Shown: piece after piece, positions 1 through 64,000 of the stretch
How positions within the stretch are numbered: position 1 is the first letter of the stretch
Layout of the letters: each line of letters opens with the position of its first letter
DNA from: an uncultured Acidimicrobiales bacterium
GTDB taxonomy: Bacteria > Actinomycetota > Acidimicrobiia > Acidimicrobiales > SHLQ01
Length of the DNA stretch: 64,000 bases
Reading direction: 5' to 3'
Assembly: GCA_938023735.1 (NCBI GenBank)
Contig: CALJDK010000025.1
Span: 97,057-161,056 of the forward strand
Translations under genes and position numbers: made by a program
The notes under the pieces: generated by a model
Seen by the model: the letters and a program-made list of their open reading frames with translations, nothing else
What the model was told of the DNA's origin: nothing
Databases searched by the model: none

Positions 1-1
1 T

Positions 2-130
2 GCCGGTGGCCGCAGCATGAAAGCCGCTGAGTTTCTTGCCGAACAGGGTCTGAGCACCATAAACGTGGCCGGTGGCACCAAGGCATGGGTTGCGTCGGGG
101 AAGCCGTTCTCGGCGGGCCCCGCCGAGTGA
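2..130 (+). CDS. Rhodanese-domain protein, C-terminal fragment (cut by window start)
   Basis: Reading frame 2 is open from the window edge to a TGA at 128-130. It encodes about 42 residues ending in GGTKAWVASGKPF followed by a short tail. The pattern GGRSMKAAEFL (helix after a catalytic loop) and then INVAGGTKAW is typical of the last third of a single rhodanese (sulfurtransferase) domain. The catalytic Cys loop would lie upstream of the window. The stop overlaps the next gene's GTG start (GTGA), so the two genes are probably co-transcribed. The family call rests on a short tail and is moderately sure. Confidence 0.6.
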   Translation, partial: AGGRSMKAAEFLAEQGLSTINVAGGTKAWVASGKPFSAGPAE

Positions 131-1314
131 GCTCAGCCGTCGATAGCTCATCGATTCCCATCGTCGAAACCGAGGATCATCTCGACGACGTTGTCGCAAG
201 GCTGCTCGAACACGACCGCTATGCCGTCGATACCGAGTTTCACCGCGAACGCACCTACTACCCAAAGGTTGCTTTGGTGCAGGTGCTTTGGCCCGGGGGC
301 GAACCCACCCTGATCGATCCGCTCGCGGTATCGCTACAGCCCCTTGCTGCCGTGCTCGAAGGACCAGGCGTTGCCGTGATGCATGCGGCACAACAGGACC
401 TTGAGGTTCTCGACCTGGCTACCAACACCATTCCCTCGGCGCTTTTCGATACGCAGATCGCCGCCGGATTTCTGGGCATGAGTTCGCCGTCGCTTTCGGC
501 GCTGCACGAGCGTTTTCTCGATAAGCGCCTCCCGAAAGGCGATCGCCTTACCGACTGGCTCGCTCGTCCGCTTACTCCCGGACAAACCACCTATGCCGCG
601 TCCGATGTGGCCGACCTGCTCACGGTTCACGACCTCATCACCACTGACCTTGAGTCCCGTGGCCGGCTCGACTGGGCCCATCAGGAGTGTGACAACTTCC
701 GTCTTCGGGGTCGCCCCTCGCGCGAACCTGCCGATGCGTGGCTCAAAATCAAAGATGTGCGACATCTCCGAGGTTCGAGCCTGGCGGTGGCCCAAGCCAT
801 CTCTGCCTGGCGCGAGCGCCGAGCGGCCGAGACCGACCAGCCGGTTCGTTTCGTCCTTCCCGACCTGGCCATCGTTGCCCTTGCGCAGAAGAAGCCGGCG
901 TCGGTACAGAAGCTCAAGTCGGTTCGTGGCCTCGATGATCGCCATCTCAAGGGCGGCGTCAAAGACATGCTGCTTCAGGTGATCGCCGACTCCAAGGGCA
1001 CCGAACCGGTGCTGCTGAAGGCGCCGGACCGGGCCAACTCGTTACGAGAAATGCGACCAGCCGTAACTCTGATCTCTGCATGGGTGAGCCAGTTGGCGAA
1101 GGAGCTTTCCATCGATCCGGCCTTGCTTGCGAGCCGCAACGACATCGAAGCGTTTGTGCGCGGCGACGAGGATGCTCGCTTAGCGTCTGGATGGCGCAAG
1201 GAGCTTGCTGGTGAGCCGATTGCCCGATTGATGGATGGCGGCGCCGCACTTGCGTTTAACGGCCGAGACGGCCTGGTGCTCGAAGCCAGAAGCCATCAAC
1301 CGGTCGAGCGCTAG
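127..1314 (+). CDS. rnd: Ribonuclease D (3'-5' exoribonuclease with HRDC domain)
   Basis: This 395-residue protein has a DEDD exonuclease domain followed by an HRDC domain, the usual RNase D plan. Exo I is VDTEFHRE (Asp35, Glu37). Exo II lies around HAAQQDLEVLD, and Exo III is YAASDVADLL with its Tyr and Asp. The HRDC region begins near DAWLKIKDVRHLRG and continues through LPDLAIVALAQKKP. RNase D trims 3' ends of structured RNAs such as tRNA precursors in the cytoplasm. I chose the GTG at 127, which overlaps the upstream stop as GTGA, over an ATG at 85 that would add 14 unconserved residues. Confidence 0.9.
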   Translation: MSSAVDSSSIPIVETEDHLDDVVARLLEHDRYAVDTEFHRERTYYPKVALVQVLWPGGEPTLIDPLAVSLQPLAAVLEGPGVAVMHAAQQDLEVLDLATNTIPSALFDTQIAAGFLGMSSPSLSALHERFLDKRLPKGDRLTDWLARPLTPGQTTYAASDVADLLTVHDLITTDLESRGRLDWAHQECDNFRLRGRPSREPADAWLKIKDVRHLRGSSLAVAQAISAWRERRAAETDQPVRFVLPDLAIVALAQKKPASVQKLKSVRGLDDRHLKGGVKDMLLQVIADSKGTEPVLLKAPDRANSLREMRPAVTLISAWVSQLAKELSIDPALLASRNDIEAFVRGDEDARLASGWRKELAGEPIARLMDGGAALAFNGRDGLVLEARSHQPVER

Positions 1315-1448
1315 AAGCCGGCGAACGGCTCGGCGAGTTTTCTGGGCCCACCGGGCGAATTTCGCGCTATCGCGCTCGGTCAGGGGCGGTAGAACGATGT
1401 ATAGTGTGGCCCTTGGATTAGATTTCGAAATACTTGGAGCGTTTCCCG

Positions 1449-1793
1449 ATGAAAAAGGGTCGCCACAGAAGATTTGAAGAGGCTCGGGCCCTCAAGCGGT
1501 CTGACAATGTAGATCTCGATGGGATCTTCGAAAGCCTTGACGACAACGGTTCTAGCGGTGTTTCCGACTGGGAAGATGTAGCCGATGAGTACTCGCAGTG
1601 GGCCGATGTGGCCGCCGAGTACGAGGCAAAACAGGCTTCCGACTCCGGCGCGGCTTCCGCCGATGACGGTGCTGCTGCCGCAAGCGATGACGGCGCAGAT
1701 GATGCCGACGATGCGGCAGACCCCGATGCTTCGGCCGCCGCAGCAGGCGAGCCAGCCGAATCGAGCGAACCCGACGTGGCCGAATCAGCCTGA
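1449..1793 (+). CDS. Small acidic Ala/Asp-rich hypothetical protein
   Basis: This 114-residue protein is not recognised. A basic N-terminus (KKGRHRRFEEARALKR) is followed by a hydrophilic region with DWEDVADEYSQWADV, then an Ala/Asp/Ser-rich low-complexity tail. There is no signal peptide, membrane span or metal motif. The ATG at 1449 has a TTGGAG ribosome site at 1434-1439. A TATAGT hexamer at 1400-1405 could be a -10 box about 45 bases upstream. The first copy of the 92-bp dispersed repeat begins 30 bases after its stop. Codon use resembles the neighbours, so it is probably a real gene. Confidence 0.6.
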   Translation: MKKGRHRRFEEARALKRSDNVDLDGIFESLDDNGSSGVSDWEDVADEYSQWADVAAEYEAKQASDSGAASADDGAAAASDDGADDADDAADPDASAAAAGEPAESSEPDVAESA

Positions 1794-1822
1794 TTCGGCA
1801 GGCGGCACCCGTTGTGCTGCCG

Positions 1823-1914
1823 GGGAATAGAGCGGATAGGTCCGATTCCGAGTTTGCAAACCGCTCTATTCCAGGGGCTGGCCCATTGGCCTCCGGCCAA
1901 TCCGCGCAGCCCCC
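1823..1914. repeat. 92-bp dispersed palindromic element, copy 1
   Basis: This copy matches 50488-50579 at 89 of 92 bases. Arm A is an 11-bp inverted repeat, GAATAGAGCGG (1825-1835) with CCGCTCTATTC (1861-1871), around a 25-base loop. Arm B has outer GGGGCTG (1874-1880) with CAGCCCC (1907-1913) and inner ATTGGCC (1885-1891) with GGCCAAT (1895-1901). The right half lies inside the minus-strand gene 1866-2606 and encodes its last 15 or so residues and stop. It encodes no transposase, and I saw no target-site duplication. It resembles a REP/MITE-like or Rickettsia-palindromic-element-like sequence. Confidence 0.9.
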
Positions 1915-2606
1915 GGGTGCCCAAGAAACGTCGCTACTCCGCGCCCATCCACATGTTGGGTGAATGCGTTGTAGACCTCTTCGCCGACGAGTTCGATTAT
2001 CTCGTCGCGCAGAGTTTCATACACCGGGTGTACCTCGACGAACGCCTGATGGTCTTCGGTGCACCACCAATGGAATTCTTTGCCGCCGTCGCCCCAGTCG
2101 GTACGGGTCCACTCGCGCAGCATCATGACGGTTACGCCGTTTTCGTCGACATGGCTCTCGAGACGAAGCGGAAGTTGCCAGCAGACGTCGGGCTTCCAGT
2201 CGAGTGGCCGCTCGCCGTTGCGCAGAGCGGCCCGATGTAGAGCGCAGCCTGCCCCACCCGCGAAGTCGGGGCGGTTAAGAAACACACAGCCGCTTTGGGT
2301 TTGCGCGGTGAGTCGGGCGCCGTCGGCATCGGTGGCGATGACTTCGGGGGCATCGATGAACTGCCAATCGTCGGCGGTTAGACGCGATGCATGGGCAAGG
2401 ACCCGGTCGTGGTCGTCGTCGTCACTGAAATGGGCGCCATGCGAACAGCAACCCTGTTCGAGGCCTGGTGTCGGCCGATCGAGCACCCCGCTGCAGCCGT
2501 TGCCGAAAATGCAGGTCCAGTTGCTGGTGAGAAACGTTGCGTCAAGCATCCAAAGGTCGCCGTCGGTGTCGCGAAACGACACCCATTCGTGCAGATCGTC
2601 CACCAA
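1866..2606 (-). CDS. Cysteine-cluster protein resembling YkgJ/DUF3109
   Basis: This protein of about 246 residues has many Cys in spaced motifs. They are CIFGNGC near residues 31-37, GCCSHGAHF near 52-60, a later CVFLN, GCALHRA and KPDVCWQLPL. The CALH...KP..C..PL series resembles the metal- or Fe-S-binding cysteine clusters of YkgJ/DUF3109 proteins. The function is unknown. The C-terminal 15 or so residues (about 231 to the end) are encoded by the minus strand of the 92-bp repeat and are unlikely to be ancestral. The start lies just inside the 3' end of the upstream 68-residue gene, so the two are probably one operon. Confidence 0.7.
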   Translation of the reverse strand: MVDDLHEWVSFRDTDGDLWMLDATFLTSNWTCIFGNGCSGVLDRPTPGLEQGCCSHGAHFSDDDDHDRVLAHASRLTADDWQFIDAPEVIATDADGARLTAQTQSGCVFLNRPDFAGGAGCALHRAALRNGERPLDWKPDVCWQLPLRLESHVDENGVTVMMLREWTRTDWGDGGKEFHWWCTEDHQAFVEVHPVYETLRDEIIELVGEEVYNAFTQHVDGRGVATFLGHPGAARIGRRPMGQPLE

Positions 2607-2609
2607 GAC

Positions 2610-2816
2610 CTACCAGTCGTCGCCTTGTTGCTGATCGGTCAGCAGATGCGCTGCTTTCTCGACAGCGCGTCGAGCCCGCGTGAGTCGTTTCTCGTCGATT
2701 GGCATCTCTTTGGCGCCATCCTCGATCGACGCGCGCAGTACCTCGATGGCCCGGTCGGCGAGCTCTTCGGCGATCGACTCAAGCCGTTCGCGAATATCGT
2801 CAAAGTCTCCACTCAT
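2610..2816 (-). CDS. Small helical hypothetical protein
   Basis: This 68-residue, charged, probably all-helical protein begins MSGDFDDIRERLESIAEEL and ends KAAHLLTDQQQGDDW. I do not recognise a family. It lies immediately upstream of the Cys-cluster gene on the same strand with almost no gap, which suggests co-expression. Regular Glu/Leu/Ala spacing is consistent with a short helical hairpin or coiled coil. It has no membrane segment. Confidence 0.6.
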   Translation of the reverse strand: MSGDFDDIRERLESIAEELADRAIEVLRASIEDGAKEMPIDEKRLTRARRAVEKAAHLLTDQQQGDDW

Positions 2817-2858
2817 GGAGTAGTTCTACCAGCGATAGCTGACAGGAAACTCAGCGGT

Positions 2859-3896
2859 TCAGGTTTGGTCGTTGATGTAGTCGATCATCTGGCGCAGGCG
2901 AGCGTGGCTCATTCGGTTGAACCGCATCGCGATGCGATGCAGATCGAGGCCGTCTTTGTCCTCGATCTCACTTGGCGTGATGTCGATACGTTCGATAACT
3001 CCGTCTTCGATGATGTCGCCGAACTCGGTATTGAGCGTGGCCAGTTCGTCGTCGGTGATGTCGCGAGTTAGCCGCAACACGAGCCGAGAACCAACGTACC
3101 GCGACGAATGGTAGGCCTTGTAGAACCGGCAGATCTCGTCGACCGCGGCGCCCACATCGTCGGTTAGGAACACCATGTCGAGATCGGATTCGCTGATGAG
3201 GTTTTGGCCGAGAAGCTCACGCACCACAAACTCTCGCCACGTATCCCAGTAGGTGTTGCCCGGCGGGTCGAGCAGCACAACCGGAGCCAGAAAGCTCTTG
3301 CCGGTCTGCATGAGGGTGAGCAGTTCGAAGGCTTCATCCATGGTGCCGAAACCGCCGGGGAGCAACGCATACCCGTGCGATTCCTTCATGAAGTTGAGCT
3401 TGCGGGTGAAGAAATAGCGGAAGTTGATGAGCTTGGGGTCGTCGGCGATGAACTCATTGGCGCTGGCCTCAAACGGCAGCTGAATGTTGATTCCAAAGCT
3501 GTTTTCGGTGCCTGCACCTTCAAGACCTGCGGCCATGATGCCGGGACCGGCGCCGGTCATGACCATCCAGTCGCGGGCGGCGATAGCTGCACCGAAATCG
3601 CGTGCACACAGGTACGACGGATCGTCGGGTTGTGTGCGGGCCGATCCGAAGATGGTGCACTTTTTTGCGTCGCGGTACGGCTCGAAAACGTGGAAGGCGT
3701 AGCGAAGTTCTTTGAGTGCGGCGTTTACCAACTTGAGGTCGCCGCGGCCTACACGTTCGCGACCCATCCTTATGGCCGACACGATGGTCTCGTAGATGAG
3801 CTCGTGATCTTCGGGTGCGCCGCTGAGGTCGACGAGTTCGGCGATAGCACGGTCGATGCCGGCGTCGCCGGTGCGGTAACGGGGGAGAGATTCCAT
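2859..3896 (-). CDS. LOG/TIGR00730-family Rossmann-fold protein
   Basis: This 345-residue protein carries the LOG (lonely-guy) nucleotide-hydrolase signature. It has FGSARTQPDDP near 85-95, the TGAGPGIMAAGLEGA dinucleotide-type loop, and the diagnostic PGGFGTMDEAFE with its catalytic Arg/Glu environment. LOG proteins release free bases from nucleoside monophosphates such as cytokinin nucleotides. Many bacterial members are mislabelled lysine decarboxylases. It is longer than the usual 190 to 260 residues, with about 80 extra N-terminal residues and a C-terminal domain of about 90. The substrate is therefore uncertain. Confidence 0.85.
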   Translation of the reverse strand: MESLPRYRTGDAGIDRAIAELVDLSGAPEDHELIYETIVSAIRMGRERVGRGDLKLVNAALKELRYAFHVFEPYRDAKKCTIFGSARTQPDDPSYLCARDFGAAIAARDWMVMTGAGPGIMAAGLEGAGTENSFGINIQLPFEASANEFIADDPKLINFRYFFTRKLNFMKESHGYALLPGGFGTMDEAFELLTLMQTGKSFLAPVVLLDPPGNTYWDTWREFVVRELLGQNLISESDLDMVFLTDDVGAAVDEICRFYKAYHSSRYVGSRLVLRLTRDITDDELATLNTEFGDIIEDGVIERIDITPSEIEDKDGLDLHRIAMRFNRMSHARLRQMIDYINDQT

Positions 3897-3964
3897 CCGC
3901 TGATTCTACGGGTGGAACGTCGGTGTCGTACGTCGCAATCTCGCGTCGCTGAATTGCGGCGGAT

Positions 3965-6373
3965 CTAGGAGAGGCCGGCTACCGGAATGCGGGTTCGCGG
4001 CGCCACAACATCGAGCTTGATGGGCTCTTCGATGTGGTTGTACAGCGTTCCCCGCTGCACGAGGGTGCGGCCCAGCGGTTCGACCAGTTTGCGGAAATCG
4101 TCGCCGTCGACTTCCTGGCCGTGCTCGGCGCCGGCGGCCCGCGAGATGTTTTCGTTGATAAGGGTTCCGCCCAGGTCGTTCACGCCGGCCTGAAGGAGCT
4201 GTCGAATGGTGGAGAATCCGCCCTTCACCCACGACCCCTGAATGTTGTCGATAAGTCCGTGGTAGGAGATGCGGGCAACCGCGTGCATGAGCATCATTTC
4301 GCGGAAGGTCGGACCACGCCGTGCTTTGCGCTGCAGGTAGATCGGCGATGCCATATGCACAAAGGGCAGGCCGACAAATTCGGTGAAGCCGCCGGTCTCT
4401 TTCTGGAGATCTCGGGTGCGCACGATGTGGGTGGCCCAATGGTCGGTCTGTTCGACCGAACCAAACATGATGGTGATGTTTGACCGAAGACCAACACCAT
4501 GGGCGATGCGGTGGGCTTCGAGCCACTCGTCGCTATCGATCTTGTCGGGGCACAGAATGTGCCGGATGTCGTCGTCGAGAATCTCGGCGGCGGTGCCGGG
4601 AAGCGAACGCAGGCCCGCTTCCATCATGCGCTCGAGGTAACTGCCCAATGGTTCGTCGAGGCGCTTTGCCCCTTCGGTGACCTCGAGGGCGGTAAAGCCG
4701 TGCACATGCATGTCGGGTACGGCGTTTTTCACGGCTTGGGTGACGTCGATGTAGTAGTCGCCGTCGAAGTCGGGGTGAATGCCGCCTTGCAGGCATACCT
4801 CGGTGGCCCCCATCTCGGCGGCTTCACGTGCCCGGTCGGCAATGTCGTCGATGGTGAGCAGGTACGGCGTGCCGCGAAGGTTCAGGCTCATGGGGCCCTT
4901 CGAGAACCCACAGAAACGGCACTTGAATGTGCAGACGTTGGTGTAGTTGATGTTGCGGTTGGAGACCCAGGTGACCACGTCGCCCACGGCCTCGGCCCGA
5001 AGTTGGTCGGCAACCTCGGCCACGGCGTTTACCTCGGAGCCGCGGGCCGAGAACAAGGTAACGATCTCGCTGTGACCGACCTCTTCGCCGTTGGCGACAC
5101 CTTGGAGAACCTCGCCAATAGCGCCGCCAGCGCTCGCGCGGCCGGCTGAGGGTATGAGGACAGGCGGCTCGTTATTGGAACCCGAGTACCACTGGGTCGA
5201 CTCTTCGCCGATGACCAGCACGTCGGCGCCGTCGTTGGCTTTGGCGTTCTCCATGGTCTTTTCTGGCAGAAGAGAACCTGGGTCGTCGCGGCCAAGACCC
5301 TCGGCGTCGGAGCGATCCATGACTGGGTGTACCAGGTTTGGGTCGAGCCAGCGCTCGGAGGCCAGAGCGTATTCGGGGTAGATGGTGAGACGAGGGGCCA
5401 GGACCTTGCCGTGGGCTTCGGTAACTTCGCCCAGACGATCGAGATCGGGCCAGGGTCGTTCGGGGTTTACGTGGTCGGCGGTAACCGGCGACACGCCGCC
5501 CCAATCGTCGATCCCAGCGTCGAGAAGGTCCCCGAAATCGTCGGACAGGTTGGGCGGCGCCTGCAGGTGTATCTCGGCCGGAAGGATGATGCGGGCCAGA
5601 GCGATCGCTTCGAGGTAGTCCTCGCGAGGGCACGGAGGATGTTTGTGCATGCCGGTGCCGGCTTTGGGCAGAAAGTTCTGCACGATGACTTCTTGCACGT
5701 GGCCGTGACGGCGGTGCGAATCGGCGATGGCTTGCAGCGCGTCGATGCGATCCTGACGCGACTCGCCAATACCTGCCAAGATGCCGGTGGTGTAGGCAAT
5801 CTGCAGCTCGCCGGCAGCTTCGAGGGTGGCCAGCCGGCGCTCGGGGGTTTTGTCGGGGGCGCCGCGGTGCGCGTCGAGATCGGGGTTCAACGACTCGATC
5901 ATCATGCCCTGCGACGGCGAGTACGGTCGCAGCTTGGCGAGTTCGTCGGCGGTGAGCGCACCAGCGTTGGCGTGGGGGAGTAGACCGGTTTCCTCCAGAA
6001 CGAGCTTTGCCATCGCAGCCAGGTAATCGATCGTTGATTCGTAACCGTGCTCGGCCAGCCACTCGGCCGCGGCCGGGTACCGAAGCTCTGGGCGTTCACC
6101 CAACGTGAACAAGGCTTCGTGGCACCCAACCTGGGCCCCTGCCTTGGCGATTTCGAGCACCTGGTCAGGCGAGAGGTACACGTTGTCGAGCCGCGCCGGC
6201 GGCTGGGCAAAGGTGCAGTAGCCACACTTGTCCTGGCACAGCATGGTGAGGGGGATAAACACCTTGGGTGAATACGTAACCCGGGTGCCGTACTGGCGAT
6301 CGCGGATGGTGCCGGCCTCGGCCATGAGTTCGGCGAGTGGAACTCCCGGAGCGGTGATGTCGGTAATGGTCAT
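3965..6373 (-). CDS. fbiC: Bifunctional FO synthase CofGH (FbiC), coenzyme F420 biosynthesis
   Basis: This 802-residue fusion of two radical-SAM enzymes makes Fo, the deazaflavin core of F420, from tyrosine and the flavin precursor 5-amino-6-ribitylaminouracil. The N-terminal half (CofG-like) has CQDKCGYC near residues 45-52. The C-terminal half (CofH-like) has CTFKCRFCGF in the middle of the protein. Both are CX3CX2C sites for [4Fe-4S] clusters. The ATG at 6373 overlaps the stop of the upstream HxlR gene as ATGA, so translation is probably coupled. A longer open frame upstream is rejected because its 108 residues are low-complexity shadow of the regulator. Actinobacterial FbiC is normally this fusion. 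Confidence 0.95.
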   Translation of the reverse strand: MTITDITAPGVPLAELMAEAGTIRDRQYGTRVTYSPKVFIPLTMLCQDKCGYCTFAQPPARLDNVYLSPDQVLEIAKAGAQVGCHEALFTLGERPELRYPAAAEWLAEHGYESTIDYLAAMAKLVLEETGLLPHANAGALTADELAKLRPYSPSQGMMIESLNPDLDAHRGAPDKTPERRLATLEAAGELQIAYTTGILAGIGESRQDRIDALQAIADSHRRHGHVQEVIVQNFLPKAGTGMHKHPPCPREDYLEAIALARIILPAEIHLQAPPNLSDDFGDLLDAGIDDWGGVSPVTADHVNPERPWPDLDRLGEVTEAHGKVLAPRLTIYPEYALASERWLDPNLVHPVMDRSDAEGLGRDDPGSLLPEKTMENAKANDGADVLVIGEESTQWYSGSNNEPPVLIPSAGRASAGGAIGEVLQGVANGEEVGHSEIVTLFSARGSEVNAVAEVADQLRAEAVGDVVTWVSNRNINYTNVCTFKCRFCGFSKGPMSLNLRGTPYLLTIDDIADRAREAAEMGATEVCLQGGIHPDFDGDYYIDVTQAVKNAVPDMHVHGFTALEVTEGAKRLDEPLGSYLERMMEAGLRSLPGTAAEILDDDIRHILCPDKIDSDEWLEAHRIAHGVGLRSNITIMFGSVEQTDHWATHIVRTRDLQKETGGFTEFVGLPFVHMASPIYLQRKARRGPTFREMMLMHAVARISYHGLIDNIQGSWVKGGFSTIRQLLQAGVNDLGGTLINENISRAAGAEHGQEVDGDDFRKLVEPLGRTLVQRGTLYNHIEEPIKLDVVAPRTRIPVAGLS

Positions 6374-6876
6374 GATTCCCCCGGTACGACTGCTGCCGTA
6401 CTTTGAATGTGTTCGGGCTTGATTTCGAGCGCGCAGCTTGGGCAGTGCACGCTGTGGATAATTGGTGTTCCGCAGGCGTCGTGCACGAGCACGTTGTCGC
6501 GGTGGCCGTCGGTGCGCCACTCTTCGCCCCAATGCATCAGGGCGATTAGCACCGGCGAGAGCGATCGACCCTTTTCGGTGAGGTGGTACTCGAACCGAAC
6601 CGGGCGTTCCTGGTACTGCACCTTCTCGGCGACGCCGTTGTCGACCAGGCGGCCGAGTCGGTCCGAGAGCAGGTTCTTGGCGATGCCCAGATCGCACTGG
6701 ATTTCGCTGAACCGAAACTTGCCACGAAATAGGGCTCGTAGGATCAGCAGCGTCCAGCGGTCGCCAACAACATCGAGCGTGAGCTGAATGCTCGACGTCT
6801 CGGGTTCAGTGTTGACCGACGGTGGAGTGGATTCCGGAGTGGCTGCTGAAGTTGGCGGTGGAGATGCCATCACCAC
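6370..6876 (-). CDS. HxlR-family winged-helix transcriptional regulator
   Basis: This protein of about 168 residues contains an HxlR/DUF24 domain at roughly 28-120. It includes DVVGDRWTLLILRALF, FSEIQCDLGIAKNLLSDRL and the wing YHLTEKGRSLSPVL. Beyond the domain, a tail with CGT..., HCPSC resembles a small zinc knuckle. The start is a GTG at 6876 or the ATG at 6870. It ends in an ATGA overlap with CofGH, which suggests it controls Fo synthesis. Twin GCAACCGA repeats lie upstream and could be its operator. HxlR members often sense redox or electrophiles through Cys, but that role is not shown here. Confidence 0.85.
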   Translation of the reverse strand: MVMASPPPTSAATPESTPPSVNTEPETSSIQLTLDVVGDRWTLLILRALFRGKFRFSEIQCDLGIAKNLLSDRLGRLVDNGVAEKVQYQERPVRFEYHLTEKGRSLSPVLIALMHWGEEWRTDGHRDNVLVHDACGTPIIHSVHCPSCALEIKPEHIQSTAAVVPGES

Positions 6877-6904
6877 GGACTGTAGACCGAGTGGGTATCG
6901 ATTT

Positions 6905-6938
6905 GCAACCGACTAGGTAGTTTTTCGCAACCGAGTAG
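6905..6938 (-). promoter_or_regulatory. Direct repeat upstream of HxlR-CofGH, possible operator
   Basis: GCAACCGA occurs at 6905-6912 and again at 6927-6934. The copies are 22 bases apart (about two helical turns), and each is followed by a TAG-containing word. GACTA and TAGTC also form an imperfect inverted repeat across the same stretch. The site lies 30 to 60 bases upstream of the HxlR start, where autoregulation would act. Function is inferred from position and repetition only. Confidence 0.4.
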
Positions 6939-6960
6939 TCGGAATCCCACAAAACGGCCG

Positions 6961-7020
6961 AAAAACAGCGAACCCGTATCGTATCTGCGGGCCGTGACCC
7001 CCGAATACGGTACGGGTTCG
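6961..7020 (-). terminator. Rho-independent terminator after transaldolase
   Basis: CGAACCCGTA (6969-6978) pairs with TACGGGTTCG (7011-7020). After one mismatch, CGTAT (6980-6984) pairs with ATACG (7005-7009). On the minus strand this long stem is followed by a run of five T (6965-6961). It lies about 40 bases past the transaldolase stop and before the HxlR promoter region, so it separates the two transcription units. Confidence 0.75.
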
Positions 7021-7060
7021 GATTGTTTGGCGGAGTTGGCGGGGTTCGCTCTGGCGGTAC

Positions 7061-8155
7061 TTAGAGCGTGGTGGCCTTTTCGGTGAGGGTGGCGAGGAGG
7101 TCGTCGAAGCTTTTGACGAACGAGTCGACGCCCTGGTCGAGGAGCACGTTGGTGACATCGGTGAGGTCGACACCTACATCGGCAAGTGCGGCGATGGTTG
7201 CTTTGGCGTCGTCGAGGTCGGCATCGATGGTACGGGCCACGGTGCCGCCCTCAAGGAACGCTGCGATGGTCTTGTCGGGAAGGGTGTTGACCGAGTCGGG
7301 GCCGATGAGCGTGTCGACGTAGAGCGTGTCGGGGTACGAGGGGTCCTTGGTGGAGGTCGATGCCCACAGCACCCGCTGCTTGCGAGCCCCCTTGGCCTCG
7401 AGGGCCTCCCAGCGAGGACCGCTGAACGTGGTGAGAAAGGCCTGATAGGCAAGCTTCGCGTTGGCGATGGCCACCTTGCCTTTCAGGGCGAGTGCCTCGG
7501 GTGTGCCGATGGCATCGAGACGGTTGTTGACCTCGACATCGATGCGGCTGATGAAGAACGATGCCACCGAGGAAACGTCGGAGATATCGCCGCCGTCGGC
7601 TACCCGCTTTTCGAGCCCGTCGATGTAGGCATCCATGACCGCCTGGTATTTATCGATGGCAAAAAGCAGGGTGACGTTGATGCTACGACCTTCGGCGATC
7701 ATTTGGCCGATGACCGGCGTGCCCTCGTCGGTGGCGGGGATCTTCACGTACAGGTTGGGTTCGGCGATCTGGTCGTCGAGTTGGCGGGCCGCTGCTGCAG
7801 TTCCTTCGCCATCGCGAGCCAATGACGGATCGACCTCGACCGATACATAGCCGTCGAGGCCGTTGGTCTCGTCGTACACCGGACGCATGACGGCCAGCGC
7901 GTTCTCGATATCGGTGGTCACGAGGCCCCAGTAGCTTTCCTCGATGGACTTGCCCTCGGCCAGCAACGCCGCAAACTGTTCGGTGTAGTCGTCGCTTCCG
8001 CTGATGGCCTTCTGGAAGATCGACGGATTCGAGGTAATGCCTCGAACACCTTTCTCAAGCCAGGTGGTGAGCTCGCCGTTCTCGATCCAGTCGCGACGGA
8101 GGTTGTCGAGCCAGGGGCTCTGGCCAGCGTCGTTAAGGTCGTGAAGTAGCGTCAT
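7061..8155 (-). CDS. tal: Transaldolase
   Basis: This 364-residue protein has the length of the actinobacterial transaldolase type. Diagnostic segments are GVRGITSNPSIFQKAI near the N-terminus, EVDPSLARD, NLYVKIPAT with the Schiff-base Lys region, and RVLWASTSTKDPSYPD. The enzyme transfers dihydroxyacetone units between sedoheptulose 7-phosphate and glyceraldehyde 3-phosphate in the non-oxidative pentose phosphate pathway. The ATG at 8155 has an AAGGAG ribosome site at 8165-8170, which excludes a longer start. It lies 138 bases downstream of transketolase on the same strand, the expected pathway partner. Confidence 0.95.
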   Translation of the reverse strand: MTLLHDLNDAGQSPWLDNLRRDWIENGELTTWLEKGVRGITSNPSIFQKAISGSDDYTEQFAALLAEGKSIEESYWGLVTTDIENALAVMRPVYDETNGLDGYVSVEVDPSLARDGEGTAAAARQLDDQIAEPNLYVKIPATDEGTPVIGQMIAEGRSINVTLLFAIDKYQAVMDAYIDGLEKRVADGGDISDVSSVASFFISRIDVEVNNRLDAIGTPEALALKGKVAIANAKLAYQAFLTTFSGPRWEALEAKGARKQRVLWASTSTKDPSYPDTLYVDTLIGPDSVNTLPDKTIAAFLEGGTVARTIDADLDDAKATIAALADVGVDLTDVTNVLLDQGVDSFVKSFDDLLATLTEKATTL

Positions 8156-8293
8156 AAGTTGGGGCTCCTTGGGGCGTGAAGCCATGCGTGGGCTTCGAGG
8201 TGAGTTCGATCGTGTACGAGCGAACCCCGTCAAGGGTAGCGGGCATTCCCCATCGCGCTTGTGAGCCTTGCTGTTGCGTGGATGAGCCGAGTA

Positions 8294-10252
8294 CTAACCG
8301 AGCAGCGCCGCAGCGCGAGCCGCAATGTTGTCGACGCTGATGCCGAGCTCGTCCATGATTCGAGACGCCGGTGCAGATGCGCCGAAGCGGTCGATTCCGA
8401 TGACATCGTCGGCGAACCGGTGCCAGCCCATGGTGCTTGCGGCTTCGACGGCCAGCGTGGGAACACCCGTTGGCAACACGCTCTCGCGGTACTCGGCCGG
8501 CTGCTCATCGAACAGCTCCCAGCAGGGAAGCGATACCACTCGGGCGTTCACGCCGTCGGCGGCCATCGACGCGGCCACCTCGACGCACTTGTGTACCTCG
8601 GAACCGGTGGCGACGAGCACCAGGTCGGGAGCAGCGTCGGAGTCGACCAGCACGTACCCACCCTTGTCGGAGGCGCCTGCCGCGGTGCCTTCGAGTACGG
8701 GAAGATTCTGGCGGCTCATGATGAGTGCGGTGGGCCCATCGCTTCCGACAGCAACGCCCCAGGCCTGCGACGCTTCGTTGGCGTCGGCGGGTCGGATAAC
8801 CCGAAGGCCGGGAATCGCCCGAAGGGCGGCAAGATGTTCGACCGGTTGATGAGTGGGGCCATCTTCGCCGACACCGATGGAGTCGTGGGTCCACACAAAG
8901 ATCGACTTTGCGTGCGACAGGGCGGCAAGACGCACGGCGCCTCGCATGTAGTCGCTGAACACCAGGAAGGTGCCGCCAACCGGAATGCAGCCGCCGTGTA
9001 GCGCCATGCCGTTCATGATGGCGCCCATGCCGTGCTCGCGGATACCGAAGTAGATCTGACGGCCGGAGCGGTCGTCGGCGGTGAACACGCCACGGTCGAT
9101 GGCGGTTCCGGTATTGCCCGTGAGGTCGGCGCCGCCGCCCATGATTCCGGGCACCGAGTCGAGGATTGCGGCCATTGCCTGGCCGCCAGCCTTCCGGGTG
9201 GCGATGCTCTCGCCGACGTCGAAGGTGGGAAGGTTGGCGCGCCAGCCGTCGAGTCCGGTGGCGGCGACACAGGCGTCGTAGGTGTCGCGGTCGCCCGACC
9301 ACGCCGCCGCACCTGCCTGTTGTGCCGTGCGTGCTTCGGTTCCTCGAACCCCGGCGGCCCGGTAGTACTCGAGTACCTCGGCGGGCACGTGAAACGGCTC
9401 GTTCGGCAGGCCCATCGCCGCCTTGGTGGAAGCGATCTGTTCGTCCTTGAACACATAGCCGTGGGCGTGCGGGTCGTCGGTGTGCTCGGGCGATGGCGTA
9501 CCGATGTAGGTGCGAACGATGATGATCGAGGGCTTATCGGTGACCTCTTTGGCGCGCAGGAAAGCTGCCTCGAGAGCATCGAGATCTTCTCCGGCCTCGC
9601 CGATCTCGTCGACATGCCAGCCGTAGGAGCGGAACCGGGCGCCAGCATCGTCGCTGAGCGAAATCTCGGTGTGGCCATCGATGGACACGTGGTTGTCGTC
9701 GTACAAGTAGATCAGGCGACCGAGGCCAAGGTGGCCGGCCAGCGACGCCGACTCGTGGCTTACGCCTTCGGCAAGGTCGCCGTCGGACACGACGCCATAG
9801 ATGAAGTGGTCGCAGACCTCGGTGCCGAACCGAGCGCGGAGCGACTCTTCGGCGATGGCCATTCCGACGCCGTTGGCGAAGCCCTGGCCGAGAGGTCCGG
9901 TGGTGACCTCGACGCCGGTGGTGTGGCCGACTTCGGGGTGGCCCGGGGTGAGCGAATCCCACTGACGGAACGCCTTGAGGTCGTCGAGGGTCAGACCAAA
10001 GCCGGTGAGATGCAGCATTGAGTAGAGCAGGATCGATGCATGTCCGGGCGACAGGATAAAGCGGTCGCGATCGGCCCATTGGGGCTCGGACGCGTCGTAG
10101 TTCATGATGCGGGTCCACAGCACGTGGGCGGCAGGAGCCAGCGACATCGCAGTGCCCTGGTGACCCGACGACGCGGCATGTGGTGCATCCATCGAGAGGC
10201 CACGAATGACGTTGATTGCGGTTTGTTCGAGGGCCAGCTGGTCGGTTGACAT
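8294..10252 (-). CDS. tkt: Transketolase
   Basis: This 652-residue enzyme has full transketolase architecture. The thiamine-diphosphate domain carries SSGHQGTAMSLAP near the N-terminus, GPLGQGFANGVGMA, and the GDG..E..N-like segment SDGDLAEGVSHE. A central pyrimidine domain has YFGIREHGMGAIMNG and THDSIGVGEDGPTHQPVEHL. A C-terminal domain contains ATGSEVHKCVE. It moves two-carbon ketol units between sugar phosphates. The ATG at 10252 has AGGAAG at 10259-10264. It lies upstream of transaldolase and downstream of the FIST gene, all on the minus strand. Confidence 0.95.
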   Translation of the reverse strand: MSTDQLALEQTAINVIRGLSMDAPHAASSGHQGTAMSLAPAAHVLWTRIMNYDASEPQWADRDRFILSPGHASILLYSMLHLTGFGLTLDDLKAFRQWDSLTPGHPEVGHTTGVEVTTGPLGQGFANGVGMAIAEESLRARFGTEVCDHFIYGVVSDGDLAEGVSHESASLAGHLGLGRLIYLYDDNHVSIDGHTEISLSDDAGARFRSYGWHVDEIGEAGEDLDALEAAFLRAKEVTDKPSIIIVRTYIGTPSPEHTDDPHAHGYVFKDEQIASTKAAMGLPNEPFHVPAEVLEYYRAAGVRGTEARTAQQAGAAAWSGDRDTYDACVAATGLDGWRANLPTFDVGESIATRKAGGQAMAAILDSVPGIMGGGADLTGNTGTAIDRGVFTADDRSGRQIYFGIREHGMGAIMNGMALHGGCIPVGGTFLVFSDYMRGAVRLAALSHAKSIFVWTHDSIGVGEDGPTHQPVEHLAALRAIPGLRVIRPADANEASQAWGVAVGSDGPTALIMSRQNLPVLEGTAAGASDKGGYVLVDSDAAPDLVLVATGSEVHKCVEVAASMAADGVNARVVSLPCWELFDEQPAEYRESVLPTGVPTLAVEAASTMGWHRFADDVIGIDRFGASAPASRIMDELGISVDNIAARAAALLG

Positions 10253-10329
10253 GTAGTGCTTCCTGCGGAAAAGGTAGTGGGGGTGGGGAACGAATCGTTG
10301 GGCAAGTGTCGGAGCGTAAGTATCCGAAA

Positions 10330-11466
10330 CTAGTGGAACAGTAGTGTTGAAGCGGTGAAGCCGTGCAGGTAATTTACGCCGCCGATCGGGCCGATCTCGC
10401 CAGCACAAAACATGCCTGCGAGCGCCGCCCCCTCGGTCCGATCGTGCACCGTTGCCGCGTCGTGGTGAGGTTCACCGAAAAGATAGGTGCCCCGACCGTT
10501 GCAAGTGAACACGAGGGCTGCTTGGCTGCCCGCCGACTCTTCGTGAAGAAGGTTGAGATCTTCACTGGCGGTGGCGGCATCGCGAACTTGAAACTGCACG
10601 ACCGCGCCAACCGGCGCATGATCGCCGATGGCAATCGCTCGCGTGGTTTTGTCGGCGCCCAGGACGCCTCGAATCACAAAGTCGCCACGCTCGAAGGTTG
10701 CTCGCTGTTCGTTGGCCACGATGCCGATATGAACCCCCTGACTGAGAAGGCGCCGTTCGTCATCGGTGGCGTCGGCCACCAGCGATTCGAGCCGGTCGAG
10801 AGCCGGGCTTCCGCCCAACTCCTCGATCATGTTGTCGGTGGACTTGGTGACGGTGAAGGGGTCGCCGATGGGTCGACATCCCTGGGATACCACCGTCGTG
10901 GTTGCGGTGGACCTGTCGAGCACGACGGCGACAGCGCCGTGGTCATAGGTGTCGTCGTTCAGTACTACCCGGTTTCCGCCAGGCCCTCGCGCAGCCGACG
11001 CCAAACCGCCAACCAGGCTGATGCCGGGCGCTGACGCATTGAGGGCCTGAAGCAGCCCATCGGCCGGAAACGAGAACGGGTCGGCCAGGACCAGCAGTGT
11101 GTCGTCGGCGGTGAGACCGGCGGGCAATCCGTCGATACTCCAACCGTCAGAGCCCTGCGATGCGTTAAGACGAACGGGTCGACACTGGCCCACGTTTCCG
11201 GCCCACAGCGATAGTGCGGGGCCTTCCTCGACCTCGCGTGCTCCGCCCATCACCGACACAGCCGTCGTGCCGATGAGCGTGGTTGGCTGCAGCACCTGAT
11301 GCACCACGGCGAGGAGGTCTTCGAGCACGCCAACCAGAGGGGCGGTGACGAACAAGATGGCAAGGTCGGGGGCCGGACCGACGCCATCGAGCACATCGCC
11401 TACCGCTTCACCGATGGCGTGGGTGGCCAGAGGATGCTCGGACAGCGAGCTGGCGAACCGGGCCAT
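10330..11466 (-). CDS. FIST-domain protein (N- and C-terminal FIST)
   Basis: This 378-residue soluble protein has a FIST_N region with LIGTTAVSVMGGAREVEEGPALSLW, LVGGLASA and DHGAVAVVLD, then a FIST_C region with GVHIGIVANEQ, NLLHEESAGSQAALVFTCNGRG and the terminal FCAGEIGPIGGVNYLHGFTAS. FIST domains are proposed sensors of small ligands, often attached to signalling proteins. Here there is no extra output domain. The ATG at 11466 lies 5 bases after the preceding gene's stop, so the pair are an operon. The link to downstream tkt/tal may be positional only. Confidence 0.85.
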   Translation of the reverse strand: MARFASSLSEHPLATHAIGEAVGDVLDGVGPAPDLAILFVTAPLVGVLEDLLAVVHQVLQPTTLIGTTAVSVMGGAREVEEGPALSLWAGNVGQCRPVRLNASQGSDGWSIDGLPAGLTADDTLLVLADPFSFPADGLLQALNASAPGISLVGGLASAARGPGGNRVVLNDDTYDHGAVAVVLDRSTATTTVVSQGCRPIGDPFTVTKSTDNMIEELGGSPALDRLESLVADATDDERRLLSQGVHIGIVANEQRATFERGDFVIRGVLGADKTTRAIAIGDHAPVGAVVQFQVRDAATASEDLNLLHEESAGSQAALVFTCNGRGTYLFGEPHHDAATVHDRTEGAALAGMFCAGEIGPIGGVNYLHGFTASTLLFH

Positions 11467-11471
11467 GTGCG

Positions 11472-11864
11472 CTACTCGGCGGGGGCCGGTGGAAGGAGCG
11501 TGTAGGGCACCAGCGTTTCGACGCCTCGGTCGATGCTGCAATGGGCGTAGATGGTGCCGTAGTCGTCGAACTCGAGCTCGGCGCGAACCAGGCGGTAGGT
11601 GAACTTGCCTGGCTCGACCTGAAGCGGTTGTACGTTGCGGGCGATCTGCTCGCCGTCGCGTTTGAACACCACCTCGAGCACGCCGTCGCCCGATTCCTCG
11701 GGTCCGGCGTGGGCGATTATCGCCAGGTGCGGTGCCCACGTGAGGGGCAAAGGCGTTGGCGCCGCGGCCGAGAACTGAATTCCGGCCATATCGATTCGGG
11801 TGCTCGGGCCATCGACCTGACGAAGATCGATCGTGTCAAGAAAGAGTGCGGAGAGAATTTGCAT
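11472..11864 (-). CDS. Hypothetical protein, DUF6941-like beta-sheet fold
   Basis: This 130-residue protein is rich in alternating beta strands, such as QILSALFLDTIDLRQVDG, APHLAIIAHAG and GVLEVVFKRDGEQIARN. It ends with an acidic/proline tail. The arrangement resembles the actinobacterial DUF6941 family, which has no known function. It is translated from an ATG at 11864, divergent from the PBP4 gene with only 42 bases between starts. The stop is followed 5 bases later by the FIST gene. The family assignment is tentative. Confidence 0.6.
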   Translation of the reverse strand: MQILSALFLDTIDLRQVDGPSTRIDMAGIQFSAAAPTPLPLTWAPHLAIIAHAGPEESGDGVLEVVFKRDGEQIARNVQPLQVEPGKFTYRLVRAELEFDDYGTIYAHCSIDRGVETLVPYTLLPPAPAE

Positions 11865-11906
11865 GATCTCCGGATCTTTACACGCGACGTCCTCTACGAT
11901 TGCGCC

Positions 11907-13319
11907 GTGCGCAAGCTCGTTCTACCCCTTTTGCTCCTTATCGCCGCCGGAGTGGCCGCGTGGATGGCCCGCGAAGCCGACCGCGAGGCGGCCGCATTAA
12001 GCGAGCCGGCCGCTTCATCGCCGCAGCCATCGCCGGTTACGCCCATGTTCTCGGCCCGTCGACTTCCCACGTTTATCCGCGTAGCAACATCCAACGAAGT
12101 GCTGGCCGAAGATCTGGTGTCGGTGGTCAACGAATCGCCCGAGGCGTCGTGTCTGGTGGTTCACTCCAGCAGCGGTGAAGAAGTCTTCAACCACAACGGC
12201 ACGTTGCCACTGGTGCCCGCGTCGGCGCAGAAACTTGTCACCGGCGCCGCAGCTCTCGAGGCACTCGGCGAGGACTTCACCTATAAGACGGTGGTTGCCG
12301 CCGAGTCGATTGTCGACGGCGTGGTCGAGGGCGACCTTTGGCTGATCGGCGGCGGCGACCCAATTATCGCCACCGAGCGCTACATCGGTCGTTACCCCGA
12401 AGCCCACGCCTTCACCGACCTGGCCGAGCTTGCCGATGCCGTGGTGGCATTTGGGATCACTGAGGTTCGAGGCGCAGTCGTCGGTGTCGAAAGTCGCTAC
12501 GACCTTGAGCGCTCGGTTGCCAGTTGGCCTCCCCGGTTCGTCGACCAGAACCAAACCGGCCCGCTCAGCGCACTGTCGGTAAACGACGGTTTCAGCCGGT
12601 ACCCCGACGACAATGAAGCCAACCAACTCGCTACCCGTTCCGAGCAGCCAGCGGTGAACTCGGCGGCGATTTTCGACGATCTGCTCGAAGCGCGGGGAAT
12701 CATTCCGCAACAGAGCGCAAAGACCGGTGAGCCGCCAAACGGCATGCAGGAGATCGCCGTGCTCGAATCGCCGCCGATGACCGATGTCGTTGGCCAGATG
12801 TTGGCCAACAGCGACAACAGCACTGCCGAGCTGTTGTTGAAAGAAATTGGCCTGGCAGCTCGCAACGAACCAACCACCGCAGCCGGTGCAGCAGCGTCGG
12901 GCGTTCTCATGACGAGAGCTGGTTTCAAGATGGCTGGGGTCGTCGTGGACGATGGCAGTGGCCTGTCGAGCGAAAACCAGCTGACCTGCGACTTGCTAAT
13001 CGACCTGCTCGACCGGGCCGGCCCGGAATCGGCGATTGCCGGAGGTCTGGCCATCGGAGGCGAGCGAGGCACCCTGCGCGAACGATTTCAGGGCGCCGAC
13101 GTCACCGGCAAGATTCGAGGAAAGACCGGCAGCCTCAATGAGGTGTCGGCGCTGGCTGGCTTCGCCGAGGCTGCCAATGGCGACATCCTTACCTTCGCCT
13201 ACATCGCCAACCAGCCAGAACTTAACCCCAACCGAGCCCATGCAATCCAGGAAGACCTGGGCGAGGAGCTTGTCGAGTACCCCGAAGGTCCGGCACTCGC
13301 CGACCTGGGTCCGAAGTAG
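11907..13319 (+). CDS. dacB: D-alanyl-D-alanine carboxypeptidase/endopeptidase (PBP4, peptidase S13)
   Basis: This 470-residue extracytoplasmic penicillin-binding protein trims or cleaves peptidoglycan stem peptides. An N-terminal hydrophobic segment (LVLPLLLLIAAGVAAW) is a signal anchor. The catalytic triad motifs are all present: SxxK is SAQK (Ser106, Lys109), SxN is SDN (Ser302-Asn304), and KTG is at 406-408. The GTG at 11907 places Arg-Lys just before the hydrophobic core. A TACGAT hexamer at 11895-11900 would fit a leaderless transcript. The gene is divergent from the DUF6941-like gene. Confidence 0.92.
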   Translation: MRKLVLPLLLLIAAGVAAWMAREADREAAALSEPAASSPQPSPVTPMFSARRLPTFIRVATSNEVLAEDLVSVVNESPEASCLVVHSSSGEEVFNHNGTLPLVPASAQKLVTGAAALEALGEDFTYKTVVAAESIVDGVVEGDLWLIGGGDPIIATERYIGRYPEAHAFTDLAELADAVVAFGITEVRGAVVGVESRYDLERSVASWPPRFVDQNQTGPLSALSVNDGFSRYPDDNEANQLATRSEQPAVNSAAIFDDLLEARGIIPQQSAKTGEPPNGMQEIAVLESPPMTDVVGQMLANSDNSTAELLLKEIGLAARNEPTTAAGAAASGVLMTRAGFKMAGVVVDDGSGLSSENQLTCDLLIDLLDRAGPESAIAGGLAIGGERGTLRERFQGADVTGKIRGKTGSLNEVSALAGFAEAANGDILTFAYIANQPELNPNRAHAIQEDLGEELVEYPEGPALADLGPK

Positions 13320-13328
13320 TAGGCGCTT

Positions 13329-13961
13329 ATGGTCGACGCCTACGAGCTCCCCATGTTCCCGCTCGGCTCGGTGCTGTTTACGTCGATGGTTCTGCCGCTT
13401 CACCTGTTTGAGCCGCGGTACCTCCAGTTGGCCAGCGACGTATTGGCCGGCGACCGAGAGTTCGGTGTGGTGCTCATCGAGCGCGGCAGCGAAGTCGGCG
13501 GGGGAGAGGTGCGATGCGATGTCGGCACTGTTGCCCAGGTTCTTGAAGAGCATCAGTTCGATGACGGCCGGTGGGCGCTCGGCTCGGTCGGAACTCGGCG
13601 AATCAAGGTTCTCGAGTGGCTCGACGACAATCCTTACCCCCGTGCACTGGTGGTCGATCTCCCCGAAGAAACCGACTACGAGCAGCCCGAAGTGTTGCGA
13701 GACACCGTGGCCAACTGTGAAAGCCAACTTCGACGGGCCATCGACAAACTCGTTCGCCTCGGCGAGGTGCCAGCGGGTATCGAGCTTGAGATCAGCGAGG
13801 ATCCGGCACTGGCATCGCACCAGATTTCGGCGCTGGGACCGTTCGGCCCGTCCGACCGGCAAGATCTGCTTACCAGCGACGGTGCCAGCGAGCGACTCGA
13901 GTTACTCGACGGACTCCTCGACGACGCCCATGCGATGCTTGACTTCCGCCTTGCGGAATAG
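13329..13961 (+). CDS. LON substrate-binding-domain protein
   Basis: This 210-residue stand-alone LON N-terminal (PUA-like) domain has the signature FPLGSVLFTSMVLPLHLFEPRYLQ near the start, then FGVVLIERGSEVGG and VGTVAQVLE. It has no ATPase or protease domain, so it is not Lon protease. The role of such proteins is unclear; protein quality control is often proposed. It starts 9 bases after the PBP4 stop and is probably co-transcribed with it. Its last six codons lie in a 25-bp tandem repeat that continues past the stop. Confidence 0.88.
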   Translation: MVDAYELPMFPLGSVLFTSMVLPLHLFEPRYLQLASDVLAGDREFGVVLIERGSEVGGGEVRCDVGTVAQVLEEHQFDDGRWALGSVGTRRIKVLEWLDDNPYPRALVVDLPEETDYEQPEVLRDTVANCESQLRRAIDKLVRLGEVPAGIELEISEDPALASHQISALGPFGPSDRQDLLTSDGASERLELLDGLLDDAHAMLDFRLAE

Positions 13962-14005
13962 GCTCGACTTCCGCCTTGCGGAATAGGCTCGACTTCCGCC
14001 TCGCT
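13941..14005 (+). repeat. 25-bp tandem repeat spanning the LON-gene stop codon
   Basis: The 25-base unit starting GACTTCCGCCTTGCGGAATA occurs at 13941-13965 and 13966-13990, then as a partial diverged copy from 13991. Each unit contains CCGCCTTGCGG, an imperfect palindrome, and a TAG. Because 25 is not a multiple of three, copies after the first fall out of frame. The first copy encodes the protein's final residues (DFRLAE) and stop. The hairpin potential may help terminate transcription. Confidence 0.85.
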
Positions 14006-14109
14006 GACCGACAGACGAAGCCTCGACGGCTATCTGTTCCGCCCGCTTGGTCAATGAACACAACGAGACGGTCTACTAGAGTCGGCGCTTGGTAGAGGAG
14101 GCCCACATC

Positions 14110-14415
14110 GTGGCAGAAGAAGTCGTTGAAAAAGACGAGAATCCGGTCAATGAGGTCGTCAACCTCATCAAGGCGTACGCCATGCAAGAGACCGTTGAAC
14201 CGCTCAAGCCCATCGGAAAGTTCGTCGCCTTCGGTGCCGCGGGCGGGATCCTCATGGGGCTTGGTATCTTGCTGATGTCCCTGGCGATGCTCCGAGGCCT
14301 CCAAACCGTCGACTTCTTCGATGGAAACTGGTCGCTGCTCGCCTACCTCGCGGTCGGACTGACCGTTCTCCTCATCGCTGGCCTGCTCGGCTCACGAATC
14401 AAGAAAGACCTCTAA
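14110..14415 (+). CDS. Actinobacterial holin-like membrane protein (phage holin superfamily)
   Basis: This 101-residue protein has a charged N-terminus (VAEEVVEKDENPVNEVVNLIKAYA) and two transmembrane helices, around GAAGGILMGLGILLMSLAML and LLAYLAVGLTVLLIAGLLG. It ends in a basic tail. The plan matches the YqjE/holin-X family found in actinobacteria outside prophages; no lysis gene is nearby. I prefer the GTG at 14110 because GAGGAG lies at 14095-14100, over a TTG at 14089. It begins a three-gene cassette with 14419 and 14657. Confidence 0.75.
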   Translation: MAEEVVEKDENPVNEVVNLIKAYAMQETVEPLKPIGKFVAFGAAGGILMGLGILLMSLAMLRGLQTVDFFDGNWSLLAYLAVGLTVLLIAGLLGSRIKKDL

Positions 14416-14418
14416 GCA

Positions 14419-14646
14419 ATGACCGACCCATCAAAAAAGACGATCACGCCCAGCGATCTCGAATCACAGTTTCGCGGCATCAAGTCCCAGGTCGACGAAA
14501 AGACCGGCCAGGCGAAAGCGCAGGCCGCAAACAAGATGGTTCCCGCCGGTGTCGCCGCTGCGGTCCTCGTCTTGCTGATTGGTTTCCTGTTCGGTAAGCG
14601 CGCTGCCAAGAAGACCTCTTCGGTCGTCGAAATTCGTCGGATCTGA
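14419..14646 (+). CDS. Small single-pass membrane protein
   Basis: This 75-residue protein starts 3 bases after the holin-like gene. It has a hydrophilic N-terminus with DLESQFRGIKSQVDEKTGQ, a single hydrophobic helix near residues 42-60 (VPAGVAAAVLVLLIGFLFG) and a basic KRAAKK anchor. I know no family name. The order holin-like, single-pass, basic-tail protein suggests a small envelope-associated unit. Confidence 0.65.
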   Translation: MTDPSKKTITPSDLESQFRGIKSQVDEKTGQAKAQAANKMVPAGVAAAVLVLLIGFLFGKRAAKKTSSVVEIRRI

Positions 14647-14656
14647 CCACCCGCTC

Positions 14657-15073
14657 ATGCTTCCATTCTCCAAAAAGGCGCTGAAGTACCAGATGCGGCG
14701 CAACGCCACCACCAAGGGTCTCTTTGGCGGCAACAAATTGTGGCTTGCAGTGTTTGTGCTCCAACGCCTCGGCGGGTTCAAGAATAAGCTCACCAAGGGC
14801 GGCGAGATGCCGGTCGAGATCAGCGAAGATATGAAGCAGGGGGGCGTGTTTGCCATCATCCACAACCCGCCGCCTCCTACCAAGAAGCAGCTGAAGAAAG
14901 AGAAGAAGGCGCTCGCCAAGGCCGACAAGAGGGCCTCGGTGGTCGAGGTCAAACCTTCGAAGCGCTCCTCGAAGAAAGCCGCGAAGGCGGCAAAGAAGGC
15001 GGCGAAACGCACCAAGAAGGTCGAGAAGCGCCTCGTCAAGCCTACGGTTGTCGAGATCGGACTCGACCGGTAG
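14657..15073 (+). CDS. Basic Lys/Ala-rich protein, possibly nucleic-acid or membrane-surface binding
   Basis: This 138-residue protein is translated from an ATG at 14657, 10 bases after the previous stop. An N-terminal part with KLWLAVFVLQRLGGFKNKL could be a short amphipathic or membrane helix. The remainder becomes strongly basic, with KKQLKKEKKALAKADKR and a KKAAKAAKKAAKRTKK tract. No enzyme motif is seen. The Lys/Ala tract resembles histone-H1-like tails, but the hydrophobic N-terminus favours membrane association. Function unknown. Confidence 0.65.
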   Translation: MLPFSKKALKYQMRRNATTKGLFGGNKLWLAVFVLQRLGGFKNKLTKGGEMPVEISEDMKQGGVFAIIHNPPPPTKKQLKKEKKALAKADKRASVVEVKPSKRSSKKAAKAAKKAAKRTKKVEKRLVKPTVVEIGLDR

Positions 15074-15216
15074 CTCCGGTCGCCGGTCGAGTATCGAACC
15101 GGAACACTCCATTCCCAGACCATTCCCAATCAATTTCCAGACCCTTCCCAGACCCTTCCCCGTCCTGGTCTCGTTTGAGGCAGCAGGACCCCGTCGCATA
15201 GAACGAGACAACCGAC

Positions 15217-15987
15217 ATGCCAGCATTTGCCTCAGGCGACACGGTCCTGCTGATCGACAAGAAAAAGCGGCGGTACCTAGTGGAGTTGGTTGAGGCTGGT
15301 GAGTTTCACTCCCACGCCGGGTTTGTGCCCCACGACGAGATCATTGGTTCGCCCGATGGTTGCGAGGTAAAGAGCACGCGCGGATCCAACTTCCTCGCCG
15401 TGCGCCCCACGCTGAGCGACTTTGTTCTCAAAATGCCCCGCGGTGCGCAGGTGATCTACCCCAAAGATCTTGGCCCAATCCTTTTGCTGGCCGACATTTA
15501 CCCCGGCGCCAAGGTGTTCGAATCGGGATTGGGCTCGGGGGCGTTGTCGATGACAATGCTCCGTGCTGGTGCCGAAATCACCGGCTACGAACTGCGTGAA
15601 GATTTCGCCACCAAGGCCCAAGCCAACGTACGCAAGATGCTGGGCGCCGAAGCACTCGAACGCTACGACGTGCACCTTCGCGACGCATACGAGGGTATCG
15701 ACGGAACCGACTTCGACCGGGTGGTCCTCGACCTCCCCGAACCCTGGAATGTGGTGCCTCACGCGGCCAAGGCGCTGCGGCCGGGCGGCATCCTGGTGGC
15801 CTACACGCCAAGTGTGACCCAGGTGTCCCAGGTTCGTGCTTCGCTCGAACGAAACGGCTTCATGATGGCCGAGACCGTCGAGATCCTTCAGCGGTCCTGG
15901 TACGTCGAAGGCCAGGCGGTCCGACCCGATCACCGCATGGTTGCCCACACGGCGTTTTTGACCCATGCGCGGCTTTCGGGAAGCTAG
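15217..15987 (+). CDS. trmI: tRNA (adenine-N1)-methyltransferase TrmI
   Basis: This 256-residue SAM-dependent enzyme makes m1A58 in the T-loop of tRNA. A small N-terminal beta domain is followed by a Rossmann domain with ESGLGSGALSMTMLRAG (SAM motif I), an acidic strand TGYELRED, and LDLPEPWNV (motif IV). The segment VLKMPRGAQVIYPKDLGPIL is the family's lead-in. In many actinobacteria trmI precedes the proteasome ATPase gene, as it does here two genes upstream. Short CCAGACCCTTCC repeats at about 15130-15160 lie in its leader. The next gene overlaps its end by 23 bases. Confidence 0.92.
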   Translation: MPAFASGDTVLLIDKKKRRYLVELVEAGEFHSHAGFVPHDEIIGSPDGCEVKSTRGSNFLAVRPTLSDFVLKMPRGAQVIYPKDLGPILLLADIYPGAKVFESGLGSGALSMTMLRAGAEITGYELREDFATKAQANVRKMLGAEALERYDVHLRDAYEGIDGTDFDRVVLDLPEPWNVVPHAAKALRPGGILVAYTPSVTQVSQVRASLERNGFMMAETVEILQRSWYVEGQAVRPDHRMVAHTAFLTHARLSGS

Positions 15988-16795
15988 CCGCGCTGCGGCG
16001 CTGGTCGTAACCGTCCTGATGGGGGCGCTCTTGCTTGCGGCGTGTGGTGGTCAACCGGGCGCCGATGACGACCCGGTGCAATCCGTTACGTCGCTTGCTC
16101 CCGAAGCAACCCTGCCGGTCTACGACGACGACCGAACCGACCTTGACCCGGGCGATCCTCCAGCGGAACTCGACGAAGATCTCATCGACGCCACCTTGAC
16201 CTCTGCAGTGCAGGTGGTCGGCGAAGGGTGCACCCGACTTCAACTGGGAAGCGGGTTCGTGGTCGATGAGGAGACGGTCGTTACCAACGCCCATGTCGTG
16301 GCTGGAGTCGACGAGGTGATGGTACGGACCCGCACAGGCGCCATGAATGCCGAACTCCTTGGGTTCGACCCCAAGGCCGACATCGCGGTGCTCCGGGTTG
16401 AAGGTCTGGTGTTACCGGCGCTCGAACTGATCAATGGCGACATCGACGACGAAGGGGTTCTGCTGGGTTTCGGAGGAAGCGCGTCCACCGACAACGGCAC
16501 CCTGGCGCCTCCCGACCCCGATCCGTTTCGTATCAACCGGCTCATCGTTGCGACCGGCGAGAACATCTACCGCGATCCTGGCGAGACCCGCCGCGACGCG
16601 TATCTCATCGCCGCCGAGATTGAGCCGGGTGATTCCGGTGGCGCGTTGGTGCGCTCCGACGGGACAGTGGTTGGCATGGCCTTCGCCGCATCGAAGCGGT
16701 CGAACGCGGCCTATGCAGTGCGGGCATCGGAGATTCTGTCGAGGCTCGATAATCCCGAGATTCTCGGCGACACGCAGCGTTGCGCACGGGGCTAA
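15965..16795 (+). CDS. Trypsin-like serine protease, predicted lipoprotein
   Basis: This 276-residue protein has a lipobox (LLLAACGG, Cys27) after a hydrophobic signal. The secreted domain carries a chymotrypsin-fold triad: NAHVV with His110, DIAVLRV with Asp139 and GDSGGAL with Ser224. GSGFVVDE precedes the His strand, as in HtrA/trypsin_2 proteins. There is no PDZ domain. It probably cleaves envelope or extracellular proteins while anchored to the membrane. Its ATG lies inside the end of trmI. A strong terminator follows at 16834-16859. Confidence 0.85.
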   Translation: MRGFREASRAAALVVTVLMGALLLAACGGQPGADDDPVQSVTSLAPEATLPVYDDDRTDLDPGDPPAELDEDLIDATLTSAVQVVGEGCTRLQLGSGFVVDEETVVTNAHVVAGVDEVMVRTRTGAMNAELLGFDPKADIAVLRVEGLVLPALELINGDIDDEGVLLGFGGSASTDNGTLAPPDPDPFRINRLIVATGENIYRDPGETRRDAYLIAAEIEPGDSGGALVRSDGTVVGMAFAASKRSNAAYAVRASEILSRLDNPEILGDTQRCARG

Positions 16796-16833
16796 AGACA
16801 CAGATGTCGCTGATGGCTTGCTCAGCAAACGAA

Positions 16834-16859
16834 AAATGGGAGGCCGGAGCCTCCCATTT
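16834..16859. terminator. Bidirectional hairpin between convergent genes
   Basis: AAATGGGAGGC (16834-16844) pairs perfectly with GCCTCCCATTT (16849-16859) around a CGGA loop, an 11-bp stem. It sits between the protease (plus) and ferredoxin (minus) stops. The AAA/TTT ends give U-rich 3' ends in both directions. A further repeat, AATCGATT-CTG-AATCGATT, follows at about 16876-16894. Confidence 0.8.
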
Positions 16860-16935
16860 CGGTACGAATTTGCACGAATCGATTCTGAATCGATTGCGTT
16901 TGGTTGCGCCTTGATTGCCAGTTCGGCAGCGAGGC

Positions 16936-17169
16936 TCAGACCTCGATGAAGATGCATTCTCCGGGGCACTCTTCGGCCGACTCGATCGTGGCCTCTTCTT
17001 GGCCGGCTGGAACGGTGGCAAGACCTGCCGGGCCGCCGGGATCGGAGTGAATTTTGTCGCCTTCTTTGACGTAGGCCAGGCCGTCGTCAAGCATTGCGAA
17101 TACATCGGGGGCGATCTCTTCGCACAGGCCATCGCCCGTGCATAGATCCTGATCGATCCAGACCTTCAT
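16936..17169 (-). CDS. Ferredoxin (single-cluster, P450-type)
   Basis: This 77-residue acidic ferredoxin has CTGDGLCEEIAPDVF near the N-terminus (CX5C) and CPGEC near the C-terminus. The pattern matches the small [3Fe-4S]/[4Fe-4S] ferredoxins that pass electrons to cytochromes P450. I chose the ATG at 17169 because AAGGAA lies about 6 bases upstream; an ATG at 17175 would abut it. The only P450 in the window is near 55-56 kb, so pairing with it is a guess. The leader carries tandem hairpins (17194-17241). Confidence 0.88.
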   Translation of the reverse strand: MKVWIDQDLCTGDGLCEEIAPDVFAMLDDGLAYVKEGDKIHSDPGGPAGLATVPAGQEEATIESAEECPGECIFIEV

Positions 17170-17541
17170 GTGCATTTCCTTTTGCTGAGTGCCAAGGTGC
17201 GGAAGGCACCCGGGATTTGGGTGCGGTGGGCACCCGGGATTGTTGTTGTCTATTGCGAACAACGGTTCAAAGTCTAGCTGTGCGAACCGGAATTCGGATG
17301 GCATCAGCACCCAGTTGTTGCTGCGGTCGTGCAGCAAGACAGCACACAGTGAGCTGGGAAACAGCACGCAATGAGCAGGCAATGAGCAGGGAGATGATGC
17401 GGTGTCGCATTTTCTTCGACCAAAAAACTCCGCATAATGAGCAACTTTTGGTCACAAAACCGGGCATCATCTGCTCCAGAGGTGTCCACGCTGGCCGATT
17501 GGTGTCGGTGTAGGGTCCAAATTCCGCACCGTTCCTCGGAG
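17170..17541. other. 372-bp intergenic region between divergent ferredoxin and ARC genes
   Basis: No credible gene is present. It holds the tandem hairpin leader of the ferredoxin (17194-17241) and a perfect tandem of the 11-mer GCAATGAGCAG (17368-17378 and 17379-17389). It also holds the upstream region of the proteasome ATPase gene. Divergent promoters must lie here, but I see no convincing -35/-10 pair. Confidence 0.6.
17194..17241 (-). repeat. Tandem 24-bp repeat with two hairpins in the ferredoxin leader
   Basis: GGCACCCGGGATT occurs at 17205-17217 and 17229-17241 within two 24-base units. Each unit can fold: GGTGC (17196-17200) with GCACC (17206-17210), and GGGTGC (17219-17224) with GCACCC (17230-17235). 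Both lie 20 to 70 bases upstream of the ferredoxin start, in what would be its mRNA leader. This could be attenuation or a protein-binding site. No riboswitch class is recognised. Confidence 0.6.
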
Positions 17542-19314
17542 GTGATTGCGGTTCAAGATCATTCGAATGACCGGGAGTCCGAACAACTACGCGCCGAGCT
17601 GGTTGACATTCGCGACTACTCCACCCGTCTCGAAGATGAAGTCAACACGCTTCGTCGACGACTCCAAGATTCACCCAAACGAGTTCGCACTCTCGAGGAA
17701 CGACTGCTCGAAACCAAAGGTCAGCTGTCGCAGGCCGTCTCGCAGAACGAAAAACTCACCTACACCTTGCGTGAGGCTCGCGAGCACATCACCGCGCTTC
17801 GCGATGAAGTCGACAAGCTCACGCAGCCTCCGTCGGCCTACGGAACCCTTCTCGGCTTCAACAACGAGGACGATTCGGTCGACGTGTTCTCCGGTGGGCG
17901 AAAGATGCGCGTGGCCGTGCACCCCGAACTCAGTGACGAATTGGTCGTTGGTCAAGAGGTCGTGCTCAACGAGACCCTCAACGTCGTGCTGGCTCGTGGA
18001 CCCGAAACCAACGGCGAAGTCGCCACCATCAAAGACGTTCTCGAAGGTGGCCACCGCGCCATGATCGTCGGCCGAGCCGACGAAGAGAAGGTCGTCGAAA
18101 TTTCCGGAACCCTCGATACCACCAAGCTTCGTGCCGGCGACACGGTTCTTATCGATCCTCGCTCGGGCCTAGTGCTCGAGAAGCTGCCGCGGCCCGAGGT
18201 CGAAGAGCTTGTGCTGGAAGAAGTCCCCGACGTCAGCTACGACGACGTGGGCGGTCTCGACTCACAGATCGAACAAATCACCGACGCCGTCGAGCTTCCG
18301 TTCCTGCACAAAGACCTGTTCGAAGAGTACGACCTACCTGCACCCAAGGGCATCCTGCTCTACGGCCCTCCCGGTTGCGGCAAGACCCTCATCGCCAAAG
18401 CGGTCGCCAACTCGTTGGCCAAGAAGGTCGCTGAAGTCTCCGGCGACGGCGAAGCCCGGAGTTATTTCCTCAACATCAAGGGCCCCGAACTGCTCAACAA
18501 GTACGTCGGCGAAACCGAACGTCAGATCCGAATGGTGTTCCAGCGGGCACGCGAAAAGTCCGAACAGGGCTGGCCCGTCATCGTGTTCTTCGACGAGATG
18601 GAATCGTTGTTCCGCACCCGCGGTACCGGTATCAGCTCCGACATGGAGAGCACCATCGTTCCGCAGCTTCTTGCCGAGATCGACGGTGTCGAAACGCTCA
18701 AGAACGTCATCATCATCGGTGCGTCGAACCGTGAAGACCTCATCGACCCTGCCATTCTGCGGCCGGGACGTCTCGACGTAAAGATCAAGATCGAACGCCC
18801 TGACGAAACAGCTGCCGCAGCGATCTTTGGCCGGTACCTGTCCGATGATTTGCCAATCGATCAAAACATCATCGACACCGTCGGTGGTGGCGATCGGAAC
18901 AAGGCTGTGCAGGCCATGGTGGAAGAGACCGTCGCCGAGATGTATCGCGCCGACGAGAGCAACCAGTTCCTGGAAGTCACCTATCAAAACGGCGACAAAG
19001 AGATCATGTACTTCAAGGATTTCTCCTCGGGAGCCATGATCGAAAATATCGTGCGCCGGGCCAAGAAGTTTGCAATCAAGCGCATCCTGGCCGACGGCAC
19101 CCGTGGGGTTCGTACCGACGATCTGGTCGCGGCGATTCACCAGGAGTACAAAGAGCACGAAGACCTGCCCAACACCACCAATCCCGACGACTGGGCAAAG
19201 ATCTCCGGCAAGAAGGGCGAGCGCATCGTGTACGTCCGAACCCTCATCACCAAAAACGAAGACCCCGTAGGTGGCCGAGCAATCGAACGAGTAGGAACCG
19301 GGCAATACCTCTAG
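17542..19314 (+). CDS. arc: Proteasome-associated ATPase ARC/Mpa
   Basis: This 590-residue AAA+ unfoldase recognises pupylated proteins and feeds them into the 20S core. An N-terminal coiled coil (about residues 10-95, which binds Pup) is followed by two OB folds and the AAA domain. Walker A is GPPGCGKT (275-282), Walker B is FFDEM (Asp351, Glu352), and the arginine-finger region is RPGRLD. The protein ends GQYL, the C-terminal Tyr motif that docks on the proteasome ring. No better start than the GTG at 17542 is in frame, yet its GGAGG (17538-17542) overlaps the start codon. It lies upstream of dop-pup-prcBA. Confidence 0.95.
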
Positions 19315-19603
19315 AGTTCCCCGCCACGCTGAGTAACAACGGTGCCTGGAACCTAATCTGCTGCATCGCTGCAAACTCAGCGTCTTGAACTCGGTGCCTG
19401 GCACCATTTGGCGATTTGGTGCCAGGTCTGATCTCACTCACCGTGGTTTGGTGTCTGATCCCCTCGTCTAACCTTTGTCTGACACCAGGGGTTTGGTTCT
19501 TGGGGAATGTGGGCGTTGGCGGTGGGGACTTTGGGGTTGTGTCGAGCTGAATTCGGGGATTGAATCACACTGTTTTCGGTTGACCTCGGCTAGCTTCACG
19601 CTT
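19315..19603. other. Intergenic spacer rich in GGTGCC/GTGTC palindromic words
   Basis: This 289-base gap between arc and dop holds no gene. CGCTGAGT (19326-19333) and ACTCAGCG (19376-19383) form a wide inverted repeat. GGTGCC(T/A)GG occurs at 19341, 19393 and 19418, and the 19393 copy makes the palindrome GGTGCCTGGCACC. GGTGTCTGAT (19450) and GTCTGACACC (19477) form an imperfect inverted pair. These are plausible arc terminators. The dop promoter should lie at the right end. Confidence 0.6.
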
Positions 19604-21103
19604 ATGGCGATCCCCAAAACCATTGGTGTCGAGACCGAATACGGCATCTTGATCCGTGGCACCGACGAGTCCAACCCGATTGCCGCGTCGTCGCTGCTGA
19701 TCAACGCGTACCTCAATGCCGACCGCGAGGGGCCAGCGCCAAGGGTTGGCTGGGATTTCGAAGACGAGTCTCCCGGAATGGACCAACGCGGCTTTGCGCC
19801 GGTCGGGTCGATGCCGCCCGAGGTCGAGACGCATCTCGTAAACGCCGTGCTCACCAACGGCGCCCGCTACTACGTCGATCATGCCCACCCGGAAATCAGT
19901 ACCCCGGAGTGCACCAACGCCCACGACGTTGTGCTGTTCGACCGGGCCGCCGAACTCATCGCCATCAAGTCGATGATCGCTGCCGATCAGGTGCTGCCAG
20001 ACGAGCAGAGCCTGGTCGTGTACAAGAACAACAGCGACGGCAAAGGCAACTCCTACGGTTGCCACGAGAACTACTTGGTGGATCGTCAGACGCCGTTCTC
20101 CGACATCGTCACTCACGCCACCGCGCACTTCATCACCCGCCAGATCTTTACCGGTTCGGGCAAAGTTGGCGTAGAAGCGCCGGGACTCACGTCAGACGAG
20201 GTTCCGTTCCAGGTCACCCAGCGTGCCGACTTTTTCGAAGAAGAAGTTGGGCTCGAAACCACACTGAAGCGGCCCATCATCAACACCCGCGACGAGCCCC
20301 ACGCCGACGCGCAGAAGTATCGACGACTGCACGTCATCGTGGGCGACGCCAACATGTCGCAGGTTTCGACCTACCTGAAGGTGGGCACCACCGCCATTAT
20401 TCTGGCGCTCATCGAAGACGACTTCCTGCCGCGGCAGTTTGTGTTTGATGCGCCGGTTCGGGCCATGCGCGAAGTTTCCTACGATCTCACCGTGGCCGAG
20501 CCGCTACCGATGGCCGACGGCACCAGAATGTCGGCTCTTGAGGTGCAGTGGGAGTTTCTTGAGCAGAGCCGAAAGTATGTCGAGGAACGCGGCACGGAAC
20601 ACGTTGGCGGCGATGTTGCCGTCGACGTGCTCGACCGCTGGGAGCATGTGCTCGGTGCCCTCGAAGATGACCCCATGCAACTTGCCGACCAGCTCGACTG
20701 GGTCGCCAAGTACCGCCTGTTGCAATCGTTCAAGGAACGCCACGGCGTGAACTGGGACGACGCCAAGCTGCGGGCGCTCGATATCCAGTACCACGACCTG
20801 CGGCCCTACAAGTGCCTATTTAACAAGCTCGATGTGGCCACGATCGTCGACGACGCCGACGCTACGGTTGCGATGCTCTCGCCGCCAGACGACACTCGCG
20901 CCTACTTCCGTGGCGAATGTCTGAAGCGCTGGCCCGAGCAGATCGTTGCGGCAAACTGGGACTCGATGGTGTTCGATATTGGTGACGAACCCTTGCGCCG
21001 AGTCCCGATGATGGAGCCGACCCGCGGGACACGTGCCCATGTCGGTAACCTGCTAGAGGAGTGCGACGAAGCGGCCGAACTCTTGGAAAAGCTCGGCAAC
21101 TGA
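19604..21103 (+). CDS. dop: Depupylase/Pup deamidase Dop
   Basis: This 499-residue carboxylate-amine-ligase-fold enzyme converts Pup's C-terminal Gln to Glu and removes Pup from substrates. IGVETEYGI carries the metal-binding Glu10. YYVDHAHPE carries Asp92, matching the conserved catalytic Asp of Dop/Paf[20 protein letters not shown] is the nucleotide/metal core. The Dop-specific insertion near residues 40-65 (GWDFEDESP, ...DQRGF) separates it from PafA. I chose the ATG at 19604; earlier in-frame codons encode unconserved residues. It is followed by pup, prcB and prcA. Confidence 0.95.
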
Positions 21104-21161
21104 GCAACTATCTACCAATCTCCCCCTAACTCACCCGAAATACTCAGGGAACGACACAAAC

Positions 21162-21356
21162 ATGGCTGAACGCGAACAGAAGAAACGCCCGACACCTCGG
21201 GAATCTCAGGAACAGATCGACGAGACCCCGGCGGCATCGGAAGAAGGCGAGAAACTCAAGAGCGAACTCGACGATCTTCTCGACGAGATCGACGAGGTCC
21301 TCGAAACCAACGCAGAAGATTTTGTAAAGAGCTATATCCAAAAAGGTGGCCAGTGA
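21162..21356 (+). CDS. pup: Prokaryotic ubiquitin-like protein Pup
   Basis: This 64-residue, largely disordered, acidic modifier is attached to Lys of target proteins to mark them for the proteasome. The central helix region (about 28-50, with [19 protein letters not shown]) binds the ARC coiled coil. The C-terminus [10 protein letters not shown] ends in GGQ, so Dop must deamidate it before PafA can ligate it. AGGGA lies at 21146-21150. The stop codon overlaps the GTG start of prcB (GTGA), which ties their translation together. Confidence 0.97.
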
Positions 21357-22189
21357 CCTCCGTACGCTTCGACCCGACCGACGACCCTGGCCCCGACTTT
21401 GCGGGCCTGCTTCGCAAGGCCGGCCTGGAACCGCCGGTACCCCAGGGCGATGTCAGCGCGAACCTCGATGTAGTGCACGGCACCACTTGCGTGAGCCTTC
21501 GCTACTCCGAGGGCGTGATCATCGCCGGCGATCGACGCGCGACGTCGGGCAACATCATCAGTCACCGCTCGATCCAGAAAGTATTTGCCGCCGATCGCCA
21601 TAGCGGTGTCGCTATCGCTGGTGCCGCCGGCCCAGCGGTTGAGATGGTGAAGCTGTTTCAGCTGCAGTTGGAGCACTACGAGAAGGTCGAAGGCTCATCG
21701 CTTTCGCTCGAGGGCAAAGCGAACCAGCTGAGCCAGATGCTTCGCAACAACCTGCCAATGGCCATGCAAGGACTTGCCGTGGTGCCGATCTTTGCGGGCT
21801 ATGACCTAGCGGCGGATGAGGGTCGGTTGTTTCAGTACGACGTGACGGGCGGTCGTTACGAAGAACTCGACTACACCGCCACCGGGTCGGGCAGTTTGCA
21901 CGCCGGCACGGTCATCAAGATCAGTTTCATCGATGATATGGACCGCGACCAGGCCATCAACCTGGCCATCGAGTCGCTGTTCCAAGCGGCTGACTCAGAC
22001 TCGGCCACTGGTCTTCCCGACCTGATTCGCGGTGTGTATCCCGTGGTTGCCACCGTCACCGCCGACGGGTTTGACCGGGTCGAAGATTCCGAACTCGAAG
22101 AAAAGACCCGTGACCTCATCGACAAGTTCACGAACCGCGGCGGCCGCGACGGCGGCAACTCGCTCAGCACCGATGGAGGCCCACAGTGA
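21353..22189 (+). CDS. prcB: 20S proteasome beta subunit PrcB
   Basis: This 278-residue catalytic subunit of the 20S core has a 43-residue propeptide that ends at HG, before the catalytic Thr44 (mature Thr1, in HGTTCVSL). The mature protein has Asp17 ([11 protein letters not shown]) and Lys33 (HRSIQKVF) in the family positions. SGS and [15 protein letters not shown] follow. The disordered tail with NRGGRDGGN is typical of the actinobacterial subunit. The GTG at 21353 overlaps pup, and the end overlaps prcA (GTGA). Confidence 0.96.
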
Positions 22190-22863
22190 GCCAACCGTTC
22201 TATGTAGCGCCCGAACAGGTCATGAAGGACCGGGCCGACTATGCCCGGAAAGGTATTGCCCGCGGCCGAAGCCTGGTAGCCAGCACCTACGCCGACGGCG
22301 TGGTCATCTGCGCGGAGAACACGTCGAACACGCTGCGCAAGATCAGCGAAATCTACGACCGCATCGGCTTCGGTGGTGTTGGCAAGTACAACGAGTTCGA
22401 CCAACTCCGCATTGCCGGAATCCGTCACGCCGATCTGAAGGGATTCAACTACAGCCGCGCCGACGTCGACGCCCGGAGCCTCGCCAATCAGTACGCAAAC
22501 ATGCTCGGCCAGGTCTTCACCCACGAGATGAAGCCGATGGAAGTCGAGATCCTCGTCGCCGAAATCGATGAAGAAGACGCAGCCGGCGATCAGCTTTTCC
22601 ACATCCTCTACGACGGTTCGGTCACCGACCACACCGATCATGTGGTGTTGGGAGGCGACTCCGAAGCCATCCGCGAACGCGTGGTTTCCAACTGGAAAGC
22701 CGGGAGCGATTTGGGATCGATGCTGAAGGTGCTTACGTCGGCGCTTGCGGGCGACGACCGCCAGCTTGCAGCCGATGACCTTGAAGTCGCCGTACTGGCA
22801 CGAGGTGAACACCGTCGATGCTTCCGCCGGGTCGAGGGCGACGAACTCAGCGCACTTCTGTAA
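22186..22863 (+). CDS. prcA: 20S proteasome alpha subunit PrcA
   Basis: This 225-residue alpha subunit forms the outer gated ring of the core. The N-terminal FYVAPEQVMKDRADYARKGIARGRSLVA is the gate and helix H0 region. It keeps the fold of PrcB but lacks a catalytic Thr. IRHADLKGFNYSRADVDARSLANQYANMLGQVFTHE is typical of actinobacterial PrcA. The GTG start is coupled to the prcB stop. The C-terminus ends DELSALL. Confidence 0.96.
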   Translation: MSQPFYVAPEQVMKDRADYARKGIARGRSLVASTYADGVVICAENTSNTLRKISEIYDRIGFGGVGKYNEFDQLRIAGIRHADLKGFNYSRADVDARSLANQYANMLGQVFTHEMKPMEVEILVAEIDEEDAAGDQLFHILYDGSVTDHTDHVVLGGDSEAIRERVVSNWKAGSDLGSMLKVLTSALAGDDRQLAADDLEVAVLARGEHRRCFRRVEGDELSALL

Positions 22864-22943
22864 GCCAACCGAGTCAGCATTGCGGTTTCGATTGGTCGGC
22901 CCGCTACTTAAGGCACGCTTGCCCTGCGCCGATAGAGCAATAC

Positions 22944-23486
22944 ATGCCAGTAGATGTGCGCGCCATGGCCAATGGTCCCGTTGCGTTGGGTGAAGCCCTT
23001 CGCACTATTCGCGACCGTGTCGGGTATTCGGTCGAGGCGGTTTCTAGCCAAACCAGCCTTCGTTCGACCCAGCTGCTCGAGATCGAAGCCGGCCTGTACG
23101 AGCCCTCCACCGGCATTTTGGAAGCGCTTGGCGAGCTCTACGGCATCGACACCGACCAGCTTCCAACATCGGGCCAAGCCGAGCGGAAGCCGCTGATCTA
23201 TGACGAGGAGCGAAAGCTGCTCCACGCCGGTTGGTTGACGATTGAATTCGACCAGCGTCGGCACGATAACGATGATCTGTTGCGAGCCTTTGCCGCATGT
23301 ATTCGACAACTTCGTGGCGCCTCACCGTCGGCGCCAGTAGTACTTCGTGAGGCCGACCGAGTGATGCTCGCGCAGTTACTCAACCTCGAAGACGACTACC
23401 TTGACCAGCGATTTACCTACTGGTTTCGGGCCTCGCCCGACCAATTTGTGGGGATTCGTGAAACCCTCCACGCGTTGGTGGCATAG
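22944..23486 (+). CDS. XRE-family helix-turn-helix protein inside the proteasome locus
   Basis: This protein of about 180 residues has an N-terminal HTH_3/XRE domain (roughly residues 10-70). It includes LGEALRTIRDRVGYSVEAVSSQTSLRSTQLLEIEAGLYEPSTGILEAL. The second half has LHAGWLTIEFDQRRHDNDDLLRAFAACIRQLRG and an acidic, aromatic tail ending ETLHALVA. I cannot name a family. It lies between prcA and pafA, all on the plus strand, so it may regulate or be regulated with the proteasome. The ATG at 22944 is preferred; 22965 is an alternative. Confidence 0.75.
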   Translation: MPVDVRAMANGPVALGEALRTIRDRVGYSVEAVSSQTSLRSTQLLEIEAGLYEPSTGILEALGELYGIDTDQLPTSGQAERKPLIYDEERKLLHAGWLTIEFDQRRHDNDDLLRAFAACIRQLRGASPSAPVVLREADRVMLAQLLNLEDDYLDQRFTYWFRASPDQFVGIRETLHALVA

Positions 23487-23567
23487 CTCGGTACTGGGCC
23501 GCATAACTCGCAGTATCTCAGAATGAACTGTCACATAAGCGAGACAAGGCGTTAAGGTCGAGTTCTC

Positions 23568-24926
23568 ATGCAACGACGTATCTTCGGAATCGAAAACGAG
23601 TACGGAGTTACGTGCACACTTCGCGGACAACGCCGACTCAGCCCCGACGAAGTCGCCCGCTACCTGTTCCGACGGGTTGTTTCGTGGGGTCGCAGCAGCA
23701 ACGTGTTCCTCGCCAACGGAGCCCGGCTGTACCTCGACGTCGGCTCGCACCCCGAGTATGCAACGCCCGAGTGCGACAGCATCTATGACCTGATCGTCCA
23801 CGACAAGGCAGGCGAGCGCATTCTCGAGCAGCTGCTCGCCAGCGCCGAGCAGCGTCTTGAAGACGAGGGCATCCGAGGCGACATTTACCTGTTCAAGAAC
23901 AACACGGATTCGGCCGGCAACTCCTATGGCTGTCACGAGAACTATCTCACTGGGCGACGCGACGACCTCTCCAGCTACGCCGAGGTGCTTATCCCGTTTT
24001 TGGTGAGCCGCCAGATTTACGCCGGTGCCGGCAAAGTGCTCCAGACCGCTCGCGGCGCAATGTATTGCGTCAGCCAGCGCGCCGAACACATTTGGGAAGG
24101 CGTCTCCAGCGCCACCACTCGCTCACGGCCGATCATAAACACGCGCGACGAACCGCACGCCGATGCCGAACGCTACCGGCGTCTCCATGTCATCGTCGGC
24201 GACTCCAACATGAGCGAGTACACGAGCTTCCTCAAGGTCGGTGCTGCGTCGCTGATGCTTCGGATGCTTGAAGATCCTCGTGTGGTGCTTCGCGACATGA
24301 CCCTCGAAAACCCTATTCGTGCCATCCGCGAAATCAGCCACGATATGACCTGTCAACGACGGGTACGGCTGGCCAACGGTCGCGAAGCCAGTGCACTCGA
24401 GATTCAGAGCGAATACCTCACTCGGGCGCTTCGGTTCGCCGAGCATCACGAACTCAACGAACAAGAGTCTAAAGCGCTCGGTATGTGGGAGCACTGCCTC
24501 ACCCAGATCGAAAAAGACCCACTCAACCTCGACCAAGAGGTCGACTGGGTCATCAAGTACAAGCTCATCGAGGCCTACCGCGAGCGTCACGGCCTAGCTC
24601 TTGCAGACGCCCGGGTGTCGCTGGTTGACCTGCAGTACCACGACGTCAATCGCGACCGCGGGCTCTACTACCACATGGAGCGCAAAGGCATGGTCGAGCG
24701 AGTCTGCAACGACGACGACATCGCCCACGCCGTCGAGAACCCTCCGGCCACCACTCGAGCACGGCTTCGAGGCGAGTTCATTCAGAAAGCCAAAGAGAAA
24801 AAGCGCGACTACACCGTCGACTGGGTGCACCTGAAACTGAACGACCAAGCGCAGCGAACCGTGCTGTGTAAGGACCCGTTTAAGGCCCATGATGAGCGGG
24901 TCGACAAGCTCATCGCGAGCCTGTAG
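23568..24926 (+). CDS. pafA: Pup-protein ligase PafA
   Basis: This 452-residue ligase phosphorylates Pup's C-terminal Glu with ATP and forms an isopeptide bond to a target Lys. It shares the Dop fold: [10 protein letters not shown] with Glu9, [10 protein letters not shown] with Asp57 (aligning with the conserved catalytic Asp), and [21 protein letters not shown]. It lacks the Dop loop, going directly from the first strands to [19 protein letters not shown]. The C-terminal domain has [21 protein letters not shown]. It is separated from the XRE gene by 81 bases, where a promoter could lie. Confidence 0.96.
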
Positions 24927-24997
24927 GTCGCCGCCCGTTCGGCGAATTTGCCGAAACGCACCCGCAGTTTGCTCTGCCATGCGATACTCGCTGTCTC

Positions 24998-25942
24998 ATG
25001 TCCAAGCTCGAACGTTTGATGAATCTCCTCGCGGCGCTTCTGCATACCTCGGTCCCGATGACGGCCGAGCAGCTTCGAGTGCGCATCGAGGGGTACCCCG
25101 ATGCCGGGCCGAGCTTCCGGCGTTCCTTCGAACGCGACAAGGACGATCTGCGTTCGATGGGTATTCCGATCAGGGTCGAGTTGGTGCCAGGCACCGACCC
25201 GCCGACCGACGGGTACCGAATCGATCCCAAGGAGTACGCGGGCAGCGATCCGCAACTCGATCCTGACGAACTGGCTGCACTTCACCTTGCCACCAACCTC
25301 GTTCGCCTCGACGGGGTGCAGGGCGACCAAGCGCTGGTTCGGGTGGGCGGTTTGGTGGGCGATACCGGCGCCGGTGATGCCACCAACTCCGAGCGGCCGC
25401 TTGCCGCGCTTCCAACCGATACCAATCTTGGCCCGTTGTTCGACGCGGTTCGAACCCAGAAGTCGGTCGGATTTACCTACAACGACACGGCCCGCACGCT
25501 CGACCCGTACAAGCTGTCGTTTCTGCGCGGGCACTGGTACCTGATCGGGTTCGACCACGTCCGCGAAGACGAACGACAGTTCCGAGTCGACCGCATCGAT
25601 GGGGTGGTAGAGCCCCTTGGCAACGCCACCACCGTGCGGCCCGATGGACCCAGCAACGACCGGGCCGAATCATGGGAACTCGGCGACGAGGAACCAATCG
25701 TGGCGCGGATTCTGGTCGATGGCGATCAGGCTGGATGGGCAAAGCACTACCTGGGCCGCGACGCAGTGGTCGCCGACCACGACGATGGTTCGGCCGAGTT
25801 TGAACTGACAGTGCGTAACCGCGAGGCGTTTCGCTCGTTCGTGTTGACGTTCCTCGAACACGCCGAACTCCTGGCGCCCCCCGAACTTCGCGACGACCTG
25901 GTCGACTGGCTTACCGAACTCCACGCCGGAGCAGCATCATGA
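24998..25942 (+). CDS. pafB: WYL-domain transcription regulator PafB
   Basis: This 314-residue protein has an N-terminal winged helix (MSKLERLMNLLAALLHT, MTAEQL...) and a WYL domain with LDPYKLSFLRGHWYLIGFDHVREDERQFRVDRI near residues 165-200. PafBC activates DNA-damage genes in mycobacteria, often independently of LexA. The stop overlaps pafC as ATGA, matching the usual paired arrangement. GATACT at 24983-24988 could be a -10 for a near-leaderless transcript. Confidence 0.9.
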   Translation: MSKLERLMNLLAALLHTSVPMTAEQLRVRIEGYPDAGPSFRRSFERDKDDLRSMGIPIRVELVPGTDPPTDGYRIDPKEYAGSDPQLDPDELAALHLATNLVRLDGVQGDQALVRVGGLVGDTGAGDATNSERPLAALPTDTNLGPLFDAVRTQKSVGFTYNDTARTLDPYKLSFLRGHWYLIGFDHVREDERQFRVDRIDGVVEPLGNATTVRPDGPSNDRAESWELGDEEPIVARILVDGDQAGWAKHYLGRDAVVADHDDGSAEFELTVRNREAFRSFVLTFLEHAELLAPPELRDDLVDWLTELHAGAAS

Positions 25943-26883
25943 GCCGGCTCAACGCGTCAGAGCGGGTCACCCGGCTGCTGGCGGTAATTCCATGGGTTGC
26001 GAGCCAACCCGGCGTGCACCTCGACGAAATCGCCGAACGTTTCGGATATCCGCGTACGCACCTCGAGGCCGACCTGCTCGAAGCCGTGCAGTTCGTCGGC
26101 GTGTACCCGTTTACCCCCGACACAATGATCGAAGTAACCCTCGACGACGATCGTGTCTGGATTCACTATGCCGACTGGTTCGCGAAACCCTTGCGACTTA
26201 CCGCCGAACAAGCCATGGCACTCCTAGCCGCAGGGGAGAGCGTTCTGGCACTTTCGGGCGATGAGAACGGGCCCCTCCTTGGTGGGCTTACCAAACTGGG
26301 CGCAGCGCTCGGTGTCGACAAAGGCCTCGACATTCGCCTTGGAAGTGCGCCCGAGGAAACCCTCGACCTGTTGCGCACGGCCGTCACCGATCACCGGGTT
26401 GTCGAACTCGACTACTACACGTTTGGTCGCGACGAACGCACGCATCGCTCGATCGAACCGGTGCGGTTCTTTGCCGACGAAGGCAAGTGGTACGTGTCCG
26501 CCCACTGCCGGCTCGCCGACGACGAGCGGGTGTTCCGTGTCGACCGTATCGTCGACGCAACGCTGCTCGACGAGACGTTCGAACCACGAGGCGAGGGTGG
26601 AATTCATGTCTTCACTGCACGCGACGACGACCCCCGGGTAACGCTCGAGGTCACCGCCGACGCTGGCTGGGTAGTGCAGCAGTACCCCAACGAGGGCGTC
26701 GAAGAACTCGCCAACGGAGGCTTCCGGGTCACCCTTGCGGTTGCTGCGGTTCCGTGGCTCGAACGCCTCTTGGTGCGCCTCGGTTCCGACGGCAAAATCG
26801 TCGACCACGACCCGTCGATTCCCGCCGACCTCGTTCGGGCAACTGCCGCCCGCGTTCTCACCAGATATCAGGCCGGCCAATGA
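25939..26883 (+). CDS. pafC: WYL-domain transcription regulator PafC
   Basis: This 314-residue partner of PafB has an HTH (RVTRLLAVIPWVASQPGVHLDEIAERFGYPRTHLEADL), then a middle domain and a WYL region (RSIEPVRFFADEGKWYVSAHCRLADDERVFRVDRI). PafB and PafC are homologous and act as a heteromer or fusion in other actinobacteria. Its ATG overlaps the pafB stop. The next gene, a signal peptidase, starts 39 bases later and may be in the same unit. Confidence 0.9.
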   Translation: MSRLNASERVTRLLAVIPWVASQPGVHLDEIAERFGYPRTHLEADLLEAVQFVGVYPFTPDTMIEVTLDDDRVWIHYADWFAKPLRLTAEQAMALLAAGESVLALSGDENGPLLGGLTKLGAALGVDKGLDIRLGSAPEETLDLLRTAVTDHRVVELDYYTFGRDERTHRSIEPVRFFADEGKWYVSAHCRLADDERVFRVDRIVDATLLDETFEPRGEGGIHVFTARDDDPRVTLEVTADAGWVVQQYPNEGVEELANGGFRVTLAVAAVPWLERLLVRLGSDGKIVDHDPSIPADLVRATAARVLTRYQAGQ

Positions 26884-26922
26884 GGTCTTTTAGGCGCACC
26901 GACCTTGTAGGGTCGTAGTATC

Positions 26923-28146
26923 GTGCCAAGTGATCCCGTTGTACCTGATGAGCCGTCGCTCTCCCTTGACAGCCCCGATTTTGCCGAGCGCATCGCCGCT
27001 CGAGCCAAAGAGCGGCTAGCCCAGCAACAGGCCGGAACGTCGACCGACGGGCACTCGCAAACTCCAGCCGCGCCACAGCCGGGCGTAGCTCGATTCGATA
27101 CCGGCACAGCCGACCCCGTCGCGGCCGCTGCCGCTGCGGCGGTTTCTGCTCCACCGGTGGTCGACCCACCCACGGCCCCAGTCGTTTCAGATCCACCAGT
27201 CGTTTCAACCCCACCGGTCGACCAACGGCCGTCCGAGACCCCTCTCAGCCCTGTCGGTTCATCTGCGACCCCGCCAGTTCCAACGGCTCAGGCGCCGGTG
27301 CGGCCACAGGCCCAGCCGTTCGAGCAACAGCAATCTTCCCAGGTGCAATCAGCCCCAGAAACGCAACGCCAGCCCGCCGCCGCTGAGCCAGTCATCCGGC
27401 AACCAGACACGACGCCCCAGCGTCGCACAGAGACAGCCCAGTCGATTGCGCCCGTAGCTCCCGTCGCAGCAGCCACGGCCACCGCGGTCGGTGAACCATC
27501 GCGACCGGCTTCGGCCGCCGACGGTCCAACCAATGCGCCCGCCGCCCGCGATCAGCCATTGCCCACCCGCGACGAAGCCGACTACGACGTCATCAATCCA
27601 CGCCTCCGGTCGCTTATCGAATGGGCTGTCGTAGTCGCCGGAGCGCTAGCTGTTGCTCTGGTCATCAAGAGCTTTCTGCTTCAGGCGTACTTCATCCCGT
27701 CGCCGTCGATGGAGGCAACGCTTGTCGAAGACGACCGCGTGCTGGTGAACAAGCTCAGCACTACCGCAAACCGTGGCGACGTGATGGTCTTCAAACGCGA
27801 AGTTGTGAACCCCAACGACCCCGAAGACCTCATCAAACGGGTCATTGGGCTCGAAGGCGAGACTGTCGAAGCCCGCGACGGATCGATATTCATCGACGGC
27901 AAGATGCTGCAGGAGCCCTACGTCGAGGATGGTGCCGCCACATTCGGCCCGGTTTGGACCGAAGGCTGCGCCAACGAACAGGGCGACGGAAACTCATGCA
28001 CCATCCCCGAAGGACAGCTGTTCATGATGGGCGACAACCGTCAGAACTCCCGCGATAGCCGGTTCTTCGGCCCAATCACCCGAGACCAGCTTGTCGGAAG
28101 AGCCTTCCTAAAGGTCTGGCCACTCGGCGACATCGAAGCGCTGTGA
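26923..28146 (+). CDS. lepB: Signal peptidase I with long Pro/Ala/Gln-rich N-terminal extension
   Basis: This 407-residue protein removes signal peptides from exported proteins on the outer face of the membrane. The first 215 or so residues are low-complexity (PPVVDPPTAPV, many Gln and Ala) and predicted cytoplasmic. Then comes one transmembrane helix (IEWAVVVAGALAVALVIKS). The S26 catalytic motifs follow: SPSMEATL with Ser262 and DLIKRVIGLEGE with Lys305. GDNRQNSRDSRFFG completes the signature. The extension is much longer than in most LepB proteins. It ends about 230 bases before a convergent GDPD gene. Confidence 0.92.
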   Translation: MPSDPVVPDEPSLSLDSPDFAERIAARAKERLAQQQAGTSTDGHSQTPAAPQPGVARFDTGTADPVAAAAAAAVSAPPVVDPPTAPVVSDPPVVSTPPVDQRPSETPLSPVGSSATPPVPTAQAPVRPQAQPFEQQQSSQVQSAPETQRQPAAAEPVIRQPDTTPQRRTETAQSIAPVAPVAAATATAVGEPSRPASAADGPTNAPAARDQPLPTRDEADYDVINPRLRSLIEWAVVVAGALAVALVIKSFLLQAYFIPSPSMEATLVEDDRVLVNKLSTTANRGDVMVFKREVVNPNDPEDLIKRVIGLEGETVEARDGSIFIDGKMLQEPYVEDGAATFGPVWTEGCANEQGDGNSCTIPEGQLFMMGDNRQNSRDSRFFGPITRDQLVGRAFLKVWPLGDIEAL

Positions 28147-28347
28147 CTTTGGTTCGCTTCGGCGCTGCGCTTCTTCGCTCTCACGCTTCGCTATTTTTGT
28201 AGAGCTTCAACCTCGGCCTTCGCTGGCGCTTCGGCACGACTCCCAGCTTCTGGTCGTTCGCTCACAAGTTCGCTCTCTCTACGCTCCGCGTCGGTTTCGC
28301 TTGCGGCGAAGCCCTTTCCGAGTTGTTTCGCAACTCGCGTGGTCACC
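28147..28347. other. TTCGC-rich intergenic spacer with hairpin
   Basis: This 200-base gap between lepB and gdpD is low in complexity, with repeated TTCGCT and GCTTCG words on the plus strand. A hairpin CGAGTTG-TTTCG-CAACTCG lies at 28319-28337. No gene, RNA or promoter is convincing. Convergent genes on both sides make terminator function plausible. Confidence 0.5.
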
Positions 28348-28376
28348 GCGACACTCGTGTCTGACACCTGTGTCGG
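28348..28376. repeat. GCGACACTCGTGTC palindrome-family copy between convergent genes
   Basis: GCGACACTCGTGTC (28348-28361) is followed by T and GACACCTGTGTCGG, an imperfect palindrome. The first 14 bases match the left arm of the perfect palindrome at 44268-44296. It ends directly before the stop of gdpD (minus) and after lepB (plus), so it likely terminates both. Confidence 0.6.
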
Positions 28377-28377
28377 T

Positions 28378-29085
28378 CTAGGTCTTTAGGGCGTCGGCTA
28401 TTCGGTCTGAGTGGTCGCTGAAGAAACCATCTGCGCCCATTTGGATTGCTTCGTTGATGACCCGAAGGTGCTGACAATCCCACGAGAACGCCTCGACGCC
28501 AAAGCGGTGAAAGAAGGCCATATTGCCCCCGGTCCACTCGGTATTGCGCATGTTGACCGTGTCGATCTGAAGCTCGGCCAGCGTGGCCGCATGACGCTCT
28601 GGGCCGCCCTCCATCGCCGCCAACTTGGTGGAGTGCACCAACTTGGCTGCCCCGGCGGCTTCGCGCCAGGAAGCCAGCGTTTCGAGATCGCGGTAACAAA
28701 TCCACAGATTCTCGAGCGCGCCCGCCTTCTGGGCCGCCTCTACCGTGGGGGCAAACGCCTTGGGGTCACAAACGTCGAGCGAGAGCGGTAACTCGGCACC
28801 GACCTCGGCATAAAACTCGTCAAGCGAGGGGATATGGCTTGGCAGATCGGCCCGATCGAACTCTCGAATTGGCTGGCGCTGCACCAGACGTTTGCGAACA
28901 ACCCCGTCGTGGTCGAGCACGGCAATGCCGTCGCGGCTTACCCAAACGTCGCTTTCGAGGCCGGTAGCACCGAGTTTCTTGGCAAGGAGGAACGATTCGA
29001 TAGTGTTGTCGGCCGCGTGAGCGCTAGCGCCCCGATGAGCGAACCCAATTGGAGGGGTCCGCAGGGCCGGATTGCGGGTCTTCAT
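28378..29085 (-). CDS. Glycerophosphodiester phosphodiesterase
   Basis: This protein of about 235 residues is a GDPD-family TIM-barrel enzyme that hydrolyses glycerophosphodiesters to glycerol 3-phosphate and an alcohol. FAHRGASAHAADNTIESF carries the catalytic HRG and the ENT-type metal site, written here as DNTIESF. LESDVWVSRDGIAVLDHD supplies the acidic metal ligands and second His. There is no signal peptide, so it is probably cytoplasmic. I chose the ATG at 29085; another in-frame start lies at 29094. Confidence 0.88.
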   Translation of the reverse strand: MKTRNPALRTPPIGFAHRGASAHAADNTIESFLLAKKLGATGLESDVWVSRDGIAVLDHDGVVRKRLVQRQPIREFDRADLPSHIPSLDEFYAEVGAELPLSLDVCDPKAFAPTVEAAQKAGALENLWICYRDLETLASWREAAGAAKLVHSTKLAAMEGGPERHAATLAELQIDTVNMRNTEWTGGNMAFFHRFGVEAFSWDCQHLRVINEAIQMGADGFFSDHSDRIADALKT

Positions 29086-29313
29086 GACCAACACGCTACC
29101 TCCTCCGCCAACTCACTTCGGCACGCTCCAGCGGCCGATTGGCACCATTGCAGGCCTCACCCGGAGCGCCCTGCTCCGTATGGCCCTGTTGCGTACCCAA
29201 AATTTGGGTAATGCGGCCAAAAAGTGGCCAAACGAAAGGGCCAATCGGCCTGTTAAGGCACCGAGTTGGCGTGCCGATAGTTCTGTTGTCGCAATGGAAC
29301 ATGAAAGCTGAAC

Positions 29314-29643
29314 ATGGCAACGATTCGGGCAACATGCCCTTCTTGTGGAGATGTAGAACTGACTACGGCGGACGTTAAGGTCCGGGTATGTCTCGATGAT
29401 GATCGAGGCGAGTACTCGTTCCGGTGTCCGGTCTGCACAATGACGGTCGTCAAGGCCGCCGAGCACCGCACCATCGACCTGCTGGTTGCCTCAGGCGTGC
29501 ATATGGACACGTGGACGCTCCCCGAGGAGCTCTATGAAACCAAGAGCGGTGCCCCCATCAGCCACGATGACATCATCGATTTCCATTCACAGCTGCACAA
29601 CGACAACGTGCTCGTTGAAGCGCTCCAAGAGCTGAAAAAGTAG
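29314..29643 (+). CDS. Zinc-ribbon hypothetical protein
   Basis: This 109-residue protein has a four-Cys ribbon, ATCPSCGDVELT with FRCPVCTMTVVK, in its first 45 residues. An acidic helical part follows (ISHDDIIDFHSQLHNDNVLVEALQEL). Such small ribbons are common in actinobacteria and have no assigned role. It is translated from an ATG at 29314, divergent from gdpD, and precedes tatA by 130 bases. Confidence 0.75.
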   Translation: MATIRATCPSCGDVELTTADVKVRVCLDDDRGEYSFRCPVCTMTVVKAAEHRTIDLLVASGVHMDTWTLPEELYETKSGAPISHDDIIDFHSQLHNDNVLVEALQELKK

Positions 29644-29773
29644 CCGTCTTGCCTAAGGCCGACCTCGGCCCTGTTTCCGCAAACCCAGCCGCTGCCGTTG
29701 GCAGTGGATTTCCAACGATTCTTCCTACGGCCGCCCTCTCTCACTTCGGCGTGTGAATCGGTAGACTTCCTCT

Positions 29774-30220
29774 ATGGGAAATGTAGGTGGTCTCGAAGTA
29801 CTCGTGGTGCTTCTTGTTGCGCTTGTTGTGCTCGGGCCTGAGAAACTTCCCGAAGCGGTTCGAAAGGTCGGAAACGTCGTCGGCGAATTGCGGCGAGTTT
29901 CTAAGAGCTTTCAGGACGAAATGCGCTCGGCGGCGATGCTCGACGACATCGGGCTTGAGACCACGGCCCGAGAGCGAGGCGACGCCGCCGTGGCCGCCAG
30001 CAAAGCCAACCAGGCGAGCCTTGAACCCACCGGACGCAGCCTTGAAGAGAACACCGAGCCGTTCAAGAACACCGCAGAAGAAACAGAAGAAACAGAAGAG
30101 CCAGAAGAGGGAGCCGCCGAAGACGTTGACGATGTCGAGAACACGTCGGAACCCGACAACATCGCCGACGCCGACGCCGACGATGACGGTGATACACCCC
30201 GGATCGAATCCGACGCATAG
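29774..30220 (+). CDS. tatA: Twin-arginine translocase TatA/TatB-family subunit
   Basis: This 148-residue protein has the family N-terminus: a short membrane helix (LEVLVVLLVALVVL) followed by GPEKLPEAVRKVGNVVGELRR, the FG/amphipathic-helix region. The second half is a highly acidic tail. TatA/B assembles with TatC to export folded proteins. Length and the Pro-Glu-Lys-Leu-Pro motif do not decide between TatA and TatB, and no second copy lies nearby. The gene is followed 2 bases later by tatC. Confidence 0.85.
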   Translation: MGNVGGLEVLVVLLVALVVLGPEKLPEAVRKVGNVVGELRRVSKSFQDEMRSAAMLDDIGLETTARERGDAAVAASKANQASLEPTGRSLEENTEPFKNTAEETEETEEPEEGAAEDVDDVENTSEPDNIADADADDDGDTPRIESDA

Positions 30221-30222
30221 CG

Positions 30223-31032
30223 GTGGCCGACGAAACTCGCTCCTCTCCGCCGCGCCCGACGGCCAACGACGAAGGGCGCATGACGCTGGTCGAGCACCTC
30301 ACCGAGTTGCGGACCCGCATCATGCGTTCGGCTATGGCCATCGCCGTCGGGTTCGTGATCTGCTGGTGGAAGGGCCCTGACATCCTCCAATTCCTGGTCG
30401 ACCCGTACTGCGACTCCATCGACCCGGAAGCCATCATCGCTGCAGGCGGCAGTGCCGGCGAGTGTCAGCTGCTTGTTACCGAACCGACCGAGCAGCTCAA
30501 TGTTCGAGTCACCACCGCCACCTACGGCGGGTTCTCGCTGGCGATCCCCGTGATCCTGTGGCAGGTCTGGCAGTTCATCACCCCCGGCTTGTACCCCCAC
30601 GAACGTCGCTATGCGCTGCCGTTCGTCTTCTCCGGAGCGGCGCTGTTTGCGCTGGGCGTCGGGCTCTCGTACTGGAGCCTTCCCCGGGCTCTCGAGTTCC
30701 TCAACGAAATTGGTGGCGTCGAGTTTGCGACGGCTTTTCGACCCCAGCCCTACCTGACCTTCGTCATCAAGATGCTGGTTGGCTTTGGCTTGGGGTTTCA
30801 GTTTCCGATCGTGCTCATCTTCATGCAGCTCGCTGGAGTGCTGTCGATCGACACGCTCAAGAGTGGTCGGCGTTATGCGCTGGTGGGCATTGTCATCCTC
30901 GTGGCTGTTATTACTCCCAGCGGCGACCCGTTCACACTGATGGCGCTATCGGTTCCGATGTACCTGTTCTACGAAATTGCAATCCTCTTCGGGGTTATCC
31001 GGGCGCGCCGCAAGGCATCTGGCACTTCGTGA
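30223..31032 (+). CDS. tatC: Sec-independent protein translocase TatC
   Basis: This 269-residue polytopic protein forms the signal-peptide receptor of the Tat system. HLTELRTRIMRSAMAIAVGFVICW is the conserved N-terminal helix, and FVIKMLVGFGLGFQFPIVLIFMQLAG is a signature segment. Six hydrophobic helices can be drawn. The GTG at 30223 follows the TatA stop (TAG) by 2 bases. The next start, the helicase, lies 25 bases after TatC. Confidence 0.95.
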   Translation: MADETRSSPPRPTANDEGRMTLVEHLTELRTRIMRSAMAIAVGFVICWWKGPDILQFLVDPYCDSIDPEAIIAAGGSAGECQLLVTEPTEQLNVRVTTATYGGFSLAIPVILWQVWQFITPGLYPHERRYALPFVFSGAALFALGVGLSYWSLPRALEFLNEIGGVEFATAFRPQPYLTFVIKMLVGFGLGFQFPIVLIFMQLAGVLSIDTLKSGRRYALVGIVILVAVITPSGDPFTLMALSVPMYLFYEIAILFGVIRARRKASGTS

Positions 31033-31057
31033 CGAATCGCCCGGGCAGAGAGTGCCG

Positions 31058-33880
31058 ATGACCGAGCGAATGTTCACCCTTGATCCGTTCCAACAGGAAT
31101 CGATCGAGGTCCTCAAGAGCGGCCACTCGGTGCTGGTGGCCGCACCGACCGGATCTGGCAAGACCGTTGTGGCCGAATACGCGGTCGAAGAGGCACAGCG
31201 GTTGGGCGAGAAGGTGTTTTACACCACACCGATCAAGGCGCTCTCGAACCAGAAGTATCGCGACTTCAAAGAGCAGTACGGCGCGGATGAGGTAGGGCTG
31301 CTCACGGGCGACAATGCGGTCAATGGCAATGCGTCGGTGGTGGTGATGACCACCGAAGTGCTCAGAAACATGTTGTACGCGGGCTCGGATCTGCTCGAGG
31401 GGCTGCGTTACGTGGTGCTCGACGAGGTCCATTACCTGCAGGACGCGTTTCGGGGGCCGGTGTGGGAGGAAGTGATCATTCACCTTCCGAAGTCGGTACG
31501 ACTTGTGGCGTTGTCGGCCACGGTTTCCAACGCTGATGAGTTAGCCGAGTGGATTACCGAGGTGCGAGGCCAGACCGTCGCCGTGCTCGAAACCACCCGG
31601 CCGGTTGAGCTGCGCGACCTGTACGGAGTCTCCGAGCGCAACACGTCGCAGCTGCATGTGGTTCCGGTGTTGGTGAAGGGAAAACCCAACCGTGAGGCGT
31701 TCCGGTTTGATCTGCAATCGGGCCGCAAGAACGACCGCCATGACGGCAAGCAGAGCAAGCAGGGCAAGCAGCGGCGACGCCGGCCCTTCTCGACGCCGCG
31801 GCGCCTCGATGTAGTGCACTACTTGCGGCGGCGCGAGTTGCTGCCCGGCATCTTCTTTATTTTCAGTCGCGCCGGTTGTGATGATGCGGTTTCGGGCGCC
31901 ATCGATTCGGGCATCGATCTCACCACCACCGAAGAGAAGGCCCGCATTGGCGATATTGCCGCCAGCCGCACCTCACACCTCTCCGAGCGTGACTTGGTGG
32001 CGTTGGAGTACGAACGGTTTGTGGCCGCCCTTCTTCGTGGCGTTGGCGCCCACCACGCCGGGATGGTTCCGGCGTTCAAGGAGACCGTTGAGCTCTGCTT
32101 TGTCGAGGGGCTGATCAAGGTGGTGTTCGCTACCGAAACCTTGGCGATGGGTATCAACATGCCAGCCCGCAGTGTGGTGCTCGACAAACTCACCAAGTTC
32201 ACGGGCGAAACCCACGAATCGCTCACCCCAGGGCAGTACACCCAGCTCACCGGGCGCGCTGGTCGCCGCGGCATTGATCCGCTCGGACATGCGCTGGTGC
32301 TGTGGTCGCCGTATGTCACATTCGATCAGGTCTCACGCCTTGCTGGTAGCAACAGTTTCCCGCTGTTCTCGTCGTTTCGGCCCAGCTACAACATGGCCGT
32401 GAACCTGGTTCGCCGGGTCGAGGAAGACGCCGCCAGCGATCTGCTTCGTCAATCGTTCGCCCAGTTCCAGGCCCGAAGCGCAGTCGCCAAGTTGGCCACG
32501 AAGGTGCAGAAGCGCAAGGACGACGTACAAAAGGCCACCGATTCGCTCACGGTGCCGCGGGCCGAGGTAGAAGCCAGCCGGCCATCGAATCGGGGAGAAG
32601 ACGGTGGCAGTGTTGCCGACAACCCCGAGTTGGCCGACCGCATCGCCAAAGCGGTCGACCGTTTGGCGCCCGGCGATGTTCTTGCCGCATCGGCCACCCA
32701 CGAGCGTGCGGTGGTGGTGTCTACGGCGTTCCGCCGCGGGCAGGCACGGGTGCGTCTGGTGAACGAGGTCGGCGATTCGTTCACCATCGACACCGAGGCC
32801 TTTCAGGATATTCCCGACACCATCGGCACACTCACGCTCCCGGAGCCCTATGCGCCCAACAGCGACCGCTTTCAGGCTGCCGTGGGCCACGAACTCTCGC
32901 GAGCGAGCTTTCGCACCCGCCGAAAAAACGGTAGGCCCGGCAAGAACCGCAAGAACGGAAGCGGCAGCAACGGCGGGAGCAGGGCTCACCTGTCGGTCGT
33001 TCGCGGCGGCGACTCAGACGACAGTTTCCCCAGCGACAATTTCCCCAGCGAAGAGCACCCCGGCGAGAGTTCGTCCTCTGACACCGACCAGCGGTTCAAC
33101 CTGGCTCTGCTCGACCAAATCGAGGGCGACGAGCGAGAGATTGAAGCGCTTTCGAAGCGCATGGCCGCCCGCGACGGCTCCATCGAGAAGCAGTTTGCCG
33201 CCGTGCGGGGCGTGCTCGACGAGCTTGGCTACCTTGACGGCTGGTCGCTCACCGACCGCGGCGAAACGTTGGTGCGGGTTTATCACGAACGCGATCTGCT
33301 CATTACCGAGGCGCTTATGAGTGGCCTGCTCGATGGTCTCGACGATGCCGAACTGGCCGGAATGGTGAGCGGATTCACCTACGAGCATCGAAGTGCGACA
33401 CCACCACCATCGCCATGGTTTCCCAGCAAGCCGGCTCGCACCCGGTTCGCCGAACTCGAGGCTATGCACGGTCGAATCAACCGGCTCGAACGAGCAGCGG
33501 GCCTTCCGGAGACCTCCGAGCCTGATCCGACAATCTTTGCGTCGGTTCATGCCTGGGCGCTCGGCGTCGACCTCGACGATGTGCTCGACGACGATCTCAC
33601 CGGCGGCGACTTTGTTCGGCAAATCAAGCAGATCATCGACTTGCTCCGCCAGCTCGCCACGGCAGCGCCGAACCCCGACACCCGACGGCGATCAGCGGCA
33701 GCTGCCGACCGGCTCGATCGGGGAGTGGTAACCGCCTCGGGCGCCGTCGCCGGGCCTTCCTCCGGCGGTTCCGCTGAGCCGGTTGGGGCGGCCGATGCAG
33801 AAGAGCATGCCGAAAGCGATGAAACTGACGATGTCCGGGGGTCCTCCTCGGACACCGAACAGGACTCCGACGATGATTGA
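31058..33880 (+). CDS. helY: DEAD/DEAH-box helicase HelY-like (Ski2/Mtr4-type)
   Basis: This 940-residue helicase has AAPTGSGKT (Walker A), YTTPIKALSNQKYRDF, LDEVHYLQD (DEVH), SATVSNADELAEW, and VFATETLAMGINMPA with QLTGRAGRRGID. A low-complexity linker near residues 620-690 contains KNGRPGKNRKNGSGSNGG. The C-terminal region resembles the helical DSHCT domain. Such proteins unwind RNA or DNA and are conserved in actinobacteria. The ATG at 31058 follows TatC closely, and the C-terminus overlaps the next gene by 8 bases. An operon with tat genes is common in this class but functionally unexplained. Confidence 0.9.
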   Translation: MTERMFTLDPFQQESIEVLKSGHSVLVAAPTGSGKTVVAEYAVEEAQRLGEKVFYTTPIKALSNQKYRDFKEQYGADEVGLLTGDNAVNGNASVVVMTTEVLRNMLYAGSDLLEGLRYVVLDEVHYLQDAFRGPVWEEVIIHLPKSVRLVALSATVSNADELAEWITEVRGQTVAVLETTRPVELRDLYGVSERNTSQLHVVPVLVKGKPNREAFRFDLQSGRKNDRHDGKQSKQGKQRRRRPFSTPRRLDVVHYLRRRELLPGIFFIFSRAGCDDAVSGAIDSGIDLTTTEEKARIGDIAASRTSHLSERDLVALEYERFVAALLRGVGAHHAGMVPAFKETVELCFVEGLIKVVFATETLAMGINMPARSVVLDKLTKFTGETHESLTPGQYTQLTGRAGRRGIDPLGHALVLWSPYVTFDQVSRLAGSNSFPLFSSFRPSYNMAVNLVRRVEEDAASDLLRQSFAQFQARSAVAKLATKVQKRKDDVQKATDSLTVPRAEVEASRPSNRGEDGGSVADNPELADRIAKAVDRLAPGDVLAASATHERAVVVSTAFRRGQARVRLVNEVGDSFTIDTEAFQDIPDTIGTLTLPEPYAPNSDRFQAAVGHELSRASFRTRRKNGRPGKNRKNGSGSNGGSRAHLSVVRGGDSDDSFPSDNFPSEEHPGESSSSDTDQRFNLALLDQIEGDEREIEALSKRMAARDGSIEKQFAAVRGVLDELGYLDGWSLTDRGETLVRVYHERDLLITEALMSGLLDGLDDAELAGMVSGFTYEHRSATPPPSPWFPSKPARTRFAELEAMHGRINRLERAAGLPETSEPDPTIFASVHAWALGVDLDDVLDDDLTGGDFVRQIKQIIDLLRQLATAAPNPDTRRRSAAAADRLDRGVVTASGAVAGPSSGGSAEPVGAADAEEHAESDETDDVRGSSSDTEQDSDDD

Positions 33881-34472
33881 GCGTTTCGCCGACTGGGGCG
33901 ACAACGGGCCGTTGCCCGATGATGGTGTGGTCGCTACCAGCGATCGCGCGGCGGCGCTCGCGATCGCCAATGCCTACGACGGAATACCACCGGTGGGCCT
34001 GGTGACGGGCGACCTTCGCCGCACCCTTGGCGGGCGACGTACGCGCGGTCAACTTCGTATGCCCGACGCAACGAGGGCCGTGGTCGACTACGGACTGGTG
34101 CGATTCAACGACACCGAAGTCCCGTTCGTGGCCCACGTTGTTGCCCGCAAATCGCTTATGCGAGGCCGCATTATCGCAGTGATGAATGCCGCTTTTGTGG
34201 GTGCGTGGAATGTTGCACCCCGGTCTCATCCCGGCGATGGGATGTTTGAAGTGCTCGACGCCAATTTATCGTTCTCCGACCGATTGAAGGCACGACGAAG
34301 GCTGAAGTCGGGCACGCACGTGCCTCACCCAGATATCGCCCAGAAGCGGGGCAATACCTTCGATTTCTCGCTCGAGCAGCCCTTGAACCTTTGGGTCGAC
34401 GGCAGTCAAATGGGTGAGGTTCGGAGCTTCTCGATCGAGCTGGTGCCCGAGGCGCTCGCAGTAGTCGTCTAG
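33873..34472 (+). CDS. Hypothetical protein resembling a DAGK/YegS C-terminal domain
   Basis: This 199-residue protein begins with an ATG at 33873, 8 bases inside the helicase end. Its beta-rich C-terminus has NLWVDGSQMGEVRSFSIELVPEALAVVV, which resembles the end of diacylglycerol-kinase-like (YegS) proteins. I see no glycine-rich nucleotide loop of a kinase in the first half, so it may be a detached or degraded domain. RGRRTRGQLR-type patches near residue 45 are basic. The function is unknown. Confidence 0.6.
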   Translation: MIERFADWGDNGPLPDDGVVATSDRAAALAIANAYDGIPPVGLVTGDLRRTLGGRRTRGQLRMPDATRAVVDYGLVRFNDTEVPFVAHVVARKSLMRGRIIAVMNAAFVGAWNVAPRSHPGDGMFEVLDANLSFSDRLKARRRLKSGTHVPHPDIAQKRGNTFDFSLEQPLNLWVDGSQMGEVRSFSIELVPEALAVVV

Positions 34473-34581
34473 CCCAACACGACCCCGTTTCCCCATCGTT
34501 GGCGGCCCGCCTTGCGGCTTGACCAATTTCGTCAGACCTGATCCACTCCTTGTCTGCCGATCGCGCCTAACGTCGACCCTC

Positions 34582-36183
34582 GTGAAGACGTACGTGGAGG
34601 AAGAGTTCACCGCCGATGAGGCAGATGTACTCCGTCGCTATTTCTCCAACCTTGATTTGCCAGTTTTTGCGCTGGTCAACCTGCCCGAGGTTGTGAAGGG
34701 AGCGCTCTTTGCGCGCTATTCGCGGTCGCCGCTCAGCCTTCGTCGACTGTTCCTCAAAGAGTTCGTCGGCGACCTCGATATCACCGGCGACGAGACCATC
34801 GACGCCACCGTTGGCCTGCGGCGAGCGGAAGAGCTCTACGACCGGGTCTTCTTCCAATACGGTGACGATTCGGTCGCCCAGCTTGGTGGGGTTCACCTAG
34901 CGTGCGAACAGGCGTCGAACCTGCTCACCAAGGTTCTCGAGTGGGGCCGGCTGATGTCGTATCTCGAGCAGTCCACGCGCTACATCGCCTACGACGAGCG
35001 TCTTGGCGGCCGCTATCGTTACTACCGCGACCCCGAGCTGCTCGCATCGCCTCTGGGAGCCCGCTACGTGGGCGACATGGACCGCTTGTTCGATGCGTAC
35101 TCATCGATGATCCCCACCATGGCCGATTTCTTTCGCCAGCATGTGCCCCAGCAGCCTGGCGACGCCGACTTCGTGTACCGCACCGCTATTCAGGCTCGAG
35201 CGCTGGATTCGGTGCGCGGAATTCTTCCCGCCTCGGCGCTGTCGAACGTGGGCATCTACGGCTCGGGTCAGGCCTATGAGGCGTTGCTGCTGCGGATGCG
35301 GGCACATCCCTTGCCCGAGGCTCGGGAGTACGGCGACCTCATGCTCACCGAGCTACGAAAGGTCATCCCCTCGTTTCTCAAACGAATCGACCTTCCCGAT
35401 CGGGGAGCGGTCACCAGCCAGTACATGGCCGATAACCACGAGGCGATGGCCGATATCGCCGAGCAGCTGTTTCCCAGCGATGTCGCCCCCGATGCGGCAC
35501 CGATGGTCGAGCTGGTCGACTTCGACCCCGATGCCGAAGTGAAGCTTGTGGCCAGCATGTTGTATTCGCAGGTCGGGTTGCCCGAGACCCAGATCGAACA
35601 GCGGGTGCGATCGATGTCGGTCGACGATCGCCTTGCCGTCATGCGGGCGTACACCGGCGAGCGGAAGAATCGCCGCCATCGGCCTGGTCGGGCGCTCGAA
35701 CGGCCGGCATACCGGTTCGACATTCTTTCCGACTACGGCGCGTTCCGCGATCTTCAGCGCCACCGCATGCTTACCGTCGAATGGCAGAAGCTTGCGCCGC
35801 TCCACGGCTACACCATGCCTCCTGAGGTTGAAACCGCCGGACTCGCCGATCAGTTCGAAGCGCAGATGGAGCGCTCTGCTGACCTGTATGCGTTGCTTGA
35901 GGGGCCCTACCCCGAGCAGGCGTCGTACTCGGTGTCGCTGGCATACAAGATCCGCTACATGATGCACACCAACGCCCGTGAGGCGATGCACATGCTTGAG
36001 CTGCGCACCACGCCGCAGGGGCATCCGGCGTATCGAGAGGTTGCCCAGGAGATGCATCGCCTAATCGGCCAGGGCGCCGGTCACAAAGCCATCGCCGCAA
36101 TGATGACCTTTGTGAACCACGAGGCCGAGCCCGAACTCGGGCGCCTCGATGCCGAGCGCAAGTCGGCCCAAAAGTCCAGCTAA
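34582..36183 (+). CDS. Duplicated ThyX-like (FAD-dependent thymidylate synthase-related) protein
   Basis: This 533-residue protein appears to hold two ThyX-like modules. The first has EWGRLMSYLEQSTRYIAYD (Arg123), aligning with the RHRxxSxNExSxRY ThyX motif but with WGR instead of RHR. The second has FRDLQRHRMLTVEWQKL (Arg393-Arg395), which keeps RHR but loses the S/N/E/S positions. Canonical ThyX is about 220 to 250 residues and methylates dUMP with FAD. The split, complementary motifs suggest a divergent enzyme or binding protein instead. The GTG at 34582 is chosen because upstream residues are unconserved. Confidence 0.75.
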   Translation: MKTYVEEEFTADEADVLRRYFSNLDLPVFALVNLPEVVKGALFARYSRSPLSLRRLFLKEFVGDLDITGDETIDATVGLRRAEELYDRVFFQYGDDSVAQLGGVHLACEQASNLLTKVLEWGRLMSYLEQSTRYIAYDERLGGRYRYYRDPELLASPLGARYVGDMDRLFDAYSSMIPTMADFFRQHVPQQPGDADFVYRTAIQARALDSVRGILPASALSNVGIYGSGQAYEALLLRMRAHPLPEAREYGDLMLTELRKVIPSFLKRIDLPDRGAVTSQYMADNHEAMADIAEQLFPSDVAPDAAPMVELVDFDPDAEVKLVASMLYSQVGLPETQIEQRVRSMSVDDRLAVMRAYTGERKNRRHRPGRALERPAYRFDILSDYGAFRDLQRHRMLTVEWQKLAPLHGYTMPPEVETAGLADQFEAQMERSADLYALLEGPYPEQASYSVSLAYKIRYMMHTNAREAMHMLELRTTPQGHPAYREVAQEMHRLIGQGAGHKAIAAMMTFVNHEAEPELGRLDAERKSAQKSS

Positions 36184-36357
36184 GCGCTCGTTTCCTGGCA
36201 CCGCCGTGGGCGCTGCCGTGTTTGTGGGAAACGGCTTCGTAGCAGGTGTTGCTGGTGTGGTGGGTGATGCTTGTGAGATTTTTGTTGGGAAAGTTGGAAT
36301 TCGTGCCTAGATTGTTCTCCCTAAGTGGGCGGACAACCACTGACAGGGAAATCCAAC

Positions 36358-37311
36358 GTGACGAGTTTCAACATCACCCCCGAACAACTTGCTGACGCAC
36401 GCCGCTTTCTGCGGACTCATAAGGCCCGGATCGCCGGACCAGCTGCCCTTGTGCTGCTGGGGCTAGGCGGCCAGATGGCCACGCACGTGGTGCAGCGCGG
36501 TGACACCGTCTACAGCCTGGCCAAGGAGCAGGGAGTGACCGTCGAGCAGATTGCCACGGCCAACAACCTTGCCAACCCCAACCTGATCGTGGTCGGGCAG
36601 AAACTCACCCTGCCCGAATCAACCGATATCAAGATCGTTGTTCAGGCCGGCGACACCGTATGGTCGCTCGCTGCCGCCCATGGAGTCTCGGTGGCGTCGA
36701 TTATCGAACGCAACGACCTGAGCTCTTCGGCTCGCATCATCGAGGGCCAGCAGCTTCGTATTGCCGCACAAGGCTCGTCGAACGATGCCACCCCCGGAAA
36801 GACTTGGGCCGAGAGGAAGGCCGACCGCGAGGCTCGCAAAGCCGAACAGGAGGCAAAGGCCGAGAAGGAAGCACGCGCAAAGGCCAAAGCCGAGGCGAAG
36901 GCCGACGCAAAGGCCAAGAAGGCCGAGAAGAAACAAGCCGCCGAGGATCAGGCCGCTGAAGATAAGGCAGCTGAAGAGCGAGCAGCGCAGGAAGAGGCCG
37001 AGCGAAAGAAGGCCGAGAAAGAGCGCGCTGCACAAGAGAAGGCTGAGAAGAAGGCGGCCAAAGAGGCCGAGAAGGACGCAGCAGCGAAAGAAAAGGAATC
37101 CGTCGAACCCGCGCCAGAGCCAGCTCCAGAGTCAGGTGACGACGGTTCAGCCGGCGTCGTAACGACGATTTATGTCGTGCAACAGGGCGATTCGGTGGCT
37201 TCGATCGCGGCGCTCTTTGGTATCGATGCCCAGGTTTTGGCTAGCGCGAACGGTATCTCGGTGGATGCGCCGCTCAGCGCAGGCAGTCGTTTAAACATCC
37301 CGAGTCGGTAG
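36358..37311 (+). CDS. LysM-repeat protein with Lys/Ala/Glu-rich coiled-coil spacer
   Basis: This 317-residue protein has an N-terminal helical region, possibly a signal anchor (AGPAALVLLGLGGQMA). Two LysM peptidoglycan-binding domains follow (HVVQRGDTVYSLAKEQGVTV... and IVVQAGDTVWSLAAAHGVSV...). A long charged spacer rich in KAEAKADAKAKK lies at about 160-265. A third LysM closes the protein (YVVQQGDSVASIAALFGIDA...). It probably binds the cell wall. CAGGGAA lies at 36343-36349 ahead of the GTG start at 36358. Confidence 0.85.
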   Translation: MTSFNITPEQLADARRFLRTHKARIAGPAALVLLGLGGQMATHVVQRGDTVYSLAKEQGVTVEQIATANNLANPNLIVVGQKLTLPESTDIKIVVQAGDTVWSLAAAHGVSVASIIERNDLSSSARIIEGQQLRIAAQGSSNDATPGKTWAERKADREARKAEQEAKAEKEARAKAKAEAKADAKAKKAEKKQAAEDQAAEDKAAEERAAQEEAERKKAEKERAAQEKAEKKAAKEAEKDAAAKEKESVEPAPEPAPESGDDGSAGVVTTIYVVQQGDSVASIAALFGIDAQVLASANGISVDAPLSAGSRLNIPSR

Positions 37312-37429
37312 TTCGTTCCGATCAATCCGATCTGATGTCGCAAGATTGGCCTGAGTTGTGTCTATGATCCCATCGCGGCCCTACCGACGAGCGGTATGAG
37401 GCCAAACGATCAAGACAGAAGACGAAGAA

Positions 37430-37945
37430 ATGCCTGACGAAGAAGAAGTCGAGACCGAAGAGCTCGACGATGAAGAAGAAATCGACGACGAGGACATCGA
37501 TATCGATCCCGATCTCGATGACGATGATGTCCTCGACGACGACGTCCTCGATGATGACGACGATGTAATTCTCGACGACGACGACGATGTAATTCTCGAC
37601 GACGACGATGATGAAGACGACGAAGGGGAAGGCTCGGCGGCAGCTGCGAAGCGCAGTGGCGACGAGGAGGATGACGACGAGCCCGACCCCGATGATCTCG
37701 AAGACGACCTCGATACGATTCTGAAAGATCGTCTCGCCTCTGGTGACGACGAAGATGATGAGGACGAAGACGAAGAAGGCGTCCCCGTGGTGAAGGCAAA
37801 GAAGCCTGCGCCCGGCGAAGACGTCGAACCCAAACGCGATGACGAACACACCTGTCTCGATTGTTTCTTGCTGTTTAGCCTGAGTCAGGTCGATGATCCG
37901 GCGAACCCGGCGTGTCCCCACTGCGGCTATCCGGTAGCGGTATAG
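37430..37945 (+). CDS. DUF4193-like zinc protein with expanded acidic N-terminus
   Basis: This 171-residue protein ends with EHTCLDCFLLFSLSQVDDPANPACPHCGYPV, a four-Cys ribbon resembling the C-terminus of actinobacterial DUF4193. Its first 120 or so residues are dominated by Asp/Glu, including repeated VILDDDDD. DUF4193 proteins are usually about 100 residues, so the acidic region is an expansion. No function is known. A perfect 24-bp tandem repeat in the DNA accounts for part of the expansion. Confidence 0.75.
   Translation: MPDEEEVETEELDDEEEIDDEDIDIDPDLDDDDVLDDDVLDDDDDVILDDDDDVILDDDDDEDDEGEGSAAAAKRSGDEEDDDEPDPDDLEDDLDTILKDRLASGDDEDDEDEDEEGVPVVKAKKPAPGEDVEPKRDDEHTCLDCFLLFSLSQVDDPANPACPHCGYPVAV
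37561..37608 (+). repeat. Perfect 24-bp in-frame tandem repeat (VILDDDDD)
   Basis: The 24-base unit beginning CGATGTAATTCTCGACGACG occurs twice without mismatch at 37561-37584 and 37585-37608. Both copies are in frame inside the acidic protein and encode VILDDDDD. The identity suggests recent slippage and possible length variation between strains. Confidence 0.9.
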
Positions 37946-38031
37946 AAGCGGTCTCGGTCAGCTCCCGACAAAAGGGCTTATAGACCGTGGTTCGGTGCCG
38001 ACAGGCCGAAAGAACCAAAGGAAGTGAACCA

Positions 38032-38748
38032 GTGGCGAATAGCGACGACAAGTCCTTGCCGGACCAAGCGTTGGAAGCGCTGCTCTACGCGCCGATCGGC
38101 ATTGCCTACGAGGTGCTCGATCGCCTTCCGACCTGGGTTGCCCGCGGAAAGAGTCAAGCGACCATTACCAAGGTGCTTGGCAAGATGGCAGTTCAGAAGG
38201 GCCAGAGCGAGTTTGAAGGCGTCGTGAGCGACATCTTTGGCGTGAAACTGGGCGACGAGCCAGAAACGGCTCCTACGGCCGCTGCATCGAAGCCAAAGAC
38301 CGCAGCGAAGACAGCAACGAGCAAGACAGCAACGAACAAAACCGCAAAGGTGTCGAAGTCGGCCAAGAAGCCTGCTTCGGCGAAAGAAGAAGATCCTTCG
38401 GTCAACAAGGCTGCTTCAGGCAGGAAGTCGGCGAATAAGACGTCCCCAAAGAAGTCGTCGTCGACAAAGAAGTCAACCACGGCAAAGAAATCCGGCGCAC
38501 CGAAGAAGTCAAAGGCTCCCAAAACCGCCAAAACCACCAAAGCAACCAAGACGACGAAGGTGGCGAAGGTGCCGGCTGAGGCCGACCTGGCGCTGGCTTC
38601 CTATGGCTCGATGCCAGCCTCACAGATCGTCAAGCGGCTCGACTCGCTGTCGGAGAAGCAACTTGATGCCATCCGCTTGTACGAGGAAGCCAACCGCCAC
38701 CGAGTAACCGTGCTGAACCGAATTCGTCAGATCCAACGTTCAACATGA
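38032..38748 (+). CDS. Histone-H1-like Lys/Ala/Thr-rich protein with helical C-terminal domain
   Basis: This 238-residue protein has a folded N-terminal part (PDQALEALLYAPIGIAYEVLDRLPTWVARG), then about 100 residues of Lys/Ala/Ser/Thr repeats such as KKSSSTKKSTTAKK. It ends with YGSMPASQIVKRLDSLSEKQLDAIRLYEEANRHR, a helical motif seen at the end of several actinobacterial nucleoid or helix-rich proteins. The tail suggests DNA compaction. AAAGGAAG lies just before the GTG start at 38032. The stop overlaps the next gene (ATGA). Confidence 0.75.
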   Translation: MANSDDKSLPDQALEALLYAPIGIAYEVLDRLPTWVARGKSQATITKVLGKMAVQKGQSEFEGVVSDIFGVKLGDEPETAPTAAASKPKTAAKTATSKTATNKTAKVSKSAKKPASAKEEDPSVNKAASGRKSANKTSPKKSSSTKKSTTAKKSGAPKKSKAPKTAKTTKATKTTKVAKVPAEADLALASYGSMPASQIVKRLDSLSEKQLDAIRLYEEANRHRVTVLNRIRQIQRST

Positions 38749-39230
38749 GCGATGTCCGTCTCGCCGAGTCGGCCCGGGTTGCCGGGCCAGATGATGTCGC
38801 CGATATCACCTGGCTTGCGCAGATCGCTCTGGAGGCCATCGCCGACCAGCGCGGCGGCCAGATGTGGACGCTGCGTGAAGCTCGATCGTTGCCGGCCGAG
38901 ACCTCGATTGCGGCATCGGTTGCCGATGAGCGCCATCTCGTGCTGGTGGGCCAACTCGATGAGGTAACGGTCGGATACGCAGTTGCCCACCTCGAAACGC
39001 TGCCCGATTCCACCACGGTTGCGATCATCGAAGACCTCTTCGTGATGCCCGAGGGTCGGCAAGTAGGCGTCGGCGGGGAACTGATGGCGATGCTGATGTC
39101 GTGGGCGACCGAGCACAAGTGTCGGGGCATCGATGCCGCAGCTCTGCCGGGCGACCGGCACACCAAGAACTTCTTCGAATCCAACGGGCTCGTGGCCCGG
39201 GCGATCCTGGTTCACCACAACTTCGGCTGA
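38745..39230 (+). CDS. GNAT-family N-acetyltransferase
   Basis: This 161-residue protein has a GNAT fold with acetyl-CoA-binding segment EDLFVMPEGRQVGVGGELM, where R-x-x-G-x-G/A is represented by RQVGVG. It ends KNFFESNGLVARAILVHHNF. It acetylates an unknown amine substrate. The ATG at 38745 overlaps the previous stop, and its stop overlaps the Nudix start (TGATG), giving a tight three-gene unit. Confidence 0.88.
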   Translation: MSDVRLAESARVAGPDDVADITWLAQIALEAIADQRGGQMWTLREARSLPAETSIAASVADERHLVLVGQLDEVTVGYAVAHLETLPDSTTVAIIEDLFVMPEGRQVGVGGELMAMLMSWATEHKCRGIDAAALPGDRHTKNFFESNGLVARAILVHHNFG

Positions 39231-39631
39231 TGCGTCCGCAACTCGCTGTCGGGGCCATTGCGATCCAGGGCGACGAGATTCTGCTCATCCGGCGCGGCGA
39301 AGAGCCAGGCGCCGGCGAATGGTCGGTCCCAGGCGGCAAGGTCGAGGAAGGCGAGCTACTTGCTCAGGCGGTGCTGCGCGAGTTTCAGGAAGAAACAGGC
39401 CTCGAGGCGGTATGTGGTCCGTTCGTAGGATGGGTCGAGCGGCTCGAGGAGTTCTTTCACTTCGTCATCATGGACTTTGAAGTCATCGTGATGAGCGATG
39501 ACGAACCAGTCGCAGGTTCGGATGCTGACGACGCTCGTTGGGTTCGGCTTGCCGACGTGCCGCAACTCAACCTGGTTGAGGGTCTCGCCCCCTTCCTGGC
39601 CGAGCACGGCTACATCGAACTCCTCGACTAG
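39230..39631 (+). CDS. Nudix hydrolase
   Basis: This 133-residue protein carries the Nudix box as GGKVEEGELLAQAVLREFQEETGLE, matching GX5EX7REUXEEXGU. It hydrolyses a nucleoside diphosphate linked to another group; the substrate is not predictable. The ATG at 39230 overlaps the GNAT stop by one base. The next gene lies on the opposite strand, ending 24 bases away. Confidence 0.9.
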   Translation: MRPQLAVGAIAIQGDEILLIRRGEEPGAGEWSVPGGKVEEGELLAQAVLREFQEETGLEAVCGPFVGWVERLEEFFHFVIMDFEVIVMSDDEPVAGSDADDARWVRLADVPQLNLVEGLAPFLAEHGYIELLD

Positions 39632-39654
39632 GGAGAAGCGGGAGAGAACTGACC

Positions 39655-40917
39655 TTAACGACGGCGCTGGTTACCCGACCGGCTGCGCTTCGGCGGCGGT
39701 GTTGGCTCGATACCGAACATCTTGGCGATATCGGGGATCCGCATCGAAAGCCGCTTGATATCGGCGAGAAGTTGATCGGAAGGCGCAGCAGGAATCGACG
39801 TTGGCCGAACTTGAGTATGCACCGGAGAGAACGCAACGGCGTCGAGCACAGTAGCGAAACGGTCGTGGCCGGTGTCGCTGGTGAGCGATTCGTTGGACTG
39901 CTCGGTGAGCTTCTGTGCGATTTCGGAAGGAATTGGAGCACCAGCCTTCGGAGGTCGCGACGACAAGCGCAGCGCCCGCACGGTACGGCCCTCGGCCAGG
40001 GTCTCGGTGAGTTCGGCGAGCCACTTACGATGCTCGCCATCAACCCGGGCGGTTACCGCTTCGCTTAGCTCGGTGGCCAGAGCCTTGGCTTCGGCGCCCT
40101 TTGCCTGGGTGCTTCCGGCCGCAACAACAGAACGCAGGTCGCGGAGGTCGACATCGTCGACTCCGGCTTTGGCCGCTTCGGCTCGATCGAGCCACTCGGC
40201 GGCCTTGAGCGAAGGGAGGATCTTCTCGGCCGCTGCCAAGAGCGCATCGGTCTTGATCTTCGGAGTTCCGGCTTCGGTGGCCGCCTTGATCTGCTTCTCG
40301 GCGATTGCACGAACACCAGGAATTCCGTCGCGCAGCACTTCGCGCCCCAAAGGCTGCTGAAGCTCGGGGAGCGCTTTGATAGCGGCATCGCGGTGCACGC
40401 GGCGTGGCTTCAGACGCTTTGGTTTCGGTCGGCTGGGGGCACTCGATCGATCGTTGCGTGATCGATTGCCGCGTTCGTTGCGATCGCCGCCTCGTTCGTT
40501 GCGACCACGGTCGTTGCGTCCGCGGCCACCGCCGCCGCCCTTTGCGCCGCCTCGTTCGTTGCGGCCTCGTTCGTTGCGACCGCGGCCCTTACCACCCTTG
40601 CGATCGCCCCGGTCACGCCCGCCTCGGCCCTTGGGTGCGAGTTGGGTGGTGACGAGTTCGGTTGGTCGGCCCGAGCCGATTAGCTCAAGCCGTTCGGGCT
40701 CTTTCCGGACCTTGGTCTTCGGTGGGAGCACCGCAATAATCTCAGTGCCGTCGATGAGGGTCTCGGCCTCGACCTTGCAGACGTCGCCGACCTTTGCACC
40801 TTCGTAGAGCAGCGAGCCATCGAGAGAGCCCTTTGGCTGCTTGGCTCCGGCGGCACGCCACGTCCAGGTGCCATCGTCGCGGTTGCTGGTGAGTTCGACA
40901 TCGAGCCGGTGAGACAT
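39655..40917 (-). CDS. RG/RNERG-repeat protein, putative RNA-associated
   Basis: This 420-residue protein has a beta-rich N-terminus (SHRLDVELTSNRDDGTWTWRA, LLYEGAKVGDVCKVEAETL), then a 60-residue Arg/Gly/Asn tract with repeated GRNERG and RNDRG. A helical C-terminal region follows, with DAAIKALPELQQPLGREVLRDG and a basic end (KRSRSGNQRRR). Arg-Gly tracts in other systems bind RNA. No known domain is recognised. It is unaccompanied by same-strand neighbours. Confidence 0.7.
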   Translation of the reverse strand: MSHRLDVELTSNRDDGTWTWRAAGAKQPKGSLDGSLLYEGAKVGDVCKVEAETLIDGTEIIAVLPPKTKVRKEPERLELIGSGRPTELVTTQLAPKGRGGRDRGDRKGGKGRGRNERGRNERGGAKGGGGGRGRNDRGRNERGGDRNERGNRSRNDRSSAPSRPKPKRLKPRRVHRDAAIKALPELQQPLGREVLRDGIPGVRAIAEKQIKAATEAGTPKIKTDALLAAAEKILPSLKAAEWLDRAEAAKAGVDDVDLRDLRSVVAAGSTQAKGAEAKALATELSEAVTARVDGEHRKWLAELTETLAEGRTVRALRLSSRPPKAGAPIPSEIAQKLTEQSNESLTSDTGHDRFATVLDAVAFSPVHTQVRPTSIPAAPSDQLLADIKRLSMRIPDIAKMFGIEPTPPPKRSRSGNQRRR

Positions 40918-41032
40918 AGGTAGTAACGCTAGCCCCAGAGAGCGTTACGTCACACCTCGGCTGGCAGGTTGTTCTGGGTGGAATCGGTGGTTGATCGTTG
41001 AAGGCTGATCAAGGATCGACAAAGATGATCGT

Positions 41033-41317
41033 ATGCAGGCATTTCTTGTGCAGTCGATCATCGCTTCGGTCGTGCTCACGCTCCTTCTGAACCTTTTGCC
41101 CCGATTGTTCCCGAAGGCAACCGATCGCGCCGAACAGCGCTTGCACGAACAGGTTCGCCGGACCTTCGAAGAGCGCGAGGCTGGCGATTCGAACGGTGGT
41201 GGTTCACGGGTCGGTGGTTCACGGGTGAAGGTGTTCTTCCCGTGGAAGGCCATGCTGGCGATTTCGGTTGTGTTAACCGTGCTGGTCAACGTCGCCGGCT
41301 ATTTTTCGGGCGCCTAG
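41033..41317 (+). CDS. Small two-helix membrane protein
   Basis: This 94-residue protein has two hydrophobic helices, near residues 5-27 (LVQSIIASVVLTLLLNLLPRLF) and 70-92 (WKAMLAISVVLTVLVNVAGYF). They flank a charged loop with an internal duplication of GSRVGGSRV. The function is unknown. It begins with an ATG at 41033, divergent from the RG-repeat gene. Confidence 0.65.
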   Translation: MQAFLVQSIIASVVLTLLLNLLPRLFPKATDRAEQRLHEQVRRTFEEREAGDSNGGGSRVGGSRVKVFFPWKAMLAISVVLTVLVNVAGYFSGA

Positions 41318-41452
41318 CGCTGTCGTCGCCGGTAATCAGCACTTCTTCTCCAAGTTTCCCGACTTTTCCCGATTGGAAGTAAACCTTTTCGCTCGCTGGT
41401 GCGTGTGAGGGGTATGCAAGCGGTCAGCACGATCCAATCAGTAGGAGCTTCC

Positions 41453-41989
41453 ATGGCGGTTGCTGAGATACCCGAACCGACTCCGCCCGCAGCGGTTGTG
41501 GTCACCGAGGGTTTCGACGACTTCTATCGGCGAGAGTTTCCCCGCTTGGTGGCCCTGGCCGCCAGTGTCGGCGCGGGACCAGGCGTTGCCGAAGATCTGG
41601 CTCAGGATGCGCTTATCAAAGCGCATCGCAATTGGACGAAGATCTCGCAGTACGACAACCCCGGTACTTGGGTTCGTCGGGTCACGATCAATCTCGCAAC
41701 GTCCTCAGCCCGGCGCCGCGCGTCGGAGATGAAGGCCAAGTTGAAAATGCGGAATTCCGCAAGCCTGACACTCACGCTGACGTCGGCCGAGCACGAGCCC
41801 ATCTGGGCGGCCGTGGCCACGCTTCCAGCGCAGCAACGTGCTGCGATTGCCTTGCATTACCTCGAGGATCGTCCGGTGGCTCAAATCGCCGAGATCCTCG
41901 ACTGTTCCCCCTCAACCGCCAAAGTGCATTTGCACAAGGCCCGCACCAGCTTGGCTGCCAAACTTGGCACCGACGGGAGTCCGTCATGA
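41453..41989 (+). CDS. ECF/SigE-like RNA polymerase sigma factor
   Basis: This 178-residue sigma-70-family protein has a region 2 with FDDFYRREFPRLVALAASVGAGPGVAEDLAQDALIKAHRNWTKI. Region 4 has LPAQQRAAIALHYLEDRPVAQIAEILDCSPSTAKVHLHKARTSLAAKL. It lacks regions 1 and 3, as in extracytoplasmic-function sigmas. The ATG at 41453 has AGGAG at 41443-41447. It overlaps the next gene as ATGA, suggesting an anti-sigma partner. Confidence 0.9.
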   Translation: MAVAEIPEPTPPAAVVVTEGFDDFYRREFPRLVALAASVGAGPGVAEDLAQDALIKAHRNWTKISQYDNPGTWVRRVTINLATSSARRRASEMKAKLKMRNSASLTLTLTSAEHEPIWAAVATLPAQQRAAIALHYLEDRPVAQIAEILDCSPSTAKVHLHKARTSLAAKLGTDGSPS

Positions 41990-44247
41990 ACGATTTCGAC
42001 CCACTGAAGAGTGCATTCAACGAGCGCAGCAAGGCAGCTCACAACCTCGATGTCGAAGGTGGCCTCGCCGGTCTCCATCGTCACAACGCACCAGGCCGCC
42101 GTATGGCGAAGGCCGGCGGCGCAATGGTCGTTGGGCTTATCGCCCTTGGCGGCGCCGGAGTTGCACTGAGTGGCGGTGGCGATGATGTGCAACTCGACGA
42201 CCGCGTGGCCGACACGGCTCCCGAAGTGCAAGAGACGATTCCGGTCGACTCCGACGCGGTCACGCCCGACGACTCGATCCCCGACGTCTCGATCACCGTG
42301 CCTCCTACCAGCGCCCCGCCCGACCAGCCGGTTGTCGAACCCGATTCAACCGAGCCGCCATCGGTCATCATCACCGATGCGAGCACCTCGGTGCTGGTAG
42401 ACGGCGTCCGGTACGAGATGGGCATTGGTCCCATCGTCGATGCGATCGGGGTCGACGGCGGTGTCGTATTTGCGACCGACGACGCGATTTGGCAGTACCG
42501 AGCAAACTCGTTGGAATCCACGAAGCTGGTCGAGGCGGGTCCCGCTGGCACCGTCAACCTTCTCGAGGTTGAGGTCGACGCCGAGAACGCTGATACCACG
42601 GTGTTCTTCACCGAATGGGGAGGCGACAACAACGACGACCCCGCCCAGTATCTATCCAAACTCGCTCTGGGCTCGGACACCGGCGTGCAACGACTCGCAA
42701 GGGTCGGCGGGGGAGAGTTGGCGGTTATCGACGCCGGCGTCGGTGGCCAGAACGGCGGCAGCTCGCTTATCGCCACCGTCGATACCACCGGCCCGTGTTC
42801 GTCACTCAGCACCTTCGACGGCACCACGGGCGACCGGCTGAGCACCGAGATGCGCTGTGTCCCTGAAGGCGGCGGCGACTTCGACTTCTCCGAGCTTTAC
42901 CAAGCGGTCGACCTCACCCACGACGGCGGACTGGTGTGGGCCGATGGCGACACGCTGACCAACGCACAAACGGGCGAATCACAGCCAACCGTGGAAGGAA
43001 ACCCCAAGTGGATCGACATCTGGGGTGATTGGGCGGTGGTCGCCAAGCGCGGCGGCCAGTCAGTGGTCGAACTCGTGAACCTTGTATCGGGCGAGACCAT
43101 TGCTGTCGACGGTCTTCCCACCAACTTCACGTCAGCCCGCCCGCTGCGGGTCCCGATCGAGGTGGCTCAGACGCCAAACTTTGAGCCGTTCACGATTGCG
43201 TCGGACAACTTTGTCGTCATCAATGTTGCGGATGACGACGTCTTAAACATTCGCTCAGGTCCCGGTGTGGACTACAGCGTCGAGGGAGGAATCCCCAACG
43301 GCGACGTCGTCACCACCAGCGGCAGGGCTGCTCGGCTTGCCAGCGGGTCCGAGTGGTACGAGATCGGCATCAACGATCTCGGCACCGGCTGGGTGAACGC
43401 AAGGTTCCTTGAGCCACTCGAGACCGGTGGCGCACCAGCGGCCTGTCTGGTCGATTCCACCGGAGCCGTGGCACCCGAGACTGCGTTTCCGATGACCTCG
43501 GCGGCCGTAGAGTCTCCGGCCGACCACATCAAGACGCTGTCGCAGACCTCACTCGGCAGCGGCTGTATTCGTACCCGAGTTGGGTTCGGTTCAGACTTCG
43601 CCTTCGACGACTCGGGACCTGAAGCCCCGCTGCCGGGTGGTCTTGTGGTCGACTCATCACCTGATGGAAGGTCGATCCTGGTCACGCTCCCCGGCGTCGG
43701 CGGCGCCAGCCCGGGCCCAATGCGCGATGGCACGGCCGTCATTACCGGAGACCTCGCCGGCTCGGTGAGCCTCGAGATCCTGTCGGGCCGACACACGGCC
43801 GCCGCCTTCTTCGATACCTCTGCCAACGAGCTGATTATCGACTACGTGGCGCTCCCGCCGGCCACCGATGAGCTACCTGTACCCCTCGTCGACGAGTTTG
43901 GAATCATCATCCGTGATATCGACGGATACAGCGCGACTGCGGCAGGCCCGGTTATCGACGGTGTGGCTCGGGTTCGGGGCTTTGCCCGACCCTTCGAGGC
44001 GCAACTGTCGGTTGAGCTTCACGATGAGAACGGTGAACCGGTTGATGACGTTCTCTGGAATGCGGGTCGGTCTGACGAGTTCGCGGGCGCCGGATACTTC
44101 GGCCCGCAGGTGCCATGGGAGGTGCTCGGATCCTTTGACATCACCTTTGAAGGCCTGCAGCCCGGCTCCTACACGCTCCGATTCGCCAGCGACGCCACCG
44201 CAGTCGCCGACCCAAGCTGGCTCGAGATCCCCTTCACCGTCAACTAA
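41986..44247 (+). CDS. Large membrane protein with SH3 and Gmad2-like domains, probable anti-sigma partner
   Basis: This 753-residue protein has a cytoplasmic N-terminus (about 60 residues) and one transmembrane helix near 60-78 (GAMVVGLIALGGAGVALSGGG). An acidic Pro/Thr stalk follows, then a large extracytoplasmic region. Around residues 410-470 the segment VLNIRSGPGVDYSVEGGIPNGDVV...GTGWVNARFLE fits a bacterial SH3 domain. The C-terminus (about 640-750) with GFARPFEAQLSVELHDENGEP resembles the Gmad2 immunoglobulin-like domain. Co-translation with a sigma gene suggests it senses the cell wall and holds the sigma. No zinc anti-sigma motif is evident. Confidence 0.8.
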   Translation: MNDFDPLKSAFNERSKAAHNLDVEGGLAGLHRHNAPGRRMAKAGGAMVVGLIALGGAGVALSGGGDDVQLDDRVADTAPEVQETIPVDSDAVTPDDSIPDVSITVPPTSAPPDQPVVEPDSTEPPSVIITDASTSVLVDGVRYEMGIGPIVDAIGVDGGVVFATDDAIWQYRANSLESTKLVEAGPAGTVNLLEVEVDAENADTTVFFTEWGGDNNDDPAQYLSKLALGSDTGVQRLARVGGGELAVIDAGVGGQNGGSSLIATVDTTGPCSSLSTFDGTTGDRLSTEMRCVPEGGGDFDFSELYQAVDLTHDGGLVWADGDTLTNAQTGESQPTVEGNPKWIDIWGDWAVVAKRGGQSVVELVNLVSGETIAVDGLPTNFTSARPLRVPIEVAQTPNFEPFTIASDNFVVINVADDDVLNIRSGPGVDYSVEGGIPNGDVVTTSGRAARLASGSEWYEIGINDLGTGWVNARFLEPLETGGAPAACLVDSTGAVAPETAFPMTSAAVESPADHIKTLSQTSLGSGCIRTRVGFGSDFAFDDSGPEAPLPGGLVVDSSPDGRSILVTLPGVGGASPGPMRDGTAVITGDLAGSVSLEILSGRHTAAAFFDTSANELIIDYVALPPATDELPVPLVDEFGIIIRDIDGYSATAAGPVIDGVARVRGFARPFEAQLSVELHDENGEPVDDVLWNAGRSDEFAGAGYFGPQVPWEVLGSFDITFEGLQPGSYTLRFASDATAVADPSWLEIPFTVN

Positions 44248-44267
44248 GCAAGCCCACCCAAACGAAC

Positions 44268-44296
44268 GCGACACTCGTGTCAGACACGAGTGTCGC
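44268..44296. terminator. Perfect 29-bp palindrome between convergent genes
   Basis: GCGACACTCGTGTC (44268-44281) is followed by A and its exact reverse complement (44283-44296), a 14-bp stem. It is only 21 bases after the SH3/Gmad2 gene and 15 bases before the stop of the opposite-strand gene. That position fits a bidirectional terminator. A related arm appears at 28348. No clear U-tract follows, so factor-assisted termination is also possible. Confidence 0.6.
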
Positions 44297-44310
44297 GTGA
44301 CCGTGACGGT

Positions 44311-45669
44311 CTATTCGGTTTGGGGGGTCCAGCCTGGTGGGGCAGGGACGATGAGGAGTTCGTCGAAGCGCTGGCCGGTGCCATCGATGTCGATGTTTGA
44401 GGTCTCCAGGGTCGTCGTGTCGACGATGGTGACTGAACCGCTGCCGCTGGCCACGAGATACCGGCCATCGGTGGTCCACGACACGCTGAGCAGCGTGCTC
44501 GTTGGAAGGGAAATCGACGATGACTGGTCAATGGTGGATGCGTCCAAACCCCCGCCGATTGTGGCCACCACCCAATCGGCGTTGGGCGAAAGACGCAACG
44601 GCGCCGTGGGCGTAACCGACGCAGCCGAAAGCAGCGGGAGCTCGAACGCCTGGTCGTCGCCCGGTTCGGTGGTTGGCACGATCACGGGCTGACAGGTGAG
44701 CTCAACGTCGCACCGGTCGACGATGACATGGTTCCGCCCAGATCCCAGGAGTTTTCCGTCGGCGATCTCGGCAAAACCGCCATTGAGGCCGATGTCGACC
44801 ATATGTTCGAAGACCTGGCCGCCGGCCTCGACAAAGACGCGCTCGCCAACGCTGGCAATCTCGGCATGAAACGGCACGATCCCGGTCTCACTAGGAAAGA
44901 CTTCGTAGGCGCCAAACGCCTGAACTTCGTAGATGGTGCGGGGCGCAACTCCCGACAGTTGGCTCCCGACAACAACCCGCGGGCCTTGGCGAATATCGAA
45001 CGCCACCACGTTGCCGGACAGCTCAAAGTCGGCGCCACCGGTGAGCGAGAACGACCGCATCGTTCCGTTGTCGACGACCAAGAGGCGCTCGCCATTCGAT
45101 CCGATCGAATACCCGGTGGCGGGCGCGTCGTCGGTGGCCAGTTCGAACCCCACAGCGGAACGAAGTGGGAGGCGCTGGATCGCTCCGGTCTCGGCATCGA
45201 TGAGCACCACCATGTCGGCCCTTCGGCCAATGATGAGCTGGCGTTCGGACTGCGGGAAGAGTGGGAATGACGCCTCGGAGCCCGCGACGCTGGAGACCTC
45301 GGTGTCGCTGAGGACCGCCCGGGAGCTTGGGATGTCTTCCTCGTCGTCGGCACCGCTGTTTCCGTCGCCGTCTTGGCCGGCGGTTGATTCTTCGGCGATG
45401 GCGGATGGTGGCGCGTCATCGCTGCCGCCGAGGACCGAAAACAGCACGACGAGCGCAGCGACTGCGGCGCCTATGCCTGCGAGCACCGGAAGGCGTTTCG
45501 ACGAGGTGTCTGCGGTGGATACATCGGGCGTTGCGTCCGGCGATTGTCCGATGAGCCCAAGGTCGACCGTGGCTACCTGCTGGTCATGACCGCAGGATGG
45601 ACAGAACCGGTCGGTCGAGGAGAGCGCTGCTGCGCAGGAGGCGCAGGATGTCGTGGAACCGGAAGTCAC
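44311..45669 (-). CDS. Zinc-ribbon membrane protein with beta-propeller-like ectodomain
   Basis: This 452-residue protein begins with a zinc ribbon (CASCAAALSSTDRFCPSCG), then a linker and one transmembrane helix near 60-80 (LPVLAGIGAAVAALVVLFSVL). A Asp/Ser-rich stalk precedes repeated beta units (LLVVDNGTMRSFSL, RVVVGSQLSG, YLVASGSGSVTIVDTTTLE), as in propeller proteins. The role is unknown. The GTG at 45669 overlaps the MOSC stop (GTGA). It faces the sigma-partner gene, and both have propeller- or beta-rich ectodomains. Confidence 0.7.
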   Translation of the reverse strand: MTSGSTTSCASCAAALSSTDRFCPSCGHDQQVATVDLGLIGQSPDATPDVSTADTSSKRLPVLAGIGAAVAALVVLFSVLGGSDDAPPSAIAEESTAGQDGDGNSGADDEEDIPSSRAVLSDTEVSSVAGSEASFPLFPQSERQLIIGRRADMVVLIDAETGAIQRLPLRSAVGFELATDDAPATGYSIGSNGERLLVVDNGTMRSFSLTGGADFELSGNVVAFDIRQGPRVVVGSQLSGVAPRTIYEVQAFGAYEVFPSETGIVPFHAEIASVGERVFVEAGGQVFEHMVDIGLNGGFAEIADGKLLGSGRNHVIVDRCDVELTCQPVIVPTTEPGDDQAFELPLLSAASVTPTAPLRLSPNADWVVATIGGGLDASTIDQSSSISLPTSTLLSVSWTTDGRYLVASGSGSVTIVDTTTLETSNIDIDGTGQRFDELLIVPAPPGWTPQTE

Positions 45670-46142
45670 TGGCTCACGGTAGTGCCGATAGCGATAGTCC
45701 CCGAGGTGAGACAGCGGAAAACTGTGCCGGCTCGGCGACGAAGCGCAGTCTTGGCGCCCGCGCCAAGCTGATCCTCGAGCAGCTTGCACGGCGCGGCGAT
45801 ACGCACCACTTCGAGCTGGACATCGCCGATGGCGTAGCGGTCGCCAGGTGTGGTTGGAATGTCGCCATGCGACACGGTGATGTTGCGGCGCGTTAGGCCG
45901 GGGTCGAGCGGCTGGCCGAAGATCTCCGATGCCTCATCGAGGTCGGTTGCCGATTGCACGGTGATGTGGCGATGTCGGGATCCGTGGTAGCGGTCGCCCA
46001 CCAGGCCGGCTCCGGCCTCGGCTTCAACCTGGTCGACCGCTCGCATGTCCATGCGGCTGGCGAGGGCAATGTGGATAGCCACAACGGTGGGAGGGTGGAT
46101 AGCCACAACGGTTGGGGGTTCGGGTTGCGGACTGATTGCCAT
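45666..46142 (-). CDS. MOSC-domain protein
   Basis: This protein of about 158 residues resembles short YiiM-like MOSC proteins. The family start VVAIHIA... is followed by AGAGLVGDRYHGSRHRHITVQ and RRNITVSHGDI. CKLLEDQLG holds a conserved Cys. MOSC domains act in molybdenum-cofactor sulfur transfer or drug-adduct reduction; the substrate here is unknown. A 24-bp tandem duplication near its N-terminus repeats the first strand. The start is uncertain: 46142 is the best ATG, but no strong ribosome site is seen. Confidence 0.8.
   Translation of the reverse strand: MAISPQPEPPTVVAIHPPTVVAIHIALASRMDMRAVDQVEAEAGAGLVGDRYHGSRHRHITVQSATDLDEASEIFGQPLDPGLTRRNITVSHGDIPTTPGDRYAIGDVQLEVVRIAAPCKLLEDQLGAGAKTALRRRAGTVFRCLTSGTIAIGTTVSQ
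46071..46118 (-). repeat. 24-bp tandem duplication in the MOSC N-terminus
   Basis: GTGGATAGCCACAACGG starts both 46071-46094 and 46095-46118; the 24-base units differ at two positions. On the minus strand both copies are in frame and encode PTVVAIHP twice, so the protein's first beta strand is duplicated. Confidence 0.85.
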
Positions 46143-46160
46143 GAGGAAAGGGTAGCCATC

Positions 46161-46460
46161 GTGTTGACTGGAGTGATCAGCACTCACGACGACGATGAAC
46201 CCGATTTTGGGCCCGACGGCTTTCCCGCCGATTTTCCCGACGACTTCCCGGACGACCCCGAACGCATCACCGCATGCGCCTACTGGCGATGCGAAGAGCT
46301 GTTCGAAATGCGCACCGCCAACCATCAGTTCTGTCGCAAGGCTTGCCGAAGCCGTCAGCGGAAGTGGGAGCGGGCCCAAGAACGCAAGGTCCGCAAGGCC
46401 GAAGCCAAACAGCGTCGGGCTATTCAGCGTCAGGCGGCCCGAGACGGCCTAGGGGAGTAG
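46161..46460 (+). CDS. Small Cys-rich basic protein
   Basis: This protein of about 99 residues has an acidic N-terminus (DDDEPDFGPDGFPADFPDDFPDD). Then comes ITACAYWRCEELFEMRTANHQFCRKACRSRQRKWERAQERK, a four-Cys arrangement resembling the small zinc fingers of actinobacterial CGNR-like proteins, and a basic tail. The GTG at 46161 has GGAAAGGG upstream at 46146-46151. It is divergent from the MOSC gene and convergent with the FAD monooxygenase. Confidence 0.6.
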   Translation: MLTGVISTHDDDEPDFGPDGFPADFPDDFPDDPERITACAYWRCEELFEMRTANHQFCRKACRSRQRKWERAQERKVRKAEAKQRRAIQRQAARDGLGE

Positions 46461-46488
46461 GACACCCATCTCCGATACGGCTGATGCA

Positions 46489-47775
46489 CTATGGCGCAGT
46501 TGATTGTGGCGCGATGGTCGGCGGAGCGTTGTTGAGGGCTTCGATGGCGAACCCTGCGGCCGCCTTGTACCGGGCCATAAACGCTTCCACCTCGGAGCGT
46601 TCGAGTACGTCGTCGATATCGTCGAACACGCCGCCGCAACGTTTGTCGACCTCGCCCAGGATCGCTAGAGGTCCGGCGCCCCGGTTTCGCAGCACCAGCG
46701 CCGACATGTCGTTGAGGAGTGCGGCCTCGTAGCTATTGAGCGCATTACTCGAAACGCCGCGCTTGAGGAACGCGGCGCCGATGACCCGGGCATCGATAAT
46801 CGCCTGGCTCGCACCGTTTGAGCCCACCGGATACATCACATGAGCAGCATCACCCATGAGGGCAACGTTGCCATCGACCCATGAGTCGACAGGGTCACGG
46901 TCGACCATCGGGTATTCGTATATCTCATCGGTAGAGCGAATGAGCTGGGGGATATCGAGCCAGTCGAACGTCCAGTCCTCGAACTGGGGCAGAAATTCGT
47001 CGAGGTCGGCTCGCCGGTTCCAATCGCTTTCCCGCCAACCACCGGAGGGGTCAAAGGTGAGTTCGGCGATCCAGTTGATGTGCTGGAGACCGGTAGCTGG
47101 ATCGACGGGCGAGATCGGGTAGTGAATGAAACGCTGATCGAGGCTTCCACACGCAGTAAATGAGGCGCCGGTGCGGATGGGCTTGCCCATCGAGGAGCCT
47201 CGCCACAACACGGCGCCGCCCCAGATGGGCTCGGATTCGCCGGGATGCATTTGCGCCCTGATGGCCGAATGGAGCCCATCGGCGCCCAGCAGGACATCGG
47301 CATGCAAGGTAACCGTGGCGTCGTTGTGGCGATCGTGAGCTGTGACCTCAACGCCGGACTGCTGATGGTTCTGCGCTCGGTTTCGATAGCCCTCCACTCG
47401 GTGACCGGCGAGCACCGAATCGGGGCCCAACCGATCGAGCACCTCGTGATACAGAAGCATCTGAAGCTCGCCCCGATGCACCGAATACTGAGGCCAGTTG
47501 TAGCCCGCGTCGATACCGCGCGGCTCTGCCCAAATGTCGTTGCCGTTGCGCCCAACCAGCGCCCACTCTTTGGTCGGAATCCCGATCGAGTCGAGCTTGG
47601 GTCCCAACCCGAGATCCATCAGTTCCCGCACCGCGTTGGGTTGCAGATTGATACCGACGCCCAGCGGCTTGATCTCTCGCACCGACTCGAGCACGGTCAC
47701 CGGCACCCCGATTTCATGACACGTGAGCGCCATGGTCAGTCCGCCAATACCGCCGCCTGCCACGAGCACTGTCAT
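46489..47775 (-). CDS. FAD-dependent monooxygenase (aromatic hydroxylase family)
   Basis: This 428-residue class A flavoprotein has VLVAGGGIGGLTMALTCHE (Rossmann GxGxxG) at the N-terminus, and VLLGADGLHSAIR (the DG motif) near residue 165. It also has GNVALMGDAAHVMYPVGSNGASQAI (the GD motif) near 295. It would hydroxylate a carboxylated or aromatic substrate using NAD(P)H and O2. The substrate is not predictable. A 3-hydroxyacyl-CoA dehydrogenase-like gene is the upstream neighbour on the same strand. Confidence 0.9.
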   Translation of the reverse strand: MTVLVAGGGIGGLTMALTCHEIGVPVTVLESVREIKPLGVGINLQPNAVRELMDLGLGPKLDSIGIPTKEWALVGRNGNDIWAEPRGIDAGYNWPQYSVHRGELQMLLYHEVLDRLGPDSVLAGHRVEGYRNRAQNHQQSGVEVTAHDRHNDATVTLHADVLLGADGLHSAIRAQMHPGESEPIWGGAVLWRGSSMGKPIRTGASFTACGSLDQRFIHYPISPVDPATGLQHINWIAELTFDPSGGWRESDWNRRADLDEFLPQFEDWTFDWLDIPQLIRSTDEIYEYPMVDRDPVDSWVDGNVALMGDAAHVMYPVGSNGASQAIIDARVIGAAFLKRGVSSNALNSYEAALLNDMSALVLRNRGAGPLAILGEVDKRCGGVFDDIDDVLERSEVEAFMARYKAAAGFAIEALNNAPPTIAPQSTAP

Positions 47776-47834
47776 CTCGACGCTCCTAGGTCGTTTCGTT
47801 TCGTCTCGTCGAAGTGGCCGGCTTCACGACTGTC

Positions 47835-49943
47835 CTAGACCGACAGCGGCGCGGCGGCGACGCTGGCGAAGGTGCCGCCGTCGGCTGCGAGTTGTTCGAT
47901 GAGTGGTGCGGGCGCCCAGAAATCGCCGTGCTCAGCCTGCAATGCCTGAAGACGGGCCAACACGTTGTCGAGACCCATCTGGTCGGCGTAGTACATCGGG
48001 CCGCCGCGGTAGGCGGGCCAGTTGTAACCGGTGATCCAGATCATGTCGATATCGGACGACCGGATGGCCTTGTTCTCGGCAAGGATCTTGGCGCCCTCGT
48101 TAACCATGGGCAGCACGAGACGCTCGATGATCTCTTCGGAGGTAAAGGTGCGAGGTTCCTTGCCCGCCTTGGCAGCGAACTCTTTCACCAACTCTTCGGT
48201 GATGGACGACGGGGTTCCCACTCGGTTCTCGTCGTAGTCGTAGTAGCCGGCACCGTTCTTTTGGCCGCGCCGATCGAGTTCGCAGAGCCTTTCGCGGATA
48301 GTGCTTCCCGTTGAGGTCTCGGCCGACCAGCCAATGTCGAGACCTGCGAGGTCGCTCATCTGGAACGGTCCCATGGCAAAACCGAAGTCATACAGCGCCT
48401 GGTCGACCTCCCAGGGCATTGCCCCTTCATCGAGCAGTGCTTGGGCTTGGGTGCTGCGTTGAAACAACATGCGGTTGCCCACAAAGCCCGGGCAGACGCC
48501 TACCAGCGCACCGAGTTTGCCGATTCGCTTCGCCGTCTTCATGGCGGTGTTCACTACTTCGAGCGAGGTTTCCCTTCCTCGTACCACTTCGAGGCAACGC
48601 ATCACGTTGGCAGGCGAGAAGAAATGCATGCCGATGACCGACTCGGGGCGTGTGGTGGCCGAGGCGATTTCGTCAATATTGAGAGCGCTGGTGTTTGAGG
48701 CCAAAACGGCACCGGCCTTACACGTGGCGTCGAGAGTGGCGAAGATTTCCTTCTTGATGTCCATATTCTCGAACACTGCTTCGATGACCATGTCGACATC
48801 GGCCAGATCGTCGAGGCTGAGCGATGGTGTGATCATCGCCATGCGACGGTCGACCTCTTCGATGGGGAAGCGTCCATTGCGGGAGCTGCGCTCGTAGTTG
48901 GATCGCACAACCGCCAAACCGCGATCGAGCGCCTCCTGGTTGGTCTCAACAATGGTGACGGGCACGCCAGCATTGACGAAGTTCATCGTGATGCCACCGC
49001 CCATGGTTCCGGCGCCGATAACGCCCACCGACTCCACGGGCAGAGTCGGGGTATCTTTGGGGACATCGGGAATCTTCCAGACCTGACGCTCGGCGAAGAA
49101 CACATAACGCTGGGCGGCAGATTCGGCGCTTCGCACCACTTCGCCGAACAATTCGCCCTCTCGTCGGATGCCCTCGGCGAACGGCAACTCCACCGCTGCC
49201 TCGACACATTTGATAATGGCTTCGGGGGCCAAGAACCCACGGAATTTTCGAGCCGCTTTCGAGGCCCTGAAGTCGGCGAAGAGCTGGGCGTTGCCCCGGT
49301 CGGGCACCACCATGTCGTCGTTGTCGCTGACCTTCTTCAACGGCTTGCCCTCGGCGACAAGGCGTTGGGCGTAGGCGACGGCGTCATCGAGCAGCGAGTC
49401 TTCGGCCGCAAGCTCGTCGACGAGACCCATCTCGAGGCAGTCGGCGGCCGGCACGTGGGTACCTGCCGTCATAAACTCGAGCGCTTTTTGTGCGCCGACG
49501 ATGCGGGGAAGTCGTTGGGTACCGCCGGCGCCTGGAAGCAGGCCCAGATGCACCTCGGGGAGACCGCATTTCGCGCTGGGAACGGCGATTCGGTAATGGG
49601 CACACAGCGCTACTTCAAGACCGCCCCCAAGAGCGGTGCCGTGGATGGCGGCAACCACGGGTTTGGGCGAGCTCTCCATCATGTTTTGTACGTCGGTGAG
49701 CGAGGCGCCCGATTGTGCTCCGCCGAACTCGGTGATGTCGGCACCAGCGATGAAGGTTCGACCGGCGCAGATGAGCACGATCGCCTGAGCGTCGGAGGTG
49801 TTGGCCTGCTGAAAAGCCTCGAACAAACCGTCTCGAACGACGGCGCTGAGAGCATTCACCGGCGGCGAATCGAGCGTGATGACGGCGACGCCTGCCTCGT
49901 CGGGTTGATAGCTGAGGTCGGTTACGTCGTTGATTGTGGTCAT
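47835..49943 (-). CDS. Fused enoyl-CoA hydratase / 3-hydroxyacyl-CoA dehydrogenase (FadB-like)
   Basis: This 702-residue fatty-acid beta-oxidation enzyme has an N-terminal crotonase domain with [24 protein letters not shown] and [20 protein letters not shown]. The dehydrogenase part has [28 protein letters not shown] as its NAD-binding loop. [20 protein letters not shown] and [12 protein letters not shown] follow. The order is hydratase first, then dehydrogenase, as in FadB/FadJ. Its ATG at 49943 is 52 bases from the divergent GNAT gene. Confidence 0.92.
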
Positions 49944-49995
49944 TTGTGGCTCTCCCGATCGACATGTGCGGCCGCCGACAACCTAACCTGCACGG

Positions 49996-50598
49996 GTGTC
50001 TCCCTTGGATTCGGCAGCCGATGGCCAGCACGCATTTGTGGTTACCGACCCGCTCGATGCCGCGGCAGTAGCTGCGCTCCAGAGCTACTTCGCTGAACTC
50101 GCCGACCGCTTCGACGATGGATTCGACGCCGGCGATGCGGTCACCGCCGATGCCGAATGGTTCACACCGCCCGCCGGAGTGTTCCTGCTGGCCGTGCACC
50201 CGACAACCGGAGCGACTCTGGGCTGTGGCGCCGTGCAGGTACTCGCCGATGGTGCTGCCGAAATCAAACGAATGTGGATTGACGGCGATGCCCGCGGGCA
50301 AGGACTCGGGAAGGGTCTCTTGCAGGAGCTCGAAACCCATGCCTTGGAGCTTGGCAACGGAGTGATTCGCCTGGACACCAACGACGTCCTGCTCGAAGCC
50401 ATTGCCATGTACCGCTCACAGGGGTACGTCGAGGTTGCGGCATACAACGACAACCCGTACGCCCGTCACTGGTTCGAAAAGGCGCCAGGGAATAGAGCGG
50501 ATAGGTCCGATTTCGAGTTTACAAACCGCTCTATTCCAGGGGCTGGCCCATTGGCCTCCGGCCAATCAGCGCAGCCCCCAGCGGAGGGGCAAGCGTAA
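49996..50598 (+). CDS. GNAT-family acetyltransferase with repeat-derived C-terminal tail
   Basis: This 200-residue protein has a GNAT core at roughly residues 30-160, with IKRMWIDGDARGQGLGKGLLQELE (the acetyl-CoA P-loop R/Q-x-x-G-x-G) and VIRLDTNDVLLEAIAMYRSQGYVE. The domain ends near YARHWFEKAP (residue 164), where relatives usually stop soon after. Residues 165-195 are encoded by the 92-bp dispersed repeat (50488-50579). The last few residues lead to a TAA that overlaps the next ATG (TAATG). The GTG at 49996 is chosen. Confidence 0.85.
   Translation: MSPLDSAADGQHAFVVTDPLDAAAVAALQSYFAELADRFDDGFDAGDAVTADAEWFTPPAGVFLLAVHPTTGATLGCGAVQVLADGAAEIKRMWIDGDARGQGLGKGLLQELETHALELGNGVIRLDTNDVLLEAIAMYRSQGYVEVAAYNDNPYARHWFEKAPGNRADRSDFEFTNRSIPGAGPLASGQSAQPPAEGQA
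50488..50579 (+). repeat. 92-bp dispersed palindromic element, copy 2
   Basis: This copy matches 1823-1914 with three mismatches. The first arm GAATAGAGCGG (50490-50500) pairs with CCGCTCTATTC (50526-50536). The second outer arm GGGGCTG (50539-50545) pairs with CAGCCCC (50572-50578). The element lies in frame in the GNAT gene and supplies about 31 C-terminal residues. Just after it, GCGGAGGGG (50581-50588) probably serves as the ribosome site of the following spermidine-synthase-like gene. Confidence 0.92.
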
Positions 50599-52028
50599 TG
50601 GACTCCCGCTCGGCAAACGGATTGGTGTTCTTTACCTCGGGCCTTGTGCTGGTGATCGAAATTGTCGCCGGCCGCCTCATGGCGCCCTACGTGGGTGTGT
50701 CGCTCGAGGCCTTTACCGGCATCATCGGCACCGTGCTCGCAGGTATTGCGCTCGGCTCGGCGGTTGGTGGCCGGATGGCCGATCACAGCGAGCCACGCCG
50801 GTTGATTGCCCTGGCGCTCATTTTGGGCGGGGCGTTCACGTGGCTGTCGGTGGTGATCGTTGCCCTAATCGGTCCGAGTATGAGTAGTTCGCCGGCCGAC
50901 ATCGTCACGCTCACCCTTCTGGCATTCTTTCTACCTACCTCGATCCTGAGCTCGATCAGCCCCATGGTGGCCAAGCTGCGGCTGTCGTCGTTGGAAGAAA
51001 CCGGCAGCGTTGTGGGCGGACTCTCGGCCGCAGGAACTGTCGGGGCTTTGGTGGGCACGTTTGGTACTGGTTTTGTGCTGCTAGGCCTCCTGCCCATTCG
51101 CACCATCATCTACGTCATCGGTGCTGTGCTGGTTCTTGCCGGCATCGTCGGGATCGTCGCCGGCCGGGCGGGCGAGAACACCAAGCCCGATGCGGCGTCG
51201 ATGATTATGGTCGTCGTGGCTGGCCTGCTGAGCTTTGGTGTGTCGACGCCCTGCGATTACGAGACCGACTACGCCTGTGCCCGCATCATCGCCGACGAGG
51301 ACCGGCCCGGCGGACGAAGTCTGATTCTGGATCGGGTTCGCCATGCCCATGTTGATCTGGATGACCCGTCGCACCTGGAGCTTCGATACGCACAGCTCTT
51401 TGGTGCGGTAATCGATAGCGAGCCATCCGGTGCCCTCGATGTGCTCCACATCGGCGGCGGGGGGTTCTCCCTTCCCCGTTATGTCAGTGCCGAACGGCCA
51501 GGCAGCACCAACGTGGTCCTCGAAATCGATGAAGGATTGGTCGAGATTGCCGAGATCGAGTTGGGCCTCGACGACGTCGAGAATCTCGAGTTCGTGTTCG
51601 GCGACGCCCGGCAGGCCTTGCCGGACTTCGACACCGACGGCTTCGACATCATCGTGGGAGATGCATTTGGCGGCGATGTGGTGCCGTGGCATCTCACCAC
51701 CCTTGAAGCAGTGGAAGAGTACGACCGACTACTCCGACCCGACGGCGTGTACGTGCTCAATCTTATTGATGGTGGTGACAGCGACTTCGCCCGCGCTCAG
51801 CTGGCAACGCTGGCCGAGCGGTTTGAACATGTGGCCGTTATCGTGCCGGTGGAGATTCCCGGACGGGCGTATAACCAGATCATTGCGGCATCGAACGAAC
51901 CGTTCGGCGAGTTTGTAATCCCCGAAGGCGCGGGTGTGCTGGTCGCAGGCGATGACGCACAGCGATATATCGGTGATGCAGAGGTGCTCACCGACAATTT
52001 TGCCCCGGCTGAGCAACTCAAGCAGTAG
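50598..52028 (+). CDS. Membrane-fused spermidine-synthase-like protein
   Basis: This 476-residue protein has seven or more membrane helices in its first 215 residues, such as GLVFFTSGLVLVIEIVAGRLMAPYVG. A Rossmann methyltransferase-like domain follows, with DVLHIGGGGFSLPRYV, VVLEIDEGLVEIAE and FGDARQALPDF. GDAFGGDVVPWHLTTLEAVEEY is typical of spermidine-synthase homologues. Whether it makes a polyamine is unknown, as many such fusions are uncharacterised. The ATG at 50598 overlaps the GNAT stop, and GGAGGGG lies in the edge of the repeat element. Confidence 0.85.
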   Translation: MDSRSANGLVFFTSGLVLVIEIVAGRLMAPYVGVSLEAFTGIIGTVLAGIALGSAVGGRMADHSEPRRLIALALILGGAFTWLSVVIVALIGPSMSSSPADIVTLTLLAFFLPTSILSSISPMVAKLRLSSLEETGSVVGGLSAAGTVGALVGTFGTGFVLLGLLPIRTIIYVIGAVLVLAGIVGIVAGRAGENTKPDAASMIMVVVAGLLSFGVSTPCDYETDYACARIIADEDRPGGRSLILDRVRHAHVDLDDPSHLELRYAQLFGAVIDSEPSGALDVLHIGGGGFSLPRYVSAERPGSTNVVLEIDEGLVEIAEIELGLDDVENLEFVFGDARQALPDFDTDGFDIIVGDAFGGDVVPWHLTTLEAVEEYDRLLRPDGVYVLNLIDGGDSDFARAQLATLAERFEHVAVIVPVEIPGRAYNQIIAASNEPFGEFVIPEGAGVLVAGDDAQRYIGDAEVLTDNFAPAEQLKQ

Positions 52029-52107
52029 ATGTTGTTTCAGCGGAAGCGAGTTGCAGATGCGCTGGCACCATCGCTGCTGCTCGAACTTCTTCGGGGCCGC
52101 CTCGCCT

Positions 52108-53382
52108 CTACTCCCGCGGAGGCGGCGGTGGTCGGCCCTGATTAGCGATCTCGTCGGGCGTAGCCTTGCGGAGCTTCCATACGCCTGTTCCGCCGCGCTG
52201 AGGCTCGAAGTAAAGGGTCTGGTGCAGATCGTGGATGCGGTGATGGCAGTCCTGGCAAACCAACGCCAGGTTCTCGATGTCGGTCTTACCCTTGAGCGGC
52301 GCATTCCAGGGTATGAGATGGTGCGCCTCGCACCGATCGTGGGGCGCCCGACAGAGCACGCAACCGCGGTCGCGGGCGATGAGGGCAGCGAGCTGGACTC
52401 GGGTAGCCGTGCGATGAGAACGACCTTGCCAAAGCGCCTGTCCGTTCCCGTCGAAGACCATGCCGATGAGTTCGGCGTTGCAGTAGTATCGGGCAAACAC
52501 ACTGGGTGGCAGCGGTCCGACACCAAATTGCTGCAGGTCGGTGATGACCCCGTGGTCGTTGATGGTGGCGCCCAGCACGATGGTGGGTCGGTTGGCCGGA
52601 CGACTCAATGCCGCAGCAGTTGAGGCGTCGTTGGCGGTCGGTTGCTTTGACCCTTCAAAGTTGCCGACGAACGCATCGAACATTCGGTGGGCATGGCTTC
52701 GCGGATGCTTGCGATTTGGCAGGTCGCGCCCGCCATCGGACAGGTAGAGATCGTGCGCTTGGTTCCCGATGAGTTTCCACAAGCGTTCGATGCTGGATTT
52801 GTCGCCTTCGGCCAAGATGGCTTCGGTGCCCCGCTTGGTCGTGAACTTTGAAACTTTACGAAGCCGTCGTTGGCGCTGATGTTGCGTCTCCTCGTCGGCG
52901 GCATTGTGTTGCTCGACGAAGGATTTGATGGCGTCGTTGGACTGGTCGCCGTTTGAGCTGCGAACCGTCTCGAGGAGGTCTGCGTCCTTTGACGCTGCCC
53001 CATCGGTCTTGGTGTCGGCATCGGCCAACGCATCGAGTTGCTCTGGGGTGACGCTGCCATCTTCGATATGGCTCACCAGTTCTGGATTATTGCGAGCGGT
53101 GGTTGCCCGCTTGGCGGCGGTCTTACGCTGTTTCTTGGATTTCTTGCGGTTTCGGTCGGAGAGATCTTCGGTCTCACGAGCGGTAGAACCACCTTGTTGA
53201 GCCCGAGCCAGCACACGAACTTCGGCTGCGGTGACCTGACAACCGAGCCAGCCAAGCTCGCCGATGGCCCGACCATCGGGCATGGACATGATGGTCTCGA
53301 TGAGTTGCTTGAACACCGGACGGACGTCGTTGGGCGTGAGGGGAGCAGTCTCAAACGCAATGTGGTCGTCGACGAAGGTCAT
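52108..53382 (-). CDS. DUF222-type HNH endonuclease-like protein
   Basis: This 424-residue protein has the DUF222 plan: a helical Arg/Lys-rich N-terminal region (KKSKKQRKTAAKR near residue 80) and a C-terminal HNH domain. The domain is CVLCRAPHDRCEAHHLIPWNAPLKGKTDIENLALVCQDCHHRIHD (near 345-390), with paired Cys and the HH...N...H ligands. Such proteins are abundant in actinobacteria and may be selfish or nuclease genes. The ATG at 53382 is the natural start; upstream open frame is shadow. It faces a MmcQ-like gene 129 bases away. Confidence 0.85.
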   Translation of the reverse strand: MTFVDDHIAFETAPLTPNDVRPVFKQLIETIMSMPDGRAIGELGWLGCQVTAAEVRVLARAQQGGSTARETEDLSDRNRKKSKKQRKTAAKRATTARNNPELVSHIEDGSVTPEQLDALADADTKTDGAASKDADLLETVRSSNGDQSNDAIKSFVEQHNAADEETQHQRQRRLRKVSKFTTKRGTEAILAEGDKSSIERLWKLIGNQAHDLYLSDGGRDLPNRKHPRSHAHRMFDAFVGNFEGSKQPTANDASTAAALSRPANRPTIVLGATINDHGVITDLQQFGVGPLPPSVFARYYCNAELIGMVFDGNGQALWQGRSHRTATRVQLAALIARDRGCVLCRAPHDRCEAHHLIPWNAPLKGKTDIENLALVCQDCHHRIHDLHQTLYFEPQRGGTGVWKLRKATPDEIANQGRPPPPPRE

Positions 53383-53439
53383 GCACACAAACTTACGAAG
53401 GGGGTGTGACAAGAAGTGGTGAATTGCATCGAAAGGGTA

Positions 53440-53459
53440 GAAATTTCTTTGGAAATTTC
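53440..53459. promoter_or_regulatory. Double GAAATTTC palindrome in an AT-rich divergent gap
   Basis: GAAATTTC occurs at 53440-53447 and 53452-53459, 12 bases apart. Both are perfect palindromes in an AT-rich patch that contrasts with the surrounding GC-rich DNA. It lies between the divergent HNH and MmcQ-like genes and may be a binding site or A/T promoter element. Function is not shown. Confidence 0.35.
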
Positions 53460-53511
53460 TTGGATGCGGCGAAACGAAGCGCCGCAGGCCGTGGTCGTGC
53501 TTCACTAGGGC

Positions 53512-53922
53512 ATGGCACATCCGGCACGATTCAACGATGATGATCCGGTTCTGGCGCGGCTCCGTCAGATCTGTCTAGCGCTGCCCGGCGCTGACGAGAA
53601 GGTGTCGCATGGCCGGCCGGCGTTCTTCACCAAGAAGATCTTTGCCGGATTCGGCGCGGTGCTGACGGGCGAGCATGACTCGGCCCAGTACGACCAGGCG
53701 TTGGTGTTTATGCCCGACGCCGACGATGCGATGGCCATCGAGCAGGACCAACGATTCTTTACCCCCGCTTACTGGGGGCCGTACGGCTGGCGGGGTCTTG
53801 ATCTGAGCAATCTTGACGTGAGCAAGGATGCTGATTGGGTTGAGGTGGCCGAGCTGATTGAAGAGTCGTATCGGGCGACCGCACCAAACAAACTCATCAA
53901 GGAACTCGACGAACAAGTCTGA
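53512..53922 (+). CDS. MmcQ/YjbR-family protein
   Basis: This 136-residue protein fits the MmcQ/YjbR fold: ICLALPGADEKVSHGRPAFFTKKIFAGFG near the N-terminus and PAYWGPYGWRGLDLSN with WVEVAELIEESYRATAPNKLIKEL. Such proteins have a DNA-binding-like fold without a clear role. It is followed 27 bases later by a short-chain dehydrogenase on the same strand. Confidence 0.8.
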   Translation: MAHPARFNDDDPVLARLRQICLALPGADEKVSHGRPAFFTKKIFAGFGAVLTGEHDSAQYDQALVFMPDADDAMAIEQDQRFFTPAYWGPYGWRGLDLSNLDVSKDADWVEVAELIEESYRATAPNKLIKELDEQV

Positions 53923-53949
53923 AGCGGCCAGCATGGAGGGAGTGATGTC

Positions 53950-54738
53950 GTGGACAGTCTTGAAGGCCTCAAAGATCTTGGCGGGAAGACAGCGGTCGTA
54001 ACCGGAGGAGGCTCGGGAATCGGCCGCGCCATCGTCGAACAGCTGACCGCTCAGGGCGCATCGGTGTTGGCTGCCGATCGCAACAACGAGGCGTTGGCCG
54101 ATGTGGCGGCATCGTGCGGGTGCTCGACGATGGAAATTGATGTCACATCAGAATCAGCAAACCAGGAGCTGATGGCTACAGCCGTTGCCGAATTCGGATC
54201 GCTCGACATGGTATTTCTGAACGCCGGAATTCTGGGACGCCGTCGCGAATCGTTGGCCGACCCGTATGTAGCGGGCGACCTTGATCTCGACCGCTACCGC
54301 GCCGTCATGGCGGTAAATGCCGACGCCGTCGTGATTGGAACCGTGGCGGCCACCAAGGTCATGGCGGAACAGAACGGCGGAGCGATAGTTGCCACGGCTT
54401 CAACGGCGGGACTCTCGGCATGGTCGGCCACGCCCTTCTATGCCGCATCGAAGCACGCGGTGGTCGGTTGGGTCCGGGCGATGGCCCGAGCACTGGAGCG
54501 CGATGGCGTCACGATCAACGCCATCTGCCCAGCGGGCGTGGCAACACCCCTTGTTGGAAGAAACGCCGACGATGCCGGCGACGAGAGCCGACTGCTCCGG
54601 CCCGAAACCGTTGCGAAAGCGGCAATCGACACGGCGCTTGGTGGGGCCACTGGCCAAGCAGTGAGTGTGGTGGCCGGCCGTGATCCGGTATGGGAACCTC
54701 ACGAGTTTAACGACGTCCGCAGTTTCCCATCAGACTGA
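53950..54738 (+). CDS. Short-chain dehydrogenase/reductase
   Basis: This 262-residue classical SDR has TGGGSGIG in the cofactor loop (about 18-25), NAGILG, a catalytic Ser in ATASTAGLS, and YAASKHAVVG with Tyr and Lys of the YxxxK. It oxidises or reduces an alcohol or ketone with NAD(P). The GTG at 53950 is a reasonable start. Downstream is an ABM-domain gene and a P450, which suggests one pathway. Confidence 0.88.
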   Translation: MDSLEGLKDLGGKTAVVTGGGSGIGRAIVEQLTAQGASVLAADRNNEALADVAASCGCSTMEIDVTSESANQELMATAVAEFGSLDMVFLNAGILGRRRESLADPYVAGDLDLDRYRAVMAVNADAVVIGTVAATKVMAEQNGGAIVATASTAGLSAWSATPFYAASKHAVVGWVRAMARALERDGVTINAICPAGVATPLVGRNADDAGDESRLLRPETVAKAAIDTALGGATGQAVSVVAGRDPVWEPHEFNDVRSFPSD

Positions 54739-54780
54739 CCGCGCAAGACCTGATCCACTAACGAAGGGGCCCATCAACCG

Positions 54781-55137
54781 ATGAGCATCATCATTACGGC
54801 GACCCTGTCGTTCGAAACCGAGAACGACCGGGACAACGCCGTTCGCCAAACCTCGCCGGTCCAGGCAGCTACTCGAGCTGACGAGCCGGGGTGTTTGGCC
54901 TACTGCTTTGCGGCCGATCCGGCCGAGCCAACCCACATTCAGGTGTATGAGTTGTGGACCGATGCAGCGAACCTTGCGCGGCATTTTGATCATCCCAACT
55001 ACGCAAAGATGGTCGAGGTCCTGCATAACGTCGGCGGTTTCCTGAACAGCGAGAACCGACTGTTCGCGGCCGACGACCGCGGCCCGGTATACGGCGACGA
55101 CGGAAAGTTCCGCTTCGACGCTGTTGGCGAGCAGTGA
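54781..55137 (+). CDS. ABM-domain (quinol monooxygenase-like) protein
   Basis: This 118-residue protein has an antibiotic-biosynthesis-monooxygenase fold, with IIITATLSFETENDRDNAV..., EPGCLAYCFAADPAEPTHIQVYELWTDAANLARHFDHPNY near the middle. Members include cofactor-free oxygenases and stress proteins. Substrate unknown. It sits between an SDR and a P450 on the same strand. Confidence 0.8.
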   Translation: MSIIITATLSFETENDRDNAVRQTSPVQAATRADEPGCLAYCFAADPAEPTHIQVYELWTDAANLARHFDHPNYAKMVEVLHNVGGFLNSENRLFAADDRGPVYGDDGKFRFDAVGEQ

Positions 55138-55235
55138 CACACATCTCCTGCGAGTTCCCTTTTCGGTTGTAATTAACCGTTTGATATGTTGCCAACCACC
55201 GGTATTCGGTGGACGCCTCGGGGGAGGGCACGCAT

Positions 55236-56543
55236 ATGCCAGCAGAGGAAATCGACCCACAAACAGGTCTTGGCCGCGCCGACGACGGCAGCGACATTGG
55301 CTGCCCGATGGAGCACGTGGACTTCTTTGAACCGGCGATAAACGATTGCCCGTATCCGGCATACCGAACCATGCGCGACGAAGCCCCGGTGTGGTTCGAC
55401 GACCGAACCAAGATGTTCATCGTCACCCGCTACGAGGACGTCAAAGCGGTACTACGCGATACCGAACGCTTTGTGAACCGTCGCCCGAAGGTCCGGCCTG
55501 GCAGGCGAACCGAGCTGACGCTTGCGTTGTACAAGGAAAAGGGTTGGGTGCCCGGCCCGACACTCGCTGGCCGCGACGATCCCAACCACAAAGAGATGCG
55601 CGGCCTGTTCAATCATGCGTTTCGGCCAAAGAAGATCGCCGCGCTCGAGCCGCAACTCGAGGAACTCACCACGCGCCTTATCGATGCGTTCATCGACGAC
55701 GGGCGTTGCGACTGGGTGAAGCAGTTTGCTGTGCCGCTACCGCTCATCATGATCGGCATGCAGATGGGCGCCAACGAGGAAGACATCTGGCAGATCAAGG
55801 CGTGGACCGATGCCTGGGTGCAGCGCCTCGGCATGATGCAGACCGAAGAAGAGGCCATCTGGTCAACCGAGATGGAGATCGAGGCGCAGCACTACTTTCA
55901 GCCAATCTTCGAACGGCTGCGGGTTAAACCCGACGACTCGCTCTTGTCGGACCTGGTGAACACCGTCGTGCCCGAGTGGGGGCGCACGCTCACCGACGAA
56001 GAGCTTCATGCCGAGATGATGGCCGACACTTTTGTTGGAGGATCGGAGACCTCCACCAACGCAATCTCGGCCGGCGTTCGGCTGCTCATCGAGAACCCCG
56101 CGCAGTGGGACAAGCTCAAGGCCGACCCCGATACCTACGTGCCGGTGATGGTCGAAGAGGTACTGCGGCTCGAAAGCCCCGTGCAGCGGCTGATCCGCAC
56201 CGCGGCTGAAGATGTCGAGCTTCACGGCGTGAAGATTCCCAAGGACTCCACGGTGTCTGTGGCCTACGCCTCGGCCAACCGCGATGGCCGCGAATTCGAA
56301 CGGCCCGGCGAGTTCGACCTGGAACGCAAAGATGCCCGAAACCACCTGGCGTTTGGTTTCGGAATCCACCATTGCCTGGGCGCCGCCCTGGCGCGGCGAG
56401 AGTTGCAGTACTCCTTTGATGCGGTAGCTCGTCGCTTCGACGACCTGTGGTTCATCGAGGGCGAGAACGACTTCTCGATCGCCCCCAATTATCACCTTCG
56501 GGCACTGAACCATCTGAACATTGGCTTTACGCCAGCGATCTGA
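55236..56543 (+). CDS. Cytochrome P450
   Basis: This 435-residue soluble P450 has a heme loop FGFGIHHCLGAALARREL (Cys380) and I-helix FVGGSETSTNA. EEVLRLESPVQRLIRTA is the K-helix ExxR. It inserts oxygen into a hydrophobic substrate. The ATG at 55236 has GGGGGAGG at 55220-55227. A ferredoxin partner is not adjacent, though one lies at 16936-17169. Neighbouring SDRs and a split-barrel protein suggest steroid-, terpenoid- or alkane-type catabolism. Confidence 0.93.
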   Translation: MPAEEIDPQTGLGRADDGSDIGCPMEHVDFFEPAINDCPYPAYRTMRDEAPVWFDDRTKMFIVTRYEDVKAVLRDTERFVNRRPKVRPGRRTELTLALYKEKGWVPGPTLAGRDDPNHKEMRGLFNHAFRPKKIAALEPQLEELTTRLIDAFIDDGRCDWVKQFAVPLPLIMIGMQMGANEEDIWQIKAWTDAWVQRLGMMQTEEEAIWSTEMEIEAQHYFQPIFERLRVKPDDSLLSDLVNTVVPEWGRTLTDEELHAEMMADTFVGGSETSTNAISAGVRLLIENPAQWDKLKADPDTYVPVMVEEVLRLESPVQRLIRTAAEDVELHGVKIPKDSTVSVAYASANRDGREFERPGEFDLERKDARNHLAFGFGIHHCLGAALARRELQYSFDAVARRFDDLWFIEGENDFSIAPNYHLRALNHLNIGFTPAI

Positions 56544-56575
56544 CAACCCGGCACGAGCCACAACAGGAGAAGGTT

Positions 56576-57391
56576 ATGGAGAACGTCGACGGCCAAGTGG
56601 CCGTGATTACTGGCGGCGCAAGCGGCATCGGGTTTGGTTTTGCCCGATCATTCGGTGCGGCCGGAATGAAGCTCATGCTTGGCGATATCGAGGCGGCAGC
56701 GCTGGCGACGGCCGAAGCCGACCTCTCGAGTGCCGGCTACGACGTCGAGACATTTGTTGTTGACGTCACCGATGCTGCTGCGGTCGATGCGTTCGCCGAT
56801 GCAACCTACTCCCGCTTCGGCGCAGCCCACTTGATCTGCAATAACGCCGGTGTGGTTGAGCGGCACGAGGCGTGGGGTTCGCTCGAGGATTGGAAGTGGG
56901 TCATCGATGTCGACCTGTGGGGGGTGATCCACGGTGTTCATTCCTTTGTTCCCCGCATGCGCGAAGCTGGCGCTCCGGGTCACATTGTCAACACGGCGTC
57001 GACCGCTGGGATTCTTGGATTCCCGGGAATCTCGTCGTACGTGGCGGCGAAGCACGCCGTGGTGGGCCTGAGCCAATCGCTGTTCCACGAGTTCGCGATG
57101 GAGAACTCGCCCCTTGGTGTGTCCGTGCTTTGCCCGGGTGTCGTCGACACCAACATCAACAGCAGCACTCGCAACCGTCCCGGGGTCGATCCGGCAACGG
57201 TTGACGGAAAGATGTTCACCGGCTGGACCGAAGTCTTGACGCCCGAGCAGGTAGCCGAAATCGTCCTGGCCGCTGTGCAAGCAAAGCAGTTCTGGATCCT
57301 TCCCCACGAGCACTACGGCGAGCAGGCGCTTGCCAATGCCGAGGGGCGGGTGGCCAAGGCCGATCCGGTCATGCCGCAGGTTCGGCGCTAA
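56576..57391 (+). CDS. Short-chain dehydrogenase/reductase
   Basis: This 271-residue SDR has TGGASGIGFGFARSF, NNAGVVERHE, NTASTAGILGFPG and YVAAKHAVVGLSQS (YxxxK). AGGAGAAGG lies just before the ATG at 56576. It follows the P450 by 32 bases and probably oxidises the hydroxylated product. C-terminal residues are variable, so the substrate is not predictable. Confidence 0.88.
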   Translation: MENVDGQVAVITGGASGIGFGFARSFGAAGMKLMLGDIEAAALATAEADLSSAGYDVETFVVDVTDAAAVDAFADATYSRFGAAHLICNNAGVVERHEAWGSLEDWKWVIDVDLWGVIHGVHSFVPRMREAGAPGHIVNTASTAGILGFPGISSYVAAKHAVVGLSQSLFHEFAMENSPLGVSVLCPGVVDTNINSSTRNRPGVDPATVDGKMFTGWTEVLTPEQVAEIVLAAVQAKQFWILPHEHYGEQALANAEGRVAKADPVMPQVRR

Positions 57392-57444
57392 GGCACGAAC
57401 GCACGTCCAAAGACCCCCAAAGCAACGAAAGAGATTGCAAACCA

Positions 57445-57990
57445 ATGGCTGACGATAACTATGAAGACCTTACCGACTGCGGCCTCGACGACGACATGGA
57501 GGCAAAGCTTCTGGCTGCGCAGAGGGAGTGTGTGTTCCAGTGGACCACCAAGGTCGGCGAGCCCTTCGGTGTCATCATGTCGTTTCTCGAAAAGGACGGC
57601 ACGTTCTGGCTCACTGCGGCCGAGAAGCGAGCACGGATTTACGCAATCAAACGTGACCCGCGGGTGGCAATCACGGTGACCAGCGTGGGCAGCGGTCTTC
57701 GTGGGGGTCTCACCGCGTCGTACAAAGGCATAGCCAAGCTGCACAAGAGTCAGGACGTGAAGGACTGGTTCTACCCCGAATTTTGCGCCAAGATCAGGCC
57801 CGACAGCGAAGAGGCCCGCGCCTCGTTTCAGCAACACCTCGACTCGCCCGACCGGGTGATCATCGAGGTGCCTACCCACTACAAGCTGACCTTCGACAGT
57901 ATGAAAATGTGGCAGCGGTCGCCCGACGCGATCTCGGACAAGCGCCGCGAAGAGTTAGCTCGCGAAGCTGCTGGCGACGAGGCGTCCTAG
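57445..57990 (+). CDS. Pyridoxamine-5'-phosphate-oxidase-like (F420/FMN split-barrel) protein
   Basis: This 181-residue protein has a split-barrel pattern: FQWTTKVGEPFGVIMSFLEKDGTFWLTAAEKRARIYAIKRDPRVAITV. This resembles F420- or FMN-binding PPOX proteins of actinobacteria. The window's F420 precursor synthase makes an F420 role possible. It is the last plus-strand gene of the P450 cluster. Confidence 0.8.
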   Translation: MADDNYEDLTDCGLDDDMEAKLLAAQRECVFQWTTKVGEPFGVIMSFLEKDGTFWLTAAEKRARIYAIKRDPRVAITVTSVGSGLRGGLTASYKGIAKLHKSQDVKDWFYPEFCAKIRPDSEEARASFQQHLDSPDRVIIEVPTHYKLTFDSMKMWQRSPDAISDKRREELAREAAGDEAS

Positions 57991-57998
57991 ACGGCGGG

Positions 57999-58580
57999 CT
58001 AGGTCGAGGTTTCTTCGCTGTTCGGAAATCCAGGAACGCCTTGGTCAAGCTCTACGCCAGCGCTGTTGAGAAAGCCCGACACCATCCGGTAGAAGCCGGC
58101 CACGATCAGCAGTTCGACCAGTTCCTCGTCGCTCCAACGGGTGCCCAGGGCCATCCAGGTGGCGTCGCTGACGCAGTCGTCGGCGTGCAGGTCGTCAGCC
58201 AGCGCGATGAGCGCCAGATCGCCAGTGGACCAGTCGTAGGCCGAAGGCGGTTGGGTAAGCGCTTCGATTTCTGCGTCGGTGAGGCCGCACTGCTTTCCGA
58301 TAATCGTGTGCTGGCCAAACTCGTACTGGGCGCGGGCGTTGGCCCCCACCCGCAGAATCACTACCTCACGCTCTCGGGCCGGCAGAAGGCCCTTGTTGAG
58401 CAGGAATCCGCCGAGCAGGTTGAACCGCTTCAGCAGCTTCGGATGCCGGCCCAGAACGCCAAAGATGTTGAGCGGTTTGCCGTCGTGGGTGAGCGCCGAT
58501 GCCAGGATCTCGGCGAGTTCACCTTCGGGTTCGGCAACCGGTTCGATACGGCAGGATGTCGGGCGTTCGATGGAGGTCAT
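57999..58580 (-). CDS. Carboxymuconolactone decarboxylase/AhpD-like protein
   Basis: This protein of about 193 residues has NIFGVLGRHPKLLKRFNLLGGFLL and REREVVILRVGANARAQYEFGQHTIIGKQCGLTDAEIEAL, the helical core of the CMD family. The CxxC of AhpD peroxidases is absent, as the segment reads ARAQYEFGQH, so it is not a disulfide reductase. The ATG at 58580 is chosen. It lies opposite the P450 group. Confidence 0.85.
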   Translation of the reverse strand: MTSIERPTSCRIEPVAEPEGELAEILASALTHDGKPLNIFGVLGRHPKLLKRFNLLGGFLLNKGLLPAREREVVILRVGANARAQYEFGQHTIIGKQCGLTDAEIEALTQPPSAYDWSTGDLALIALADDLHADDCVSDATWMALGTRWSDEELVELLIVAGFYRMVSGFLNSAGVELDQGVPGFPNSEETST

Positions 58581-58682
58581 ACCTTTACCCATAGCTCAGG
58601 TTGGGTCCCAGGGTTCAGCCGAGACTGAACGGCAGCCCTCGTCCCGCTCAAGTTTTGCGGGTCGAGCTGTCGATGCATAGCA

Positions 58683-58943
58683 ATGGCGTTTCTGTTGGTT
58701 GTGGCACTCATCATTGCGATTGGCTACTGGGGGCTGCACCGGGCGACGAAACAGTGGCAGCTGAGTGAAGAAACCTCGCCCGCTTCCCCCGAACAACCGT
58801 GGCAGGTCATCGAACGTCACGGCGAAGATCACTACACCGTTCTCGAAACCAAGACCGGCAAGGTGTTCGAACTCACCAGGACCGACGCGTCGATTAACGA
58901 CGTCGCCATGCACGAGTGGGACTGGACCCCCACAGCTCAGTGA
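58683..58943 (+). CDS. Small membrane-anchored hypothetical protein
   Basis: This 86-residue protein has an N-terminal hydrophobic helix (FLLVVALIIAIGYWGLHRA) and a soluble tail with HYTVLETKTGKVFELTRTD. It has no family match I know. It is convergent with the crotonase gene, which ends 3 bases away, and divergent from the CMD-like gene. Confidence 0.55.
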   Translation: MAFLLVVALIIAIGYWGLHRATKQWQLSEETSPASPEQPWQVIERHGEDHYTVLETKTGKVFELTRTDASINDVAMHEWDWTPTAQ

Positions 58944-58946
58944 TGC

Positions 58947-59771
58947 CTATAACTCAGCAATGAAAGCTCCCATGCGAGTCTCGGTTGCTGGTGTTTGTCC
59001 GCCGTGGTCGAGGAAGGCACGCATGCGTGCTTTGGCATCGGGATCGGCAACGAGATCTTCGAACAGCTGACCTTCGCGAACAAGGCCCGGCGTGGGGTCG
59101 GGTTGGCTGGCCAGCACTGCGGCCTTTGCGTTTGCTACCGCCAAGGCCGGAAATGACGCTAGTCGGTGCGCGAACCGGTACACGAAGTCTTCTAGATCGT
59201 TGCTGGGAATCAGTCGGTTGAGCCAACCCCATTCGGTTGCGGTGCTGGCGTCGATGTCATCGCTGCCCAGGACGATCTCCATGGCTCGGCCCCGGCCAAC
59301 CAGGTGGGGGAGTCGCTGGGTGCCCGTGCCGCCCGGAATGATGCCTAAGCCCACTTCCATCTGGTTGACGACGGTATGTTCTGACCCAAAGCGCATGTCG
59401 CATGACGCAGCGATTTCCGCCCCACCGCCGCCAACGCGACCGTCGATCATCGCGATCGTTGGCTTGGGCATGGTTCGAAACAGTTCGCACAGTCGATGGA
59501 AACTGTGGGGTTCGGTCATGGGCTCGGCTGGCGCGGGCATGTCGAGGATGGCCCCAACGTCGAAGTGGGCCAGGAAGAACTCGGGGTTGTTACTTCGAAG
59601 CACCACTACCCGAACCCCCGGGTCGTCGGCCGCCTCGTTGGTGGCGATGAACAGTGCCTTCGTCAGGTCGTTGGTGATGACGTTCACCGGTGGCGAGTCG
59701 AATATGAACGTTCGAACTCCGGCGTCGTCGGTTATACGGAGCCCAGCGGAAGACGAGTCATCGGTAGCCAT
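58947..59771 (-). CDS. Enoyl-CoA hydratase/isomerase (crotonase) family
   Basis: This 274-residue protein has RVVVLRSNNPEFFLAHFDVGAIL as the oxyanion loop and MIDGRVGGGGAEIAASCDMRFGSE. MEVGLGIIPGGTGTQRLPHLVGRGRAMEI follows, with a catalytic-position Glu. It hydrates or isomerises an enoyl-CoA, probably in the local degradation pathway. The N-terminus contains an acidic/Ser extension. Confidence 0.88.
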   Translation of the reverse strand: MATDDSSSAGLRITDDAGVRTFIFDSPPVNVITNDLTKALFIATNEAADDPGVRVVVLRSNNPEFFLAHFDVGAILDMPAPAEPMTEPHSFHRLCELFRTMPKPTIAMIDGRVGGGGAEIAASCDMRFGSEHTVVNQMEVGLGIIPGGTGTQRLPHLVGRGRAMEIVLGSDDIDASTATEWGWLNRLIPSNDLEDFVYRFAHRLASFPALAVANAKAAVLASQPDPTPGLVREGQLFEDLVADPDAKARMRAFLDHGGQTPATETRMGAFIAEL

Positions 59772-59801
59772 GGGGCGACCCTATACCGGCTTCTTGCACC
59801 C

Positions 59802-60464
59802 TCAGTGGGCAGAAGTGTTCGCCATGTCCAGAACCGCGGCCGGGGTGTCGGGAGTCCCTCGAAGGTCCGAGGCTGGAATCGCAGCGCCCCACGTGCTGGT
59901 GAGCGGAACGACACCTGCCCAGTGCGGGCCGTCCATATCGATCTCTTCGTCGACCGGGCCTTCGCCTCGAACCTTTGCCGATACTTCCTTGAGCGGCACG
60001 GCGAGAACAAGGGTCTTCTTGAAGTCGGACTCACTCGGCGGGCGGGCCGTATCCCAAATCGGAGCGATGTGGTCGTTGATGATCTTGAGTGCGGCCATTT
60101 TGTCGGCCGGGTCAACGATGGCGGTTGCTATGCCTCTGATGACCACGGAGCGATAGTTCATCGAGTTGTGGAACGGCGTGCGAGCGATGACAAGCCCGTC
60201 GATGATGGTGACGGTGACGCACACGTCAAGGTTGCGCCCGCTCTTCAACATTGCGTTGCCCACTGCACCGTGGATGAGGATTTCGTTGTCCCGAACTCCA
60301 TAGGCCATCGGCAGCACGATGGGCCCATCGTCGGTGGCCACTCCAACGTGTGCAGCAACTCCTGCGGCCAGGATGGCTTTGACCTGGTCTTCGTCGTACA
60401 CCGCGCGGTTCTTTCCCCGCCGAAGTGTGGTGCGGGCCGATGGTCCGGTAGGTGCGTCTGACAT
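59802..60464 (-). CDS. Pyridoxamine-5'-phosphate-oxidase-family protein
   Basis: This 220-residue protein has a split-barrel core: AHVGVATDDGPIVLPMAYGVRDNEILIHGAVGNAML and ARTPFHNSMNYRSVVIRG. The C-terminal part may contact FMN. It is divergent from a MocR-type regulator with a shared 53-base gap and palindromic operator, the usual arrangement for pyridoxal-responsive control. Whether it acts on a B6 vitamer is inferred. Confidence 0.82.
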   Translation of the reverse strand: MSDAPTGPSARTTLRRGKNRAVYDEDQVKAILAAGVAAHVGVATDDGPIVLPMAYGVRDNEILIHGAVGNAMLKSGRNLDVCVTVTIIDGLVIARTPFHNSMNYRSVVIRGIATAIVDPADKMAALKIINDHIAPIWDTARPPSESDFKKTLVLAVPLKEVSAKVRGEGPVDEEIDMDGPHWAGVVPLTSTWGAAIPASDLRGTPDTPAAVLDMANTSAH

Positions 60465-60475
60465 GTGGATCCTTT

Positions 60476-60489
60476 ATGTACTAGTACAT
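60476..60489. promoter_or_regulatory. Perfect palindrome ATGTACTAGTACAT, probable MocR operator
   Basis: This 14-base perfect palindrome sits in the 53-base gap between divergent PPOX-like and MocR genes. Nearby TACTATG words at 60490 and 60514 form a direct repeat 24 bases apart. MocR regulators commonly bind repeated sites in such gaps and self-regulate. The palindrome overlaps the expected -35 of the MocR promoter. Confidence 0.6.
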
Positions 60490-60505
60490 TACTATGTTTG
60501 TCTGA

Positions 60506-60511
60506 TACAAT
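60506..60511 (+). promoter_or_regulatory. -10 box for leaderless MocR transcript
   Basis: TACAAT at 60506-60511 ends six bases before the ATG at 60518, a spacing that fits transcription starting at or next to the start codon. No classic TTGACA lies 17 bases upstream; the palindrome at 60476-60489 covers that position. No ribosome site precedes the ATG, which supports a leaderless mRNA. Confidence 0.5.
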
Positions 60512-60517
60512 CGTACT

Positions 60518-61822
60518 ATGTCGGCAACAGCCACGAGTATCCGGCTCCGATTGGAGGCCGAGGTGGCCGATGGGCAGCGCGTCCCCGGCGATCGCCTACC
60601 CACCGTTCGAGCCTTCGCTGCAGAACTCGGTGTGTCGCCAAACACCGTGGCCGCCGCATACAAACAACTCCGCGACAGGGGAGTAGTGGTCGGCCGCGGG
60701 AGGCAGGGAACGGTCATCGCGCCGCAGACCCGACCAGCGCGAAGCCAGGTCACGCCGATCCCCGATGGAACCATCGACGCGCTTCGGGGCTCTCCCGATC
60801 AGTCGTTTCTACCCGACCTGGGTCCGGCCTTTGCGGCTGCGGCGTCGGGCGATTCGGTGCAATATGGCGACCAACTCGTTGACCCCACGTTCGCTGCGGC
60901 TGCGGCCGACATGCTGGCCGCCGACCAGATCGATCCCTCTCACTTCACCGTTACGTCTGGGGCGATGGACGCCATCGAGAAGATCCTCGGATCCAATGAC
61001 CTTCGCCCCGGCGACCGGGTGGGTGTCGAAGACCCGGGCCACATTCCGGTGCATCAACTCGTGCGGTCCTTCGGGCTTCACCTGGTGCCGCTGGCGGTCG
61101 ACGACCACGGAGTTCGTCCGAACTCACTCCAGGGGGCGCTCGAGCAGGGCCTGGCTGGGCTTATCGTTACGCCCCGAGCACACAACCCAACCGGAGCAGC
61201 GTTCACCGAAGAGCGCGCGACAGAGCTATCTGCTCTGCTTTCGGATCACCCCGGGCTCTTGCTGGTCCAAGACGACCATGCGGGGGCCATCAGCGGCACG
61301 CCATGGTTTCCGCTAACCCCACCGGGTCCTCGTCACGCGATCATCCGGTCGCTCGGCAAATCGTTAGGACCCGATCTTCGAATCTCGGTGACCGCTGGCG
61401 ACCCCGTCACCATCGACCGGCTGGCAATGGCCGTCAGCAACGGTCCCGGATGGGTGAGCCATATGCTTCAACGGGCCGCCGGCTTTCTGTTAACCGACCC
61501 GGCAACGGCCAAGCTGGTGGCGAGCGCCGAAGCCTCCTACTCCCAGCGTCGAGAACTCCTCATCGCAGCGCTCGCCAAGCAGGGAATCGCAGCAACAGGA
61601 CGGTCGGGCATCAACGTGTGGATCCCGACCAACGACGAGCAGGCAGCAGTCGAGGCGGCCCGCCACGCGGGTTTCGCGATCCGTGCCGCCGACGCCTACC
61701 GGGTGAACTCGGATCCAGCGGTTCGAGCGACCATCGCGAACCTTCGGTCCGACCAAATCATCGAACTGGCCAAGGCTCTTGGCAACGCGGCATCGGGGAT
61801 GCAGCATTCGCCGGCGATGTAG
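60518..61822 (+). CDS. MocR/PdxR-type GntR-aminotransferase regulator
   Basis: This 434-residue protein is a GntR winged helix (residues 1-70, with LPTVRAFAAELGVSPNTVAAAYKQL) fused to a type I aminotransferase fold. The PLP lysine is in RSLGKSLGPDLRI (Lys281), and VTPRAHNPTGAAF is the fold's Asn-Pro-containing loop. MocR proteins sense PLP and often control vitamin B6 or GABA genes. The divergent PPOX-like gene is the likely target. Confidence 0.88.
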   Translation: MSATATSIRLRLEAEVADGQRVPGDRLPTVRAFAAELGVSPNTVAAAYKQLRDRGVVVGRGRQGTVIAPQTRPARSQVTPIPDGTIDALRGSPDQSFLPDLGPAFAAAASGDSVQYGDQLVDPTFAAAAADMLAADQIDPSHFTVTSGAMDAIEKILGSNDLRPGDRVGVEDPGHIPVHQLVRSFGLHLVPLAVDDHGVRPNSLQGALEQGLAGLIVTPRAHNPTGAAFTEERATELSALLSDHPGLLLVQDDHAGAISGTPWFPLTPPGPRHAIIRSLGKSLGPDLRISVTAGDPVTIDRLAMAVSNGPGWVSHMLQRAAGFLLTDPATAKLVASAEASYSQRRELLIAALAKQGIAATGRSGINVWIPTNDEQAAVEAARHAGFAIRAADAYRVNSDPAVRATIANLRSDQIIELAKALGNAASGMQHSPAM

Positions 61823-61834
61823 CCACGTTGGCCG

Positions 61835-62173
61835 CTAGATCGGCTGAAAGAGCACCACTTCGATGCCGTTTGGCGCTCGAAGCGCGAATGAGCGGTCGCC
61901 CCACCGGCTGGCCCGAAGGGGGTGTACCACGTCGGGGCTATCCGCCCACTGCTCCCACACGTCGTCGAGGTCAGTTACCTCGATCGAGATGCCCATGCCC
62001 GATGGTGCGGCGTTGGTATCGAGGAAGACTTCGAGCCTTGTGCCGCCGAGGTCGATCATCATGCCGCCGGGAAATGTTTTGATGATGGCAAAGCCCAAAC
62101 GGTCGACCCAGAACTTCTTCTCGGCGACCACGTCGGGCACAAGCAATTTCAGCCGAACTTCTCCGATATCCAT
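61835..62173 (-). CDS. VOC-superfamily (glyoxalase-like) protein
   Basis: This protein of about 112 residues has two beta-alpha-beta-beta-beta units: VRLKLLVPDVVAEKKFWVDRLGFAII and MGISIEVTDLDDVWEQWAD with RSFALRAPNGIEVVLFQ at the end. Metal ligands of VOC enzymes are not certain here; Glu in EVVLF and Glu in RLEVFL are candidates. The ATG at 62173 is chosen. It is convergent with the MocR gene. Confidence 0.8.
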   Translation of the reverse strand: MDIGEVRLKLLVPDVVAEKKFWVDRLGFAIIKTFPGGMMIDLGGTRLEVFLDTNAAPSGMGISIEVTDLDDVWEQWADSPDVVHPLRASRWGDRSFALRAPNGIEVVLFQPI

Positions 62174-62242
62174 CAGCCTCAAGCCTAACCAGCGGCTATC
62201 GATCAGTACGCCACCCGAGCATCTCGTGAGCCTAGGAAAGAG

Positions 62243-64000
62243 CTAGCTGGGTTTGGGAATCATCGCTGGCCAGCTGCCAATGATGCCGTCGGATTCCAGC
62301 TGGGTGATCTGGCTGGCGGTTCGGCCTAACGACTCGAGCACGTCATGGTTGTTTTGACCGAGGGTCGGTGCTGGTCCGCCCAGGTCGAGGTGGTTGCCGT
62401 TTACTTGCCAGGGGTAGCTCGGGTAGGGGGTCCAGCCGGTCACGGGATGTTCGAACCATTGCAGAAAGCTGCGGAAGGTATCCTGGGGCGACCGGCCGGT
62501 GTCGTTGAAGTGCATGCATGGCCCAGCGGGTATTCCGGCACGCCACAACGCCGACGCCGCAGCCGTGGCTGACCGGCTGGCGGCCCAAGACTTCAGCGCG
62601 TTGAGATCGTTGCCACCGGCGATGGTGGCCAGTGCGGCAAGGTGGTCGTCGGTTGTGCAGCTGACCGCAAGCCAGGTGTCGGGTTCGATGCACTCGGCGA
62701 GGCCCTGCACCTTGGCCGTCGGGCCTTGATTTCCCTGGCGCGACAGCACCTCTCCGAACGCCGAGTACTCGATGACCTGCTCTGCGGCAGCTTGCAGTGC
62801 GCCTTCGATTAACGGCACCTCCACAAGTTGGCCGACGCCAAGGCGTTCGCGGTCGGCCAGCGCCATGATGGCGGCGGTTGCCGCGTGCATGCCGGCCAGG
62901 GTGTCCACGGGTCCGCGGGGCACCGTAGGGCTTCCATCGGACCAGCCGGTGCGGTTGGCCAGACCGCTGACCTGCTCCATGTTCATGGCGAACCCAACCC
63001 GATCACGCCAGGGCCCCTTCGTGCCGTAGGCCGGCACCCGCAGGAAAATGGTCTGGTCGTTCGCAGCGCTAATGGCATCCCAGGTAAGCCCCCAGGATTC
63101 GGTGACCCGCGGGCTGAAGTTCTCGATCACAATGTCGGCGTCGCTGATGAGATCGAAGGTGAGTTCGAGCCCGCGCTCATCGGACAAGTCGATGGCAAGA
63201 ACTCGTTTGCCGGCGTTGGCGCCGTGATACACCGGCGACCACTCCCAAAGCTCCTCATGCATAGGGATCGGCAGGCCGCTGGCCCAACGCATGCCGTCGA
63301 GGCGAGTGTGCCCTTCTACCTTGATCACGTCGGCGCCGAGCACCCGCAGCAGATTGGTGGCGACGGGGCCCGCCCAAAAGGCAGACAGGTCGACGACCTT
63401 GATGCCGGCGAGTGGTTGATCGGTGCTCGAGCGCAGTACGGGTGGAGAGAGAGTGGATTCGACCGTCGAGGCTGCTTCAGCAAGAGTTGGCGCGGGGCGA
63501 AGCGGAGCAAGCTCGGATGCCGAGAACTGGAATGGCGACCGAGGTTGCACAAATCCGTGCGGGTTCTCGACAAACACCTTCTGATCGACGAATTGGTCGA
63601 AGCTGGTGATCTTGTCGCCGACACCGATTGGTCCGGCCGGAATACGAAACGACGTAGCGAGCTCGACGAGCTCGTCGACCGTGTGTTCGGACGTGAACGC
63701 TCGAATTCGCTCCCACACCTCGTAGCGATGTTCCATTCGGCCATGGAATTTCGCTAGGCGAGGATCGTCGGCCCACTCTGGGGCTCCGACCATGTGGCAG
63801 AAGTCCTGCCACTGCTGAGCGGTCATCGCGCAGAACCCGACCATCCCATCCTTTGCGGGCTCGATCGAGGGGATCTCGATCTGGCGGGTCGGACGCATGT
63901 CGGGAGCGAATGAATCGAAGATCGGCCGATAGGTCTGGAACGCCAGCATCATCGCCTCGATCTGCGAACAGTCGACGTGAGCGCCGACGCCAGAGTCGGC
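62243..64000 (-). CDS. Tandem CaiB/BaiF-family (family III) CoA-transferase, cut by window end
   Basis: The frame stays open to the right edge, reading AxSGVGAHVDCSQIEAMMLAF before an internal Met at 63952, so the start lies beyond 64000. The visible 585 or so residues contain the end of one CaiB domain and then a second full one. The second begins LAGIKVVDLSAFWAGPVATNLLRVLGADVIKVEG and has TLAGMHAATAAIMAL near the conserved Asp region (PVDTLAG). Such two-module proteins transfer CoA between carboxylates in degradation pathways. The donor and acceptor are unknown. Confidence 0.88.
   Translation of the reverse strand, partial: ADSGVGAHVDCSQIEAMMLAFQTYRPIFDSFAPDMRPTRQIEIPSIEPAKDGMVGFCAMTAQQWQDFCHMVGAPEWADDPRLAKFHGRMEHRYEVWERIRAFTSEHTVDELVELATSFRIPAGPIGVGDKITSFDQFVDQKVFVENPHGFVQPRSPFQFSASELAPLRPAPTLAEAASTVESTLSPPVLRSSTDQPLAGIKVVDLSAFWAGPVATNLLRVLGADVIKVEGHTRLDGMRWASGLPIPMHEELWEWSPVYHGANAGKRVLAIDLSDERGLELTFDLISDADIVIENFSPRVTESWGLTWDAISAANDQTIFLRVPAYGTKGPWRDRVGFAMNMEQVSGLANRTGWSDGSPTVPRGPVDTLAGMHAATAAIMALADRERLGVGQLVEVPLIEGALQAAAEQVIEYSAFGEVLSRQGNQGPTAKVQGLAECIEPDTWLAVSCTTDDHLAALATIAGGNDLNALKSWAASRSATAAASALWRAGIPAGPCMHFNDTGRSPQDTFRSFLQWFEHPVTGWTPYPSYPWQVNGNHLDLGGPAPTLGQNNHDVLESLGRTASQITQLESDGIIGSWPAMIPKPS

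Follow-up and report, generated by a model that had tools for sequence, protein, structure and literature searches.

The 92-nt repeat that occurs twice in the window (the whole analyzed stretch, 64,000 nt of an uncultured Acidimicrobiales bacterium) belongs to a dispersed, two-hairpin element found in a single bacterial genus. In our preferred reading, which we hold with about even confidence, the repeat is a non-autonomous, palindromic mobile element of the REP/Rickettsia palindromic element (RPE) kind, nested in RAYT-associated palindromes and putatively mobilized by RAYT. Some copies lie in frame within genes, and the host proteins carrying the ∼31 added amino acids still look intact. The original prediction had likened the repeat to REP, MITE, or RPE sequences; that likeness stands, but the prediction missed the palindrome-centered target, the repeated central base, and a second family.

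The two window copies match at 89 of 92 positions, in agreement with the repeat as first reported (Table 1). Hairpin 1 has the 25-nt loop previously assigned to it, but its arm is 12 bp (GGAATAGAGCGG/CCGCTCTATTCC) rather than 11 bp. Hairpin 2 is formed, as described, by GGGGCTG/CAGCCCC enclosing ATTGGCC/GGCCAAT. Copy 1 provides a new C terminus and stop codon to the convergent gene on the minus strand, and the orthologous site in the congener G003 (L192) carries plain sequence without the element. Copy 2 is absent from the orthologues L074 and L189; without it, the acetyltransferase of the G003-type relative ends in FEKQVRS. The stop codon of the extended ORF still overlaps the start codon of the next gene. 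The gene adjoining copy 2 has a relative labeled uncultured Acidimicrobiales with 82% protein identity.

Table 1. Features of the two element copies in the window
Feature	Position	Strand	Comment
Family A copy 1, 92 nt	1823..1914	+	Between two convergent genes
Copy 1 hairpin 1 left arm, 12 bp	1824..1835	+	
Copy 1 hairpin 1 right arm	1861..1872	+	
Copy 1 hairpin 2 outer left arm	1874..1880	+	
Copy 1 hairpin 2 inner stem	1885..1901	+	ATTGGCC-TCC-GGCCAAT
Copy 1 hairpin 2 outer right arm	1907..1913	+	
Copy 1 repeated central base G, left	1822..1822	.	Target GTGCTGCC-G-GGTGCCC
Copy 1 repeated central base G, right	1915..1915	.	
Gene with last codons and stop inside copy 1	1866..2606	-	G003 orthologue runs on without element
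Family A copy 2, 92 nt	50488..50579	+	In frame, 3′ end of acetyltransferase gene
Copy 2 hairpin 1 left arm	50489..50500	+	
Copy 2 hairpin 1 right arm	50526..50537	+	
Copy 2 hairpin 2 outer left arm	50539..50545	+	
Copy 2 hairpin 2 inner stem	50550..50566	+	ATTGGCC-TCC-GGCCAAT
Copy 2 hairpin 2 outer right arm	50572..50578	+	
Copy 2 repeated base A, left	50487..50487	.	
Copy 2 repeated base A, right	50580..50580	.	
GNAT-type acetyltransferase ORF	49996..50598	+	Extended by element peptide GNRADRSDFEFTNRSIPGAGPLASGQSAQPP; family name assigned by reading the sequence

We surveyed the host genome (G000), a metagenome-derived assembly of 4.68 Mb in 211 contigs that is 91% complete. It holds 16 full copies of this element (family A), several truncated ones, and one divergent one (L028), a copy number that excludes chance as the source of the repeat and bears out the expectation that the genome carries many copies. 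Matches L026 (19 nt) and L025, L027, L029, and L030 were weak and were not relied on. A covariance model built from family A retrieved a second family, B, with 18 copies; ten of these are identical and are, therefore, recent. The two families differ in sequence (92 nt in A, 94 nt in B) and share the same two-hairpin architecture, and their dispersed copies, flanked by unrelated sequence, have defined ends. Two congeners carry related copies (two in G003 and one in G002), and none was found in 56 genomes outside the genus under a stricter filter. The copy number and the congener copies also dispose of the case in which only two copies existed or the repeat was an artifact. Family A matched nothing in plasmid and phage records, its 17-base core had no exact match in viral contigs, and no longer element with the same ends, as a parent would have, appeared among the partial matches in the genome. 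Truncation is patterned: the A fragments L017–L022 and L024 keep the 5′ end, with L018, L019, L021, and L022 stopping at or beside base 53, and most of the B fragments L137–L144 keep the 3′ end. These truncated copies could be a separate one-hairpin unit or the product of recurrent deletion. The arrangement at L119 (contig C194) and L124 (contig C137) is a separate observation: the right flanks are near-identical, the element is inverted, and the left flanks differ, a pattern suggestive of recombination between copies or of variation in the assembly. The left and right central bases of L124 are unequal.

Compensatory change maintains the two-hairpin plan common to families A and B. Folding with RNA parameters gave z-scores of −2.3 to −4.4. 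Over A, B, and their relatives (27 distinct alignment rows), 12 of 29 pairs showed two-sided changes, and 97.6% of cells paired compared with 31–44% when partners were slid as a control; the alignment had been fitted to the model, so the 97.6% figure is biased toward it. Compensatory changes were also seen in alignment A2, which was not fitted to the model. The symmetry of the element resides in these two internal hairpins, which lie near both of its ends, as expected of an IS200/IS605-derived element; the ends themselves pair over a few G/C only and form no terminal inverted repeats. The element had no match in Rfam, and the A and B sequences have no GTAG or CGTC tetranucleotide at the hairpin foot.

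Family B copies and many family A copies sit at the exact center of a palindrome, GGTNYC-N-GRNACC, whose central base in most cases both precedes and follows the element, as in the nested copy ACGGTTCC-A-[element]-A-GACACCGT. The left flank of B copies reads GGT in 16 of 18, with C before the central base in all 18, and G follows that base on the right in all 18; the center is CA or CT in 17 of 18 B sites. Left and right central bases agree in 13 of 17 A copies and, as scored, in 15 of 18 B copies; correcting a one-base offset in L136 raises the B figure to 16 of 18. Base composition alone would give such agreement with probabilities of ∼5e-5 (A) and ∼5e-4 (B). These statistics disfavor the independence of the two central bases that simple IS605 chemistry would produce. 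IS200/IS605-derived elements are, moreover, expected to leave no target duplication, whereas one base is repeated in most copies here. Counting that base, an A copy adds 93 nt (31 codons) and a B copy 95 nt. The genome contains 307 occurrences of the palindrome GGTNYCNGRNACC vs. 20 of a reversed-pattern control. Around several intragenic A copies, window copy 2 included, the palindrome is weak.

Most copies are intergenic, just past the 3′ ends of genes and often between convergent genes (genes were called with a simple codon-score script rather than a standard gene finder). In five cases, a full A copy falls inside an ORF, each time in the direction of the gene and in the same frame, reading GNRADRSDFESANRSIPGAGPLASGQSAQPP. 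Truncated A copies keep the frame in four other ORFs (L026, in a fifth, is a weak match), as does the G003 copy inside a metallophosphoesterase gene; these truncated and G003 copies use the same frame as the full ones except L019, which is antisense. In all, about ten G000 genes and one G003 gene carry an in-frame family A insertion. Because family A has further open frames, this choice of frame is not forced by stop codons alone. At the insertion site of the DUF1688 protein, three orthologues are shorter by exactly 30–31 residues, and in comparisons with PDB structures, the extra residues coincide with the element in Lhr (L019) and in the G003 phosphoesterase (L106); for L018, the alignment ended short of the insertion. 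Comparison of orthologous loci, the check proposed with the original prediction, found the element absent from its site at three loci, the intergenic congener sites being too diverged for the junction to be read. A B copy, in contrast, would shift the frame by its 95 nt, and stop codons interrupt five of its six frames. None of the full B copies was found within an ORF; the end of one short, weakly predicted ORF overlaps with L129. At L007 1501, the element provides the G of the upstream gene’s TAG stop codon, where the empty site would give TAA.

A single Y1 transposase gene, a RAYT (PF01797; L031), was detected in the host genome. Target-type palindromes flank this gene as well as the PF01797 genes of G006, G009, G010, and G012. 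The RAYT gene has the target palindrome, rather than A or B, on its flanks; the A copy closest to it (L009) lies ∼4 kb away, and most copies have no adjoining transposase, consistent with the earlier remark that none is linked. For characterized REP transposases, the cleavage site on a single-stranded REP is CT or CA (PMC8266576). We favor RAYT because the palindromes flanking its own gene are the target, because such enzymes read hairpins, and because this CT/CA cleavage is known from REP transposases. Against it stand the lack of an adjoining transposase at most copies, the one-base duplication, the absence of a GTAG/CGTC tag, the weak intragenic palindromes, and the genome G001, which has three Y1 matches and no element, so that RAYT alone is insufficient. 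The RAYT/IS200-IS605 chemistry known so far would not lead one to expect a one-base duplication. The element would move as single-stranded DNA, its hairpins read by RAYT or another HUH enzyme, which would nick the target palindrome at the central C-N step and join the element there. An A insertion of 93 nt is divisible by three, and the peptide read from one strand frame is hydrophilic and probably disordered, which may be why genes tolerate this family; family B would be kept out by its frameshift and stops. A broader picture, which we offer tentatively, is a two-layer REP transposase system in which RAYT maintains the short palindromes and two-hairpin elements land at their centers, leave a one-base duplication, and diversify proteins in frame.

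The one-base repeat could also arise if the same element were moved by another enzyme, either a transposase that cuts double strands or a site-specific recombinase, whose cut in the CC-N-GG center is staggered by one base, that base then being duplicated. We regard this as a serious but clearly less probable alternative. It accounts for the match between left and right central bases beyond base-composition expectation, and the joined family ends (CCCCC-N-GGGAAT and GCTTCC-N-GGAAAC) resemble the target center; however, a profile search of the 91% complete genome for the IS110-type recombinase PF02371, the one REP-targeting group searched for, found none, and the missing longer element with the same ends also speaks against it. 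It is improbable that the copies have lost their mobility and spread chiefly through recombination or gene conversion among palindromic repeats. The near-identical flank with an inverted element at L119/L124 would fit such a history, as would the frequent occurrence of the palindromes in arrays, but the flanks of the ten identical B copies are unrelated, A copies occur in single genes far from arrays, and the element is absent from orthologous sites.

Retention as a functional RNA structure, a 3′-end stabilizer or attenuator rather than selfish DNA, seems to us quite unlikely. The strong fold, the covariation, and the position of most intergenic copies would suit such a role; the lack of an Rfam match and of a T-run terminator signature in the sequence, the scattered truncated copies, the unrelated neighboring genes, and the failure to find the element outside the genus do not. 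An assembly or binning artifact, which a metagenome assembly in 211 contigs might invite, is scarcely credible, since the copies lie inside contigs, each between flanks of its own, and divergent relatives occur in two other assemblies. Compared with these alternatives, a RAYT-mobilized element remains our preferred reading. The way in which REPs and Rickettsia-type palindromic elements move has yet to be settled, and a single genome here combines recent copies, hundreds of candidate empty targets, a single candidate enzyme, a covarying structure, and in-frame insertions in enzymes, making the mechanism testable. It also documents palindromic elements that insert into proteins in a lineage of actinobacteria.

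A REPIN consists of two inverted copies of one REP, unlike the present element, which has two differing hairpins and sits in a separate REP-like target. REPINs are outlined as ∼100-nt non-autonomous repeats connected with RAYTs (PMC3116915), and IS110/IS1111 elements are outlined as inserting at defined points of REPs (PMC1525189, PMC8450116); our element differs from the latter in encoding nothing and in residing in a genome where no IS110 transposase was detected. RPEs are short palindromic families with many in-frame intragenic copies and a conserved peptide (PMC10969869). Family A resembles them in lying in frame inside genes and encoding a conserved peptide; it differs, in a comparison by description only, in its phylum, its length (∼93 vs. 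∼150 nt), and its defined palindromic target with a repeated central base. GTAG/CGTC REPs are hairpin repeats that lie mostly after gene ends and in some cases in frame in genes, and REP dimers inside other palindromes are known from T. roseum (GTAG-23) and H. neapolitanus (CGTC-1), with many empty palindrome copies (PMC3733652). The present element shares the hairpins, the preference for gene ends, the occasional in-frame insertion, and, for some copies, the nesting in a palindrome family with many empty members, but it lacks the tag and has two unlike hairpins per unit, and it is the host palindromes that flank the RAYT gene. Those target palindromes (GGTNCCNGGNACC), a genome-wide family flanking a Y1 transposase gene, recall the TIR repeats of TIRYT tyrosine transposases in TIRtrons (PMC3733652), a likeness that belongs to them and not to the 92-nt element. 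Given the missing tag, the element’s own two-hairpin plan, and its own target, we file it apart from the RPE and REP families. It is best read as new to the Acidimicrobiales lineage, while in-frame palindromic elements, intragenic REPs, and nested REP dimers were already known.

Target-type palindromes also occur without the element. Three lie uninterrupted in the window, at 19341, 19393, and 25183. Palindromes of the target type also form short, regularly spaced arrays downstream of genes (L035–L037, L049–L052, L094, and L097). The target palindrome has a longer relative, CGACACAGGTGTC-N-GACACGAGTGTCG.
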